Shown here: positions 1 to 64,000 of the stretch, piece by piece
How the letters are laid out: each line of letters starts with the position of its first letter
Numbering within the stretch: the first letter of the stretch is position 1
NCBI RefSeq assembly: GCF_002775205.1
Contig: NC_036447.1
Span: 22,364,501-22,428,500, forward strand
Reading direction: 5' to 3'
DNA from: Xiphophorus maculatus
Taxonomy: Eukaryota > Chordata > Actinopteri > Cyprinodontiformes > Poeciliidae
Length of the DNA: 64,000 nt
Made by a program: the position numbers and the translations under genes
The notes under the pieces: model-generated
What the model was told of the DNA's origin: nothing
The model's input: the letters and a program-made list of their open reading frames with translations, nothing else
Databases searched by the model: none

Positions 1-777
1 TACTCAGACTTAGCAAATAATTAAATATTGGCTAAAATAATAATCAGTTGTAAAAAAAAAAAAAAAAACTCACATTTTTTTACATCAATAACTGTATACT
101 GTATAGGAAGTTGCTCCTTTCTGGTGTCACCACATGCTTACTCAGAGAAAAGATTACTGCAAAGCCAATAACTTCAGACAATCTGCTGAGCTTCCTTAGA
201 GACATATTTTATTACATTTTTTTATTGTATTTTAAATTGCACCTACTACTGCAATGGATTTTTATCTGTGAATTGTACTGACTTGATCTGATATATTTCT
301 GGTTATCAACTGGACCACTTTGTCCTGTGTACCTTAAAATAATATTTGCCACGAAACAGAACAACACAAATAAGCTGAACTGACTGTGATGGAAAGGAAT
401 GGCTTGTGACAGCCAAACTAAAGTGCGGCATTGATGAGGTGTGACACTGTGCAAAAAAACTGTCTTATCCTGAGATAAGGCTGTTATTTTATTTTATTTT
501 TTTGAGAAAAATACAATTTCACCAAAAATGTGACTCTGCAACACGATGGGAAATACATTATCCCAACATTAAGAAGTAGTTAATGAAAAGTAAACCAAAT
601 ACAGAGCACTTGTTGCCATTGTTACATACTGTATTTACACATATTTACCAGAATTATAAAGAAAAATGTGCTGTTTATCAAAAAACAAACAAAAAACACA
701 CCAACACTGGCAGCATATATTTTTCTCAGCAAAAGAGATAAAAAAAATAAAGAAAAATAAGCTACTTTTTATCTTAC
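1..777. other. Left edge, no exon recognised (probable mycbpap intron)
   Basis: I see no convincing exon here. The last visible mycbpap exon ends at 778 with a good donor (GTAAGA on the minus strand) in phase 2, so this stretch is most likely intron and the rest of the gene lies beyond the left edge. The DNA is AT-rich with A runs (about 52-69) and T-rich stretches. A minus-strand open frame at 212-454 has no family features. Confidence 0.4.
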
Positions 778-3700
778 AATTTCTCTTCCTCCATAATGTT
801 TTGCTTCTTCTCGTCTTCCTCATTCTGGAGATCCTGGCGCTCCGACAAGGAAGTGTGCGGCTTTCCGGTACCTATCACCTCCAGTTTACTCATAACCTGC
901 AAACATTGTCACATAAAGTTGTTGTTGCCCTTGTTTACTTCAAATCAAAGGATATTACTTCTCCTGATGAGCCACAACACGAGGACCACTCACATTCAAC
1001 CGTAGCCTCTGATCGGTCACACTATTCCTAAAGAAAATCTCAATTCTGGGATATACCTCCTGGTTCTAGGATATTATTATTGGATCGTTTATCTGCGTTT
1101 TCCACTGATGGCTTTAGATCCAATCGGAGTGGTCCTGCAGGCTGGGTTTATAAATGGTCCTATAAACCCAGCATTTAAATATCACAAAAAGTTCATTTAT
1201 TTCTGTTACTTAGTCAAACTCCACGCATATAATCACTCACAAACTCGTGCATCTTAAAAAAAAAAAATTTAATACTGTCTGAAGCTGCAACATTTCTTGC
1301 CAGTCATCTCAGAAAGTGAAACTCATATACAGGAGCAACAAACACAGAGTGATATAGTCCAAGCTTTTTCTTCATGCAATTTTGATGATTACATAAACAT
1401 GAACATAAACATGTTCTTGGCTTAACAGGAACATAATAAAAAGCCAAAGTTCAGCGTCTCATAAAATTAGAATACTGTGAAAAGGTCATTATTGGAAACC
1501 CGTGGCATAACACAAAGCACCTGCAAAGGTTATGAACGGTCTCTCACTCTGTCAGTTGGCTACACAATTACGGGGAAGAATTGGCACGTGTCCAGAAGTC
1601 ATCAACACCTTCACAAGGAGGATAGGCCACAAAAGGTCAAGGCTGAATTAGCCGGTGTAAGCAGAAGCTCTGTCTCCAAGTTTAGTTGAGTGGTAGGAAA
1701 AGGTGCACCAGCAACAGGGATAACTGCAGCTGTGAGAGGACTGTCAAGTAAAATCCACTGAGCCAAGTCAGCTGTGGACCAGACGATCTGTCCCAAATCC
1801 TAAACATCACATTAGCCACCTGCCCGACAGGACACACTGCACCCACCCCCAGACAACACGGAGGAGAGACACCAGCTGAGATCATAAAAAAAATGGAGGT
1901 AATGTGAATAAACACTGCCACCATCAACATCTGTTATTAAGGGTGTTAATAGGATTAAGTGGGAACTGTCAGTGCATAGAATTACATTTGTACCACCTCA
2001 GAACTGCTGATGGACTCATTGCAATGCAGGTAGAGTATAAAGTCAGACTCTGTTGCCCAACAGACTGCAGCCACGCTACCTTTGGCTCACTCTAGATTTC
2101 ATAACTGTGCTCGCTCTAAATTTGTTTGTGCGTGAGCCCTAATTACAGTTTTCATGCACCTTTAATCATTTTAGCAAGCCTTATGCACTAGATGTACTTT
2201 TAACAGGCAATGAACCACAATTAACTGCATGATTGCAGCACTTTGCTAATTTTTTTGTAGTTGAGTGGGAGTGTGTTTATTCCCCGTGAGCCTACAAGGG
2301 TGCGTGAACTTGTGTGAATGCGCAAGGACGCTCTGCGTTGTTCGCATTCTGGAGCTTGTTTTCTCTGCAGAAAGCCTGGAACAGAACGATGGAAGCCTGT
2401 CGGCAAAGAAACCGAGTGAGGCAGCCTGCGGGGGTGTGAGCACTTCACAGAGCCAAGTACTCCACCATTAGTTGTTTCTGTAATAATAAAATCAGACTAT
2501 CAACAGCTATGAAGTACATTCATTTATGTACATCGTGTGGGAAATGATGGATTTAGGGAAACAAATATCTCAATCAACTTTAATTTCTAAATCTATGGAC
2601 TATTTGAAAAATAAACTCAAATAAACGTTAAAAAAAAAAAACCATGACATCATATTGATTTTGTAAAACCGAGGCTCAAAACGGTTGATTAAAGTATTTC
2701 TATTAGCTAAATTCCAGATTAATGACAAATTTGTACTGACTTTCTTCAAATTCAAAAGTATGCACCTAATTTGGATGGATTGCTTTTTTAAAGTATGTGG
2801 CTTTGGTCAAACATGTTTACATACACTTCTACTGATGAAACTGTGTCTTTCACAAAATATTTAAATTGCAACGTAATCCTACGGGTGTTGACTTCCGAAT
2901 TTGAATAAAGTAATAAAAAAAAAAATAAAGACTCTGAATAGATAGCAGGACGTGTCAGCCAACTGTAGGAAATGTATTAGAAAAAGTTTTCTCTGTTGCT
3001 TCACAGAAGTTTAAACTCTCAAACCTTATAACCACATTATGGCAACTGTTGCATAAAAACTATGATTATCTGGGCTTGTATACAACATGTTTAAATAAAA
3101 AGATAGCTTTAGGTTGTACTTGTTTGCATTGGTAATTGAGAACAGAAAAATAATGTCTTACTAGATTTTTTATGTCCACGTCCTGCACAATGTGTTCAAG
3201 TTCCTGTGTCCTGTGTTTTAGGTAAGCACTCTGAGCCCAAGGTCGAGTAGCTGGACGCTCAATCTCAGCAGAAACGATTCCTGAAAGATGAATAATATCC
3301 CCCAAAAGGAGGGGGAAAACAAGATTCTGTATGGGGTTAAATTGTGAAGTATTCCATTTACTCCAATTCGACCAATAAAGAGTTCCGTAACAAGGCTAAA
3401 GGGATGAAACTATGTTTACCCATTTCCCTGTGTATGGTGCCTGGGTGTCCCACATGTGTGATGGGTTTCTTTAGGCCTCGCTCGGTCTGAGTCAGCGTGG
3501 TTGCGATACCGGTCAATTCATCGCCGAGATGCTGTGGGAGGCTCCAAAACTCGCCGCCCACAGTATAACCCTTCCAAAGACAAAGAGACGCAGGCGTGAA
3601 GAAAGTGAAGGAATGGAAACCTGGCAGGTCGGTAAAATCAGATGTGTGTCATACGTATCCAGCGTAGGCGAGCGGCATGACTTGATTTAGAATTTCCTTC

Positions 3701-4114
3701 TGCTCCCTAGTCTCTCTGAAATGCTTGTCCTGATTCATCAGCAGGTTTTCCACAGGCCAGTTGAGTGAGTCTTATAAGAGCAAATGTACAGATTTCATTT
3801 TCCTCGTCTTTCGAGTTGAGAAACATGTTTACTCTTTTTCAAAAGTAGAACTGCCGATGCAAAATTCTCAAGAACCTTACCAGACAATTCTTTCTGCTTC
3901 CGTCTGCGATATGTCATGTGTTTATCCCAGTTCTGAAGCGCATTGCTCTGGTGTGAAATCTCTCCATCCCTGCTGTCTGTGCGAGGCTCCATGTTGGCTT
4001 CAGATGCGGGATCTCTCAAAGGCTTCGGAAAGTGCTTTAACAGCTTGTTTTGAGGGGGAAAAAGAAGAAAATCCAGTGGATTTGTAGCGTTTAAGATAAA
4101 CACATGCAAAACAA

Positions 4115-4145
<31 letters not shown>

Positions 4146-4683
4146 GTGTTCTCAAGTTACATTTTTCTCCCCCCTGGCCTCCAAATATGTTCGAAAATCA
4201 TCTAAGCTGCCAAGGATGCTGTGAGGAAGAATCATCCCATGCTCGTCAAATCGAAGGTATTCTACAGAAGAACAGAATTAAGGAGGGAAAAAGAACTATA
4301 CCTTAGATTCTAAAATATGGGCTTAAACATCCACAGATAGCTGGATCAATATTTTAACCAGAACATGTTTGCTGGAGTAAAGTTAAAAAGAACCTGAGAA
4401 GTCCAAGTGCTGAGACTCTTTCACTGGAGGAGCCGCTTCCGCGGCATTTCCGTCTTCATTTAGTACTTCTCCTGGCTCTAGGTTTGGATGACTTTTTGGA
4501 GGCTTTGGCTTGAGAAGCTGCAATCACATAACAAATTAGGTCGCTAAACCATAAAACTGTTTTAAAGTACTAGAAGGTACTTCTGAAATTCACCTGCTCA
4601 TTGCATGGCGGACAAGAAGACCGGAGATTCCCGGCTGTATTCGTGGCGTCTGGGTCATCTGATCTGGTCGATTCCTCCTGCAT
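778..4683 (-). CDS. mycbpap: MYCBP-associated protein (MYCBPAP), 5' part, 3' end outside window
   Basis: Eight coding exons on the minus strand: 4683-4594, 4517-4394, 4261-4161, 4043-3881, 3770-3655, 3570-3420, 3280-3162 and 896-778. All junctions are GT-AG and in phase, giving about 327 residues. Landmarks resembling human MYCBPAP as I remember it are ILPHSILGSLDDF, LQNWDKHMTYRRRKQKELS, ENLLMNQ, LGDELTG, TLTQTERG, ITHVG and KLEVIGTGKP, in the family order. MYCBPAP binds the c-MYC-binding protein MYCBP (AMY-1) and is associated with sperm flagella and the ciliary central apparatus. The ATG at 4683 follows a CAG acceptor at about 4693, and the frame stays open upstream of it, so an extra coding exon is not excluded. 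The 2.3 kb intron between 3162 and 896 holds a Tc1-like relic. The last exon ends in phase 2 at GTAAGA, so the C-terminal half lies off the left edge. Confidence 0.82.
1453..1790 (+). mobile_element. Degenerate Tc1-like transposon 5' fragment
   Basis: The block opens with the familiar fish Tc1-like start (CTCATAAAATTAGAATACTG). It continues into a decayed transposase N-terminus containing HKEDRPQKVKAELAG and SRSSVSKF, which resemble the helix-turn-helix DNA-binding region of Tc1 transposases, then hits stops. No catalytic DDE region is present. It sits inside the long mycbpap intron. Confidence 0.6.
2265..2488 (+). other. GC-rich block with a terminal-exon-like open frame, unassigned
   Basis: This block is richer in GC than its surroundings. 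On the plus strand a CAG acceptor-like site at about 2370 is followed by an open frame that closes at 2471, with an AATAAA at about 2483. That resembles a terminal exon, but I do not recognise the peptide (it includes SLEQNDGSLSAKKPSEAA), and the block lies inside the antisense mycbpap intron. It may be chance. Confidence 0.2.
4115..4144. repeat. (AAT)n microsatellite
   Basis: About nine AAT units, in the mycbpap intron between the 4161 and 4043 exon boundaries. Confidence 0.95.
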
Positions 4684-5280
4684 TCTTACCTTCTGGAATA
4701 AATCGGAGAACAATGCAAATTCATTTGCATAATTTAAATAATGCCGTCTGTAGCTGTCCCTCGATGTTTACCCCCACATAACTCATACAAGACCTTGAAA
4801 AGAATTCATAAACTCCTTTTTAGCGTTTCACTTTCAACATATGTTATTGAAAGTGCACAATTGGGAAGTAATTTAATCTCACTATAAATCCAACTATTCT
4901 GTGAAGGCCTCAGAGGTTCGCAGAGAACATTAGAGGGCAAAAAGCGTCTTTAAATATCAACAAATAGACAGATCAGAGAGTAAGTTGCAGCGATTTAAAG
5001 CAAAGTTGGGTTATAATACAATGTTCCAAGCCCACAGAGCACTGCTCATCTGAAAATGAAATGAGACTGGAACAAATGCAAACTTACCAACACATAACCA
5101 CCTGCCTAAACTGATAGGCCAGGCCAGGCGAGCATGCTTTCTCATGAATCAGAATTAGCATACTCCCTTTTAAAAGTTGCTACAGGGGCAGTAGCACATG
5201 GTCCAGATTTCTGAGGGGGGTCCCAAAGATTTCTTTCTGTAAAATGTTCAAGTCATCAAAATTTATGAAGCTGCAATTGA

Positions 5281-5371
5281 TTTCTTTGGGAAAAACTTCT
5301 TGTTTTTCCCAAAGAAAACCTCCATGTTTCTTTCCTAAGCAGTGCGGAAGCAGTCTTCCGCACTGCTTAGG
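5281..5371. repeat. Two adjacent perfect hairpins
   Basis: The first inverted repeat has 16-base arms (5281-5296 and 5302-5317) around a 5-base loop. The second has 17-base arms (5334-5350 and 5355-5371) around CAGT. Both are perfect and only 16 bases apart. They lie in the presumed 5' UTR intron or promoter-proximal intron of mycbpap. Function unknown. Confidence 0.85.
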
Positions 5372-5799
5372 AGATGTTCAAAACAAACACGGCATCAATT
5401 CATGCCTGCTGATGTATAGGATAACATGTTAATCGAACTAGTAAAATAATTTTTCACAATAGATTGGGCACCAAAACTGGCTCCAGCCCAAGGCCCAAGG
5501 CCCTTGTAAGTCCGGACCTGTATACCAAAATAGTTCCAAAGCCATAAGAACTTTTGCCAGAGCTTCTTATTTTTGTCCCTGTTTTGTTCTCAGCTTGTGT
5601 AGGCTGGCTTTGTTTCAAAATGAAAATCTTGTTGTGATAATACATAATCCCAAACACTTATCAAACACTTCTGACACTGACCCAGTTTCAACAAACATCT
5701 TTTCTGTTTCTCCCCTTCCAGGCAATCACATCGTTACAAGAGTCATTGCTTCCCTCTGTAATAATGAACGCCATTAAGGGCATTTATTAAATTACAGCA

Positions 5800-6100
5800 G
5801 ACAAATGGGGTCAGACGCAGGCCATCCTTTCCGTTGCGCAGCCTTTCGAACCAGCCTCCCTTTAGCTAACTCAAGTTCTGTCTATTGGTACTCCAAGCGT
5901 CGACACACCCTACGGGTCCGGAGATTAAACGAAGCAGAACCGATACACGAAGAGCTGGTGCTGACTGGACCTACCGCCAGGTCCCGGCTCTGTTCTGCTC
6001 GGTGACTCCGCTGCAGCTGAAGTTCAGAGGTTTTATCTTGCAGCGTCAGCGCGGCGGTTAGCTACAGGTAGCTTACAGCGTTACCATGACAACAGGGAGC
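5800..6100 (-). promoter_or_regulatory. Presumed mycbpap promoter and non-coding first exon
   Basis: A locally GC- and CpG-richer block lies upstream of the minus-strand mycbpap start. On the minus strand a possible first-exon donor (GTAGGT) lies at 5974, which could splice to the acceptor near 4693. There is no TATA box. The first-exon proposal is inference. Confidence 0.4.
6080..6093. promoter_or_regulatory. Candidate RFX X-box
   Basis: GTTACCATGACAAC matches the palindromic RFX X-box consensus GTTGCCATGGCAAC at 12 of 14 positions. RFX factors drive ciliary genes, and the nearest gene, mycbpap, is ciliary and points away from this site. Confidence 0.55.
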
Positions 6101-6311
6101 AACTTCCTCTTCATTTTTTCCTCCATTTCATTTTTCTTTTCTTTTATCCTCTGCGTTTGTTTCTTTCTTTGTAATGGAGCAGCTATTTATGCCATTTTAA
6201 AAAAAGTTTTCATTATTAATGTTTCATTTAATTTCGGATAAAGGAGCACTTTAAATTATGAAAGGTATAAAAACATTAAAGTAAAATTTAATTGTATTGT
6301 AGGTCGACAAC

Positions 6312-6345
<34 letters not shown>

Positions 6346-7250
6346 GTTCATTGGCCATGATACTTTTTGTTCATTTACCCAACATTATCTGTCATACGTT
6401 TCAAAAGATGTAACTTTTATTTTCGAATGTAAACGCTTTGATATCAGTACATTTTACATAGAATTAACAGCTATTCCGAATATAATGCTCTAATATTTTA
6501 TTAATTCGTTAATTTTAAGTTTAGTGATTAAAATCGGTTTGCAGTATAGCTGTTTGAATATTTATTTACTATTAATAAATAGTAATATTGTAAAACAAAA
6601 TATTGTTTTACAGCTACTGAACGTCTTCCAACACTGCGAGTCCTACACATTGAAGACAAAGGCGGGACAAACGCTGCTTCAATGCAAGATGTTTGTAATA
6701 GTTTGTTATAACATAAGTTCGTAAAGGCTCAGTGGCACAAAAATATGATTTATAAATTATTTAATGACTGTGTGTGAAATACCCCGAAACAACTGAAACA
6801 ATTTTGCACGCGATAACATATATTTTCATTCCAAATTTCAACATTTTATTTTGGGATTGTTTCAATTCCATAAATTGACAACATAGTTACAATTATATCC
6901 TTATAAATGAGTGAATATAAACAAGTACCATGAATTAAATATTGGATATTCATTGGAACGCGACTAAAAAAAAAATTTAAAAAAAACACCAACAGACAAA
7001 GGGAAATATAACGTTATGGGAAATTTTTAGCATTTCAAAGATCAAAATGAAAATAATCAATATAAACAACATTATTACAAAATAACAAAGTAAGGCAAAA
7101 GAAGCATTCCCCCCCCAAATCAATTTCTTTCAAAATAAAGAAATTTACTGAAACTTTATCAAAAACTGTGTCTCAGGTGAATTTTTGGTTAAAACGAGAT
7201 TATTCTTCTTCTTCATTCAGCCAAGTTACTCGCTGTGAACAGAGTATCCA
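6100..7250. other. AT-rich intergenic region
   Basis: No exon, RNA gene or classified transposon recognised apart from the GATT microsatellite. Short open frames have no coding character. Confidence 0.5.
6312..6345. repeat. (GATT)n microsatellite
   Basis: About eight tandem GATT units. Confidence 0.95.
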
Positions 7251-7253
7251 TTA

Positions 7254-7380
7254 CTTTGGTAACACTTTATTTGAGTGAATAAGGCTGTCATGACACCGTC
7301 ATAAACATGACATAACGCCTGCCATGAACATGAATGAGTCTTCATGAATATTTATAACTATTGACTTTTAATACAAAGTT
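7254..7380. repeat. Dispersed fish repeat (GGTAACACTTTATTTGA type)
   Basis: The opening GGTAACACTTTATTTGA and the repeated GTCATGACA / CATGAACATGA motifs are typical of a dispersed teleost repeat. It abuts the palindromic MITE at 7423. Family not assigned. Confidence 0.45.
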
Positions 7381-7422
7381 GACATTATTCAAAATGTCTT
7401 CAGTACGACAACTTCACATTAG

Positions 7423-7565
7423 CCAAGAAATCACGATCTGACATAAATTTGTTACAAAAGTATTACTGATTAAACTTTAGCTTTAATAACATAAAGCTAC
7501 TTAATCTTTAAAGTTTAATCAGTAATACTTTTATAAAAAAATTATGTCAGATCATGATTTCTTGG
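7423..7565. mobile_element. Palindromic MITE
   Basis: Imperfect inverted repeat with arms of about 55 bases, from CCAAGAAATCACGATCTGAC to its near-complement ending CTTGG, around an AT-rich centre. There is no coding capacity. It is followed by a TTA-rich microsatellite (about 7567-7605) and lies about 180 bases upstream of the RASD-like TATA box. Confidence 0.7.
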
Positions 7566-7743
7566 TTTATTATTATTATTATTATTATCGTTATTGTTAT
7601 TATTTTACAGAAAGATTAACGCTAGAAACAGGACAATTATCTTAGTACATCACATTCAATGTGTTCTGCTCCCTGCTCAGCGCTATCCTGTTTTTTTCTG
7701 TCAGCATGACGCGGACGAATCCCTCCCGGGGCCGAGGAGCGAG

Positions 7744-7750
7744 TATATAA
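7744..7750 (+). promoter_or_regulatory. TATA box of the RASD-like gene
   Basis: TATATAA followed by AGGG lies 114 bases upstream of the chosen ATG, which predicts a transcription start near 7775 and a 5' UTR of about 90 bases. It sits in GC-richer DNA. Confidence 0.7.
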
Positions 7751-7863
7751 AGGGAGCTGACATCAGCAAACACAGAGAGAACTGAGGAATCCCAGCCTCA
7801 TCTGTGATTCTGTCCGCTTTTCGGCTGCGCAAAAAAAACAAAACAAAAAAAGCGCCAGTAGCG

Positions 7864-9157
7864 ATGGAAATGGGAAGCATTTCCACTGGCGCCCCGACCA
7901 GCTCCGTTTCTGCGCGGCACCAGCTCAAATGTGCCGAAAAAGAAACGCACCTGCAGGAGAACAATGACGGACAGTGCTCTGGTCTCTCCAAGGTCTGGCT
8001 GGCTTACAAACACGCGTCGCAGCAGCTGAGTTCGTCTGGAATCAAAGCGGGCTTAGGTCTGCTTAAAGTAGCCACGTCTCAGTGGAAAGAGGAGAAGAAG
8101 ACAGGCGGCGCAAAGAACAGCCATCCCGCCAAGAGATCCTCGTTGGATCAGCTAACAGATTTAGTCTTTCACGGCTCGACCCGTCGCAGCGGTCTGCAGC
8201 ACCGACCGGACCCGCTTTACCTCACCAAGCCGCAGAACTGTAAACGCATCGTAGTTCTCGGTGCGCCGCGGGTTGGTAAGACCGCCATCCTCAGAAGATA
8301 CCTCCGGGACGGGTTTGTGGAGGAGTACAGTCCGACCTCTGAGGATTTCCTTAGGAAGTTATTTTGCATCCGCGGGGAGACCTACCAAATAGACATCCTG
8401 GACGCGTCCAGGGAGAGGGATTTCCCGGCCAAGCGGCGACTCTCCATTCTCACTGGTGCGCATTGTCTCAGTATGCAAAAGTAGCTTAAACAATGTGAAA
8501 CTTACAGACAAATTAGGGTGAATGTTACAACTGCTTGCGCAATTTGTTATCTGCACAATGCGTACAATTAACTAAACAACTTCGAATTGTTTATTTTATT
8601 TTGTCATTTCCACAGGAGATATTTTCCTACTCGTCTTCAGCCTCGACGACAGGAGCTCTTTCGAGGAGGTGTGCAACCTGCGAGAGGAGATTTTGGCCGC
8701 TAAGTCCAAGCTCACCAAGTCCTCGGTGCCGGGGCATTGCGCACAGCCGCGGGTCCCGCTCGTGGTCTGCGCCAACAAAGCGGACCTTGACTCCCAGAGA
8801 GGGATTTCACGCGCGGAAGTGCTCACAGCACTCGGCGGTGACTGCACGTATTTTGAAACATCTGCGAAGGACAGCACCAACCTCGACAAAGTCTTCGAGA
8901 CCCTGGCGAAGCGGGGCGGCCTTCCGACGGAAACGGGTCCGTTTCAGCACCGCAAAGTGTCCCTCCGGTCGTACCAGGCCCTGCGGACGGACCGGGCGGC
9001 GTGGAAGGGTGGAAAGGTGGAGAGGCGAGATGATCCCTGTGGCACCCTGTACCCACTGGCCCGTCGGCCGAGCTTCACCACAGATCTTCGGCAGATCATT
9101 GGGCCACGGAAGGGAACAAAACCGGGCCAAGGACTGGAGAAATGTCAAATTCAGTAA
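7864..9157 (+). CDS. RASD (Dexras/Rhes)-family small GTPase, divergent
   Basis: Two exons, 7864-8455 and 8616-9157, joined in phase within LSILTG/DIFLLVFSLDDRSSF, where RASD1 also has its intron as I recall. The protein is 377 residues with G1 GAPRVGKT (133-140), switch I SPTSEDF, G4 NKAD (251-254), G5 SAK (280-282), a RASD-type basic tail with LARRPSFTTDL, and a C-terminal CAAX box CQIQ that predicts farnesylation. RASD proteins are membrane-bound Ras GTPases that modulate G-protein signalling. Two oddities stand out. An N-terminal extension of about 115 residues precedes the G domain (RASD1 has about 20), and the DxxG motif reads D180-A-S-R183, so the glycine is lost. Start choice: ATG in context GCGATGG, downstream of a TATA box. 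Poly(A) signal at 9491. Paralogue (rasd3/rasd4-like) not assigned. Confidence 0.85.
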
Positions 9158-9167
9158 AGGACTGAGA

Positions 9168-9393
9168 GCGATTACATCAAACTCCAGTCCTCAAGGGCCG
9201 CAGTCCTGCAACTTTTAGTTGTGCCTCTGCTGCACCACACCTGAATAGAATAATTAGGTCATTAAGGCTCTGGAGAACTGATCTACACAAGGAGGAGGCA
9301 ATTAAGCCATTTCATTCCAGTGTTTTGTACCTGTGGCGCAAAAACTGCAGGACAGCGGCCCTCGGGGACTGGAGTTTGAGACCTGTGGATTAC
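9168..9393. mobile_element. hAT-like MITE in the 3' UTR of the RASD-like gene
   Basis: Terminal inverted repeats of about 30 bases run from CAAACTCCAGTCCTCAAGGG to the complement of CTCGGGGACTGGAGTTTG. Imperfect 8-base flanks, GCGATTAC and TGGATTAC, fit a hAT target duplication. There is no coding capacity. It starts 11 bases after the stop codon. Confidence 0.6.
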
Positions 9394-9734
9394 AACAACG
9401 CATGAGCACTTTTCTTCTCGAAGAAATGTCAATAAATGATCACTTTGACTTTTTAAAATCAAAATGATTAAAAATAAATAAATTATTTTTAATAAAATAA
9501 AGCGTGTTTATTATCTTTTGACAAAGAAGATTGCAGCAATTGACATCATAGTGTAACAACTTTAGAAAGTGTGCTTTTATTTTTTATTATTATAATGTTT
9601 GAAATTTCACCAAATTCTGATTAACACTGAAAAAGCCTATTTTTTTGGTTATATTTTAAGAATTTTATTATTTTACTTATTTTGATAAGCACTAGTACCT
9701 GTACTGTCACTTTAAGAGTCACTTTATGACATCA

Positions 9735-10038
9735 GTACTGTGTACTACCTTCAGTTGGCGCTAGGCTACCTGGGAAGAGGTAGGAAACTTTCTTTGCTTT
9801 TGATTAAGCTCGCGTTTTATGAAGTATGTAAAATAATTGTAAGTACATGCAGCTGTGAATGTTTGTTACAATACATACAGAGGAGTATTCTTTTTGACAA
9901 GTTAAGAACATTTTTCTTAAAGATATTGTTATTAGTTAGTCACAGGGTTTCTCCATGTGCTTGTCTGCTAGGGGAAATCCGACACCTGTGAATGGAAGAG
10001 CTGCATGTTAAAGGGCATTTTCATTTCCATTTGTGCAG
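9735..10038 (+). other. Copy A of a local duplicate, interrupted by a GT...AG segment
   Basis: Two homologous blocks (about 9735-9779 and 9972-10038) are separated by 192 bases that begin GTAGGA and end CTGCTAG. Copy B downstream has the same two blocks joined exactly at that point. The second block ends TTTGTGCAG followed by GTTGGT, which looks like a second donor. The segment therefore behaves like an intron of a transcribed unit. No protein is recognised. Confidence 0.5.
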
Positions 10039-10152
10039 GTTGGTTCTGTTGTTCTACAATGTTTAAGCTGGTTGTATTAAGGGCACAAAACATTCAGAGT
10101 TTTTTTTATTTTACAAGAAATCTACCTTTTTTATTATTGTGAATTTATTTAC

Positions 10153-10398
10153 AAGAACAATAGTACTGTACTACCTTCAGTTGGCGCTAATCTGCCTGGG
10201 AAGAGGGGAATTCCGACTGAATGAGTGGAAGAGCTGCATGTTAAAGGGCATTTTTATTTCCATTTGTGCAGGCCTCTGCCAGCAACCTGCGTTAAAGAAC
10301 AACCAGCAACTCCTGTGGTCTGACTCCCTTCATCAACCGAACACATCAAGGTTAACCGAGTGTATAAGACTAGTTATCAGTAAAGAACACTAATAGTA
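10153..10398 (+). other. Copy B of the duplicate, intron-like segment missing (possible retrocopy or solo LTR)
   Basis: Blocks matching copy A lie at 10160-10205 and 10206-10271 without the 192-base insert, and continue into GCCTCTGCCAGCAACCTG where copy A has a donor-like GTTGGT. Similar short flanks, AAGAACAATAGTA (10153) and AAGAACACTAATAGTA (10383), could be target duplications. No poly(A) tail is seen; a TCTA microsatellite follows. The alternative is two related LTR-type repeats. Confidence 0.45.
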
Positions 10399-10407
10399 TA
10401 CACCATT

Positions 10408-10526
<119 letters not shown>

Positions 10527-12940
10527 CTTTCTAGAAGGACACTGTGGGAGGCTGTTGACTCAGGAACGTGGCACCTTGGTTTGTTCAGCCTTACATAACC
10601 TGCTTTCAGAAATCTATTAGGCTGCAACTCTGTGTTTTCCCGCCTACTTGCTTTTTCCTCTTCCTGTGTGTGTGTGGGTGTGTGTGTGTGTGTTTGTTTT
10701 TAGTACGTAATAACTGAATCGTGATTGTCAGAAATCCCACACACCTTCAGCACTCGCATAAAAGCAGGGTTTCCCAGCTGGCAAATACCTACTAATTCTC
10801 AGATCTGACAGGAGACCCCATGAATACATTTGTTTACATTTTGTTCCGTTCATCTTTTCGTTTATTTATTTATTTACTTGTTTATTTGTAAGGAAACCTT
10901 CAAAAAAAGGATGCTTGGTATGTATAATCACAACAGGGAAAGAAGGGGGAAAATTAGATCCTAGTATGGAGAAACATTTGATACAACTATCATTCTAAAT
11001 AGGGTTATTTGTAATTGCGGATAAAAGTTCTGTTTTTGTCAGAGGGTCAAAGGATGTGTTTCCATGGGTACTGCTTTGGAGTCCTCTTAGTAACACACAA
11101 TAAATCTCCACGGTACAATATTCACGGTTGCTTCTTATATCACTTAAGCATCGCCCACTCCTTTTCGTCTCAGGTAATATTTCTTGGAAAAATAAAATCT
11201 GAATTGCTTCTGCTTTGTCTACTGAAAAAAAGAGAGATGAAATAATGCTCAAATAATCTAATTTAATAATTACAGCACACTGTTACTGCCTGGGTGCCAT
11301 TATGCTTTCACACAAATGAAAATTGGGTATTGTTATAAAGGTGTGAGTCATCACTTCTGAAAGGCTCAGAGCAATGTTAGAGATAAGGCTAGAGAGATGC
11401 TGAGAGATGATTGGAAACACACCAATAAAACCATTATTTGACCAGAGAGAACAGCTAACAGAAGGTTATTGTTGAAGTGCACATTCTGACCATATCCTTC
11501 AGAGGGCTTGGGCAGTGAATGCATCATCTGCAGCCACTCATTCTTAGTCTTCACACGCAGCCTCGTCTGAGTCAAGCACAGCACAGCTCATAAGCCTGTG
11601 TGGATGTTAGATCTATGGTCATCACTTCCACTGTCTATATGAGGCTTGTCTATGTTCATATTTAGGATATTCATACATATAAAACGGAGGGTGAACAAGT
11701 TACTGCGATTGTAAACTCTCAGCACTTATTTCCAGATTTGAAATGTGGGATCTCATTCAAATTTGAAATGAATTCCCTTTAATTCTGGTGTTGAATGTAT
11801 GGAACAAGCACAGTGTGAGTATTAATTCAGCACTTTAGGGGGAGATTTACAAAGCGTTCAAGACGGTGCATAAATGACAACACAGTGGTTTAAAGTAGAG
11901 TCATTTTAATATTCAATTTGTAAAAAAGTTCTAGAGTCTTTTAGAATATGCTGATTTCATTTTTTATTATTATTTTATCAGTTTAAAACAGGGACAATGT
12001 ACAATAAACACTAACCTCAAGAGGAAAGATGCACTGTATCAGGTTGTAGCTCTGGTGCTAATTTCCACCTGGAGTTCCCAACCCAGCTGGGTATTTATTT
12101 ATATTTTTCTTTTTGATAAGAAATGCATAAAAACAGCCGGACACTATTCAGTAAATATAATTCACAATTAAAAAGCCATCAAATATAAAGTCCAACAGCA
12201 TTCAATCAAAACTCCTATGATCCATACTGAGCAGGACATCACATTTACCAACATTTCCAAATGTAGCAATATGTGGTTTAATGCTGTATGGGCAAATACA
12301 CTTAACCTAAGCCATCTAGGCATACTTTGCAATATCATAGTATTGTCAATAGGAAGATAATCACCTCCATGTCGTCTTGAAGTATTCCATATAAAAGCAG
12401 TCCTGACTGTGGCATTAAATGTTTTATACTTGGTCAACATTTCTGTATTGAAAACTGAGTTTTGGGTTTTCATTAGCTGGAGGCCATAACCTTTAAAATT
12501 AATAAAAATTCTGTTGGTAATATACTATATCTTTCTCTGTGTGTAAGTAATCTATATATGCATTACACTTCAAATTTTATTTACCGAAATAAATGAACTT
12601 TTTGAAAAAGTTCCAACCCATAAAGATGTAGCAGGATATAAACTGCAAGCCTAAGATCAATAATTAATCATAGTTTGTTTTTTTATGCCTCTGGAACAAA
12701 CAAGGTTGAGATTTCTTCTCTACAGCAAGGTGCCACGTGCGTAAAGTTTAAATTACAGAAAACTGCAGCTGTTTTCATTTCACTGAAGCCCACACAGCCG
12801 TGCTGCACGTGCAGTGGCTCCCTCTTTGTCTGAGCAATCACTGCCAGCACATTCATAGCAAAACACTTGAACAGATGCTCCAGCCTCTGCCTACAGGTGA
12901 AGAGGATTCACATCCCTGTTGTCTTCTCTTTATCCTTGAA
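10527..12940. other. Intergenic region, nothing recognised
   Basis: Contains a TG-rich run (about 10666-10695) and a TTTA run (about 10859-10880). No open frame shows coding character and no transposon terminus is recognised. Confidence 0.5.
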
Positions 12941-12944
12941 ACAC

Positions 12945-13027
12945 AAACACACACACGCACACTCCCCCACACACACACACACGCACGCCCAACCCCGCAC
13001 ACACACACGCACACCCCCCCACACACA
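12945..13027. repeat. CA-rich simple repeat
   Basis: Interrupted (CA)n with C runs. Open frames here only translate the repeat. Confidence 0.95.
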
Positions 13028-13899
13028 TAGCCTTACCCTAAATTCAACCATTACCAGTACATGTCTAAACCTAAACCTGATCTAAACTTAATTTAACTCA
13101 ACCTTAGTCCTAACCTCTAACCCCCAAACAGCTCTTCAACATATGGGGCCCAGACTTGGAATCCCATAAGGACCAGTGGGTCCCATATGGACCTAAGCCC
13201 TCCAGCCAATGAAAATTCAGGTTTCTTTGCCAGACTTAGAAATTATGCATCTTGGTACATAATTTCACCTGGAGAGCCGAAGACATGCCTTAATACAATT
13301 TAGTTTGATTGTTATTTATACCTACTTATTTTATGTTTTTAGTTTTTTTAACAAACAGTTATCTCTTTAAAGTCAAACAAAAAAAGATACATATAATTTT
13401 AACTTGAACAGGAGGGAAAAGTTGCTAAAGATAATTTTATGAACCATACAGCTACATCTGATATTTTTTCATCTCATGTTAGTAATTTCCTCTAACATTC
13501 AGGTTATGTCCAAAAGCAGAATAAAAAACCCACTTCTGTTGAATTTCGCATCCACTTCTCTGTCATGTAAAGAGAACATATAAGCTTAAAGAGTTTCCAC
13601 AGTGACTCATGTTACCTTTCAATCAAGGCAAGGACACATTTTTTTCAGCTGCAGTACAAATAGAGCAAAACTGAACAGAAAACAAACCCTGTTCTCCAGC
13701 TGGTTTGGTTGTCATCAAGACTTTTCAGGAGCTTCCATGAATTCAATCATAAGGTGGAAACGTCAGCAAGACGGCACCTTATGTGTTTAACGCTGTGTTT
13801 GTTGACAGACCAACAATCAGCCAGTAATTCACAGGAGCTCAGTGAGACCATGCTGCAGAGATAAAATCTGGGCTGCAATGCTGTCACGCAACTGCAGCT
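13028..13899. other. Intergenic region, nothing recognised
   Basis: Non-repetitive AT-rich DNA. The open frame at 13602-13790 has no family features. Confidence 0.4.
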
Positions 13900-14235
13900 G
13901 TGCTCAGAAGTTTACATACGACTGCAGTATTTCTTTTTGTTTTTGTTCGAATTTAATACTTTTTTAACAGACTATAGGAGTGCTGATGCAAAACATTTCT
14001 TCAATTAGTTATTGGTTGCATTAAGCTATTTATTATCAAACAGTAATAACCATTATAACAATAGAAACAAACCAAATGACCCTGATCAGAGGTTTGTTTT
14101 TAATGTTTTAATGTAAAGACTCAGTTCTTGTAAAATGTTGCCTTCATGTGTCGCATGTTTGAGACTTTCCCAAAGTGTTTCAGTGATATTTAGGTCAGGA
14201 GACAGAGATAGTTACTCCAGAACCTTCACGTTTTC
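13900..14235. mobile_element. Tc1/mariner-like relic
   Basis: Begins with CAGAAGTTTACATACGACTG, the style of Tc1 ends in fish. It includes motifs seen in decayed copies (CCCTGATCAGAGGTTTG and TTAGGTCAGGAGAC). No open transposase remains. Confidence 0.45.
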
Positions 14236-14523
14236 CTGCTATCACAAGTGTTAACATTTTAAAAAGTAATTTTCACCTAACAGTTAGCAAAACCTTTCCT
14301 CTGTCTATTTGTAAAATAGTTTGACTATGAACCTCTTCCTGCATCAGAATATTCTTGGATTTTGCATACAGTACATGATAGAACAGATTTGAACCAGTTT
14401 AAACATTGTTTCAAATACACACAAACAGTCAACATATTCCACACTTTGGAAAAACCAATGATGGAAAAATGAAAAAAAAAACGGCGAGCTAATGGGCTGA
14501 AAAGTGGCTATTCTTCTTCAAGA

Positions 14524-14537
14524 CCACTAGAGGGCAA
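14524..14537 (+). promoter_or_regulatory. CTCF-like motif
   Basis: CCACTAGAGGGCAA fits the CTCF core CCASYAGRKGGCRS at 13 of 14 positions. It lies 46 bases left of the foldback element. Confidence 0.3.
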
Positions 14538-14582
14538 TGCGTTTTCACAAAGTTGAATGCTGGAGCTGGTTGAGTCTTTTCT

Positions 14583-16798
14583 ATGAGGGGCCGTTTAGGA
14601 CAAAATTTACGTTTTGTCTCTCACACACTACCAAAAACTCTCGCATACTCCAAAAAAGTAGCCACGCACACTCCAAAAATTTACGTTTTGTCTCTCACAC
14701 ACTACCAAAAAGTCTCGCATACTCCAAAAAAGTAGCCTCGCACACTCCAAAAAATTACGTTTTGTCTCTCACACACTACCAAAAACTCACGCATACTCAA
14801 AAAAATAGCCTCGCATACTCAAAAAAATTACGTTTTGTCTCTCACACACTACCAAAAACTCTCGCATACTCAAAAAAATTACATTTTGTCTCTCACACAC
14901 TACCAAAAACTCACGCATACTCAAAAAAATAGCCTCGCACACTCCAAAAAATTACGTTTTGTCTCTCACACACTACCAAAAACTCGCGCATACTCAAAAA
15001 AATAGCCTCGCATACTCAAAAAAATTACGTTTTGTCCCTCACACACTACCAAAAACTCACGCATACTCAAAAAAATAGCCACGCACACTCAAAAATTACT
15101 CACGCACATTCAAAAAATACTCAAATTGCGTATACACACACTACTAAAATGTCACACACACACACACAAACGTTAACTTTCTCGCTCACATACACTACTA
15201 TCAGCTCGCTCACATACACTACTACCAGCTCGCGCACATACACACAAACGTTAACTTTCTCGCTCACATACAGACGTTTATCTCTCACATACACAAGACT
15301 AAAGTTGAACACACACACAGTACTAAGACTCGTTTTATGAATGTGTGAGAGCGAAACTCTTTTTGAATGTGTGAGAGTTGTCACGGAAGAGGCGGGGCAT
15401 AATTTTTGGATCAGACTGCGCATGCGTAGATCCTAAACTATAAGTTTCGATTGTTGACTCACTGTATGTTCTATTACTTAGTATATTTGTGCTTTTAAAT
15501 ATATATAGAACGTTTAACTTTCTTGTAGATTAAATGTGCTATAGAAATAAATGAATCTGATTGATTGATTAAAAATAGCAAAATTGCTGTAGTACAATCT
15601 GTCCACTGGGTGCCAGTATTACAGGAATTATTAACCGGCGCCAACTAGTGCCGAAGAAGAAAGAATTTGCTATACCGAACATGGCTAACTCTAATACGAA
15701 ACGAGAGAGAATTGGTCAGGCAGCTGCCATTTTAAACACCATTCTATCTTCTCCGGAGGCAACCAGCACTTTGACAGGCGCATTAAACGATTCAACGACT
15801 GCCCGCAGTGCTACAGTAGATTCAGAACTCTCATCTCTGTTCCGTTCCGGAGCGGTGTTTAAAATGGCAGCTGCCTGACCAATTCTCTCTCGTTTCGAAT
15901 TAGAGTTAGCCATGTTCGGTATAGCAAACTCTTTCTTCTTCGGCACTAGTTGGCGCCGGTTAATAATTCCTGTAATACTGGCACCCAGTGGACAGATTGT
16001 ACTACAGCAATTTTGCTATTTTTAATCAATCAATCAGATTCATTTATTTCTATAGCACATTTAATCTACAAGAAAGTTAAACGTTCTATATATATTTAAA
16101 AGCACTAATATACTAAGTAATAGAACATACAGTGAGTCAACAATCGAAACTTATAGTTTAGGATCTACGCATGCGCAGTTTGATCCAAAAATTATGTCCC
16201 GCCTCTTCCGTGACAACTCTCACACATTCAAAAAAAGTCTCGCTCTCACACATTCAAAAAGAGTCTGGCTCTCACACATTCATAAAACGTGTCGCTCTCA
16301 CACATACATAAAACGAGTCTTAGTACTGTGTGTGTGTTCAACTTTAGTCTTGTGTATGTGAGAGATAAAGTCTGTATGTGAGCGAGAAAGTTAACGTTTG
16401 TGTGTATGTGCGCGAGCTGGTAGTAGTGTATGTGAGCGAGAAGTGTGACATTTTAGTAGTGTGTGTATACGCAATTTGAGTATTTTTTGAATGTGCGTGA
16501 GTAATTTTTGAGTGTGCGTGGCTATTTTTTTGAGTATGCGTGAGTTTTTGGTAGTGTGTGAGAGACAAAATGTAATTTTTTTGAGTATGCGAGAGTTTTT
16601 GGTAGTGTGTGAGAGACAAAACGTAATTTTTTGGAGTGTGCGTGGCTATTTTTTTGGAGTATGCGAGACTTTTTGGTAGTGTGTGAGAGACAAAACGTAA
16701 TTTTTTGGAATGTGCGTGGCTATTTTTTTGGAGTATGCGAGACTTTTTGGTAGTGTGTGAGAGACAAAACGTAAATTTTGTCCTAAACGGCCCCTCAT
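14583..16798. mobile_element. Foldback transposon, 2.2 kb near-perfect inverted repeat
   Basis: The left arm (14583-15740) and right arm (15855-16798) are reverse complements around a 114-base spacer. The outer ends read ATGAGGGGCCGTTTAGGAC and its complement. They are flanked by TCTTTTCT (14575-14582) and ACTTTTCT (16799-16806), an 8-base duplication with one mismatch, as hAT elements make. The outer part of each arm is an array of direct repeats built on TCTCACACACTACCAAAAAC and GCATACTC units; the inner part is unique sequence. The arms differ by about 214 bases, mostly in repeat copy number. No transposase is present. Open frames here translate the repeats, or read the same inner-arm sequence on both strands (MANSN...KRERIGQAAAILNT). 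It is non-autonomous. Confidence 0.85.
15741..15854. other. Unpaired spacer at the centre of the foldback element
   Basis: 114 bases of unique sequence between the arms and the only non-palindromic part of the element. No motif recognised. Confidence 0.8.
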
Positions 16799-16806
16799 AC
16801 TTTTCT

Positions 16807-17860
16807 CTGTTTCCTCACAAGTTAAAATGTCTGGTTTCTTCATTTGCATTTCTTGTTACGTTCCAAAACTTTGCGCATATTGCAGGAAATATCTAGAAGC
16901 AGGTCTGTTGCAGTGAACCAGAACACAGTGAAATTAATTATTGTGTAAAGGTAAAGAGTAATACCCAATCTAAATAGACCGATACAGTCTTGTGAAAAAA
17001 AAGCATGTGTCCAAATTTCTCCTCAAACCATAATTCAGGAAACGGCTGCCTCAACAGACCAGGAAGAATACCAGTATGAGGTGACAGTCACTGAGGGTCT
17101 TCAGGAAGCTTTACTTAGAAAAACAGAAAATATAGTATCTACTCAGGTTTTCATGTAAATCACTGACACAAATTGCTGCACCATTCTCAGATAAAGCTCA
17201 AGTTTTAATTGAGAAGCAGTACAATTGTAGAGACCAAGATTTCTTGTCTTTATCTGGGGTATAAGCACGGTAGTGACGTGGAATGTTAAGTTTCAGTTTT
17301 GCTTTTGCGTTGTCGCGAATGTTTGGTGTAACAAACATTTAGTCCCAAACTAAACATTTCTCTTTGTTTAGTCTGGGACATTTCAGCGATCCGAAGCCAC
17401 TGAAGCCTGTCGTGGTATGCTATATGATATTCTCAGCTTTTTATTCGTCTGTGCTAAATAGACTGAGTGGTAGGTTGGAACATATTTTGATGTCTTGTTT
17501 ATGGTGGAGGGAAACTGATAAGGAACAAATATTGTGCAAGGAAAGACACTTATACCGGATAAGAAGATATAAGAAAGTTTAGGAAATCAAAGACTTTACT
17601 GATTTTCTGCAGCTGGTCACCATTTACATTGTAGTCAAGTAACATTGTCTGTAGAAAAGGGTTTAGTATTTATCTTGGTGAACTCCAACACAGAGGCAGC
17701 AACTGTACTTGATCTGGATGTGCTTTTATTTCTTATTATGTCAGTGTTGGTCTTCCATATATTTACCTATATGTATTTCATAAAATTTGTTCTTTCCTAC
17801 CTTTTCCACTCTGCATTTATACAAGACTTTAATCCAAAGGCAAACATTTTACTTTCTTAA
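16807..17860. other. Intergenic region, nothing recognised
   Basis: AT-rich. A loose hairpin lies at about 17340-17385 (GTCCCAAACTAAAC and GTTTAGTCTGGGAC). No exon recognised. Confidence 0.4.
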
Positions 17861-17944
17861 TATACTGCTCAAAAAAATAAAGGGAACACTTTAAGTGTTA
17901 AACACCTGTTTAAGTGTTCCCTTTATTTTTTTGAGCAGTGTATA
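17861..17944. mobile_element. Short palindromic MITE with TA ends
   Basis: Inverted repeats of about 30 bases (CTGCTCAAAAAAATAAAGGG and complement) around a short centre, bounded by TATA. This end sequence is very common in fish genomes. TA flanks fit a Tc1/mariner-type element. Confidence 0.75.
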
Positions 17945-18190
17945 TAAGATCATCTAAAACAGATAGGAAAATTAAATATTCTTTTAGCAGAGCAATAACG
18001 CCAACAAACACGATAAACCGTTTCAGTTTCCCAGCCAAGAGTGGGTTTTGCCCATGATGTGGGCAAAAAACTTTGTTCTTTCAATACAGGCCTGAAGAGC
18101 GTTTTGAAATGCCAAGTTTCAAATGTCTAATCAATCACAGTTTAATTAGACCTTGTGTTTTGTGTTTTGACAGAAACTTGTGATCCTGTG

Positions 18191-19793
18191 ATGTTAGACG
18201 GGAAGGCTTGGAACCGAGCTTGCTTCCACCTTTTGGTGTTTGCATTATGTGGAGTCATGGCTCACTGCCAGTCTCAAAGCAAAGGTGGGATTAAAATGAC
18301 ACACTGTGTTTAACCTGAACAGAATGAAGCACCAATCATTTTTACAACACAAATAAGTTAGGTTGTATTAACACTGGGAAATCCATTTTTCCACTTGTTT
18401 GGTCTGGACCCAAAGCAGACTTTAATGAACAGTCCTTTGTCAACAAACCCACACAGGTGACAATCATTGATCCTGGGGCAGGACAGAGAATCCATACGAC
18501 AAATCTTTGCTTAAATGTTGCGGAGGTCAAGACTGTTCAACAGAAATCCATATAATAATTTTTGATGTATGAAAGCATTTGCAACTTCATCAAAGGAATG
18601 CGAAATTTCTGTTTTTTGTGAAGTGACACAATGATTTAAAGATTGAACAAGCAGTTTTGAGCATTTCAACTCTGTTCTGAGACACGGTCACTGAAAAAAC
18701 TATAATGCCTCAAAGGAAAGGCATCAACATAACAAACAGCAAAGATCGTTGACACCAAACACTTTTATGTGACTTTATGTGATTCACTTTGTGTATTGAT
18801 GTACACTAGTCTTCCAAAAAATATATGAAGATGTTTTGTTCATATTCATTGGTAAAACAAAGTATCTTGTAACATTAACAACTGGAGAATTTTCTGAATC
18901 TTTTCTCAGGCTTTTCAAAGCAGCAGACTCTCTTTTTGGTTGGAAAAACTGGCTCTGGAAAGAGTGCATCAGGAAACACCATCTTGGGCCGCTCTGTGTT
19001 TAGAGAAGACGCCTCGGCTGAGTCGGTGACAAAAACCTGTGAGAGACGAGAGCGACTGGAAGGAGACAGGAACATCGTGGTGATCGACTCCCCGGGAATA
19101 TTTGACACAGATAAAACACAAGTACAACTCAAAGAAGACATTGAGCAGTGTGTTAAGCTGTCAGTTCCTGGACCTCATGCTTTTCTGTTAGTGATCAACT
19201 TAAAGTCGAGATTCACAAAAGAGGAAAAGGACACTGTGAAGTGGATCCAGGATAACTTTGGCTCTGCTGCTGCTACTTACACCATAGTCCTGTTCACTCA
19301 TACCGACTTGTTGAGAGGTAAGTCTGTTGAGGACTATGTGGCAGAAAGCAAACAACTACAAACTCTAATACAGCAGTGTGGAGGAAGATACCACTCGTTA
19401 ATCAATGGGCAGAGTTCAGACAGAAAACAGGTAACAGAACTTCTGGATAAAATAGATGAAATGGTTCAAATAAATGGGGGAGACCATTACACCAACAGTA
19501 TGTACAAAGACGCCCAGAGGAAACTGGAGGAGGAAGAGGTAAGAGCATGGTGGGAGGAAGAAGAGAGAAAAAGACAGTCAGAGAGGGAAAGGTGTAAAAA
19601 TGAATATGAAAGAGAGAGACAGAAGGATAGAGAGAAGAGGGAGAGAGATGAAAAGTTCAGTTTTTGGTGTAAACTATTAAGTCTTACTGCCAAGGGTTTG
19701 ATGATGACAAACTATTTCTACCTTGTGAAAATAGGAGGTGCTGTTGGTTTCTTCGTTGCTGACTGTGAACTCATAGGCTCTGTATTTTCTTAA
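18191..19793 (+). CDS. GIMAP/AIG1-type GTPase A with a hydrophobic leader exon
   Basis: Exons 18191-18284 and 18910-19793 join in phase 1 (AAAG/GTGGGA to CTCAG/GC), giving 325 residues. The AIG1 G domain has G1 GKTGSGKS (43-50), [10 protein letters not shown] as G3, the family box [20 protein letters not shown] as G4, and [18 protein letters not shown] at its end. A highly charged coiled coil (about 235-285) and a hydrophobic C-terminus follow. GIMAPs are immune-cell GTPases that dimerise on membranes and affect lymphocyte survival. The first exon encodes two basic residues then a hydrophobic stretch ([12 protein letters not shown]), resembling a signal peptide. The frame also stays open upstream of the ATG to a CAG acceptor at 18173, so a further coding exon is possible. 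Poly(A) signal near 20515. The G domain call is firm and the leader exon less so. Confidence 0.82.
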
Positions 19794-22740
19794 AGCAGTA
19801 GAAAATGTGTCTAAATGAACCAATATATATTGATCACTAAACACAACGGTGCATGTTTAACAGTAATCGAGCTGGTAACACTGGTATCTGACGATATCTA
19901 ATTTACAGAATACAGACACATAAAATCCACCCCTTGCATGTGTATTGTCAATATGAACAATTCAGGCTCTGTGTTTTGGGTTTTTCCTTCTTAGTTGTTC
20001 ATTTTTAATTAATATTATTTTGTGCATATGAACACAAGTTTCATCAACGTTACACAGCACTGCTCTTAGTTATCCTGACACAACTCATGCAGTTTATGCT
20101 CTTCATCTCAGTCAGAAATGTGCCAAACTTGTCACTAAACTGGTGAACATGTTTCAGTCTCTGCAGAACTGTTTATTTATAATTTCTTAATTTTTTAAAA
20201 ATCTGACCACCGTTGTAATCTTTTGCTATCGTCTCTATGAGTAATTGATAAAATTATAACATTTCATGTGAGAAATTTTACACATGAAAGCTGAAAATAA
20301 TATTACATTTGTATCAAGTGGCTTCCTAAAAATGGGGTAAATTTCTGCTTAGCAACAACTTCCAAAAACAATGTACTATTTTCTTTCAATGCATTTGTTT
20401 CTTTCCATTTTATGGGTTTAATCAGAAAGTTGCATGGGATGGTTGCTTTGTTTTGAAAGGTTTGAAATGATTTGTATAATTTCGCTGGATTTGGTGTAAT
20501 ACAAACCTCTGTTTAAATAAACGCTTAAAGAAACACGTTTTAAGTTTGTGTGAAACATTTCTACTAAGTTCATTTTAAGCAACAATGCCACATTTTTACC
20601 ACATTTACTTTAAAAGTCAGTTGACATCAGCTGTGTTGTTTAACAGCCAGCTGCTCTCAGCTGTTTTACAGACACAGGTTGTCATCTGTCCCTTTAAAGC
20701 AGCATTAGAACAACAGGAGAGATAAATTGAGCTCCTTTAATTTAAACACCTCCTTCCCTCTTGCAACTATAAATATTTACGATAAGCTCTGTTTGTCTTT
20801 CCTCTCTAAGCAAATGTGATCAGTATTGTCCCAAGTCCAGACTTAAGCACAGGGGGAGCAAACAACTCGAAACCAAAGGAACAGACATCAACAGAAAATA
20901 ATTTATTTCGATTCCTCTTAGCGGTAGACTCAGTAAAACAGTTCTTTTCTAGATACTTTCCACGGTCCAACGATTGTTTTTAAAAGTCGATTTGTAAAAC
21001 GTCTTGTGCCATAATGTCTATTAATCCAGATATTTCAGAAAGCCAAGTCTTCAAGATGTAGTGGAGATTACAAAAACAATATGTGTGCATATGAACTAGA
21101 CCGACTATCAGCAACAACCACACAAAGGTGGTTGTGTGCAGTTTCTTGCACTGTGGCTGTCTGTGCAAGAAGCAACAACAACAGTGGAGCTGCTTTTTGT
21201 TTTGTTTTGTTTTGTTTACATCAAAAATGTCTCCCACTAGAGGTTTTGCACACATCAGTTCTGCTTGGCCAGAGGAGAATTTCATATCTGCAACTGGACA
21301 TTAAATGTATTTTGTTACGTCAATAATCTCTACCAGCAGGGGGCCACAGAGAGTGGTTTTAGTTTGATCAGAGGTTGACGGTTCAGAAAACCTCTAATGC
21401 GTCTGATGCCCCCCAGCCCTCTGCACGTGCCTGCAAGGTTGTCAATTACTACATTTAAATTATAGAGCAGCTAGTTAACCTATCGTATACTTTTGAACTG
21501 TGGGAGGAAGCCAGAGAGAACACACGCATGAATGGGGACAACATGCAAATTCCTTAAAGACCCAAGGCCAGCATATAAATGATCTTCTTGCTACAACACC
21601 AATGAGGAACATTTGCATTTAGCTGCAGATTTACCCGGACGGTGGGGGTGAGTTCAGCACTTTGGCTCACAAGCGTCCTTCCAAGGTTGCAGGGCCGTGC
21701 AACCTTGGAGGGGCAGGGGCTCAAATTTAAAAAAGGGACACATTGAACAAAAACTCCATACAACAACATAGCAACAACCCATATTATTCAAGAATCTAAT
21801 TGGATACCACTGTATCATTGCCATCATGCGGGGAAATGCAAAGCAAATATAGTCTATATTTTCCCCATCAGGTATAAAGTTTCTGTTTCTGCTGCTGACA
21901 GTCCTGGAGGGCTGAGCTGATCTGAGACTGTAGCTGTTAAACAGATCAGAGGAGAGAAGGTCAAAGGTTATAAAGTTATGAAATAAGCAAAATTGCTGCC
22001 ATTTTACTAATTAAGCCCTAATAATATCTATTTATTAAGGCTTAATAAATAGCCCTAATAAAGGACTGTTCTAGAACAACCTGGCTGCAAAGTGATTTAT
22101 AGATCCAAAAAGGTCAAAGGGGTTAACTCTTTAAGAGGTGCTTATTAGCACCTCTGAGACCTAGAATTATAAGACTGAGATATCAAGGCAAAGAAAACTC
22201 AGTAGCTGCTGGTAGGGGCCATTCCGGGGCCTCCAGACATTAAGGGGCCTCCAGACACTCAGGGGCCCCTAGAAATGGTTTAATTGTAACACAGACCATA
22301 GATCTAAACCTGGAGCATCATTTATAGGGAATAACAATGTTATTACAATAGCCTTGAACGCCTAGCATGTAATGTAATTTTGATGTATTTAATTTAAACA
22401 TTGTTACTAACTTCTAGCACAACAAATGTATTATAGCATTTGTGGTTTGAAATCCAGATATTTGTTAATAAAGAAACAAATTATGATTAAAAACAAAAAA
22501 ACTTAAGAAGTGCAACCGGAGCCTAAACTCAACAATGCCAAAAGATGAGAATTCTGAAAGGAAAACCCAAATAAGAACCACACATTTGCCTCAAACTCAT
22601 TGCTGACAAAGCTTCTTGCTTCCATTCAACACCCCTGAGATGTCTCTCTGACTTGCTGAAAGGAAACACTTCAGGATGATGTAAGCTCCATTGTACAAAC
22701 ACTCGTTTAGGCACCAGGAAGTAAGAAACGTCATGTGTTT
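19794..22740. other. Intergenic region between GIMAP A and GIMAP B
   Basis: No coding exon recognised. It holds an L2-like tail fragment at 21485-21560 and hairpins at about 21677-21706 (CCAAGGTTGCA arms) and 22028-22052 (CTATTTATTAAG arms). At 22205-22270, GGGGCCTCCAGAC is tandemly repeated. The 3' UTR of GIMAP A probably reaches about 20535. Confidence 0.45.
21485..21560 (-). repeat. Fragment of fish L2-like LINE/SINE tail, antisense
   Basis: The complement reads GGCTTCCTCCCACAG and GCATGTTGTCCCCATTCATG, matching the same family as 61300-61605 in opposite orientation. Confidence 0.5.
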
Positions 22741-23300
22741 ATTGCCGAGATCCTCAAAATTTCCTGTCACGTTACGGGTCCAGTTTATAAGACCCCCTGA
22801 AGACTGAATGAACTGAAAAGCTCGAGTTATGTGTTGTGAAAAATCCAGATTTTTAAAGTAAACATTACTAGATTCTGATTGGTGGAGGCGTCAACAATGG
22901 AGGGATGTGATGCACCCTGGAGACGGACTCACCTCCCCGTCACCTCTTAAACAGATCTTTAAAAAAAAGAAACTGTGTGAAAACCTTATGTTATTAAAGA
23001 ACTTGATTAAATCCGTGTTTCTTTTGCACATTAGCAAAACATTGCGGTCAGACCTTCACATGATCACATTCGGTGCATTCAGAAAGCAACGGACGTTTTC
23101 TGCAAGCTTTCTCATATTCAGATGCAGCCCAAGGACAATGGAAGGAAATGGGAAGCTCCCAGCACATAGCCAAGACTTCCAGAAGTCTCCCTGAACGCCA
23201 ATGTGAAGCTTTAGAGCAAATTTTTAAGCAATAATTCAACGTTCAGATCTGCTGGAACAAACTTGGTCACCTGGGACAAGGAAAAGGTGGATCCAAAGCG

Positions 23301-25974
23301 ATGGCTGAAGGTACGAGAATAAACCTCATATTCTGTTTGAGTCACCGTTATGGAGCTTTTGACCAGTATCAGAGGGTGGTGTTACACTGGGAGAAAGAAA
23401 GCTCAAGTGGATTACAGAAAGAAATGTGTTGCTTCATTACAATGGTTGCTTAACTAACGATTTATTTGTTTTTATCTCTACGGCCATTTTTCCTAGAAAT
23501 ACAACTCAGAGAGAAGAAGCCGAGAAGTTTGCCTCGGTCTGATGGGTGTGGTCTCTATAACTTTGACGGTATGCTCCCTCAAACTTTACTTTCTGAGAAA
23601 TCTTGTTAAATCCTAGTAATTACACATATATGGATTAAAGTCCAATTTTTAAGTGTTTCTTATGATTGCTAATGCACTTTTTCAGCTTTGACCTGTTGTG
23701 TTTCTACTGACATGTTGTGAGAAATTCCTTTTTTCTGATGTTTGCTCTCCAGTAATACACAAAAATAAGTGTTTACTGCTGTAATTCGATAGATTTTACA
23801 TGAAGCAGCTGAGATTTGGTGTTTTCATATAAATTGAAATGACTTTTTCTTTGAGTATAGATAATGAACAAAAATGTATGAATGTCTTTTTTTTTAATTT
23901 ATCAGAAATGTTCTTGTACTTTTTGCTTCTACACTTAAGTCAAGGAATATAAATCTAAAACAGTCATTTGGATACATTTCTAGTTGTAATATTTTAAAAT
24001 GACATAAAAATTAAATTAAGCTTAAGTTAAAAACACATATGTTGAAAAAATAATTTAAAGTAGGTAATATGCAATTCAGAAAAATTAAAAACAATATTTC
24101 TGCATGGATTATTTGTTTATGTCTTATATATTTTGTATTGTGCCAGTGTTGTCTTCCACAATTGACAACAAGCAGCAGCAGTTTTACCAACAACTGTAAA
24201 CAAAGCCTTAAGCTTTGTTTTAAACTTGTACTCAATTATGACAGTATAAAAAATGAGCAATTGAAAATTAGTAGGATGAGCCATTAAAAAGCAAACATAT
24301 AAGAAGGATTTCACTTTTGAAAACTTAATCCAGTAGTAGAAACTATGCACATACATTTGGTGCCTAACTTTACTAACAGAAACTAAAATAATTTAATGAA
24401 ATAAAAATAATTTGAGTAAAACTTGCAACTCAAGTCAAAGTCTACTTCATGTGTGTCCCTTTGTCATTTCCCGTTTCCTGCAACCGGTGATGTCAAAAGG
24501 TCAGGGAGCTTTGAGGATACAAAATAACAACCAAGAACAAAGGCGTTTGAAGACGTGAAACAAAAACACTCAAAAGATAGAAATTAACGTTAAAACTATG
24601 AAAACAGTCAGAGAAAATTTTAAGAACAATAAAATCTGACCTTCTCCAACAAATACATTGGTCCAAGTCCATTAACTTTCAAATGTTAGAAGCATCATTT
24701 TAATATCTGTCCTTACTACTTCTATTGGAGGCCAGTTTACCAAAATCCAAATGCTCTATGTGTCAGGCTGGCATTAGGTCTGTGTTATGTTTGCTTTCTT
24801 GTGCTTTGTGTCCTTGCTTTGGCTGGCATGTGTCAATTTGCTTTCAGCGTGAAAACGTGCATCAATATATAATTGTGCAGCCTTGTAAGAAATCCAGTGT
24901 TCAGCTCCTTAGCTTCTGCTATTGGCAAAAAAAAGAGTTTACTCTATTGATGTTCTACTGAAATAGCACAAAACTACCATCCTCACTTCAGCCATTTGAC
25001 ATGCTTTTTGTGTGAAGTATTAACGTTGCTTTTAATCCACAGCTTTGGATTTGTCTGGAGGGTTAAGGATCGTCCTGGTTGGAAAGACTGGATCAGGGAA
25101 GAGTGCCACGGGAAACACTATCCTCGGCAGAGCTGTCTTCAAAGAAGATCCGAGCCCGGTGTCGGTGACCAAGCACTGTGAGACACAGAGCGGAGAGGTG
25201 GACGGGATCGCAGTCCAAGTAATCGACACTCCGGGCCTGTTTGACACAGGAATCACAGAGGAGGAACTGAAGTCCAGGATAGAAGAGTGTGTCAAGATGT
25301 CGGTTCCTGGACCTCACGCTTTCCTTCTGGTGATCAGGCTTGGAGTCAGGTTCACCGAGGAGGAGAGGAATGCCGTGAAGTGGATCCAGGAAAACTTCGG
25401 CGACGACGCCTCCATGTACACCATCATGCTGTTTACGTGCAAGGATCAAGGCAAAGCAGACAATGCCCTGAAGGAGTGCAAGGAGCTCCGGAGACTTTCG
25501 ATCACGTTCGGGCGCAGGTACCACGCCTTCAACAACAACGACGCAGACGACCGCGTGCAGGTCACAGAGCTCATCAACATGATCAAGGAAATGGTACAAG
25601 ACAACGGAGGGAAGCACTACACAAACGAGATGTATGAGAAAGCCCAGAGGAAGCTAAGAGAGGAGGAGGAGCGCAAGAGGCAGGAAGAGGAGGAGAAGAA
25701 GGAGGAAGAGAGGAAGGTTTGGGACGAGGAGAGGGAGAAGCAGCAAAAAGAACGAGAGAAGAAGAAACAGGTTCGGAGGAAGAACATCCGCGTGGCCTCG
25801 GCTGCTGCGGTTGTGTTGGTGTTAGCCGGCGTTGTCATAGCGGTGGGGGCAAACACCACCGTGGCGCTGGCTCTGGGGGCTCCGACGCTCGTCCTGGGGG
25901 TTTTATGTGGTTTAGCTGCCATTTGGGTTTGGAAAGGAATAAAATGTAAAGCTAAAAAAAACAGTCCGGTGTAA
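23301..25974 (+). CDS. GIMAP/AIG1-type GTPase B, C-terminally membrane-anchored
   Basis: Three exons, 23301-23310, 23497-23568 and 25043-25974, join in phase to 337 residues starting MAEEIQLREKKPRSLPRSDG. The AIG1 domain has G1 GKTGSGKS (41-48), VIDTPGLFDTG as G3, [20 protein letters not shown] as the conserved box, FTCKDQG near G4, and KHYTNEMYEKAQRKLREEEE. A Glu/Lys/Arg coiled coil (about 230-277) precedes two hydrophobic segments (VVLVLAGVVIAVGA and VLGVLCGLAAIWVW) and a basic tail, which suggests a C-terminal membrane anchor as in several GIMAPs. Poly(A) signal at 26012. The last exon is GC-rich compared with its flanks. It runs in the same direction as GIMAP A and converges with GIMAP C. 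Confidence 0.9.
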
Positions 25975-26158
25975 TTAACACAAAATCATGTCCGTCGGTA
26001 GTAATATTACAAATAAAGTTCGGATGAATATCTTCCACAAGATTAGCTAATATTGGTATGTATGTCAAAACGTTTTCTGGGTTTCAGAAAATGTTTCTCA
26101 AATGAACAAAGTAAAGCTTGACTGGAAAATGAATTTAAATTAGAAATGTTATTTAGGT

Positions 26159-26491
26159 CAGAGGTGTCACACTCAATTTTCTCAAAGGGCCAATTGTGTC
26201 AGAATGTAATGAAAAAATAAAACAAAAAACTACCCACTAATAACCTGTTAAAATATCAATAAATAGCTGTCTTTGATGAGTACTTCTTCAAATTAAATTA
26301 CATTTTTTCACATTGATGTAATTTGGCGGTATACAGATAAAACCGTTTTGATTTGATTGATAGAGTAATATTTTAGCACACAACTGTTATCTTGAAGGCT
26401 CTAATTATGTGGCCCTCTTTAGAGTCTAGAGGGCCACATAAATAGTTACGGCGGGCCAGATGTGGCCCACCAGCCTTGAGTTTGACATGTG
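26159..26491. mobile_element. hAT-like MITE
   Basis: Ends CAGAGGTGTCACACTCAA and the complement of CTTGAGTTTGACATGTG are typical of hAT short elements, with GGCC-rich inner ends. Flanks ATTTAGGT and ATTTAAAT match at 6 of 8 positions. Located between the convergent GIMAP B and GIMAP C. Confidence 0.65.
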
Positions 26492-26499
26492 ATTTAAAT

Positions 26500-27935
26500 G
26501 ATCAGGAAGGCAGTATTTTTCAGCAAAACTGTCATTTAATTTAACTATTAAATTCACTTTTACACTTTTTACCGAACTTCTTCAGCTTACAGCCCTGAAC
26601 TGACCCACAACTGGATCACATTTGACCTTATCTGCAGGTCTTGGCAGCAAAGTTGTACCGAAATTATCTGTGTTACTGATGGACCATACATAATACTGTT
26701 CTTTAAAGAAACTGAAAATCAAATACATTTTGTCCTTTGATGCAGTATGGCTTATAAAGTTACAAAACTTTAGATTAAATCAGAACTAGCAGAACTATAT
26801 GACAATTAAACAGTGATATGACCTGCAAGCTCTTTGTTTGTCTGAATTGTTTTCTCTTTTTCATTTGACTTATACAAATCACATTATTGATTCTTAATTT
26901 TATACTTGCATACTTTTTGTTTTTACCAACCGATTTTCTGTGCAGGTGATCTGTTGCTCCTTATTTAAACTATGACCTGCTGCTGTTTCCTGCGCTGTAT
27001 TATTAGCAACTTACAAGCGCAAAGGAAACGTGAAACAATGAAGGGAAAATCCTCTTACTTGTAACTTTATTTGTGGACAGACAAGGTTGTCACCTGGCCT
27101 AACTGGAAACATGACATTTTCCTGGCTACTGATAATTAGCCATGGACAAAATATAAAGTTTGCCTCTGTCAGGAAAATGTGTTAATTCTGTGATGTGACA
27201 AGTTTTGCAACATTCCTGAGACACCACACCTATCTGAGGAGAATTTGTTTTTGTCCTAAAGTCAATCATTTGAATTTCTCTCTTAGACCACAACCCACTT
27301 CCTCCATTATTATTATTATTATAGTCACAGTTCTGATTACAGACGCTCTCAGTGAGTGCCAGCTGGAGACATCCTGGAAGGAAACTTAAAAAAAAATAAC
27401 TTGCCTGATTTTAATGAATGTTTGGAAATAGATCTGGACTATGCAGTAGTATTCTATAAATATGAAAGTCAAAGGTGTTTAGTCCTTTTATTTAAAAAAA
27501 ACTAAATTTGAAAAGGAGTCGATTTTCTCCTTTATGAACATTTTGCATTAAGAACAAAATGCACATATTCTTTTTCATGTTAAATTGGATTATTCTACAA
27601 AAATATTAAAAAAGGGGGGGGGGCATCATCATAAAAACATCCATTTATGTATTTTTTATTTTCAAATAAAACAGAAATATAAAGTAATGCTTACCACACA
27701 TAATTGATACATTATTACAGTGATTAGATAGGTGTATTGTCCATCACTATCGAGATGGAGGTATGTCTTCATTATCTGGCATAAATCACAACATTTAAAA
27801 ATTAGAATCATATAGATAACAAACATATTGAAAGCAAAATTGAAATTAAAATATTCCCAATTCGTTACTAAAGAGCATGCATAAGTGTAAAAGCACTACA
27901 TGTATGACTACAGTCCAGTCACTTTCTGGATAACC
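26500..27935. other. Intergenic region between GIMAP B and GIMAP C
   Basis: No exon recognised. Short TTA run at about 27306-27322 and a G run at 27616. A minus-strand AATAAA at about 27655-27660 is a plausible poly(A) signal for GIMAP C. GGAAACGTGAAAC at about 27023 resembles an IRF half-site pair but with the wrong spacing. Confidence 0.4.
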
Positions 27936-28899
27936 TTATTTATTGCCTGTTCCAGATCTGATTAACCATCCAACACCTTTCACGATCGCTGCACCTCCAA
28001 GAGCCAACATTTGTGGTATAGATGAAGCTGCGACTTCCTCTGCCACTATAGCACCACCGATAGCAGGCGCAGCTGCGCTTGCCGCTGCGCCTGCTGCTGC
28101 ACACAGTAAATAATTTCCTGCAGTCCCCACAGAGGACCTGGCCTGGTGCCACCATAGTTTATTCTGGGCCTGTTTGTAAATCTCGCTGGTGTAATGACCT
28201 CCGTTCAACTGGACCGTACTGTCTATTTTCTCGAACAGATCAGCCACCTGAGTGCGATTTCCTTTGCACGTGTTGTCAAACACAACATATCCAGCTTTAC
28301 ACTCACTGGTCAGCTTCCTCATCTCAGGGCTTTTGTGCAAATAGTTCTCGATTGTGTCTTTGAGCTGATCCCCCCCGGTGAAAACAACGATTGTGTACTT
28401 CGAGACTTCCTCGCCGAAGTTGTCCGTGATCCAGTTGATGGCATTTTTCTCCTCCATTGTGAAGCGTGCAGAGAGACTGATGACTAGCAGGAATATATGT
28501 GGTCCAGGGAGAGACAGCATGATGCAGTTCTCTATTTCACTCTTCAGTTTTTTCTCTGTTGTATTCGATGTGTCAAACACACCAGGAGTGTCAATGATAG
28601 TCACTGTTCGCTCATCCAGATGGATGGTTTCTTTTTGGCATACTTTAGTCACGGAGGAAGGAGACATCTCTGCAATGAAGGCGTCCCTTTTCAGGATGGT
28701 GTTCCCTGTTGCACTTTTACCAGATCCGGTTTTTCCCAGGAGGACGATTCTCAGGTCTTTGACGGGACAAAACAAAATGTGTTGAGACATGAAAAGTCAA
28801 CGTCTGACTTAGAGTGAGGTCACGATATTTTTTACTGAGCATGAATAAGCCACCTGTTTAAAAGAAGAAATACCAACCTTTAGCTGAGGTTGAATTCAT
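27936..28899 (-). CDS. GIMAP/AIG1-type GTPase C, small-residue hydrophobic tail
   Basis: Preferred model: exon 1 28899-28878 (MNSTSAK) and exon 2 28756-27936, joined in phase 1, giving 280 residues beginning MNSTSAKDLRIVLLGKTG. A single-exon alternative starts at 28790 (MSQHILFCPVK) in the same frame. The AIG1 domain has G1 GKTGSGKS (15-22), IIDTPGVFDTS as G3, LSLPGPHIFLLVISLSARFT as the conserved box, FTGGDQ as G4, and GHYTSEIYKQAQNKL. Unlike A and B it lacks the charged coiled coil. It ends in an Ala/Gly-rich hydrophobic stretch (LLCAAAGAAASAAAPAIGG, then EEVAASSIPQMLALGGAAI), probably membrane-inserting. IRF/ISRE-like sites lie 130-190 bases upstream of the ATG. Confidence 0.88.
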
Positions 28900-29030
28900 C
28901 TTCTGCAGAAGGCAAAACTAAAATAAGAAAAACGAATCTGGACCAAATCTGACTTAAAACAACAAAAAAATGGCTCTGCCCGTGGCTCTAACTTCCTGCA
29001 GTTCCTGCTGTCTGACTTTCTGCAGCACTT

Positions 29031-29090
29031 CTGGTGAAATGAAACTGTTTCTGTGCGCCACACGTGACCCGTTTCATGAAAAACGAAACT
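29031..29090 (-). promoter_or_regulatory. IRF/ISRE-like sites upstream of GIMAP C
   Basis: Minus-strand AGTTTCGTTTTT (29090-29079) matches the ISRE AGTTTCNNTTTC at 11 of 12 positions. A second pair, AGTTTCATTTC (about 29046-29036), has one-base spacing. Both lie within 200 bases of the GIMAP C start. Confidence 0.4.
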
Positions 29091-29159
29091 AACAGAACAG
29101 CTGAAAACAATAAAGGGTTCCCAGGCCAAATAAAAAGAGCAGTTGCTCAAACCTCTCCT

Positions 29160-30220
29160 TAATCTGTCATTTTCACTCGTAATCAGTGCTGAAATGCCAC
29201 CTCAGCTCACAGAGGGTAGACACACAATAAATACAGTTGTTGTAGAATGTGACTAAATTAGACAAAATTGTATTTTACAATTACGATTTACACATACATA
29301 CATAATATGTATTTTAGTAGTTGAAAATGTAAAAATTGGAGTGACAACTCAAAACAAATCTTATGATCTTTGGTTTGTTAATAATCCAGGAAATATAATA
29401 AAACATTTGATGAAGAAATATTTGACCATCCATGCAGTGCATACATACTTTGTTAGACCTTCATTACCTTTGAATCCAGAGTCCAATGAGGTTAAGAATG
29501 AAGTTGCCTTATAAAAACCTTCTTGGAAAGGTGCAGCTTTCATATTATGCTTTAGAGTTCAGCAACTTTAACATTTATTAGTTTCTGGTCATTAATCCTT
29601 ATGCAATCTGAGCACCAAATCAGCATTTTCACATCATGAGCATAGACATGAGCACAGAATACAAAAAAATTATATGCCTCTGATTTGTTTGTATCTTTGC
29701 TTTATCTACCAAGTCAGCTAGTGTGGCTTTATTAGGTACAAAACAATCCCCAAGGTGAAAGTAAATCAGTATGTATGTTGTAATCATGTGAGCGGTTACA
29801 GATAACTTGGTGCTGTTGTACAGGGAAAAGGGAGTTGTACTTTATAGTATCAATATCAAGGACACCAGAGTAATCTGTTGTCCTCTGTTCATGATCATGC
29901 AGCCTGGTCATGTTTGCTTTAGTTTCCGTCTGATCTATAAACCTCCCACCTTCAAACATGCATTATGATCCTTTATTTACATGATCTAGTCAAGATCATC
30001 AACAAGACTCTGATTTTGTTGAAATACCATTTTTTCCAACAAATGTTTTTCTTTCCTTAAAACACTGTGAGCTTTAATGACAACACAATTAAAAAGTAAT
30101 TAGATTTTGAATTGGAAAGAAATGCTATTTTGGAAAATGGAACCTTTTTATTCTTCACACCAAAACAGGCCTTTAAGAAAGGGAGGGGAAGGGATCAACA
30201 AAATGATGGGGGAATCATTT
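29160..30220. other. Intergenic region, nothing recognised
   Basis: AT-rich DNA between GIMAP C and the palindromic element. No exon or transposon terminus recognised. Confidence 0.4.
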
Positions 30221-30395
30221 GTACGGAAGAGGATTAGGGCCACCGAAAAAAAAAAGAATTCTGAGATTAAAGTCAGAATTCTGAGATTAAAGTCAGAAAG
30301 TCAGAATTCTGAGATTAAAGTCAGAAAGTCAGAATTCTGAGATTAAAGTCAGAATTCTTTTTTTTTTTTCCGGTGGCCCTAATCCTCTTCTGTAC
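30221..30395. mobile_element. Palindromic element with internal tandem repeats
   Basis: Inverted ends GAGGATTAGGGCCACCG and GGTGGCCCTAATCCTC flank A and T runs and four copies of AGAATTCTGAGATTAAAGTC. Compact non-autonomous element. Confidence 0.7.
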
Positions 30396-30401
30396 GATAG
30401 A

Positions 30402-30437
30402 GGTGGCGATAGAGGTGGCAACGCCTCTATCGCCACC
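30402..30437. repeat. Perfect hairpin next to the palindromic element
   Basis: Arms GGTGGCGATAGAGG (30402-30415) and CCTCTATCGCCACC (30424-30437) with an 8-base loop. It could mark the true outer end of the element at 30221. Confidence 0.8.
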
Positions 30438-30493
30438 AAGTGGCAACAATGATGTGTACAGTATTTACCTAAAATAAATCAAACTTCCATTTA

Positions 30494-30702
30494 CAGTGCA
30501 TCGCAACAGTATCCATAGCTGTTGAGCTTTCTCATATTTTACATTTTCTTTACATTTTTACATTTTATATTTTCTAACTACAACAATGCACTACTTTGTA
30601 TTGATCTACCACTTAAATCCCATTATAGCATTTGAAAATTGCAATTTTCAAGTGATAAAATGTAGAAAAGTACAGAGGCACAAACGTCTTTGTAAGGCAC
30701 TA
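30494..30702. mobile_element. Decayed Tc1-like MITE
   Basis: Left end ACAGTGCATCGCAACAGTAT and right end GTCTTTGTAAGGCACTA resemble the fish family that starts CAGTGCCTTGCAAAAGTATT. The interior contains CTTTGTATTGATCTACCACTT as expected for that family. No coding capacity. Confidence 0.5.
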
Positions 30703-30942
30703 TTTAGATGATAAAATATTAAACAACAAAAACATTTTGATCTACTAACTGGGACCAGTGATGTCCAACAGCTTCTAAATGACCCCGATCTTTCCCCCTT
30801 TTATGGCCCACTCCAAGTTTATGTGATGACAACATGGCCGCTGCCAGCTGGAACTTCAACAAAGTGTCCTAGTGTCCTTCTGTCATGGAATGGCTTTCAT
30901 TTTTTTTGTCTAACTAACTATCTGTGTGCTGTTTTCTGTGCG

Positions 30943-31123
30943 AATATATTTAGTATGCAGTATTACGCTGCTGGCCTCCCACTCCACCCTGTGTGAGCTG
31001 CAGTGAGACAAGCTGCCCTGTCAAAACAGAGGCACTGCTTCGGACATCTGTTGTTCTGTGGAGGGACTGTGGATGTGGAAGCGCACAGAGGATCATCGAG
31101 ACGCCTGTGGACCTCTGACTAAA
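30943..31123 (+). promoter_or_regulatory. Presumed promoter and non-coding first exon of the claudin gene
   Basis: A TATA-like stretch (ATATATTTA, about 30943) precedes a GC-richer segment ending at a strong donor, GTAAGT at 31124. The matching acceptor TCCATAG lies at 31647, which would put the claudin ATG in exon 2. Confidence 0.45.
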
Positions 31124-31412
31124 GTAAGTTTGACCAACATAAGTCACTTTATATGGAATCCCAGAGCTGACGTTTTCAGCATGTACTTTTTCCCAATGGT
31201 TTTGTCATCTTAATCTTAACAAATCAAATATTTTCTTGAAATCACGAGATGCAACGGTATGCATTTCAAGAATGGAGTCGGGTTTAACACACACACACAC
31301 CAATCATCACACATCTATCATCTCATGATCTCAAGAAAAACGCGTCTTGAGAAAACCGTTGGGAAATTAACTTATCTCAAGAAACCCATCTGGGAAAATA
31401 TATGCAGAAAAC

Positions 31413-31606
31413 CAATGTTTCTCACTTCCGTTCCTCAGGGAACACTGCCATGCATGTTTTTGGTGTTTCCCTTCTAACAGGCTTCTGCAGCACTTGATGG
31501 CATGCAAAGGAGGTCATGCAATCATTTGAATCGAGTATTCTGGACACCTGATTTCTCTAAAACATGCAATGCAGTGGTCGCTGAGGACTGGAATTGAGAA
31601 ACACTG
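31413..31606. mobile_element. hAT-like MITE in the claudin 5' UTR intron
   Basis: Inverted ends CAATGTTTCTCACTTCC and the complement of GGACTGGAATTGAGAAACAC, with inner CATGCATG motifs. Same family as 49508-49700. No clear target duplication. Confidence 0.6.
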
Positions 31607-31789
31607 CCATAAAGTGTGCTTTCTAAAAGACTATTTCTTCTCCATAGTTGGATAGGTGCTGAAGATCTCACTGATTGACCAAGAATTAAGTGGATAAAGG
31701 CTCCTAATCTAAATAGTTATTAGTTAGAGCTACAGGGTTGGAGTCAAGAGGTTCTTCACTTATTGACGGAGGCGGTTTCCGGATCAACC

Positions 31790-32458
31790 ATGGCATCAAC
31801 CGGTCTCCAGGTGCTGGGTTTGGTGCTGGCCCTACTAGGTTGGGTATGTGGGGCTTTGGTGTGTGCAGCTCCGCTGTGGCGCATATCAGCCTTCGTGGGG
31901 GGAGAGCTAGTGATTGCCCAGGTGTTGTGGGAGGGTTTGTGGATGAACTGCCTGTCTCAGACCACCGGCCACATCCAGTGCAAGGCCTATGACTCCACCT
32001 TGGCCCTCCCTACGTCAGCCCAGGCAGCTCGAGCGCTGACGGTTCTTTCCCTGCTTCTCAGCGTTCTGGCGGTCATGCTCGGTGTTGCTGGGGCCAAGTG
32101 TACCCACTGCATGGGCGACAGCAACCAGGCCTCCAAAGCCCGGCTGGCCAGGATAGCAGGGGTGCTCCTCATCGTGGCTGGTCTCAGCTACTTGACGCCC
32201 ATCTGTTGGACTGCCTATGGCACGATTAGAGACTTTTATGATCCAAATGTTGCAGCGCCTTTAAAGAGAGAACTGGGGCCTGCGTTGTACCTGGGCTGGG
32301 GGGCCAGTGTGCTCCTCCTGCTGGGGGGAGCTCTGCTTCACGTCGGCTCCTCTGCGCCTGGAGGAAGAGCGCTGCCCGTATCTGGAGCCAGAGCAAAGCC
32401 CAGCCCATCCATGGGGGCAGCAGGAGAAGTGAAGCAGCAGGAAAAGTCATTTGTATGA
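31790..32458 (+). CDS. Claudin (claudin-3/4/5-like) tight-junction protein
   Basis: Single coding exon, 222 residues, ATG in a good context (AACCATGG). It has four membrane segments (about 8-28, 82-102, 118-138 and 160-183). The first extracellular loop carries the claudin signature W30, GLW 49-51, C54 and C64. Other family features are QAARALTV at the second membrane segment, the FYDP motif of the second loop, and a C-terminal PDZ-type ligand ending KSFV. Claudins form the paracellular seal or pore between epithelial cells. The tail is rich in Ala, Gly, Ser and Pro and lacks the usual YV ending, having FV instead. Subtype cannot be fixed by eye, since fish have many lineage-specific claudins. 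Candidate poly(A) signals at about 33346 and 33461. Confidence 0.9.
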   Translation: MASTGLQVLGLVLALLGWVCGALVCAAPLWRISAFVGGELVIAQVLWEGLWMNCLSQTTGHIQCKAYDSTLALPTSAQAARALTVLSLLLSVLAVMLGVAGAKCTHCMGDSNQASKARLARIAGVLLIVAGLSYLTPICWTAYGTIRDFYDPNVAAPLKRELGPALYLGWGASVLLLLGGALLHVGSSAPGGRALPVSGARAKPSPSMGAAGEVKQQEKSFV

Positions 32459-34380
32459 GATCACTTTGTTGGACGTCTAAACACCTTACAATTACATGCT
32501 TTAAAAATGACATCTATATAAGTATTATTTGATTAGTTGGATTTCTTCCAAAGAGGGGCTGATTTCATGTCCTGTTCTACCTGCAGCCAAAGAAGGGGCT
32601 TCTTAGCAGTACTAAAGCTTTAGAGTTATGTCTTACTTACACTGTTGCCTAGGATGAAGATGTATGCTAATTAGATTGTAATCTACAATTCAGCTCAAAA
32701 GTATTCATACTCCTGGCAGATTTAGGATTTGAAGTAATATTAATGTTTTGTTGTGACCCAACCCGTCCCATCCTAAAAATTAGGGTGATGGCTATGAGGC
32801 CTTCCAACATTAAAAACTTGGAAACATGCACTATTATTTTGAACACACAATTTTTTATTTAAATGTAAATAAAAACTTTTGTTTTCCAATTCATATTTCT
32901 TTTGTATTTTTATATTTTCAGAGAACCCTCATTTCCTATTAAAAAACAACAACAACTACTTACTTGAATGGAAATTATTTTAAATTTAAATTTTGATAAA
33001 GTATAAAAAATTTTTTGGGATGCCTGCATATTTCATTTTAGAAATATTAATGCACATAAAGAAGGTTTTCTAACTTTAAGGGCTTTGTGTTGGAGTAGGA
33101 GTTGAAATGAACCGTGGGAGGATTTTAAATGTTTTAATGGTCACTAACGTGCGTGGCTCACATTTCTCAGATTCCCCTCTGCCTCTGCCTGTGTGTGTGC
33201 GTGTGCATGTGTGTGTGTGTGTGGGTGGTGTACTAAAGACCAGTGTGCATTGTACATTAGTTTACACTGGTGTTTTTGCTGAAAGTATGTGTGAGTATTT
33301 ACTTTTTTCTTTATCACCTTATCTTTGTAATATGCCTTTATTCTTAATAAAAACAATATTCTTTCTTCAACGGCCGCTGTTCCTCTCTGTTTATGAAAAG
33401 CATTAAGCTGAAATATTTCTTGATGATTTTTTATTTTATTTTGACCAGGTTTATTCTCACAATAAAGCAAATAAAAACATGTTTTTGTATTCTTTGACTT
33501 TCATATATTAAAGTAATTAGTATCCCAGATAAATTTTGTTTTTCTTGATTTCATAACTAAGAAATTGGAGAGTGATTACCTGATTTTGAGATGTACAGAA
33601 TAAGTCATGGTGCTTCATCTAGCAAATACCTTAATACCTTAAGTACCGTAAGTTTAAAGTGCACAGTAAGGGAAGGGAAGGTCATTTTCTTTATGTAACA
33701 CATTTTCAGCAACAAGGTCATACAAAGTGCTTGTATTGTGCAGGAATAGTGTGCTGTAATGTATTTAAAATCTTGAAGTGTTTCTCTTTTCTTTTTTGGT
33801 AAAATATTTGACATATTGAGTGTTTGCAGCTTAATGTAAATTTTCAGAATAATCCATAGTTTTCTTTATCATTTTAAAACAACACAGAGTGCAGCGTGCA
33901 GTTATAGAAATAACTGCACGCTGGAAAGCTGGAATTCATGTATTTTGTTAAAAGCCTCACATTATTAATACCTTTATGTCCATGATGAGTAAAATGTCTG
34001 GAATCTCAGGCGCAAACACGAATGTTTGGTACTTCTTTTCATGATCATGTATGTAATTCAAAAGTTGAACAGCATCACTTTTACTTTTAGCTCAAAATGA
34101 CCAAATACATATAATAATAATGCTGTGCATTTTCTGACCCAAAGTAAAAACAGAAGTAAGGTACTACAGGTCTCATGCAGCAATAACACTTACACAATGC
34201 AGTTTACATAATTTGTGTGACATCTTTGTCGGTTGCTTCAAAGTAATTCCCCTTACATGTGCAAAATGACTTAAGTATCTATGTGAAATACATTTAATTA
34301 CTATTAAAGCATGTTAACAGAGTTAGCTCTAAAAGATCACAATTTCCGAATTTGAACTATGATCAGTTGTGATGATAGAC
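32459..34380. other. Claudin 3' flank and intergenic region
   Basis: A short Tc1-like end relic lies at about 32695-32760 (CAGCTCAAAAGTATTCATAC) and a TG run at about 33192-33222. The segment 33690-33740 matches a dispersed fish repeat (CATTTTCAGCAACAAGG). No exon recognised. Confidence 0.4.
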
Positions 34381-34385
34381 AGACT

Positions 34386-34399
34386 CCACTAGGGGGCAG
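34386..34399 (+). promoter_or_regulatory. CTCF-like motif
   Basis: CCACTAGGGGGCAG is a full match to the CTCF core CCASYAGRKGGCRS. It lies about 185 bases left of the SAM-gene element. Confidence 0.45.
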
Positions 34400-34772
34400 C
34401 AGACATTAACGATCTGTCAATGAGTCAAATCTAGAGCGTTATATTCAGGACGCTTATTCTTTTTAAAAGAATAAGTTTAGTTAAAATTATATTCTATCTA
34501 AACTTTACACAAGACTGGATAACTTTATTGTGAGATTTAGCTTCTTTTTTAAATTATTGTTGTTCATCCATTTGCTCTACTACACAGTAAAAAATGCTGG
34601 GTTATTTTCATAACCCAACTTCTGGGTAAGAGATGCTGGGTCATATGTTGGGTTACTTTGACCCAATATTGGTTCAAAAGTAGTGACCCAGCGGTTGGGT
34701 TGACTTTTTTTTTGTTTTAATGAACTCCACTTAACTGATTCTGTTAGGTTTCAGGTTCAGTTGACTCAACAC

Positions 34773-34823
34773 TTTACCCAATTGGTTGGGTCAAATACAG
34801 TTTGACCCAACCAATTGGGTAAA
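34773..34823. repeat. Perfect 23-base hairpin in the left subterminal region
   Basis: Arms at 34773-34795 and 34801-34823, each containing ACCCAATTGGTTGGGTCA or its complement, around a TACAG loop. Built from the same ACCCAA motifs as the rest of the element end. Confidence 0.9.
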
Positions 34824-35099
34824 AATCCATTGCCCTCTTCACAAACCTCCATTTTCAACTGGACTGCGACCTGATCAGACAACACTGGATTTCTCAATTC
34901 AAATAAAACATGGTAAGTTACAATATCATGGCATAATACTTTTAAAGTTTATAGGGTTATTGTATTCTTCATATACTACAGATTTTTTAAATTAAATTTA
35001 TGTAACTTTAATTTAATTATTTGATTTAACCTATCATCTTCGTTGATAGGGTAATGTTTTTGAAATAATTCATTTAATTCAAAGATAATTTATCCAATT

Positions 35100-35299
35100 T
35101 GGTTTAAAAAAAAAGGTGAGGGTGTGGGAGGGAGAGATAGCGCTTTGCGCCCCCCCCCCTGGTTTTCGCGGGCCTCGTTCACTAGCGCGCGCAAAGGGTG
35201 GTAGCTTAGCCAGAATGCTAATAACGGATCTATAGCGACAAGTAGGGACTGGAGGCTTTGCAGTAGCGGTGTCCGAAGCGACCAGTACAAGCTATACAG
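35100..35299 (+). promoter_or_regulatory. GC-rich promoter and non-coding first exon of the SAM gene
   Basis: A sharp GC/CpG-rich island (GCGCTTTGCGCC, CGCGGGCC, AGCGCGCGCAAAGG) in otherwise AT-rich DNA. It ends at a donor, CTATACAG/GTATTC, at 35299/35300. An acceptor at 36131 would place the SAM-gene ATG ten bases into exon 2. No TATA box. Confidence 0.5.
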
Positions 35300-36140
35300 G
35301 TATTCATAGTAATATATCAGTAATATAACTGTTAAATGCCATTTTCATTAAGCCTTTTATTTCTTACTGAACACACTATGCTATGCTATTATACGGCTAA
35401 CCTGGGTGAAACCGATTGAGGCAGTGGAGTAGAAAAAAAAAGTATGCACCAGCAATGGCAGAGGAGGGGAAGCTAAAGTTGGATAATATGCTTTCTGTCA
35501 AATAAAAGTAACTTTTACAGATTTCTAGTGAAGATTTAACTATGTAACAATAAAATATCTGCTCGATTTATTGAAATATCTCTTAATTTAAAAGTGCTCC
35601 GACATGTTTGGAGTCGTCCCCACCGGTGTTCTGTCAGATCAGCAACTCTGCGATGGCATATGCTTAACACAAACTGACGGCTATATGTATCTGTCATTAC
35701 CATATGATTTTATGTAAGCAGCAACATCATCATGACGCAGAAATTAGATAATGCGCACGTATGTTATTCTGGCCATTATTAACCACCAAGGTGGAATTAA
35801 AAACATACAGTTATTAGTGAAAACAGCTGGATTAACTTTTGGGTTTACACAGATCTGCTTCATGTTGCCAGGTATCAGGTTGCGCTGAGGGGAGAGCTGG
35901 TGAAAACAAGACTGAACAGTGTGATCTCTCCTGGTGTCCCAAAAAGTGATGTTTTACATTTGTTCAGGGTTATTAGCTGCTAAACATATAGTCAATGTCC
36001 TATTATTTTTTCTTATTTGCTGTGAAATATTTGGTGATTGTCCTAAATAAAATATTTTTGCACACATTGTACAGGTTATTTTCCACATAGGAAAAAAATG
36101 ACTCAAATTGTATCACTTTTTTCCCTGAAAGATCTGAAAG

Positions 36141-39100
36141 ATGGATGAGTTTGTAAAACAGAAGCTGACTGAATGGAAACTTTCTGACCTAATCCCTGCT
36201 TTTGAAGGTAGGTTAAGTATATACATGTGTGTGTGTGCGTGTGTGTGTGTGTGTGTACTTAAAAGCATGCATTGGCAGGAATTCTTTGGATTGAAAATAT
36301 TAATATGTAATTTCTAATATATTTCAGCTGAAAACATTGATGAAGAAAGCTTCTTTCTTTTGGATGCTAACTGCCTGACATCCCTGATTCCTCACCTTGG
36401 TCCTCGTCTGAAATTTCAACGTCATTTTGCAAAATTTCTTGAGGTATGCTTTGAGTCATAGGACAAGACAAAATGGGATATGTGTGTTTTAAATGTGGGA
36501 TGTCTTTAGGACATAACATAAGGAATTTTTTTTCTCACCTAAGAGTAATTCATAACACATATTCAACTTCAAGATATGTCCAGTGTGCTCAAAGTGAGCA
36601 CACTGGACATCTAGCCCTAAAACAACTGAAGATGCTGATCCTACACCACATGCTGAATTAGAGAGTGGAGTTTCTTCTGTTGGAAGAGCAGCATTTGTAA
36701 CTTAAGCTGCACAATCAACCTTTCCTACATAACATATTGACATCCATTCTTACTAATTAAAATTAAAAATGACACATCTCATCTTTTCTTAAATTTCTAA
36801 GAATATTAAACTGCAGCTAAATAACAGCTATTTTATTTTTCACTATTTATCTGTAGAACATCCGTGAGATCCTCAGTGCCTCCCCTGAAGGTAGACCTGT
36901 GGTTATCAGTCTTGATGGAAATCAGCATATATCCATTTGTGAAAGACGGTGCATGGTCAGAACACTTGTGTCACACCTGATGGATCAATATGGAGAAAAG
37001 TGAGTATTTCTTGTAAAAACTGGATCAATTAGATTGTTTTTGTGACATTTTGCTCTTGGTGAGAACATTAACGGCATTGTGCAGTGCTCACCTAAGTAAA
37101 ATTTCTCCAGTAAGAAGTCTTAAAGTATGTGTTGGGCTAATAAAAACTGGATTTTTTGGAAATTGTTTGTGTTTTAAGGTTTCTGCTCTATGTTTTCATC
37201 TTACAATAACTAATTAAAATAAAATATTTTACTTGCCTGTCTTACTGAGTGTAATTTTTTTTGTTTCCAGCCCATCTTCAGACACTAAAGCAATTCTGGC
37301 ATCTTCGATTGTGGACCAGTTTCCATGTTTAAGAGACAGCCATGGCACAGGATATGTAAGTTTTCACACTTCAGAGAACTAGCACACAAGTACTTCAACA
37401 ACTTGCACAATGGTTAGCATTAAATATCATTGTAACTATGGTGTTTGAGCTTTGAGTTGTAGGTTTAATAAAAATTTGGACATTAAAACAGAAAGGCTAA
37501 CATTTAACTTTTATATTTCTTTTGTTAAAAATGTTCAGGACGCCTGGTTTACCCGCGGAAGACAACACAGGCCAGCAACTGGCTTTCTGGAGGAGCGTCT
37601 CCGTAATGTAAGGAAAAGGCATCAACCAAGGAAGAAGATGCTTTCAGCCCCAGAAGCTCCACCAAAAAGATCAAGTTTGCCTGGTACTAGCACATAGACT
37701 TTTTCCAAGCCCTATTGTTTTGAGCAGCAATCTAAGCTATTATTGCTGTGAATTACCTCACATTTTTTTTCTTTTAATCCCTGTAATATTTTTTTCCCCA
37801 CAGAACCAACCATGAGTGCTGAGCGTGCCATCCAGATGACAGAATGGCTAAAAAATAACTTCTGGCCCGCAGACCAGGTTGTCCAATACATGCGGGAAAC
37901 TGCAGTATATCGCGCAGGATGGATCCGCTCAAGTGGGACAATCCCAATGCAGCAGATTTTTGCAGAGTTCCCACGTTTGTTGGACACACCAGGGATGGTG
38001 AGGTTATACCTCATATTGAGATCAGTTAAATGTTAAACAATAAACTGCAATACCATGTGAAAATGTACAATTACAATCAAACTCAAAATGTCAAACTACC
38101 CAGAACATACATTTGTAGCACCCATGAAAGGTTGAATGTAATAGTTCATTTCATATTTACATTTGATTTGTATTTTTGTCTTTTCTGATTGTTAGATTTT
38201 GCAGGACTTTGCCGTTTTATATCCACAGTCTTGTGGAAAACTGACAGAGAACTGGAACACCTTGTTCTCATCAAAGGTCATTCGCATGGGGAAGAAGGAG
38301 GAGAGCGGTCTTCTGCCTGAGATTGAGTTGCTTCCACAAGGTATTGAAGCTCAAAAGGAACATTTTCTGAACTAATTTTTTTCTCCTGTGGCTCTTTTTT
38401 GATTGTGTAGCATTTTAATCTGAGTTTTTCTTTGACAGACAAACAAGGTGACGTGGCACTGCAGCTGCTGCCAAAACTCCTCCATGCTGTTCCCTACAGA
38501 GTTGGGCGAAAGGTGGTCAGACCCAGCAACCTTGAAGTCCAGCAAGCCTTCATTGATGTCCAGCCAGTAAGTTCATGTCAGAATGAGTTCTTTGCTGTTT
38601 AAATGTAGTTGAAACCAGAAGTTTAAAACAAATATGCTTTTTTTCCCTCACTGTTCTCTCTGTCATTAATCTGGAATTTACCAAGTCCTAATTGACGTGA
38701 AATAAGAATTTTAATGTCATATAACACGAGACAGCGTTGACCAAAAATATGTCTTTTTATATAGTATATGTAAACGTCAAATGCAAGGGTCTTTTGATAA
38801 TGTATCAAACAAAAATCATATAAGAATTAGTCAAAAATTATTAGTGGAGAATGTTCCTCCTTACCTTTAAATGACTAATGGCTTCCTTTCTGCTTTTTCC
38901 ACACACCAGATTGGGACAAATATGGTGGAATATCTTGGAAGTACAGCAACAGAGCATCCACGTGTTCTCATGCTTGAGGACAGGTATTGTTGTTCCCAAG
39001 CATTTGTCGTCATAAATGGAACTGCTTTGGAATATCCATCTCTTTTGGGGGCCGTTGACGGCTGTTTCAAATCATTCTTCGTTTTTGATGTGAGTTATCC

Positions 39101-39215
39101 GAAGTCGTGTATCCAGATTTGGGATTTTCTCCAAACTGTGATATATGAAATCCCAGGAAACGAGTCACCCCCGATAAAATTAATGAGGGCACAGTTGGAG
39201 GCCATGGAAGAATAA
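36141..39215 (+). CDS. SAM-domain protein, 442 aa, intact nine-exon gene inside the TIR element
   Basis: Exons 36141-36207, 36328-36443, 36857-36999, 37271-37355, 37539-37683, 37804-37997, 38196-38340, 38439-38566 and 38910-39215. Every junction is GT-AG and in phase, with no stop or frameshift. Residues 1-61 look like a sterile alpha motif domain (VKQKLTEWKLSDLI, NIDEESFFLLD, LIPHLGPRLKF). A basic, nuclear-localisation-like patch follows at about 159-170 (RNVRKRHQPRKK). The middle has WLKNNFWPADQVVQYMRET and ELLPQDKQGDVALQLLPKLL. The C-terminus has QAFVVINGTALEYPSLLGAV and CFKSFFVFDV. The overall form resembles proteins labelled SAMD3-like in fish, as I recall them. SAM domains mediate protein-protein or RNA binding; the role of this protein is unknown. 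No catalytic motif seen. Poly(A) signal at 39342. Confidence 0.78.
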
Positions 39216-39779
39216 ATGCAATTCTTCAATAACCCTTAAATAAGTTTTAAATGTTCTGATTGAAAAACCTTCTTTGTTACTATGTTACTATTTTATTTTA
39301 CATTTCCTTCAAACTGATGAAAATATTTTGTTGTGTACACCAATAAAGTAAAAAAGGGTGCAGATTTAATCAATTGTTTATATGTAACTTTTACATGTCT
39401 GTATTAAAAATTTTATGTATGTTGGAATGTATAACATTTGCAAATAAAAGTTATTTTGAGCTAATCTGAATGTTTTTAGTTAAATTTTTATAGTGAATTT
39501 TAAAGTAGAAAAGGAAAAAAAAAATTAAAAATAAAAATATGGTGGTAAAATGACCCTTTTAATGGGTAATAAATTTCAACCCAATATTGAGTCATTTTAA
39601 CTTTGGGCAGTGGTCAATTTAACCCAAGCTTTAGGTTGCAGCTATGACCCAATGTGCTGGGTCAAACCCTCAACCCAACCCAGTTGAGTTAAAACAACCC
39701 AGCGTTGGGTCGGTCCATATATGACCCAGCGCTGGGTTACGTATTGGGTTATTTTCAACCCAGCAGTTTTTACTGTGTA

Positions 39780-41460
39780 TGTGGTCATTTGGTGTTTGAG
39801 TCATCTGATTCTTTCTGGAATGGTAATCAATTTTCTTCTTCTGTTGTCAAGGGCATAAATCCCACCTCATTATTGGGGGGAGGGGGACCATAAACAGGAA
39901 AATTTCTTAAGCGCAATTTTGGGTGGCTCGGCGAAGTTACAGTGAAATGTAACGTAAAATGTGGTTTAAAAAGTTTTTAAACCACATTCAAGTTGCAGGA
40001 CCAAAAATGACTAGTAATGCACATAATTGTTCTAAGTAAGCAAACTGTTGAGAAATAAAACTAAAATTCAAATGTTGCTTAGATACGAGTTTTGTTCAGT
40101 ATGACTGATATAATCTCTGCTGCACCTTTACAAAAATGTATAGTTCTAAATAAAAAAGCTGTAATGAGTCACTGCTCTTAATAAAATTCCTCATAAACAT
40201 CGATTTATTGTAATGGCTCCCAATACAAGTTATGAGCTATTTAAATTATAACTTAAGTTTCTTTATTTTTAAGCCTTTTTTAGTTTTGTCATGTGCTGGG
40301 TGACGGAGAACCAGCAGGCAGATAGAAATGAATATCTGGGGCGTATCATAACTTAAATGTAAGACTTAAAGCACTGGGCCTTATATAGGAAAATATTCAG
40401 ATTTTATTTTGTAGTTTTAAAGGCTCTACATTGAAGACAGTGAGAAATAAAAGCACACTGATTCTGGGTCTCATTCAAATGTTCAGGAAACATATTTTAT
40501 ATAGATAAGACTAACATGATCAATGTAATTGATTTCCAACTCAAAAACACTTTTTATGTCTGCAAACGTTTCAGAATAGAAGCTGATCGACCACTTATCA
40601 ATCACTTTGACAACTCTTCATCAAGCCAGCCTCTCAAAAGGAACCACTCTTTAGGTGCCAGTGTTTTATAATTTGTAGAACATTTTTAAAAGTTTACTAA
40701 AGTCACTTATTTATTATATTTAGTCGTGTTTACTGGACATTATAACTACTTTCATACTCTGTTTTCATAAGGCATCCCACCAATTATGACTTCTAAGCAC
40801 TGCTGCAAACATTTTTTACTCAAGATATTAAATCACTTCGGAAAATAAAGACAACAACTTAGCAAACTGGTCTGACAACTCATACATTGTAATTATTCTG
40901 TCGATCACAAAGGCAAAAGAGAGAAAGGTGGATCAAAAGAAAGCAATTAAAAACAAACATTAATTTCCAAGGAAAACCATCAAGGACATCCGGGAGGAAT
41001 AACAAACTGAACAATTAGTCTCAAAACGTCTGACTAAAACTTTACATTAAACAATCAACATACCCCTCAATCAACTGCTTTCTTTCTGTCTTTTATTGCA
41101 ATTTTAATCTTCTTCATACTATTTACTATGCTGACATCATTTCATCAAGTTAAATTTAACAAAATGAAACTATCAAAAACATTAGTATTTATTTTTATGG
41201 ACGCGGATTTCAACATTTAAAAGACGGGCAGCCTTAATCTAGTTACACAGTAAAACCACATGCTCCCGCAAAGAAAGCTGAGCACTAAACACCACCGACC
41301 CCGTTTTTCAGTGTTACTGTCTGTTCTCCAGGGAACGGTTGTCCTCTTAAAGGGACAGTGTTCCCATTTATCGCCCGCATCGCATCGGAGAGGGTGAGTG
41401 TCGCTTTAAAAGCACATGACAGCTAAAAGTGGGGAAACAGGAGTACACGAGCCTATTGTG
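39780..41460. other. Intergenic region between the SAM element and slc25a10
   Basis: A hairpin lies at about 39957-39987 (AATGTGGTTTAAAA arms). No exon or transposon terminus recognised. Confidence 0.45.
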
Positions 41461-41469
41461 TGCAGAAAT

Positions 41470-41867
41470 TTTCTGCATTGTCACACTACGTTGCTGACCT
41501 TCAGCGTTCAGCCTCCCCACCGAGCGGGTAGGCAGCTCCTCCGTCCGCACTGACAATTGGCTGGGCTCCTCTCTCTCTCTCTCTCTCCCTCAGTGTCACA
41601 GCTGCTTCCTGCCGCGCCGCGACATCGTAGCTCCAACGAGCTCTCGCGTGCACGCTGCTCTCGCGACGTGAAAGTCCCGGCTCCCCTTTATCGCTATGTT
41701 TGAAGATTAACGAGGCGGTCCCGTGGGTTACACTCGCTTGTTGTAGCCGCTGGAAGCTCCAGGTCTGAGCAGAGCCACGCACTTGCAGGCGGACGGAGGG
41801 CCGTGGCGAGCCGGGCGGAGGGAACCCAGCGCTGTGGAAGGAGGTCGGGAGAGGAGCCGGCGTTGTC
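41470..41867 (+). promoter_or_regulatory. CpG-rich promoter and 5' UTR of slc25a10
   Basis: GC- and CpG-rich block directly upstream of the ATG, with a CT microsatellite at about 41569-41589 and no TATA box, as expected for a housekeeping mitochondrial carrier. The CpG density continues through exon 1. Confidence 0.6.
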
Positions 41868-44800
41868 ATGACTGAGAAACGGATGTCGCGGTGGTATTTC
41901 GGGGGGCTGGCCTCCTGCGGAGCCGCATGCTGCACCCATCCTCTGGATCTCGTCAAGGTGAGGGGCGCAGTAGTTCTCCCACGGAGCCGGGGGGTGAAGG
42001 AGAGTGCAGGCCTTAACACCAGGGCACAGCTGGTTCCAGCTGTTCTTGCACAAGTCGGCGTGTTTCACCAAACCTCACGTCTCGAAGGTTTCACACAGTG
42101 CCCTGCTAGACTAAAGAGATTACTGTAAACGTCCTGAGATCTTAAGTTGGCGGAATTTGTCTGTGTTAGGTAGCATGTTCAAAGTTGAATCTAGGTCATA
42201 GGTCAACCCAACGTTTCCCAGACACAGTAGTCCTGTTAATCTATGTCTAAATCTTCTTTAATTTCTCTAGAGACTTTTGCACATGACTCAAATAAAGTTT
42301 GTGGCGCTCAGGAAATCATGTGTTGTGTAATTATACAGGGAGGAAAGGTAAAGACCAGGCTGCAGTTGAAGGGCTCTCTGAGGCCTTTTGTTTGCCCTTA
42401 CTTGTTACTTGCAAGTGGTAAAGCTGGAAAGCAGGGTTTTATACACAAAGCACATGCTTCAGAAATGTAAATGTTCATTATTTTAAGAAAGAAGGAGAGC
42501 ATGAAAACCGTTAGGAACCGTGTAATAGAAAATGTTAGGTTTATTTTTATTTTTGTTTTTAGGCACTAGAGGCCTGTATTTAGCAGTAACTGGACAGGGA
42601 ATGGGGAGGAGAGAGCGCTCTACGACACACTACACTCAGCACGTGAATGTGTGTGTGACTGAATGGAGTGTGAAGTGCTTTTGGGTTCATGTGGACTTGA
42701 TAAAGTTCTCTACAAGTACAGGTCATTTACCAACTGAGCCTCCCATCACTCAACATTTTAGCTGCTTTAAATCCAAAACTTATCAGAAACTTGGTAAAAC
42801 TCCCTTCTAGTCGCTAGATGATGCCTAGTTTGGAGAGTGGACTAAGACGTTACTGCCCCTCCCCTACCTGCTGCTGTGTGCACTGCAGGTCAGCTGGCTG
42901 AGATGATGAAATTTATAACTTGCTGTTTTTGACACTGGATTACCATTAATTGCCTATTTATGAAAAGTCAGTACTGAACAGCTCTTATATCGTTAGGAAT
43001 GTCTTTCTGCAAAGTGTTTTTCATGTTTAACTCTGGGATTAGTGTGAGACAGCTTTAATTCATCTTCCATCAAATGTAAACGTCACTGCTGTGTTCTCAA
43101 GAGTTCAAGTAAAAATCTATGTAATAATCAAAATGTTCACAATCCAGTTTTAAGGCCAGTACAGTGTTTAATTTCAAGGTCAAGACTCTTAAAAGGCTTT
43201 TTATTTCATCTCTGCCATTCAGCCGGCTTTAACGAATAACGAATAACATTTTCTTGTGACAATTATTCTGACAGCTAGTTAGTTTAAAGACATTATTCAG
43301 TGAAAACAGAATCAGGTCCCAGAATAGAGAAAAGTGCACTTTGCGGTAGTGTGCTATTTCCACATTGCTGAAAAGTCCAGTTACGGCAGTGCAAAGACCA
43401 CATAGTCATGTTTGTTTTCATGCCAACATAGAACCCGATTTGGAAAATAAGCAAACACAGGTTTGACCTCATCTGTTTTAGTTTTTAAAGTTACAAAGCG
43501 GTTTGCCAACAGCACAAACACTGACATAAAACATTTATTAAGGATGGGACCAGTTCTGATGCTGTCTTGCTTAAAATTGTAACTTTCTCTTTTTTTTTTA
43601 AAATAAAATGGTTATAAAATAATCAAGTTGATTGATTTATTTAAAACGCTATCTAATTCATTTTCCTCCAAAACTAAATTTCCCTTGAATCTTACCGAAT
43701 TAATCTTTATAGTTGTGACAATAACAGATTTTTCTCTAGTGAGGAAACGGAGAAAGAACTTGACTTTTTTCAGAGATACTTTTTTTTCAGTGGTTTCTTT
43801 AAATCAGATTCTCTTTATATTTCAATTGAAATTAAGTAAAGTTGGTGATCAAGATATTGCTTAGTCATTCTGTACCTTCCTGCTTTTCCTGCTTTTCCTT
43901 GCATGTTTTCAGTCTGGCAAGTGAAGCTTTAACAATCCAGGTGGCTTCAAATTACCTCCATAAAACTCTTTTTCAAAGAAAGACACAAGATGAAGAAATT
44001 GAGTGCAGCACCATGTTAACCAGAATTCGCTTGTATGTTTTGCAACAGAATCCTAATAACTTGCATTTGTGGGCTGAAAAACTAACAACAACTTATTGTT
44101 TCCTCTACTGCAACTCCACAGGGTGATGGATTGCTAATGTGGGTAATAAATTATGACAGAAGTCATATTTGATTTCCGAATTTGATCACTTAACTTTGGT
44201 CCAAAATCTGAAAACATTAGATTTGCAAAATCTCTGTTACCAACGTGGTTCTGTGGCCAATGTGTTTCCTCATTATTTTGTATCTTGAGACACTGTTGCA
44301 ACATGTTGTTCAGTAGATGTAACTAAATCAGCATCCGATTTAGGTTGTGAAGGTAGAGTTGGTGAGGAACTTTGAACTAGACAAGTTGGAGCTTGACTTC
44401 AAACTTAAAATGTCTGACTTGAAAATGTTCAGATACAAAAGAAGTGCTTGACAGAAGCTGCTGCAGTGATTTAAATGTTGAACCGAAACACACAAACCAG
44501 TTTACTGAGATCAGCGATGTGGGGAAAAAGCTCACACTGTTTCAGAAAGGTCATTGACCTTTAATCTGAGGTCGTCATCAAAACAAAGAACAAAGGTCAT
44601 GTTTTGAAACCACTGAGGCCCTCTTCCAACAAGCAGAGATTGTTGCAACACCTTATGAAGAACAACGTGGAAAATAAGAAAACAGCTGAATTAGGATTTC
44701 AGATACCTTTGATCAATCTGTGCATTCCTCCTTTGGGTTCTGCATCTAAGCTCTAAATCGATGTGTGAGGTTTTAAGTTTTTTCAACATATGGCTCTCTC

Positions 44801-47800
44801 TTTTTTTCTCAGGTCCACCTGCAGACACAGCAGGAAGTGAAGAAGAGGATGGTTGGGATGGCTGTGCATGTGGTGAAGAATGACGGTGTGCTGGCTCTCT
44901 ACAGTGGCCTCTCCGCCTCCCTGTGTCGACAGGTAGATTTGTTTTAAGCTAAATTTTGTCAGAATCTGAAAAAATTATGTGCATGATCATCAACTTCAGC
45001 GTTGAAGAGTTTGTTCCTTAATTCACATCTACAAATGTATTTGTTGAATCAGTCTGAGTGTGTAAAAAAGCCATTAGCAAAATAATAAAAATAGCTATAT
45101 TAACGAGGCAAAAAAAGTTGCAGTTTTTTTTCTGAAACAAATTGTGTAAGTTGAGTAAAGCTGCTGCATACAGATATATGCAAAATGATGATTAATTAAT
45201 TAATGCCAGCATATCATATTAAGTTTATTAACAGCAATAATATTGTTTCCTATTTTACATCCCTTGCTTGTTAGTTTATGTCAGGAATAAACCCAGTCCT
45301 CTTTAATTTTTTTTTTCAGAATTTGTGCTCACTGTTTCTTTCCACCAATTTAAAATAAATCTTTATTGTCACAGTAGAAAGAGCAGGTCAGGGAGGAGAC
45401 ATTAGACCAGAGGCCGGCAGCAGGATGATGATGCAGGGTCTTCTCAGGTAAGGAGGGATTATAACTTGATGAGAAACGGAGAAGGAAAGGGAAAGTCCTG
45501 TACAGCAATTTCAACTTTTATTTTTCTCGCAAGACCATGTAATGGTAATGAAAAGCTGCCACAAACCAGTAATTTTAGGCAGGAACAATCAGTGCTGTGA
45601 AGGGATCATTTACTTGTACGGTTCTGAAGGCACACAAGCACAAATCTTCAACAGTCACCAATAAAGTTGGCAATATAACAAACTGCTTTTCACAGCAAGT
45701 TTTTGCTGGGACTTTCTTTTTGGGGAGTTTAACCACACCAAAACTGAAACCAGTGTCTCAGAAACTGCTGATATACTTGGGTTTTCATTTATAACCATCA
45801 CTCAAGTGCACTGGGAATAAGTTGAACAAGGGAGGTCATTCCCTCTTGTTCGGATCTCCTTGTTCGGAGCACCAATGGTTTGGACAAAAATGCCTCGTTG
45901 AAGTCGGAGTACAATGGGCAGACTGGCTTGAGATGCGGGGGGGAAATGCCTTGAAATAGATGGGCTACAGCAGCAGAAAACCACACTGGCTGCCACTTTC
46001 ATCAGCAAAGAGCAGGGAAATTCCCCGTGAAGTTCACACACCTAAATTCGACAGTGACAGATTGGAAAAGGTTTGCCTGGTTCAATGAGCCTTGATTTGA
46101 GCTGGGATATTCAGATGGTGGAGTCAGAAAAAACCTGAAAACATAGAACTATCCTGTCTTTTTTTAGGGTGCCTCTAGTTATGTTGTGCTGTTGTTTCAA
46201 CGCTCCTCTTCAGAGATACTACTTTTATAGTCAGCTTATTTTGTACAAGTCAGATTAAATTTTGTTGCACTTTTAAATTAAATCTAAACATTTCTGCCAC
46301 CACTGTGCCTCAGAATAACAGTGGAATAATTGCTACAAGTTGGACAAATACAGCAGAATTTATTCCGTTTTAAAATGCTTTTCTTATTTGTCAGAGACTA
46401 CACAGACCAACCCAGGTACAGTATTGACTTATCCAGTGGGGGTTACAGCGCCCCCTAGCGGCCTCCTGACGCCTCCACTGAAGGAGTACTAGTTTGTTAG
46501 ATGACATAACTTTATTAGGTTTGTCTGTTTTGCTGCTCTATTATAATCTACCTTAGCAGATATGACTGATAAAAGCTGGAGCGTGTTAGGGTGCAGGTTT
46601 ATCGTTGTTCTATTTAAGACGTAAAAAGTAGAATTTGTAATTTTCTTTTCTTTAAAATGAAAAAAAATTAGAATTTAATGTACTAAAATGTGATTATCAT
46701 GGTCATGTGTTAACCCAAGAACATGAATACAACGGTGTAAGCAACCGTGATGCTTCACTAACATGCAAACCTGCTTTGTGTTGCTAAGATAATCTGTCTT
46801 CCTTCCAGATTTCTTGAGGTTGCATCGCTAGCTTACTTGGGCTCAGACTTCTTCGTTTGGAAAAAAAAAAAAGTGACTGAGCTGATGTTTCTGCTTTTCA
46901 GATTACCTACTCCCTCACCAGATTTGCCATCTATGAGACAGTCAGAGACATGATGGGTAACACTGGCAAGGGACCAATGCCTTTTTACCAGAAGGTCCTG
47001 CTGGGAGCATTTGGAGGTACGCACACACACGCCAACACGCGCACACACACACACACATTCGTTCCTCATCTTTCACGCTGACCCAAATGTGAAGTTGCCG
47101 CCTGTGAAGGACTTTTTACCAACACGTTTTATCTGCCTACAGGATTCACTGGTGGGTTTGTTGGGACTCCATCAGACTTGGTGAATGTCAGGTAAAGCTA
47201 CATGACAACATTCCCTTTAAACAAGAACATTTGTGTATATTTTGCTCATGAATTGCGGTATTAGCTGGAAAGATAAATGAGATCTGAAAAAAAAGTTTTT
47301 CTTCCCCTTCTAGAATGCAAAATGACGTGAAGCTGCCACCAGAACAGAGAAGAAAGTGAGTGTTGGGGTTAAACGATACTCTGTATAAATTGGTGTTCAT
47401 GTAATTTATCACTGTATTTGTGCTTTGCTTGCAGCTATAAACATGCTATTGATGGACTCTACAGAGTCTTTAGAGAAGGTAAATGACAAGCACGAAATCA
47501 AGTTTTCACTTTGTGTTTTGCATCATCTGGCATCGCAATCAAGGTCTCGTCTTTATTTTTTCATGCAGAGGGTGTAAGAAGGCTGTTCTCAGGAGTTTCC
47601 ATGGCATCTGGCAGAGGGGCGCTGGTCACTGTGGGGCAGGCAAGTTGCATTAAAAATCAGATGTTAACGTTTTTACAAAATATTCTTCTAAGTGATTAAC
47701 GATGGTTTCCTGCAGCTAAACGGTGACGCAGCAGAGACAGAAAGGTGTAGACTTTCTTTAAATATCAAAAGCTTCTTTTTTGTTTTGGATCAGACTAACT

Positions 47801-48025
47801 TATTATGCTTTTTTGGAAAAAATAAGAAAAATTCTGATCTAACAATCCTCCTAGAGGGCAGACAAAAAAAATCAATATAACGAAACAATGGCTGCGCTGG
47901 AGATTTCGTCCTTTCATATAATAAGCTGGCAATAAAACAAAATGCATGGACATTTATATTTAAATGAGCCTCAAAGTGAAGGAGTGTTGAACAAACCTAT
48001 TTTAAAATTAACATTTCCCAAATTG

Positions 48026-48078
<53 letters not shown>

Positions 48079-50705
48079 TATTTTTTTTATGTTTGTTTAC
48101 AGTTGGCGTGCTATGACCAGGCCAAGCAGCTGGTGTTGGGAACAGGCGTGATGGGAGACAATATACTCACACACTTCCTTTCCAGCTTCATAGCTGTAAG
48201 AATTGAGTTCTTCCACTGATTTAATGCAGCTTGCAGAGCTTCTTCTTAATCCCTTTTTTTTTTCCTCTGCAGGGAGGCTGCGCTACGTTCTTGTGTCAAC
48301 CTCTGGATGTGCTCAAAACCAGGTTGATGAATTCAAAAGGAGAGTACACAGTAAGTGAATCGCTCTTTTATTCTGTTGTCTGCTTGTTCAGGTTTCAGTT
48401 TAAAGGTATAGGTAATTTGATTTATATAGCACATTTTCAGCAATAGGGCAATACAAAGTGCTTTACAGGAATTAAAAGGAAATACAAACAACATAACAAA
48501 CCAAAGGAAAGAGCGAAAGAAGAAAAAGCTAATAATGTTGATCCAAAGTAAATAAACTAGATTCTCGTATTCAGGGTTGGTAGATAAGTATAAGTTAGTA
48601 TAGTCTGGTCTAATTCATTTTCTGGTTTGGAAGAATAGGAGTCTAAAATGTAGTTGCTAAGGCAGTTTTTCTGCATTCTTAGTTTGTTCTAATCCCTGTT
48701 CTCCCTGTTGCTAAATAAGTGTAAGTAAGTATTCTCTGGACTTTGTAAGTGTGCTCTAAATTTGTAAAAGTCATGAGTAATCCACACTGACTAAGTAATC
48801 ATAAAAACTAATGTTCCTGTTCTGGAAGAATTTTTCTGGATTCTAAGTTAAACTCACTTTAATAATATTTCTCCCCCCCATGTCTGCAGGGAGTAATGCA
48901 CTGCTTACGGGAAACAGCCAAACTGGGTCCACTGGCATTTTATAAGGTAAAAAAAAGAAAAAAAATAGTCCTACACAATTTAGTCTCATTTATAGAAAGA
49001 TAGAAAATCACTCAGACCTGGATGATAGTGGCAATATTTGATGTAAATACATTATGAATCTCACTTTAGATGTGTTTTTAATAGCTACAAAGGTCAGCGT
49101 TTTGAAATGGTGGCTGTTTCATTTTTTCAGCAGCGCTGATATATAAGAAGGCTTCAAATTAGTCTTTTATTCTATTCATTGTGCTTTCATAAATCAGTGC
49201 TTTTATAAAAAATGTAATCAGTGTATTAAAAAGTTGAACTGTGCAATGAGATTTTATTTTTCCACACTGATGCAGAAAAAGCTATTTTTTTGTGTAGATC
49301 TCAACCGTTTTCAGAATCTCCATATGTGAATTTCAGATGCATCTCAATCAATTAATTGTTAAATTAAAAGTAACTTATTTCACTAATGCAGTTCAAAAAG
49401 TGACATTAATTTTCTCAGAATACAAAACATTACGTCAGACCGATAAAGAAGAGTTTTGTTATGCAGAAATGTTGGTCATCTGTAAAGTACTTTCATCCAC
49501 TCTACAGCAGTGTTTCCTAAATCTTGTCCTCGAGGCTCACACCCCGCATGTTTCAGATGTTTCCCTGCTTTAATATACCCGAATTAGAGATGACTGCTGC
49601 TCAGGAAAGGCCTGTTAGTCAGACATCAATTGAAATCAGGTGTGCTGAAGCAGGGAAACATCTAAAACATGCATGGTGGTGTGCCTTGAGGACAACATTG
49701 CTCCACAGTATGTCCACTCAGTAGTTGATCGGGATTTGGTTTGCTTGAATTACTGCTGAAATGCAATGTGACATGGAGGCATTCAGCCTGTGAAACAGCT
49801 CCTCTGTGTGGTTTAGGTTGAGATAATTAGGTGGCCACTGATACCACGGTCATTACAGCAGGTATAGATGGTTTAGGCAGTGTGAGCGGAAGCCAAATCC
49901 TGCTGGTGAATTAAATCAGTAACTCCATAAAGCTTGTCGTCAGGGGATAAAAGGAGCGTGACAGTTGTGGTCCACATCCTGGATTCTTGAAACACTGACT
50001 CTAGCTACAGTCCAAACATTATTGATCTTCTTCGAACTTTTTAAATGAATCCGTTCAAGGCTCTGGTTATATTCATGCAGCCTTTTCTATGACATTGTAT
50101 CCTTCCACTCAACTTTCTGTTAATATGCTCAACTACAGCTATAACTACCTCGGAGAACATCCAGCTTCTTATGCAAAGCTGTTCCTTGTGGAGAAAGTTT
50201 GTGACTGTGTGCTGGACAACTACCAACTCCACTGATTTCCTAATGTGTTTGAGGCTTTAACATGCCCATAACACACAATTTCTGTGTTAAAGATGCTTTT
50301 TTTTATTGATCTTGTGTAATATTCTAATTCTTAGAGAAACTGAATTTTGGGTTTTATTTACTACAACCAAAATAATCAAAATTAAAAGAAAGACAGAACA
50401 TTCTGTGTAATAACTCTAAATGCAATGAGTGAATTTTTGAACACGTTCGCTACACCTGACTGTGTGTGTAAGTTATTGCTGGTTTTGCTGCTGTCATTTC
50501 ACACAGAATGTTTACTCTGTTCTGTGTGCTGCAGTCAGTGTTGTTAGTTATTTCCACTATCAGATCAACGTGTAGAAATTAAAAACCTTGGACTTTGTTG
50601 CAGGGTCTTGTCCCAGCCGGGATCCGCTTGGTTCCCCATACAGTTCTCACCTTTGTTTTCCTGGAGCAACTCAAGAAGTACTTCGGCATTCGCATCATCT
50701 CCTGA
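41868..50705 (+). CDS. slc25a10: Mitochondrial dicarboxylate carrier SLC25A10
   Basis: Eleven exons: 41868-41957, 44813-44932, 46902-47016, 47143-47191, 47314-47355, 47435-47478, 47569-47639, 48103-48195, 48273-48350, 48890-48946 and 50604-50705. They give 286 residues, against 287 in human. The protein exchanges malate, succinate and other dicarboxylates for phosphate or sulfur anions across the inner mitochondrial membrane. The three carrier repeats show the signature motifs PLDLVK (25-30), PSDLVNVR and PLDVLKTR. Stretches such as SRWYFGGLASCGAACCTHP and FLCQPLDVLKTRLMNSKGEY match the mammalian protein as I remember it. Ten introns; the one after exon 7 starts with GC (CAG/GCAAGT), the others with GT. 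Intron 1 is the longest (2.9 kb). No frameshift or missing residue seen. Confidence 0.97.
46448..46461 (-). promoter_or_regulatory. CTCF-like motif in slc25a10 intron 2
   Basis: Minus-strand CCGCTAGGGGGCGC fits the CTCF core at 13 of 14 positions. Confidence 0.4.
48029..48074. repeat. (AT)n microsatellite
   Basis: About 22 AT units, ending 28 bases before the exon 8 acceptor of slc25a10. Confidence 0.95.
48402..48500. repeat. Dispersed fish repeat (TTTATATAGCACATTTTCAG type)
   Basis: Carries TTTATATAGCACATTTTCAG and TACAAAGTGCTTTACAGGAA, a widespread teleost dispersed repeat. A diverged piece lies at 33690-33740. In slc25a10 intron 9. Confidence 0.5.
49508..49700. mobile_element. hAT-like MITE with 8-base target duplication
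   Basis: Ends CAGTGTTTCC...TTGTCCTCGAGG and the complement of CCTTGAGGACAACATTG. Inner inverted motifs CATGTTTCAGATGTTTCC and GGAAACATCTAAAACATG. Flanks CTCTACAG and CTCCACAG match at 7 of 8 positions. Located in slc25a10 intron 10. Confidence 0.75.
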
Positions 50706-52188
50706 GCCGCTCCTTGGCTCCATCTCCGCCAATCATGTCCTCCTTCTTCATCCTGCTCCTCATTATTCACAAGGAAAGTAGGGAAGGGGGGACTTGAACA
50801 GTTTGTCATGGTGCTTTCCCTCTCATTTTTTCTCTACCTCCATCCCACAAGTGGATTTACACGACTGGTATCGAAAACCAACAGTTCTGGCCGTTCTTTT
50901 GGTCTTTTACATCAGAAATGGGGGAAAAAAACAGATTCAGAGCTGCTGGATTGAGGTTAATAACATCAATAGAATGTTAATCAAGTGTCGGAGATTACTG
51001 TTATTGTTTAATCATGATGTAGTTGTGGAAACTGAGTTCAGATCGTATGTGTTTAACATTACATGTTGGTCGCAGGCAAAATTTTGACTTCAGCTAATTC
51101 CAAATCACGTGCTGTTTATTAATCTGACCTAAAACCTAATCTATTAGTTGTTTGTGATAATTTCAGAAGTGACACAAAGTGAGGAATAGCTGCAAACTGT
51201 AGTTGTTTACAGTTCTCTAAAGCAATTTTGATTTTATCAACAGAGCACAACATCATCCAGAAGTTGTAAACAAACACAGCATAGTTTTATCAGTACCCAT
51301 CTGACCAATCTATAATGGATTTACAAAGCCATAAATCTAAGACGCCCGTTTATATCCACTCTGCAATCAGTGAGCAAACAGCGGTGTTGATACAATATAA
51401 ATTATTTTTTTCTTTTTGTTTCCTTCTCATTAATATTTTTACAAAATGAAAACACTGGCTGATTAAACTGTAATTAATTTCTTTCCGTTGCTTCCTTAAT
51501 TCATTCCACAGTCACATTTCACATCACGTCTAAAAACGGAGAGGACCAAGTTTGTTTGGATCACTTTTACACAGAGCGAGTTAAAAGAAAACTGAGGTTT
51601 TCTCCACATGTAGCCGGGTCTTTTTAAAAACAAACATCTTCACCACATTGTTTAAAAAAAAAACTACCATTGTGCACACGGGATTGGTTTTTAGAGAAGT
51701 TCTCAACCACATCACCTTGCACAAAGCTGCCGCTGGCCGTCGTTTTAAACGTGTCAAACCCATAGGGGGCAGTGTAGCACAAAGCTAAAACCTTTGTCAG
51801 CCAATCAGATTGCTTCAAAACAACCACAACGTCCTGTTGGGAATTAAAACAGGCGCCAGGAAGTTGAAATACGTTTAAATAGAGTACTAGATTATAAAGT
51901 TAAGCAAACATAAGTCAATGTTGATTGGGAATAATGTCAAACAAATTATACTATGTGGATTTATTGTCGCATTATTCGTCCACCTTGGTTGGAGTTCATA
52001 AATAATTGTTTTTAGTGATATTAAACTGGGTTTTCCTGTGGATGAAAGACCAAAAGGTATATTTTTTACCCCAGATATCTGACTACATGTGGACTAGGCC
52101 TGAAATGCATAAAGACATCTGATAATATACAAAAAAATATTTTCTCTAAGATCCTAACAGCATTCTTTGTCTATTCTTAGGATACTGT
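50706..52188. other. 3' flank of slc25a10, nothing else recognised
   Basis: Includes the 3' UTR; its end was not located with confidence. A CTCF-like remnant (CCATAGGGGGCAGTG) lies at about 51760-51774. No exon recognised. Confidence 0.4.
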
Positions 52189-52192
52189 TTAA

Positions 52193-52802
52193 AGGGGCAG
52201 TGTTGCATAAAATCAACATTTTTCAGCATTACACTATGTTATAATAGCATTCACTCGTCAAAAACAAACCTGGCGTGCTGCCTTGATTCTTCCATGTATG
52301 ATAGAGAAATCTTTGAATCTCCCACGGCAACCATTTCAGGGTGCAAAGTGCGTTCTCTCGCAGAATGTTGCCTTTTACACGCAGCTCCTCTCTGGAGCTG
52401 CAGTTTCCAGTCGAGCCTCTGCCTCACAGAGCCCCCCACCTCCTTGACTCTCTGAGTCAGCTCCTTCAGACTAGCCAGAAGCAATTAGCAAACACTTGGT
52501 GGAACTACGCCACATCTGCTGAGCTCATTATACAAACTACTTTACAGAGCAGTGCTCCTATGAACAATGTTAAAGGCTTAACAGAGGAACATTGCTGTGA
52601 TGACTTGCTAAAGGCAGAGTGTCAGAAAGAGCAGGAGCTTCTTAAAGAGACAAAGCCCAATTTTAATGCGTTATATTGCAAAGTCGAATTAAGTGATTCT
52701 CGATATATAGAGAGCATTTTTGTAACAACTAAAGGTAACGTAGTTACTTGATTGTGCTATAAAGTGGCACTATGTGCCTGTAAAATACATAATACTGCCC
52801 CT
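52193..52802. mobile_element. TTAA-flanked non-autonomous DNA transposon
   Basis: AGGGGCAGT at 52193 and its complement ACTGCCCCT ending at 52802 are both directly flanked by TTAA (52189-52192 and 52803-52806), the target duplication of piggyBac and Kolobok elements. The interior has a GC-richer stretch with a 136-residue open frame (52341-52751) of no recognised family. It is 610 bases long, too short for a transposase gene. Confidence 0.75.
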
Positions 52803-52809
52803 TTAAACG

Positions 52810-55800
52810 GCAGCTCTTTTTCAGTCTGCAATATTGGTTTTAAAATGCACTTTATTTAAAACTTGATATAACACTGACTGACCTGCTTAAGGGATGACAT
52901 TTAAGATTCAAAATATTCAAACTGGAAATGTGGATGAATCCAGTTGCAAATATTTTTCTGTCTCTTTCACTCATCAGGTATAAGATGTAAAGAATATCTG
53001 CCCTCTGTAGCCGTGCCTGCGCAAGTCTTGCTGCCTTATAGTATCTGTCCTGTAGGGGGCAGTGTTGTTACATGTGAATTGTCCTGTTTTATGCACCCGA
53101 GAGGTTTCCTATCTTCATCTCAGGATGAAACCTGTGTCATCTACTGTATTTGCATTCACTGAAGTGAAACTGTTGGGACAGTTATGGGTCAGTAAGTTTT
53201 AATATTGTAGATCTTTCACTAATAAATTTGAGAATTAAAGGACTAATTGAAACTGTGTCTTCAGATTTTTACTGTAGTCTTTTGGGGATTTCATTTGAGT
53301 GTCTCTAAATCAAACCAGTTTTTCTTTATCTAAATAAATCTAAGAAGTTAATAAGTCAGCTGCTGACCCTTTGGGGTGGTAAGTGATTCATTTTAAGAGT
53401 TTCAGCTTCTCACTGCTACAAGGTCGCGCAGCACAGCTGTGAATCAGCCTTCACCTTCAGGGTTCTGGTCTCAGCAGAGCCAGGGCGCGATTTAATGTCC
53501 ACACATCTACCGTCTTGATCTCAGGCCTTACTTCCCAGACTCGTGGGCATGAGGCAGTTAATTGGTGACGTTCATGAGCAATGATTAATGAAATCTGGGG
53601 AGCATTCTGCTCTTTGGCCAAGATGAACATAATCAACCCATCCGTTATGATTTTAATACATCATATTAGTGACTGTGACCTTTCACCTCCATCATCTTCT
53701 GTGACCTCTGTGGCTAAATGTGGTAATGGTGGAGAAACTACTTACCATTAAAGGAAAACTGTTCGTCCTCCGTCATTGGTGGCCATGCTAACTAGCTTTA
53801 GCATTCATGGCAGACTGTGCTGTGGTGTAGCAGAGAGCAAGGAGGAGGTTGTGAGCAGCACATACACAAGCTTGATTTTTTTTCACACATTATCTGTATT
53901 ATTGTCTCTATTATGTTGTCACAAAATACTGACAGTTCTAACAAATATATATATAAAAACCTTATTTTTAAAATAAGTTACATATTACAGCTTTAATGTT
54001 TCCCAGAAATTAAGTCAGGTATGTTCATAAAGGTTTGCAGATTTACTTACATAAATTTCAACCTTGCAGTTGTTAAGGAAATAAAGTTAAAGATTTTTTT
54101 CTTCTTTAAATTGATACTTTTTATATTTTATTATATTTAAATGTATGTCTGAGATACATTTTGCTTTGACTAAAAAAGTATTTTCAATCTAAAACTCATG
54201 GTGGAGAGAAAAATTTAAGGTTGAATTTTTATTTTCTGACTTTATCAATATCAATACTCATCTGCAATAATTGAAAATCGTGTTCTCTTGTATTTCCAAT
54301 TTTGAAGATTACTTAATAAAAATTCTTAGATACAGATCCACTTACAAATGTAATATTTCTTTAAAACTGGCTTTCATTTGTTTTATGTAAAAAAAACCAA
54401 AAACGTTTATTTTTCTTTAAGAATAAAAGAGTATATGAGGAGTGTAGTGAAACAATGTTTGCATTAATGCTCCAGTGAGAGACTCAGCTACCTCGATAAA
54501 GATGAATTCATTTTTTCGGTTTTATCCATCTTTACCGGCGGTAGCAATAATAGCGGATGTATTATTTTGTTCTCCTTTATATGCTTCCTTTACTTTTATT
54601 TTTCTGGCAACTGACATGCAGTTTAACATCTCAATATTTTGCTCTTTTCTATTGATTATCTTCTAAGCTTTGGATGTAATATAACAATAAACTTAATACA
54701 AAACTCCAAACTCAATCACACAAACTCAGACAGGCGCACGACGTTTCGTCCAACAGAGATGTCGTTTACGAATAAATGCATTTCATTCAAAGCCTGAAGG
54801 ACAACTCGGAAATACAATATTTCACCATGTCACAAATACATTTGCTTATTGAGAGAAGTGGATCAAACGTGCAAATTATTGTAGCTGATCTATATGTTAT
54901 ATCACTTTAACATAAAATCAAACATTTTATCATTGCTACGACGTTTGCTGACGTCTGTTCTTATGAATCTCCTTAGCATGTCATCCATCACTTTGGAAAA
55001 AGGAAAAACCTCAGGGAGAAAACTCGGGCAGTGGGTGGATTTCAGAATAAATGTTGTTGCCCGTAGAAAAACATCAAAACGCTGGATCAAGCCTCAACTC
55101 AGGGTGTGAGTCAAATATGAAACTGAAACCTGGTGAGAACATTTAGAAAGATAATGTTGTAAAGGAAGCTATTTTGTGCGTTCGTGGTTTTCTGCAGATG
55201 TGTGACTCCCCATCGATACAGGATATATCATTCTACGAAATCTTACTTTGTTGCTTTGGTACAGAAAATACCAGGAACGAAAATCTAAATAAAATTTTAT
55301 GGAAACCCGTTGAGTAATATTTCTGAAGGTTTTTGCCGTAGGAAAAGTTAATTGATTCATGACATGCATTGTAAATGAATTCATGAAGCAAATGTTTATT
55401 AATCAGCTGAAAATCCCTCCTGCGTTCTGTACATTTGTTTCTTTCATGACAAGTCCCACAGATTTATGAATTTTACATGCCACCCTGGTTCACAAATCAT
55501 TTTCACATGTCTTTTCAGGCACACCAATTGTGTCTGTGGGCAAACAATCTGTGCTGTAAATCATTTCAAAAATATTTTTCCCTTTGACTTTGGCATTTCT
55601 AGAGTAATATGTAGTCTGCCTTTCACTGAGAAACACTGGCACCATTTTGTTCCTCTTACTGGTGGGGAAGCTCTGTTAATGGTTGCTATTGATCTTTCGC
55701 TAAAAAAAAAAAAAAAAACTGATTACAACCCTATGATTTTTGAAGTAGTGGGTAAAAAAGACTCTGCTGTTCTATGTTCCCGAAAGCAGCTAGCTGTGCT

Positions 55801-56680
55801 GCAAAAAACAAACAAGCAGAGATATGTTGGACCCTATTTCTTTGCTTCTGAAAAAGTGCAATTTATTTTGCTCCTGAATCATGTTTTTCCAGGAAATGTT
55901 CAGAGGACGGGCTGCTGTGCTCACATCAGTCCGCTGTTTGACATGTCGATGTGCCAACACACACTCCAACACAGCTACAATAAAGCACAGATTTAGCTAA
56001 TATTTAGTATGCTGGAAATGAAAACCTATTTTATTTTAGATGTGGAAATACATAGTTAGGAGTAACTCTCTACAGAGATGCGTTGAAGTAGGAACAACAG
56101 CAGAAAGAGCAAAACATGAAAAAAAAAAAAAAATCAAATACCAAAAGTAGGAAAGTCTGGGGAGATGAAGGATAATTTGTTTCAGAAAATGGGCTGTGAC
56201 TAAACCCAGCTATCTAAAATATCCATAATAAAAATTATTACCTGGGTTTATTTGCATGAGCTAAAGAATCCAAGCGGCTGGAGCTCAGTGGTGACACTGT
56301 GAACCTTACAGCTACAACTTTCATTTTCCCTTACAAAGGATAATGGGAGCAACAAAATAGAAGTGATAATATTTTTACTTGTTTAAGCTGGGAACTATCT
56401 GATTGGAAAATTCACTGAGTAATGAGAGTAGCTGTAAAATTTTAAGGCTAAATCCTTTGTTTGGTTTAACGCTGCAGAAGGTAACTTTTTTTATACATTT
56501 AATGAAACTGTTACTATGTGCCGACAGTATGACATGAGACAGAATATAAAAAAAAACAAGAAAATAATAATAAAGATTCTGTCTCATTTTATTGTGCCAG
56601 GACATAGTAAGAATTTTAACAAATATACAAAAACATATTTTTAATAAAAGTTGCCTACTTCAAATTTACTATTTTTGTAA
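52810..56680. other. Intergenic region, nothing recognised
   Basis: AT-rich. The longest open frame (55466-55996, 176 residues) has no family features and an A-run-encoded lysine stretch. A GGGGGCAGTG motif lies near 53056. No exon chain recognised. Confidence 0.45.
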
Positions 56681-56687
56681 TGTTAAA

Positions 56688-57240
56688 AGCAGAATCAGCC
56701 AGGACCCAAAACGCAGCCACGAGAAGAGGATGCTTCACCAAAGGTTTTATTACAAAAGTAATTGATGTGGAAGGGTGTGGCCTCACTGGTGGAGTCAGGG
56801 ATGGGGGATCCACAGAGGTCAGGAGTCCAGCCAGGGGCAGGTAGGGTAAATGGACAAGGGGAGATCTGGGGGGGGGGGGGCGGCGGCTCAGGGAACAAGC
56901 AGACGACAGGGACAAAATCCACCAACCAGAAGCTGAGTCTTGAAACGGTCCAGGGTCATGCACAGGAGGGTCTCAGGCAATGAAAATCCAGAAGGCAGGG
57001 TCAGAAACAGGCAGGGTTCAGCAACAGGACTTTCAACAGCAGAAGGATTAGGCAAAAATCTGTGGTCAAAAACAGGCAGGATCAGAAACCAGAAAACGCT
57101 TTGAAACATGAGACAAGGCTTGAAAGCTGTGACAGTGGCAACAGACGATCTTGCACTGAGCTGGTGACGAGCTCAGTGCAGGTGAGGGCAATCAGCACAG
57201 CCAAGGCAGAGCTGAGGGGCTGGAATCATGACAATTTTAG
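56688..57240. repeat. Dispersed teleost repeat with GGCAGG-rich interior
   Basis: GC-richer island of short repeated phrases (AACAGGCAGG, GGATCAGAAACCAG) typical of a dispersed fish repeat of the type containing CTTTGAAACATGAGACAAGG. It includes a G-run at about 56869-56880. Family not assigned. Confidence 0.45.
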
Positions 57241-60155
57241 AAATCTTGTCAGAAATATTTCTTGCATCATTTTACTTTAATTTCACAGTTACACACTACT
57301 TTGTGACGGTCTGTCAAAACAGTGTGATACATTGAATTTTGTAGTTGTTGGAAATCAAAACGTAAACAACTTCAGGCGGTTTTGAATACGCTTGTAAAAC
57401 GTATTCTAGGCTCTGCAGACAGATAAACCAGCTCATTCTTTGCTTTTTGCAGTAAATTGGTAGACTGATGTCTCCAACCCAGCAGCCTATCAAATTATTA
57501 GCTCATCTGCTTTCACTGTCTGATTCAGTTTTTTGGAGATAATCTTTATCTCATAATGGGTTACTTGCTCTGCTAGAATATTGACAAACAAAAACAATGA
57601 ATGGAGGTCACAGCGCCTACAATGGCTGCTGGAGAATGTCAAAACATTCATTGTGGCAATGTCACCGTAAAATTTAACGTCACAGTGACATTGTACAAAG
57701 AATCCCCATTAGTCGTTTTCCAATTAGAAAAATGCTTTAAACACAATAAAACCAACACAATGTTCTAATGTGTCATGAAGGAAATAAAGGAATTGGCCTT
57801 GCAGTCATATTCTAGAAAAGTGTTGACAAAACTCAACCTTGAAATAATGAATGTCTTAGAAGCAGGATGTCTTTATTCTGCTCGACAACAACCTTGAGAG
57901 TAAAACAGTGAATGTTAAATAGGGACAAAGAGAATCTTTTTGGTTTGTTAAAGAGAATATTATAATAATTTTAATCACTGTGGCTTTATGACTCACACAG
58001 CATTTTCATAAATAAAACTACTTTATTTTTTTTTTGCAAAACCCATGCACCCATTTTTTCTATCAGTTTTATGAAAAGAAGTGTAGCAACTTGTGAAAGG
58101 GATTGTTGCAACCATTGGTTCTAGTTCATGAAATTTTCCTCATGCCCTTGTTGGGCTTAGATTTTATTTCTTTTATATAACAAACTTCTTACCGCTCAAC
58201 CTTGACAGCTGCATTTTTAATCTAATTTTTAAATCTTCCGTGTTTTTTTTTATTTTTTATTTTTATCTTCCTTGCTATAAAAACAACACAAAGATTTAAG
58301 CAAGCGAAGTGTAGTTGATTGATTGACGCCTCCACCTCCATCTGGAAAGCGAGTCTCCCTCATCTCACCACGTGAGTTCTTTACGAATTGATCTTTGAAT
58401 CAGTTTCCCAGGAAACATGCCTTTTAAAAAAGTGAGAATATTAAGTGTGGAAAGGACAAAACCTTTGAGTTTTCTTGGAATCTGACTGAGAAAATTGGTA
58501 TTCGAAGCCATTGCTTACAGTAAGAACCTGCTTATGACTAGAATGTGACAACATTGAAAAGATATCACAATTAGAAAAGACGTTTTAATTTGGCAAAAAA
58601 AGAAGCTAAATAGTACATTTTCAATGTAAACATTTCACATATTATTGGCTTAAATTAACATAAAAAATATGATTTTCTTAGATTCCTTTAATGGAAGTAA
58701 ATATGTGTGGGAATAACTGAATTGATAAAAAAAAAAGAGGCTATCATTGGGGTTTCTACAAATGCAGCTGGTCCCCCACACATTCACTCATTGGCCTTTT
58801 CTTTTCTTGACAATCTCTATTATGCACACCCACCCCCACACACACAAGCGCACAATATCTCATCATCTTGCCTAAGGACACCTCCACATGTGGACTGAAA
58901 ACACGACAGTTCTGCTTTGTAGTTCCACAGAAACCCACATTCCTACACGCAGCAGCAGGAGAACAAAATATTGGAAATTACTTTTCATTTTTATGTTAAC
59001 CCAGAACTGATGGTTCAAATCGTTCACAAATCCAGTTTATCCACGTTTTAGAGTGCTAAACCCTGGAGTCAATTTAAAATATATTCTTTTTTTTAATTTT
59101 TTTTGCAGTTTTGCTGCTCTGGAAACAGGCGAGTCAATAAACAAGGGTCATTAGTCATCCCTTTGGGCTCTGGCAGTAACATGCCTTCTGGCAGATTCAG
59201 TTACTAGCTGACAGCTTTAAGCAGCAGCGTTCCCACCTGGCAGTAAAACCTGAGACACATCCTGTGGCCAAAGAATGTTTTCTCTGCCCAAATAAATGCA
59301 AACCACGCCACAGAAGCACCTATTAAATACTTGACCAACGTCAAGTTCTCTCAAACTTTTATGAAATCACAAATTTGTTACTGTATATCAGCCAGACACT
59401 GGCGAAGATGAAGTCACACACTTTGGAGTTCCTCATAAAAATCTTTATGAATTTAGTTGTGCAGTTTACAAATTAAATATTTGACTTTATTTAGCTTCAC
59501 TGTTAAACTCTCAAACTCGCCATGTTTTTTTGACTGCTTGCATGAAGAGTGTTTTCAAAGTGATGCGTGAAGGCCGACACACAACAGAGAAACAAATGTC
59601 GCCCCGGATCCTTGAGTTAATCTGGTAGAAATATTCCCAACAAACCAGGATGTGTTCTTTATTTGCAGTATTTCAATCTATTAAAAGACTGATTTGATAA
59701 ATTAATGCTGTCCATGGATCAATACACCAGACGATACTGATGTTATGGGGGAGTGCCTCCAGATTTTCATGGGCCTCACTGATTATCCAAGGCTGACACA
59801 TAAAAACCAAAATTATTGCAGAATTTCAGGATTTTTATTAAGTCTTCACCTGAATTGATGTTTTTTTTGTTTGTTTGGGCTTTGGAGGCAGTGATGGATA
59901 TCCAAAAGTGAAGAGTCATCAAAGATATAAAATGAATAATGAACAAATAGTTACAACTTACCAAAATTTGCTACACGAACAATCTCTCTTCTACATATTG
60001 AAATATAAAGCAATGATTTAAGCAATCATTTTGGATTACCGAAATGATTTCCATTTTCCAAATGCCAGAAACATGAATGTTTTGACATTTTCATTACTTA
60101 CTTCAAAGTCAGAAGTTTACATACTCTAACTTTGCCATACGTTCAAACAATCTGT
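57241..60155. other. Intergenic region, nothing recognised
   Basis: Non-coding AT-rich DNA. A short Tc1-end relic lies at about 60108-60130 (AGTCAGAAGTTTACATAC). No exon recognised. Confidence 0.4.
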
Positions 60156-60159
60156 GTCA

Positions 60160-60540
60160 GGGATGATCGCACACTCATATGAATTATGCCTTTTTCTATC
60201 CCTTTTCTTGTGTTTTGAGCTACTTGTTTGTGTTGATTTATTTTTAATCATAGTTTCAGTATTCCCATTGTTACTGTGCCTACTTGTATTGCTTTAGTTG
60301 CTCTGTCACTCGCCAATTATCCTCAGCTCCTAAGACTTTCTCCCCTCATACCTTTTATTGATTCTGTTGATTGGACTCACCTGTTCCTGGTCTCCACCAA
60401 TCACCTTTCAGTTTTAATTACTCCTTTTTACATCCTCCCTTCCCATCCCTTTGTTGTTTGCTGCATGGATAAATCAGCTCTCTGCTTTTCCACTGGGTTT
60501 CACTTTGAGAAGATTTTGAAATTATTTATCATTAAAATGT
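60160..60540. repeat. Probable dispersed repeat (pyrimidine-rich)
   Basis: Motifs such as GACTCACCTGTTCCTGGTCTCCACCAATCAC and GTTTGCTGCATGGATAAATC are in the style of a dispersed fish repeat. An open frame at 60276-60620 reads through it and is not considered a gene. Confidence 0.35.
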
Positions 60541-61299
60541 TTTGGGGGGGGGAAAGGGAGTTTGCTAGAATCCTTTGTGTGTTGCAGACTCATACCTGTG
60601 TTAAAACTTGTGTATCTTAATCTTCTTTGCTAAATATGAAGAGTCTCAATATAAATATTCATTTTATAGCTGCGGACAAAACGAAGAACAAAAAACTAAG
60701 CCATATGCGCTCTGGAGCAATAAACACCATGATTGCCTCACTCGTTCAGCAGTCAGGCAGTACTTCCTGAATGCTGAGATGCACGAACGTTACACATGAG
60801 ACTGCTAAGAGTAACGGAGCGGTAGGACCAGAAAAAAAATACTTAGAAATAACCACAATTGGGGCTGGAGGATCTTTATACTTCATTTCTCTCTGCATGA
60901 CTGTGCATCTCAATACAACTTTCTGCGGGAAAACATTCTCCCCTGCCGCTGAATGTGGTGCAAACATGGGGCCAGATGCAGAATGCTGGCATTTGTTGTT
61001 CGTGTTCAATGAATGAGGTGTGAGGATACTAAAGCAATAATGAACAGAGTCTCTCCTAACTAGGGATTTTTAGGAAATACATCATCATGTTGTGCTGATG
61101 AAGCTCCTGTTTACCCAGAGTCGTAATGCTCTGTGCTTTGTCCCCATCAAAACCACTGACAAGTGCTTTGAGACAAGAATGATCTGTTTGGCATCTGAAC
61201 ATGTGCCTGAATAGCAGTTGGTGTGATGGAGGTTTGGGAGAGTGGGTGGGGATGGTTTGAAGTGATGAAGAGAAGACAAAAAAAACCTGCAAATGTATT

Positions 61300-61605
61300 T
61301 CATTGCCCGGGGTCTTTCTGCATGGAGTTTGCATATTCTCCCTCTGCATGCGTGGGTTCTCTCCGGGTTCTCCGGCTTCCTCCCACAGTCCAAAAACATG
61401 ACTGTTAAGTTAACTGGTCTCTCTAAATTCTCCCTAGGTGTGAGTGTGCATGGTTGTTTGTCTTGTCTGTCTCTGTGTTGCCCTGCGACAAACTGGCAAC
61501 CTGTCCAGGGTGACCCTGCCTCTTGCCCTGAACGTTAGCTGGAGATAGGCACCAGCACTTCCCGACCCCACTAAGGGACAAGGGGTTTAGAAAATGAATG
61601 GATGG
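61300..61605 (+). repeat. Fish L2-like LINE/SINE 3' tail
   Basis: Includes GCATGGAGTTTGCATATTCT, CTCCGGCTTCCTCCCACAGT, CAACCTGTCCAGGGTGACCC and GGAGATAGGCACCAGC, ending in AATGAATGGATGG. This widespread teleost retroelement tail family ends in ATGG repeats. A reverse-oriented fragment lies at 21485-21560. Confidence 0.65.
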
Positions 61606-61609
61606 TAAA

Positions 61610-62875
61610 GATGTCAGCATGATGGTCCTCATGGGAACAGAGGGCATGTCCAAAAGCTACTAAGCCCCTTCTTTAGTGGTGTGGTTTTAAACGCTTCTTA
61701 CTCAACCTTGGCCACTGCAGTCACCAGTTATGCAACAAGCAATAAACACTACATTTTGTCAAATACCATAATCAAAATCAACAAGCAAATATACATAAAA
61801 TATGTTGAAAAAGGTTCCACTTCTAATCCAAGGCAACTGTACAATGGTGTAGTTATGGCCTGTGTTTGAAAGAACTCAATGTTTCAACATTTTTGAAGTT
61901 TTCTGGAAGCTTGTCCCACGTTAGTAAAGTGAATGCTGCTTCTCCATCTCTGGCTGCGGTTCTGGGGATTCACAGTAGGCTAGAACCAGAAGACCTGAAT
62001 GGTCTGAAGCATTGATACAACAGAGCTTTAATGTATTTTGGTGCCAAGTCATTCACTTATTTAAAATCAAACAAAAGTATTTTAAAGTCAGAAAAGTATC
62101 GCAGAAACTGTGCAGTTCTTCCCTGTTTTTGGAACCACCACAAGAGTAGTGTCAACATTTTCTAGCTGTGTTTTGGGCACAAGCGATTTGATTGGCAGCA
62201 GTCTGCATTCTTTTTGATTGGCCAGTGGATTTATATCAACATCTCAACCCCTATGTTATGTTTCAATGCGCGACGAGACTGTCGAGCTGAAATTTACAAT
62301 TCCATGGTCAAAACCTTGAGATCTAAACCTTTTTCTCGAGACTGGAGACAGTGGATAAGGCAACCTGTAAGAAACTAATGTACCCAGAGATTTCAGAGAA
62401 AGTAGCCACCTAACGGTACACACCAAAATGACATAATCAGAGTGTCGACCACAACTCATTTGCCCGCTCGCGTTCCCACATTCCTGCCCACGTTTTCCCT
62501 TGTGTGCAACACACTGCCAATGGAGACACACCCAAATTGGCTAGAACTGAACCAGACATCAACCAGCTAGCTAGAGTGACACTTTACAATGGAGAATGGG
62601 TACTTTGCTTTAGAAATAAATGATGCACAGTCTAAGGTTGGCCAGCACCAATGGTTTATGAGCGGTTACTCCTAACCTGTGCAGCTGGGAAGTTGACTTA
62701 AAACATGACACCTGTTTTAGTTTTCCAACTAAAGACGTCTTTATAAATGCAGGAATTTGATTCGTGGGAAATCCAAAGCATGTGATATTTGTGCTCTCTT
62801 CAGAACGACCCAGCTCTGTTGCTCCACAGGATCAATAGCGCTTTATTCTTAGTCCGCTCAGGTCAACAAGGCAGA
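61610..62875. other. Intergenic region, nothing recognised
   Basis: No exon or transposon terminus recognised. Confidence 0.4.
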
Positions 62876-62879
62876 CCTA

Positions 62880-63420
62880 CAGAGGTGGATATTATTTACA
62901 ATAATAAGCACGCCAGTTTAATTACTTCCTCAGTCTATGCGATGCTGCCCCATCAGGGTCAGACTCATCACTCCTACCTTTGCAAAGAACACATGAACAC
63001 AATGACTGCAGTTGATTTGAAGGCCAGACGGACCTTTTAGTAGACTCTTTTCTAAAAGCTGCATTTACAACACGTAAATCTTTAAACCACAAGTGTCCAT
63101 GGTGAAGAAAATAATTTATTTTTTCATCATTAATACATTTAATAGTATAAAAAGCCTTTGCTGACTCGTATGATTCAAAGTCACATTTTAGAGGCCGATC
63201 GTGTGCATTTATAATCAGCTCCACTGAACGCTTGAACATCAAAGCCATTATTCACTGCATATGTGTGCATTATTTTCGAGCAGCTGTGCATTAGCAAACG
63301 CCGAGCAGAGGCTGTAAAAGGTTTATTAGCTTTGAACAGAGTGTTTCTTGCATTCATACAAATTCGTTCCATTTCTAAATAGCAGAAAGAGGAAAAAAGA
63401 GCAAAATATTAACAACTGAT
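62880..63420. other. Candidate conserved non-coding block
   Basis: Complex, non-repetitive sequence with no reading frame of interest and several TAAT/ATTA cores (TTAATTACTTCC, ATCATTAATACATTT). It reads like vertebrate enhancer-type sequence. This is a subjective judgement that needs alignment. Confidence 0.2.
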
Positions 63421-63603
63421 AGCTGTGGGGTCAGAAACACTAAACTTTAAAACCACTTTAATTTGTTGCACCTTTAGGAGCTCGCAGTTAAAGGCAACCT
63501 TGGACCACAACATATGGAGGAAAATCTGCTATTTAACACTAAGAGCAACTACTTGGCCACAGTGGCAAGAAAACGTCTAATAGGAAGAATTCTCCAGCAG
63601 ATG

Positions 63604-63604
<1 letters not shown>

Positions 63605-63649
<45 letters not shown>

Positions 63650-63650
63650 G
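63605..63650. repeat. (TTG)n microsatellite
   Basis: About 15 TTG units. Confidence 0.97.
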
Positions 63651-63651
63651 G

Positions 63652-64000
63652 CCTTGCCCTGAAAAATCTGCTTTAAAGGTATAAAAATGTGTGACTGATT
63701 AATGAGGCTCTTTTATTTTTTAATTTTAAAATGTTTTGCTCGACACAAACAACTGATCCCGTCTGAAGATTTCTCCCGGCATTGTCTGAAACACGCTGAT
63801 CTGGATACTATTTTAAATACTACAAAATACAATAAATCTGCAGATGTCCTGCAGGAGTTTGTGCAACGTGATTGTTAACAATTTATCACATGTGATGTTT
63901 TTTTAATCGCTCTTTGATATTTTGTTTCCTTGTGCTTTAGGGACTCGTTAAGTCATTGTTTGTGATGAGAACTGAAGGACACTTGACAATATAAAAAAAA
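63652..64000. other. Right edge, nothing recognised
   Basis: AT-rich DNA with no recognised feature. Confidence 0.5.

Follow-up and report, generated by a model that had tools for sequence, protein, structure and literature searches.

In the genome of Xiphophorus maculatus, an intact nine-exon gene lies between what look like the ends of a DNA transposon. Two questions arise at this locus: whether the whole unit is mobile, and whether the gene serves the movement or is simply carried along. A preliminary description had left two answers to the second question, namely that an element captured and spreads a host-type gene, or that a SAM protein is itself part of a mobilisation system. We analyzed a window of 64,000 nt (NC_036447.1, 22,364,501-22,428,500, forward strand), and all coordinates below are positions in this window. 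What the preliminary description observed of the element is confirmed, and its interpretation is partly supported.

Boundaries and layout of the element

The element is 5,195 bp long (34583-39777) and has a single recognised gene inside (Table 1). Its inverted ends measure 21 bp each; with the flanking TA counted in, 34581-34603 and 39757-39779 pair in inverted orientation over 23 nt at 96%, so that the terminal inverted repeats reported earlier do delimit 5.2 kb. With up to three mismatches allowed, the 21-mer end occurs in the window at these two places alone, where 0.01 occurrences are expected by chance. The dense subterminal motifs described before are also found: the two terminal 248-bp stretches hold ACCCA/TGGGT at 48 (left) and 52 (right) per kb, compared with 1.1 per kb in the element interior and 1.3-1.8 per kb elsewhere in the window. 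Splicing as predicted from the sequence gives GT-AG at 8/8 introns and a coding sequence of 1,329 nt for 442 aa with zero internal stops, in agreement with the nine in-phase exons first proposed, and the poly(A) signal noted past the stop is present twice.

Table 1. Features of the element and its immediate flanks (window coordinates)
Feature	Position	Strand	Basis or remark
Left 2-bp target duplication (TA)	34581..34582	.	Matched flanks in 9/9 two-ended copies
Left terminal inverted repeat, begins CACAG	34583..34603	+	Self-pairing and end-occurrence counts
Left subterminal ACCCA/TGGGT array	34583..34830	.	Motif density
Perfect 23-nt inverted repeat within left subterminal array	34773-34823		Self-pairing
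ATG then GTAAGT, possible 5' exon donor	34910..34918	+	Same in decayed relative L035
GC-rich block, putative promoter	35120..35300	+	Visible in sequence
Coding exon 1	36141..36207	+	
Coding exon 2	36328..36443	+	
Coding exon 3	36857..36999	+	
Coding exon 4	37271..37355	+	
Coding exon 5	37539..37683	+	
Coding exon 6	37804..37997	+	
Coding exon 7	38196..38340	+	Remnant in decayed copy L035
Coding exon 8	38439..38566	+	Remnants in decayed copies L035, L044, L045, L046
Coding exon 9, ends with stop codon	38910..39215	+	C-terminal domain common to families 2 and 3
AATAAA polyadenylation signals, both 3' of stop	39342..39347 and 39443-39448	+	
Right subterminal ACCCA/TGGGT array	39530..39777	.	Motif density
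Right terminal inverted repeat	39757..39777	-	Self-pairing and end-occurrence counts
Right 2-bp target duplication (TA)	39778..39779	.	Matched flanks in 9/9 two-ended copies

Recent spread of the element

Eight full-length copies, the window copy included, reside on eight contigs, in line with the expectation of several loci with the gene between the same inverted repeats. The seven others are 97.9-99.7% identical to the window copy (blastn), and pairwise substitutions among the eight range from 4 of 5,166 to 47 of 5,153 (0.08-0.91%). All nine two-ended copies have CACAG...CTGTG termini and matched 2-bp flanks: TA in six, and CA, AA and AG in one each. The flanks of the copies are unrelated, save for one 49-bp repeat match. 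One insertion lies in an old, decayed member of its own family; in four relatives that lack the interruption, the site is empty and has one TA, as had been predicted. Because near-identical copies are dispersed, with unrelated surroundings, matched 2-bp flanks and single-TA empty sites, the element is mobile: it has spread recently to at least nine genomic places. Target duplications measure 2 bp and favor TA; the TA flanks described before hold at six of the nine copies, the window copy among them, but not as a strict rule.

This bias bears on the kind of enzyme involved. A Tc1/mariner-type or other TA-specific transposase would account for the six TA duplications, but Tc1/mariner requires a TA target, and the CA, AA and AG duplications at 3/9 copies, each matched on both sides, depart from that strictness; we regard such an enzyme as very improbable here.

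We also considered that the copies arose by segmental duplication or belong to an ordinary host gene family that is dispersed and has such ends by coincidence. The mere presence of several copies is all that speaks for this reading, and it is ruled out by the exact ends with matched 2-bp flanks, the unrelated surroundings and the empty sites.

At one mismatch or less, the 21-bp end occurs 35 times genome-wide. Of 24 exact occurrences, 21 belong to the termini of family-1 copies that are nearly identical. The remaining three, at C7, C13 and C15, mark old remnants, near which no transposase was recognised within the 7 kb examined.

Conservation of the gene among young copies

The reading frame and splice sites are intact in 8/8 full copies. 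No indel falls within the 1,329-nt coding sequence, compared with 36 gap runs outside it, of which many lie in simple repeats and one is an artefact of the alignment. Divergence in the 5' region (0.62%) and in the 3' region (0.55%) barely exceeds that of the coding sequence (0.51%). The between-copy dN/dS of 0.48 has the predicted direction, below 1, but it is weak evidence: the ratio is a simple count over 12 nonsynonymous and 6 synonymous codons; similarly, an intact frame at less than 1% divergence says little in favor of selection.

These data are compatible with neutral evolution among young copies, and hence with the main rival to the explanation that we prefer below: a non-autonomous CACTA-like element would have acquired, in the distant past, a host SAMD3-type gene that it now spreads, as Pack-TYPE elements do, as cargo without a role in transposition, families 2 and 3 (see below) being further captures from the same host gene family. 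We consider this doubtful, though a real possibility. Gene capture of this kind is documented for plant Pack-TYPE elements in excerpts of PMC8903248.

Age of the gene in the element

Remnants of exons 7-9 persist in decayed copies whose identity has fallen to 67-70%. Both ends, together with remnants of exons 7 and 8 and the start of exon 9, are present in L035; remnants of parts of exons 7-9 are found in L044-L046, and a remnant of the exon-9 start in L041 and L048. Since copies that have diverged by about 30% retain these remnants, the gene is long-standing in the element, and older copies already carried it. Such long retention argues against a gene carried as cargo. In L035, exon 7 (66%) is no better conserved than intron 7 (68%), which counts against the accessory-factor reading given below.

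The preliminary description had named inverted repeats that never flank the gene as a sign against its reading. In this genome, the near-identical end copies examined flank the gene or part of it, but 15 of the 18 diverged end places lack any gene remnant in the stretches examined, the other three being L035, L041 and L048; the 18 count L034, L036, L037 and L040, as well as L030 and L032, as separate places. As old copies commonly lose internal sequence, this tally fails to separate a component from a passenger. One derivative, L033, lacks the gene yet retains the two ends. The gene is therefore dispensable in cis, which fits a passenger.

Because L034, L036, L037 and L040 (left end only; C23, C20) have common flanking sequence, they seem to derive from a single old insertion by segmental duplication, and the same applies to L030 and L032.

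The predicted protein

Exons 1-2 yield a weak SAM match at residues 5-54. The SAM-domain protein announced earlier thus stands in part: a Pfam SAM_1 match exists (E 0.071), but its 13.9 bits lie below the cut-off of 23, and the label 'SAM domain' should be read as a sub-threshold call. The top solved-structure match is the atherin SAM (E 0.037). We provisionally call the C-terminal part SAMD3-like. The predicted fold of exon 9 alone (pLDDT 42) is unusable.

As stated before, the product is not a recognisable transposase: neither a Pfam profile search nor NCBIfam links it to a transposase family. With NCBIfam, a collection of prokaryote families, there were zero matches of any kind, and scans for close relatives in viral contigs and in bacterial and archaeal genomes found none. 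The only other ORF of at least 100 aa in the element is an antisense one of 106 aa, a count that a spliced gene of short exons could escape. The element has neither an ORF nor a family match that would point to a DDE transposase (C2C and H3-4H motifs), no transposase was recognised in it or in the related loci examined, none acting in trans was found, and no transposase-bearing relative with the same ends turned up. The lack of a recognised transposase and the host-like exon-intron structure are both what a captured gene would present.

The protein might instead be the recombinase itself, in an autonomous element with a transposase class whose catalytic domain is not recognised. The shortage of other ORFs would fit, as would the assignment of 21/24 exact ends to near-identical family-1 copies and the three remnants without a recognised transposase. 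Against this, the protein matches no transposase family, and in the aligned C-terminal domains, the only part compared, the constant acidic residues (judged by eye) are one E and one D, which is not a DDE pattern. We find this improbable.

Related genes beside similar termini

Homologues of the gene were located at seven distant places, of which five were examined (C21, C14, C5, C3:31467244 and C4; the others are C22:22146141 and C3:9433959). Those at C21, C3:31467244, C5 and C14 adjoin an end-like terminus and that at C4 adjoins a second ORF. No stand-alone host parent gene was identified among these five, which does not favor capture from the host.

Family 2 is a second dispersed gene family, whose C-terminal domain is 31-32% identical to the exon-9 domain. 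Its three copies (C21, C3, C5) stop together at TTTTACTGTG followed by TA, with unlike flanks beyond; this common stop, a CACAGTAAAA terminus plus TA, is the same as the element's terminus. The family is known from one terminus per copy, and the sequence in common is short (10 bp). Its subterminal motifs differ from those of the element, whereas the outermost 10 bases are identical. An acceptor-like sequence lies directly 5' of a GTN/GTS motif common to the element gene and family 2, which suggests a matching intron place. A homologous gene in a family with the same outermost bases and other subterminal motifs argues against simple cargo.

In family 3 (C14), ATTTACTGTG is found 744 bp past the stop, adjoining an array of GTGTTAA/TTAACAC-type motifs; this end is a single sequence and its next bases are AA. 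At C4 (L059), an ORF with the SAM-type domain is followed within about 20 nt by a same-strand ORF of at least 319 aa. The latter has no significant Pfam or PDB match; its top hits, FOXP-CC (E 0.0088) and C2H2 (E 0.091), fall short of the cut-offs. A stretch in its tail bears a loose resemblance to EnSpm-type catalytic regions, but as a candidate transposase the ORF gains no support from the Pfam and PDB searches. The 1,171 bp examined at L059 contain nothing that passes as a credible element end.

A possible role in transposition

The element has thus spread with its gene, as first proposed, but recent capture from the host is not favored because the gene is old in the element and a homologue occurs in a second family with the same terminus. 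The gene may be a working part rather than a passenger, since one or more other dispersed repeats have a relative of it next to their matching end.

Our best explanation, which we hold tentatively and at slightly less than an even chance, is that of a cut-and-paste DNA transposon which has a CACTA/EnSpm-like layout, is mobilised in trans and carries, in its long-resident gene, the code for an accessory factor. The transposase, supplied in trans, would cut at the CACAG ends. The SAM-like protein, retained by selection, would most likely assemble on the subterminal arrays, where its N-terminal SAM-like part might oligomerise. The source may have been a two-gene ancestor, with a SAM-type gene beside a second ORF as at C4. 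In plants, En/Spm is served by a second, non-catalytic protein.

A broader proposal, possible but somewhat doubtful, is that of a fish superfamily of DNA transposons with CACAGTAAA ends, 2-bp TA-biased duplications and family-specific arrays. Its members would have one conserved SAM-like gene with a common C-terminal domain, required for transposition, and a catalytic partner either separate or in a neighboring ORF like that of L059. Were this true, many fish genes annotated as ordinary SAMD3-like genes would be transposon genes.

Should the gene prove a working part, it would point to a kind of transposon gene that has been overlooked and that annotation pipelines score as belonging to the host, and a young intact element offers a test bed for the protein's role. 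If it is a passenger, the element provides a clear-cut example, in a vertebrate, of a DNA transposon that multiplies an intact multi-exon gene, with insertions possibly recent enough to vary still between individuals.

Comparison with known systems

The element resembles CACTA/EnSpm (CMC) transposons in its CAC...GTG termini, its short TA-rich duplication of 2 bp (2-3 bp being usual for CACTA/EnSpm, within a group range of 2-5 bp) and its dense bidirectional subterminal arrays, a CACTA trait. It differs in that the sole gene seen is SAM-like; we do not claim membership because no recognisable CMC transposase, of the DDE type, is found in the element. CMCT elements mostly have CA..TG termini and 2-5 bp duplications, according to excerpts of PMC12730594.

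The likeness to vertebrate SAMD3-type genes concerns the C-terminal part and is, presumably, one of naming. A carp-goldfish expression table, seen in excerpt, lists genes named 'sterile alpha motif domain-containing protein 3-like' (PMC6771007). Among the literature matches listed, none reports a SAM-type gene in a DNA transposon, and excerpts of PMC8389408, PMC10706053 and PMC10298005 hold nothing of relevance.

Like plant Pack-TYPE elements as excerpted in PMC8903248 and PMC13317346, the fish element is bounded by inverted repeats, has a target duplication and carries a host-type multi-exon gene without a transposase. Unlike them, it keeps a whole intact gene in 8/8 full copies, the association is old, and one or more further families have a homologous gene adjoining this terminus. 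Fungal TET/JBP-bearing transposons, EnSpm included, have a transposase, whereas none was found in the fish element, whose protein has no known enzymatic domain; yet there too, in the excerpts of PMC12730594, several transposon lineages carry genes of a single protein family that is not a transposase.

Structure of the element and its gene

The element is a transposon-like unit whose inverted ends occur nowhere else in the window, and its terminal 248 bp carry ACCCA/TGGGT motifs ~45-49 times more densely than its interior. The nine-exon splicing proposed for its gene in the preliminary description was confirmed. The same description called the product a SAM-domain protein. Pfam gave sub-threshold matches only for the 442-aa protein (SAM_1, E 0.071; DUF4769, E 0.031), and the best match among solved structures was the atherin SAM domain (E 0.037), so that 'SAM-like' suits the first 60 residues as a label, short of an established assignment. 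Beyond this part, nothing in Pfam, solved structures or NCBIfam exceeded the cut-off; that the SAM-like protein is itself the recombinase appears improbable.

Features of the window and of related loci (L, individual loci; C, contigs; G000, the genome)
Feature	Location	Strand	Description
Two tandem arrays	window 14602-15123 and 16477-16779		CTCTCACACACTACCAAAAA-type unit, opposite orientation, ~1.4 kb apart; together a large imperfect palindrome
Three long ORFs	window 18879-19793, 25036-25974 and 27936-28796	third on opposite strand	presumably GIMAP-type GTPases
Adjoining gene	window 31724-32458		taken by us to be a claudin
Transposon-like unit	window 34583-39777		5,195 bp; inverted ends CACAGTAAAAA[A/C]TGCTGGGTT
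Gene inside element		+	nine exons, eight GT-AG introns, 442 residues
Adjoining gene	window 41769-42128		presumably start of mitochondrial dicarboxylate carrier gene
Broken copy (L026)	C1:21821814-21829514		
Right end	G000:C2:9972742-9972989		100% identity
Separate small unit	L041:6226-6576		351 bp; CACTGCAAAAA inverted ends, TA either side
Second ORF	L059:3-959, within C4:34787830-34789000	-	at least 319 aa, open at stretch end

Young copies

In the genome to which the window belongs (704 Mb, 101 contigs), there are at least 10 near-identical left ends (98-100%) and at least 11 near-identical right ends of family 1, the element's own family; the exon 7-9 region is found at 98-100% in at least 10 places. 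Besides the window, the nine near-identical left-end places comprise seven full-length copies (L021-L025, L027, L029), one with an internal deletion (L028) and the broken L026, in which ~1.36 kb of non-element sequence lies near element position 431 and the match to the element ends, within the stretch read, at position 2652. A further copy, L047, lacks the left part. For the right end on C2, the matches listed nearby include neither a near-identical left end nor a match to exons 7-9.

The eight full copies (window included) are spread over eight contigs, differ pairwise by 0.077-0.91% and have unrelated flanks, save one 49-bp repeat match. All nine copies with both ends are bordered by identical 2-bp flanks (TA in six; CA, AA and AG once each). 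The L025 copy has inserted into a decayed, older relative from the same family, and the L025 flanks, joined minus one TA, match without a break through L041, L035, L048 and L045, each of which shows the site empty, with one TA. The copies on eight contigs, their matched flanks and these four empty sites bear out the mobility first suspected: the element is mobile and young.

Reading frame and all splice sites are preserved in the eight full copies. Their 18 variable codons (12 nonsynonymous, 6 synonymous) give a pairwise dN/dS of 0.48, on the expected side of 1 but from too few codons for any strong test. On average the copies diverge by 0.51% in coding sequence, by 0.62% and 0.55% in the 5' and 3' regions, and by 0.78% in introns. 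Coding sequence is free of indels, as against 36 gap runs outside it, many of them within homopolymers or a TG repeat and one being an alignment artefact. Taken alone, the intact gene in all full copies says little.

Age of the gene in the element

Decayed copies show that the element has carried the gene for a long time. L035, from profile searches of diverged relatives, keeps both ends together with exons 7 and 8 and the beginning of exon 9 in decayed form, while L041 and L048 retain the right end and the first part of exon 9. Searching with the gene's own sequence led to three places, L044 (parts of exons 7-9), L046 (7-8) and L045 (8-9), which hold decayed remnants with stops or frameshifts. 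Identity to the window copy in L035, L044, L045 and L046 is 71-77% in exon 8 and 64-68% in intron 7; because exon 7 of L035 is just 66% identical, coding constraint is not clearly apparent from these values. Against a long association, only three (L035, L041, L048) of the 18 distinct diverged end places read have gene remnants, the other 15 having none within the stretch read; these places represent all 11 diverged left ends listed and nine of the 19 diverged right ends listed, two being common. L033, a ~365-bp unit with both ends, is without the gene. The separate unit within L041 probably represents a further small family, non-autonomous and similar in type.

Related genes beside other repeats

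A protein search of the genome gave 97 matches, those beyond family 1 being distant and at seven places. Three of these (C21, C3:31467244 and C5) are mutual copies, sharing 95.4-97.7% identity across 1.4-1.5 kb that takes in intron and 3' sequence. Their likeness breaks off exactly between TTTTACTGTG and the TA that follows; the terminus of this family 2, read inward, is therefore CACAGTAAAA, the same as that of family 1 over 10 bases. AGTAAA/TTTACT motifs are dense in its last 100 bp (40 per kb). Its DNA has 17 matches: the three copies, eight partial ones (82-99%; C6, C11, C17, C22) and six at 70-73%, C14 and C18 among them. The protein domain encoded by family 2 shows 31-32% identity to that of the window, and in both genes a shared GTN/GTS motif comes right after an acceptor-like sequence. 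The C14 relative, a single sequence, has ATTTACTGTG 744 bp past the stop, beside its own motif array and followed by AA. At the C4 locus (L059) the domain is 44% identical over 54 aligned residues, and the second ORF lies ~20 nt downstream of the SAM-type domain ORF on the same strand; for this ORF no family reaches the cut-off, its matches to C2H2 and FOXP coiled-coil being sub-threshold. From these sequences, the gene type appears to recur at other elements.

The gene could be a passenger, which we consider a doubtful though serious possibility; its long association with the element and the second family with a homologous gene speak against this. The two together favour, not decisively, a functional link, namely an accessory role in binding DNA or a complex.

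Search for a transposase and comparison with known systems

No transposase was recognised at the related loci, whose ORF lists were inspected by eye. With up to two mismatches, the 27-base left end occurs 13 times in the genome, 10 of these in near-identical family 1 copies. The 21-base end, with at most one mismatch, occurs 35 times (24 exact, 11 one-mismatch); 21 exact matches belong to near-identical family 1 copies and three (C7, C13, C15) to old remnants. A transposase-bearing partner with the same ends, which the preliminary description suggested looking for, was not found among the places covered, including four of the 11 one-mismatch places (in L025, L035, L041 and L043); the remaining seven could harbour one.

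Because the element has no recognised transposase, it must be cut by a trans-acting transposase, by the product of an overlooked gene, or through an unrecognised activity of its own protein. We tentatively favour an accessory role for the SAM-like protein, which would bind DNA or a complex, while rating it somewhat below an even chance. Subterminal arrays are a trait of the CACTA/EnSpm group. The element's ends and duplication are also as in that group, most of whose members end in CA..TG and have duplications of 2-5 bp (PMC12730594).
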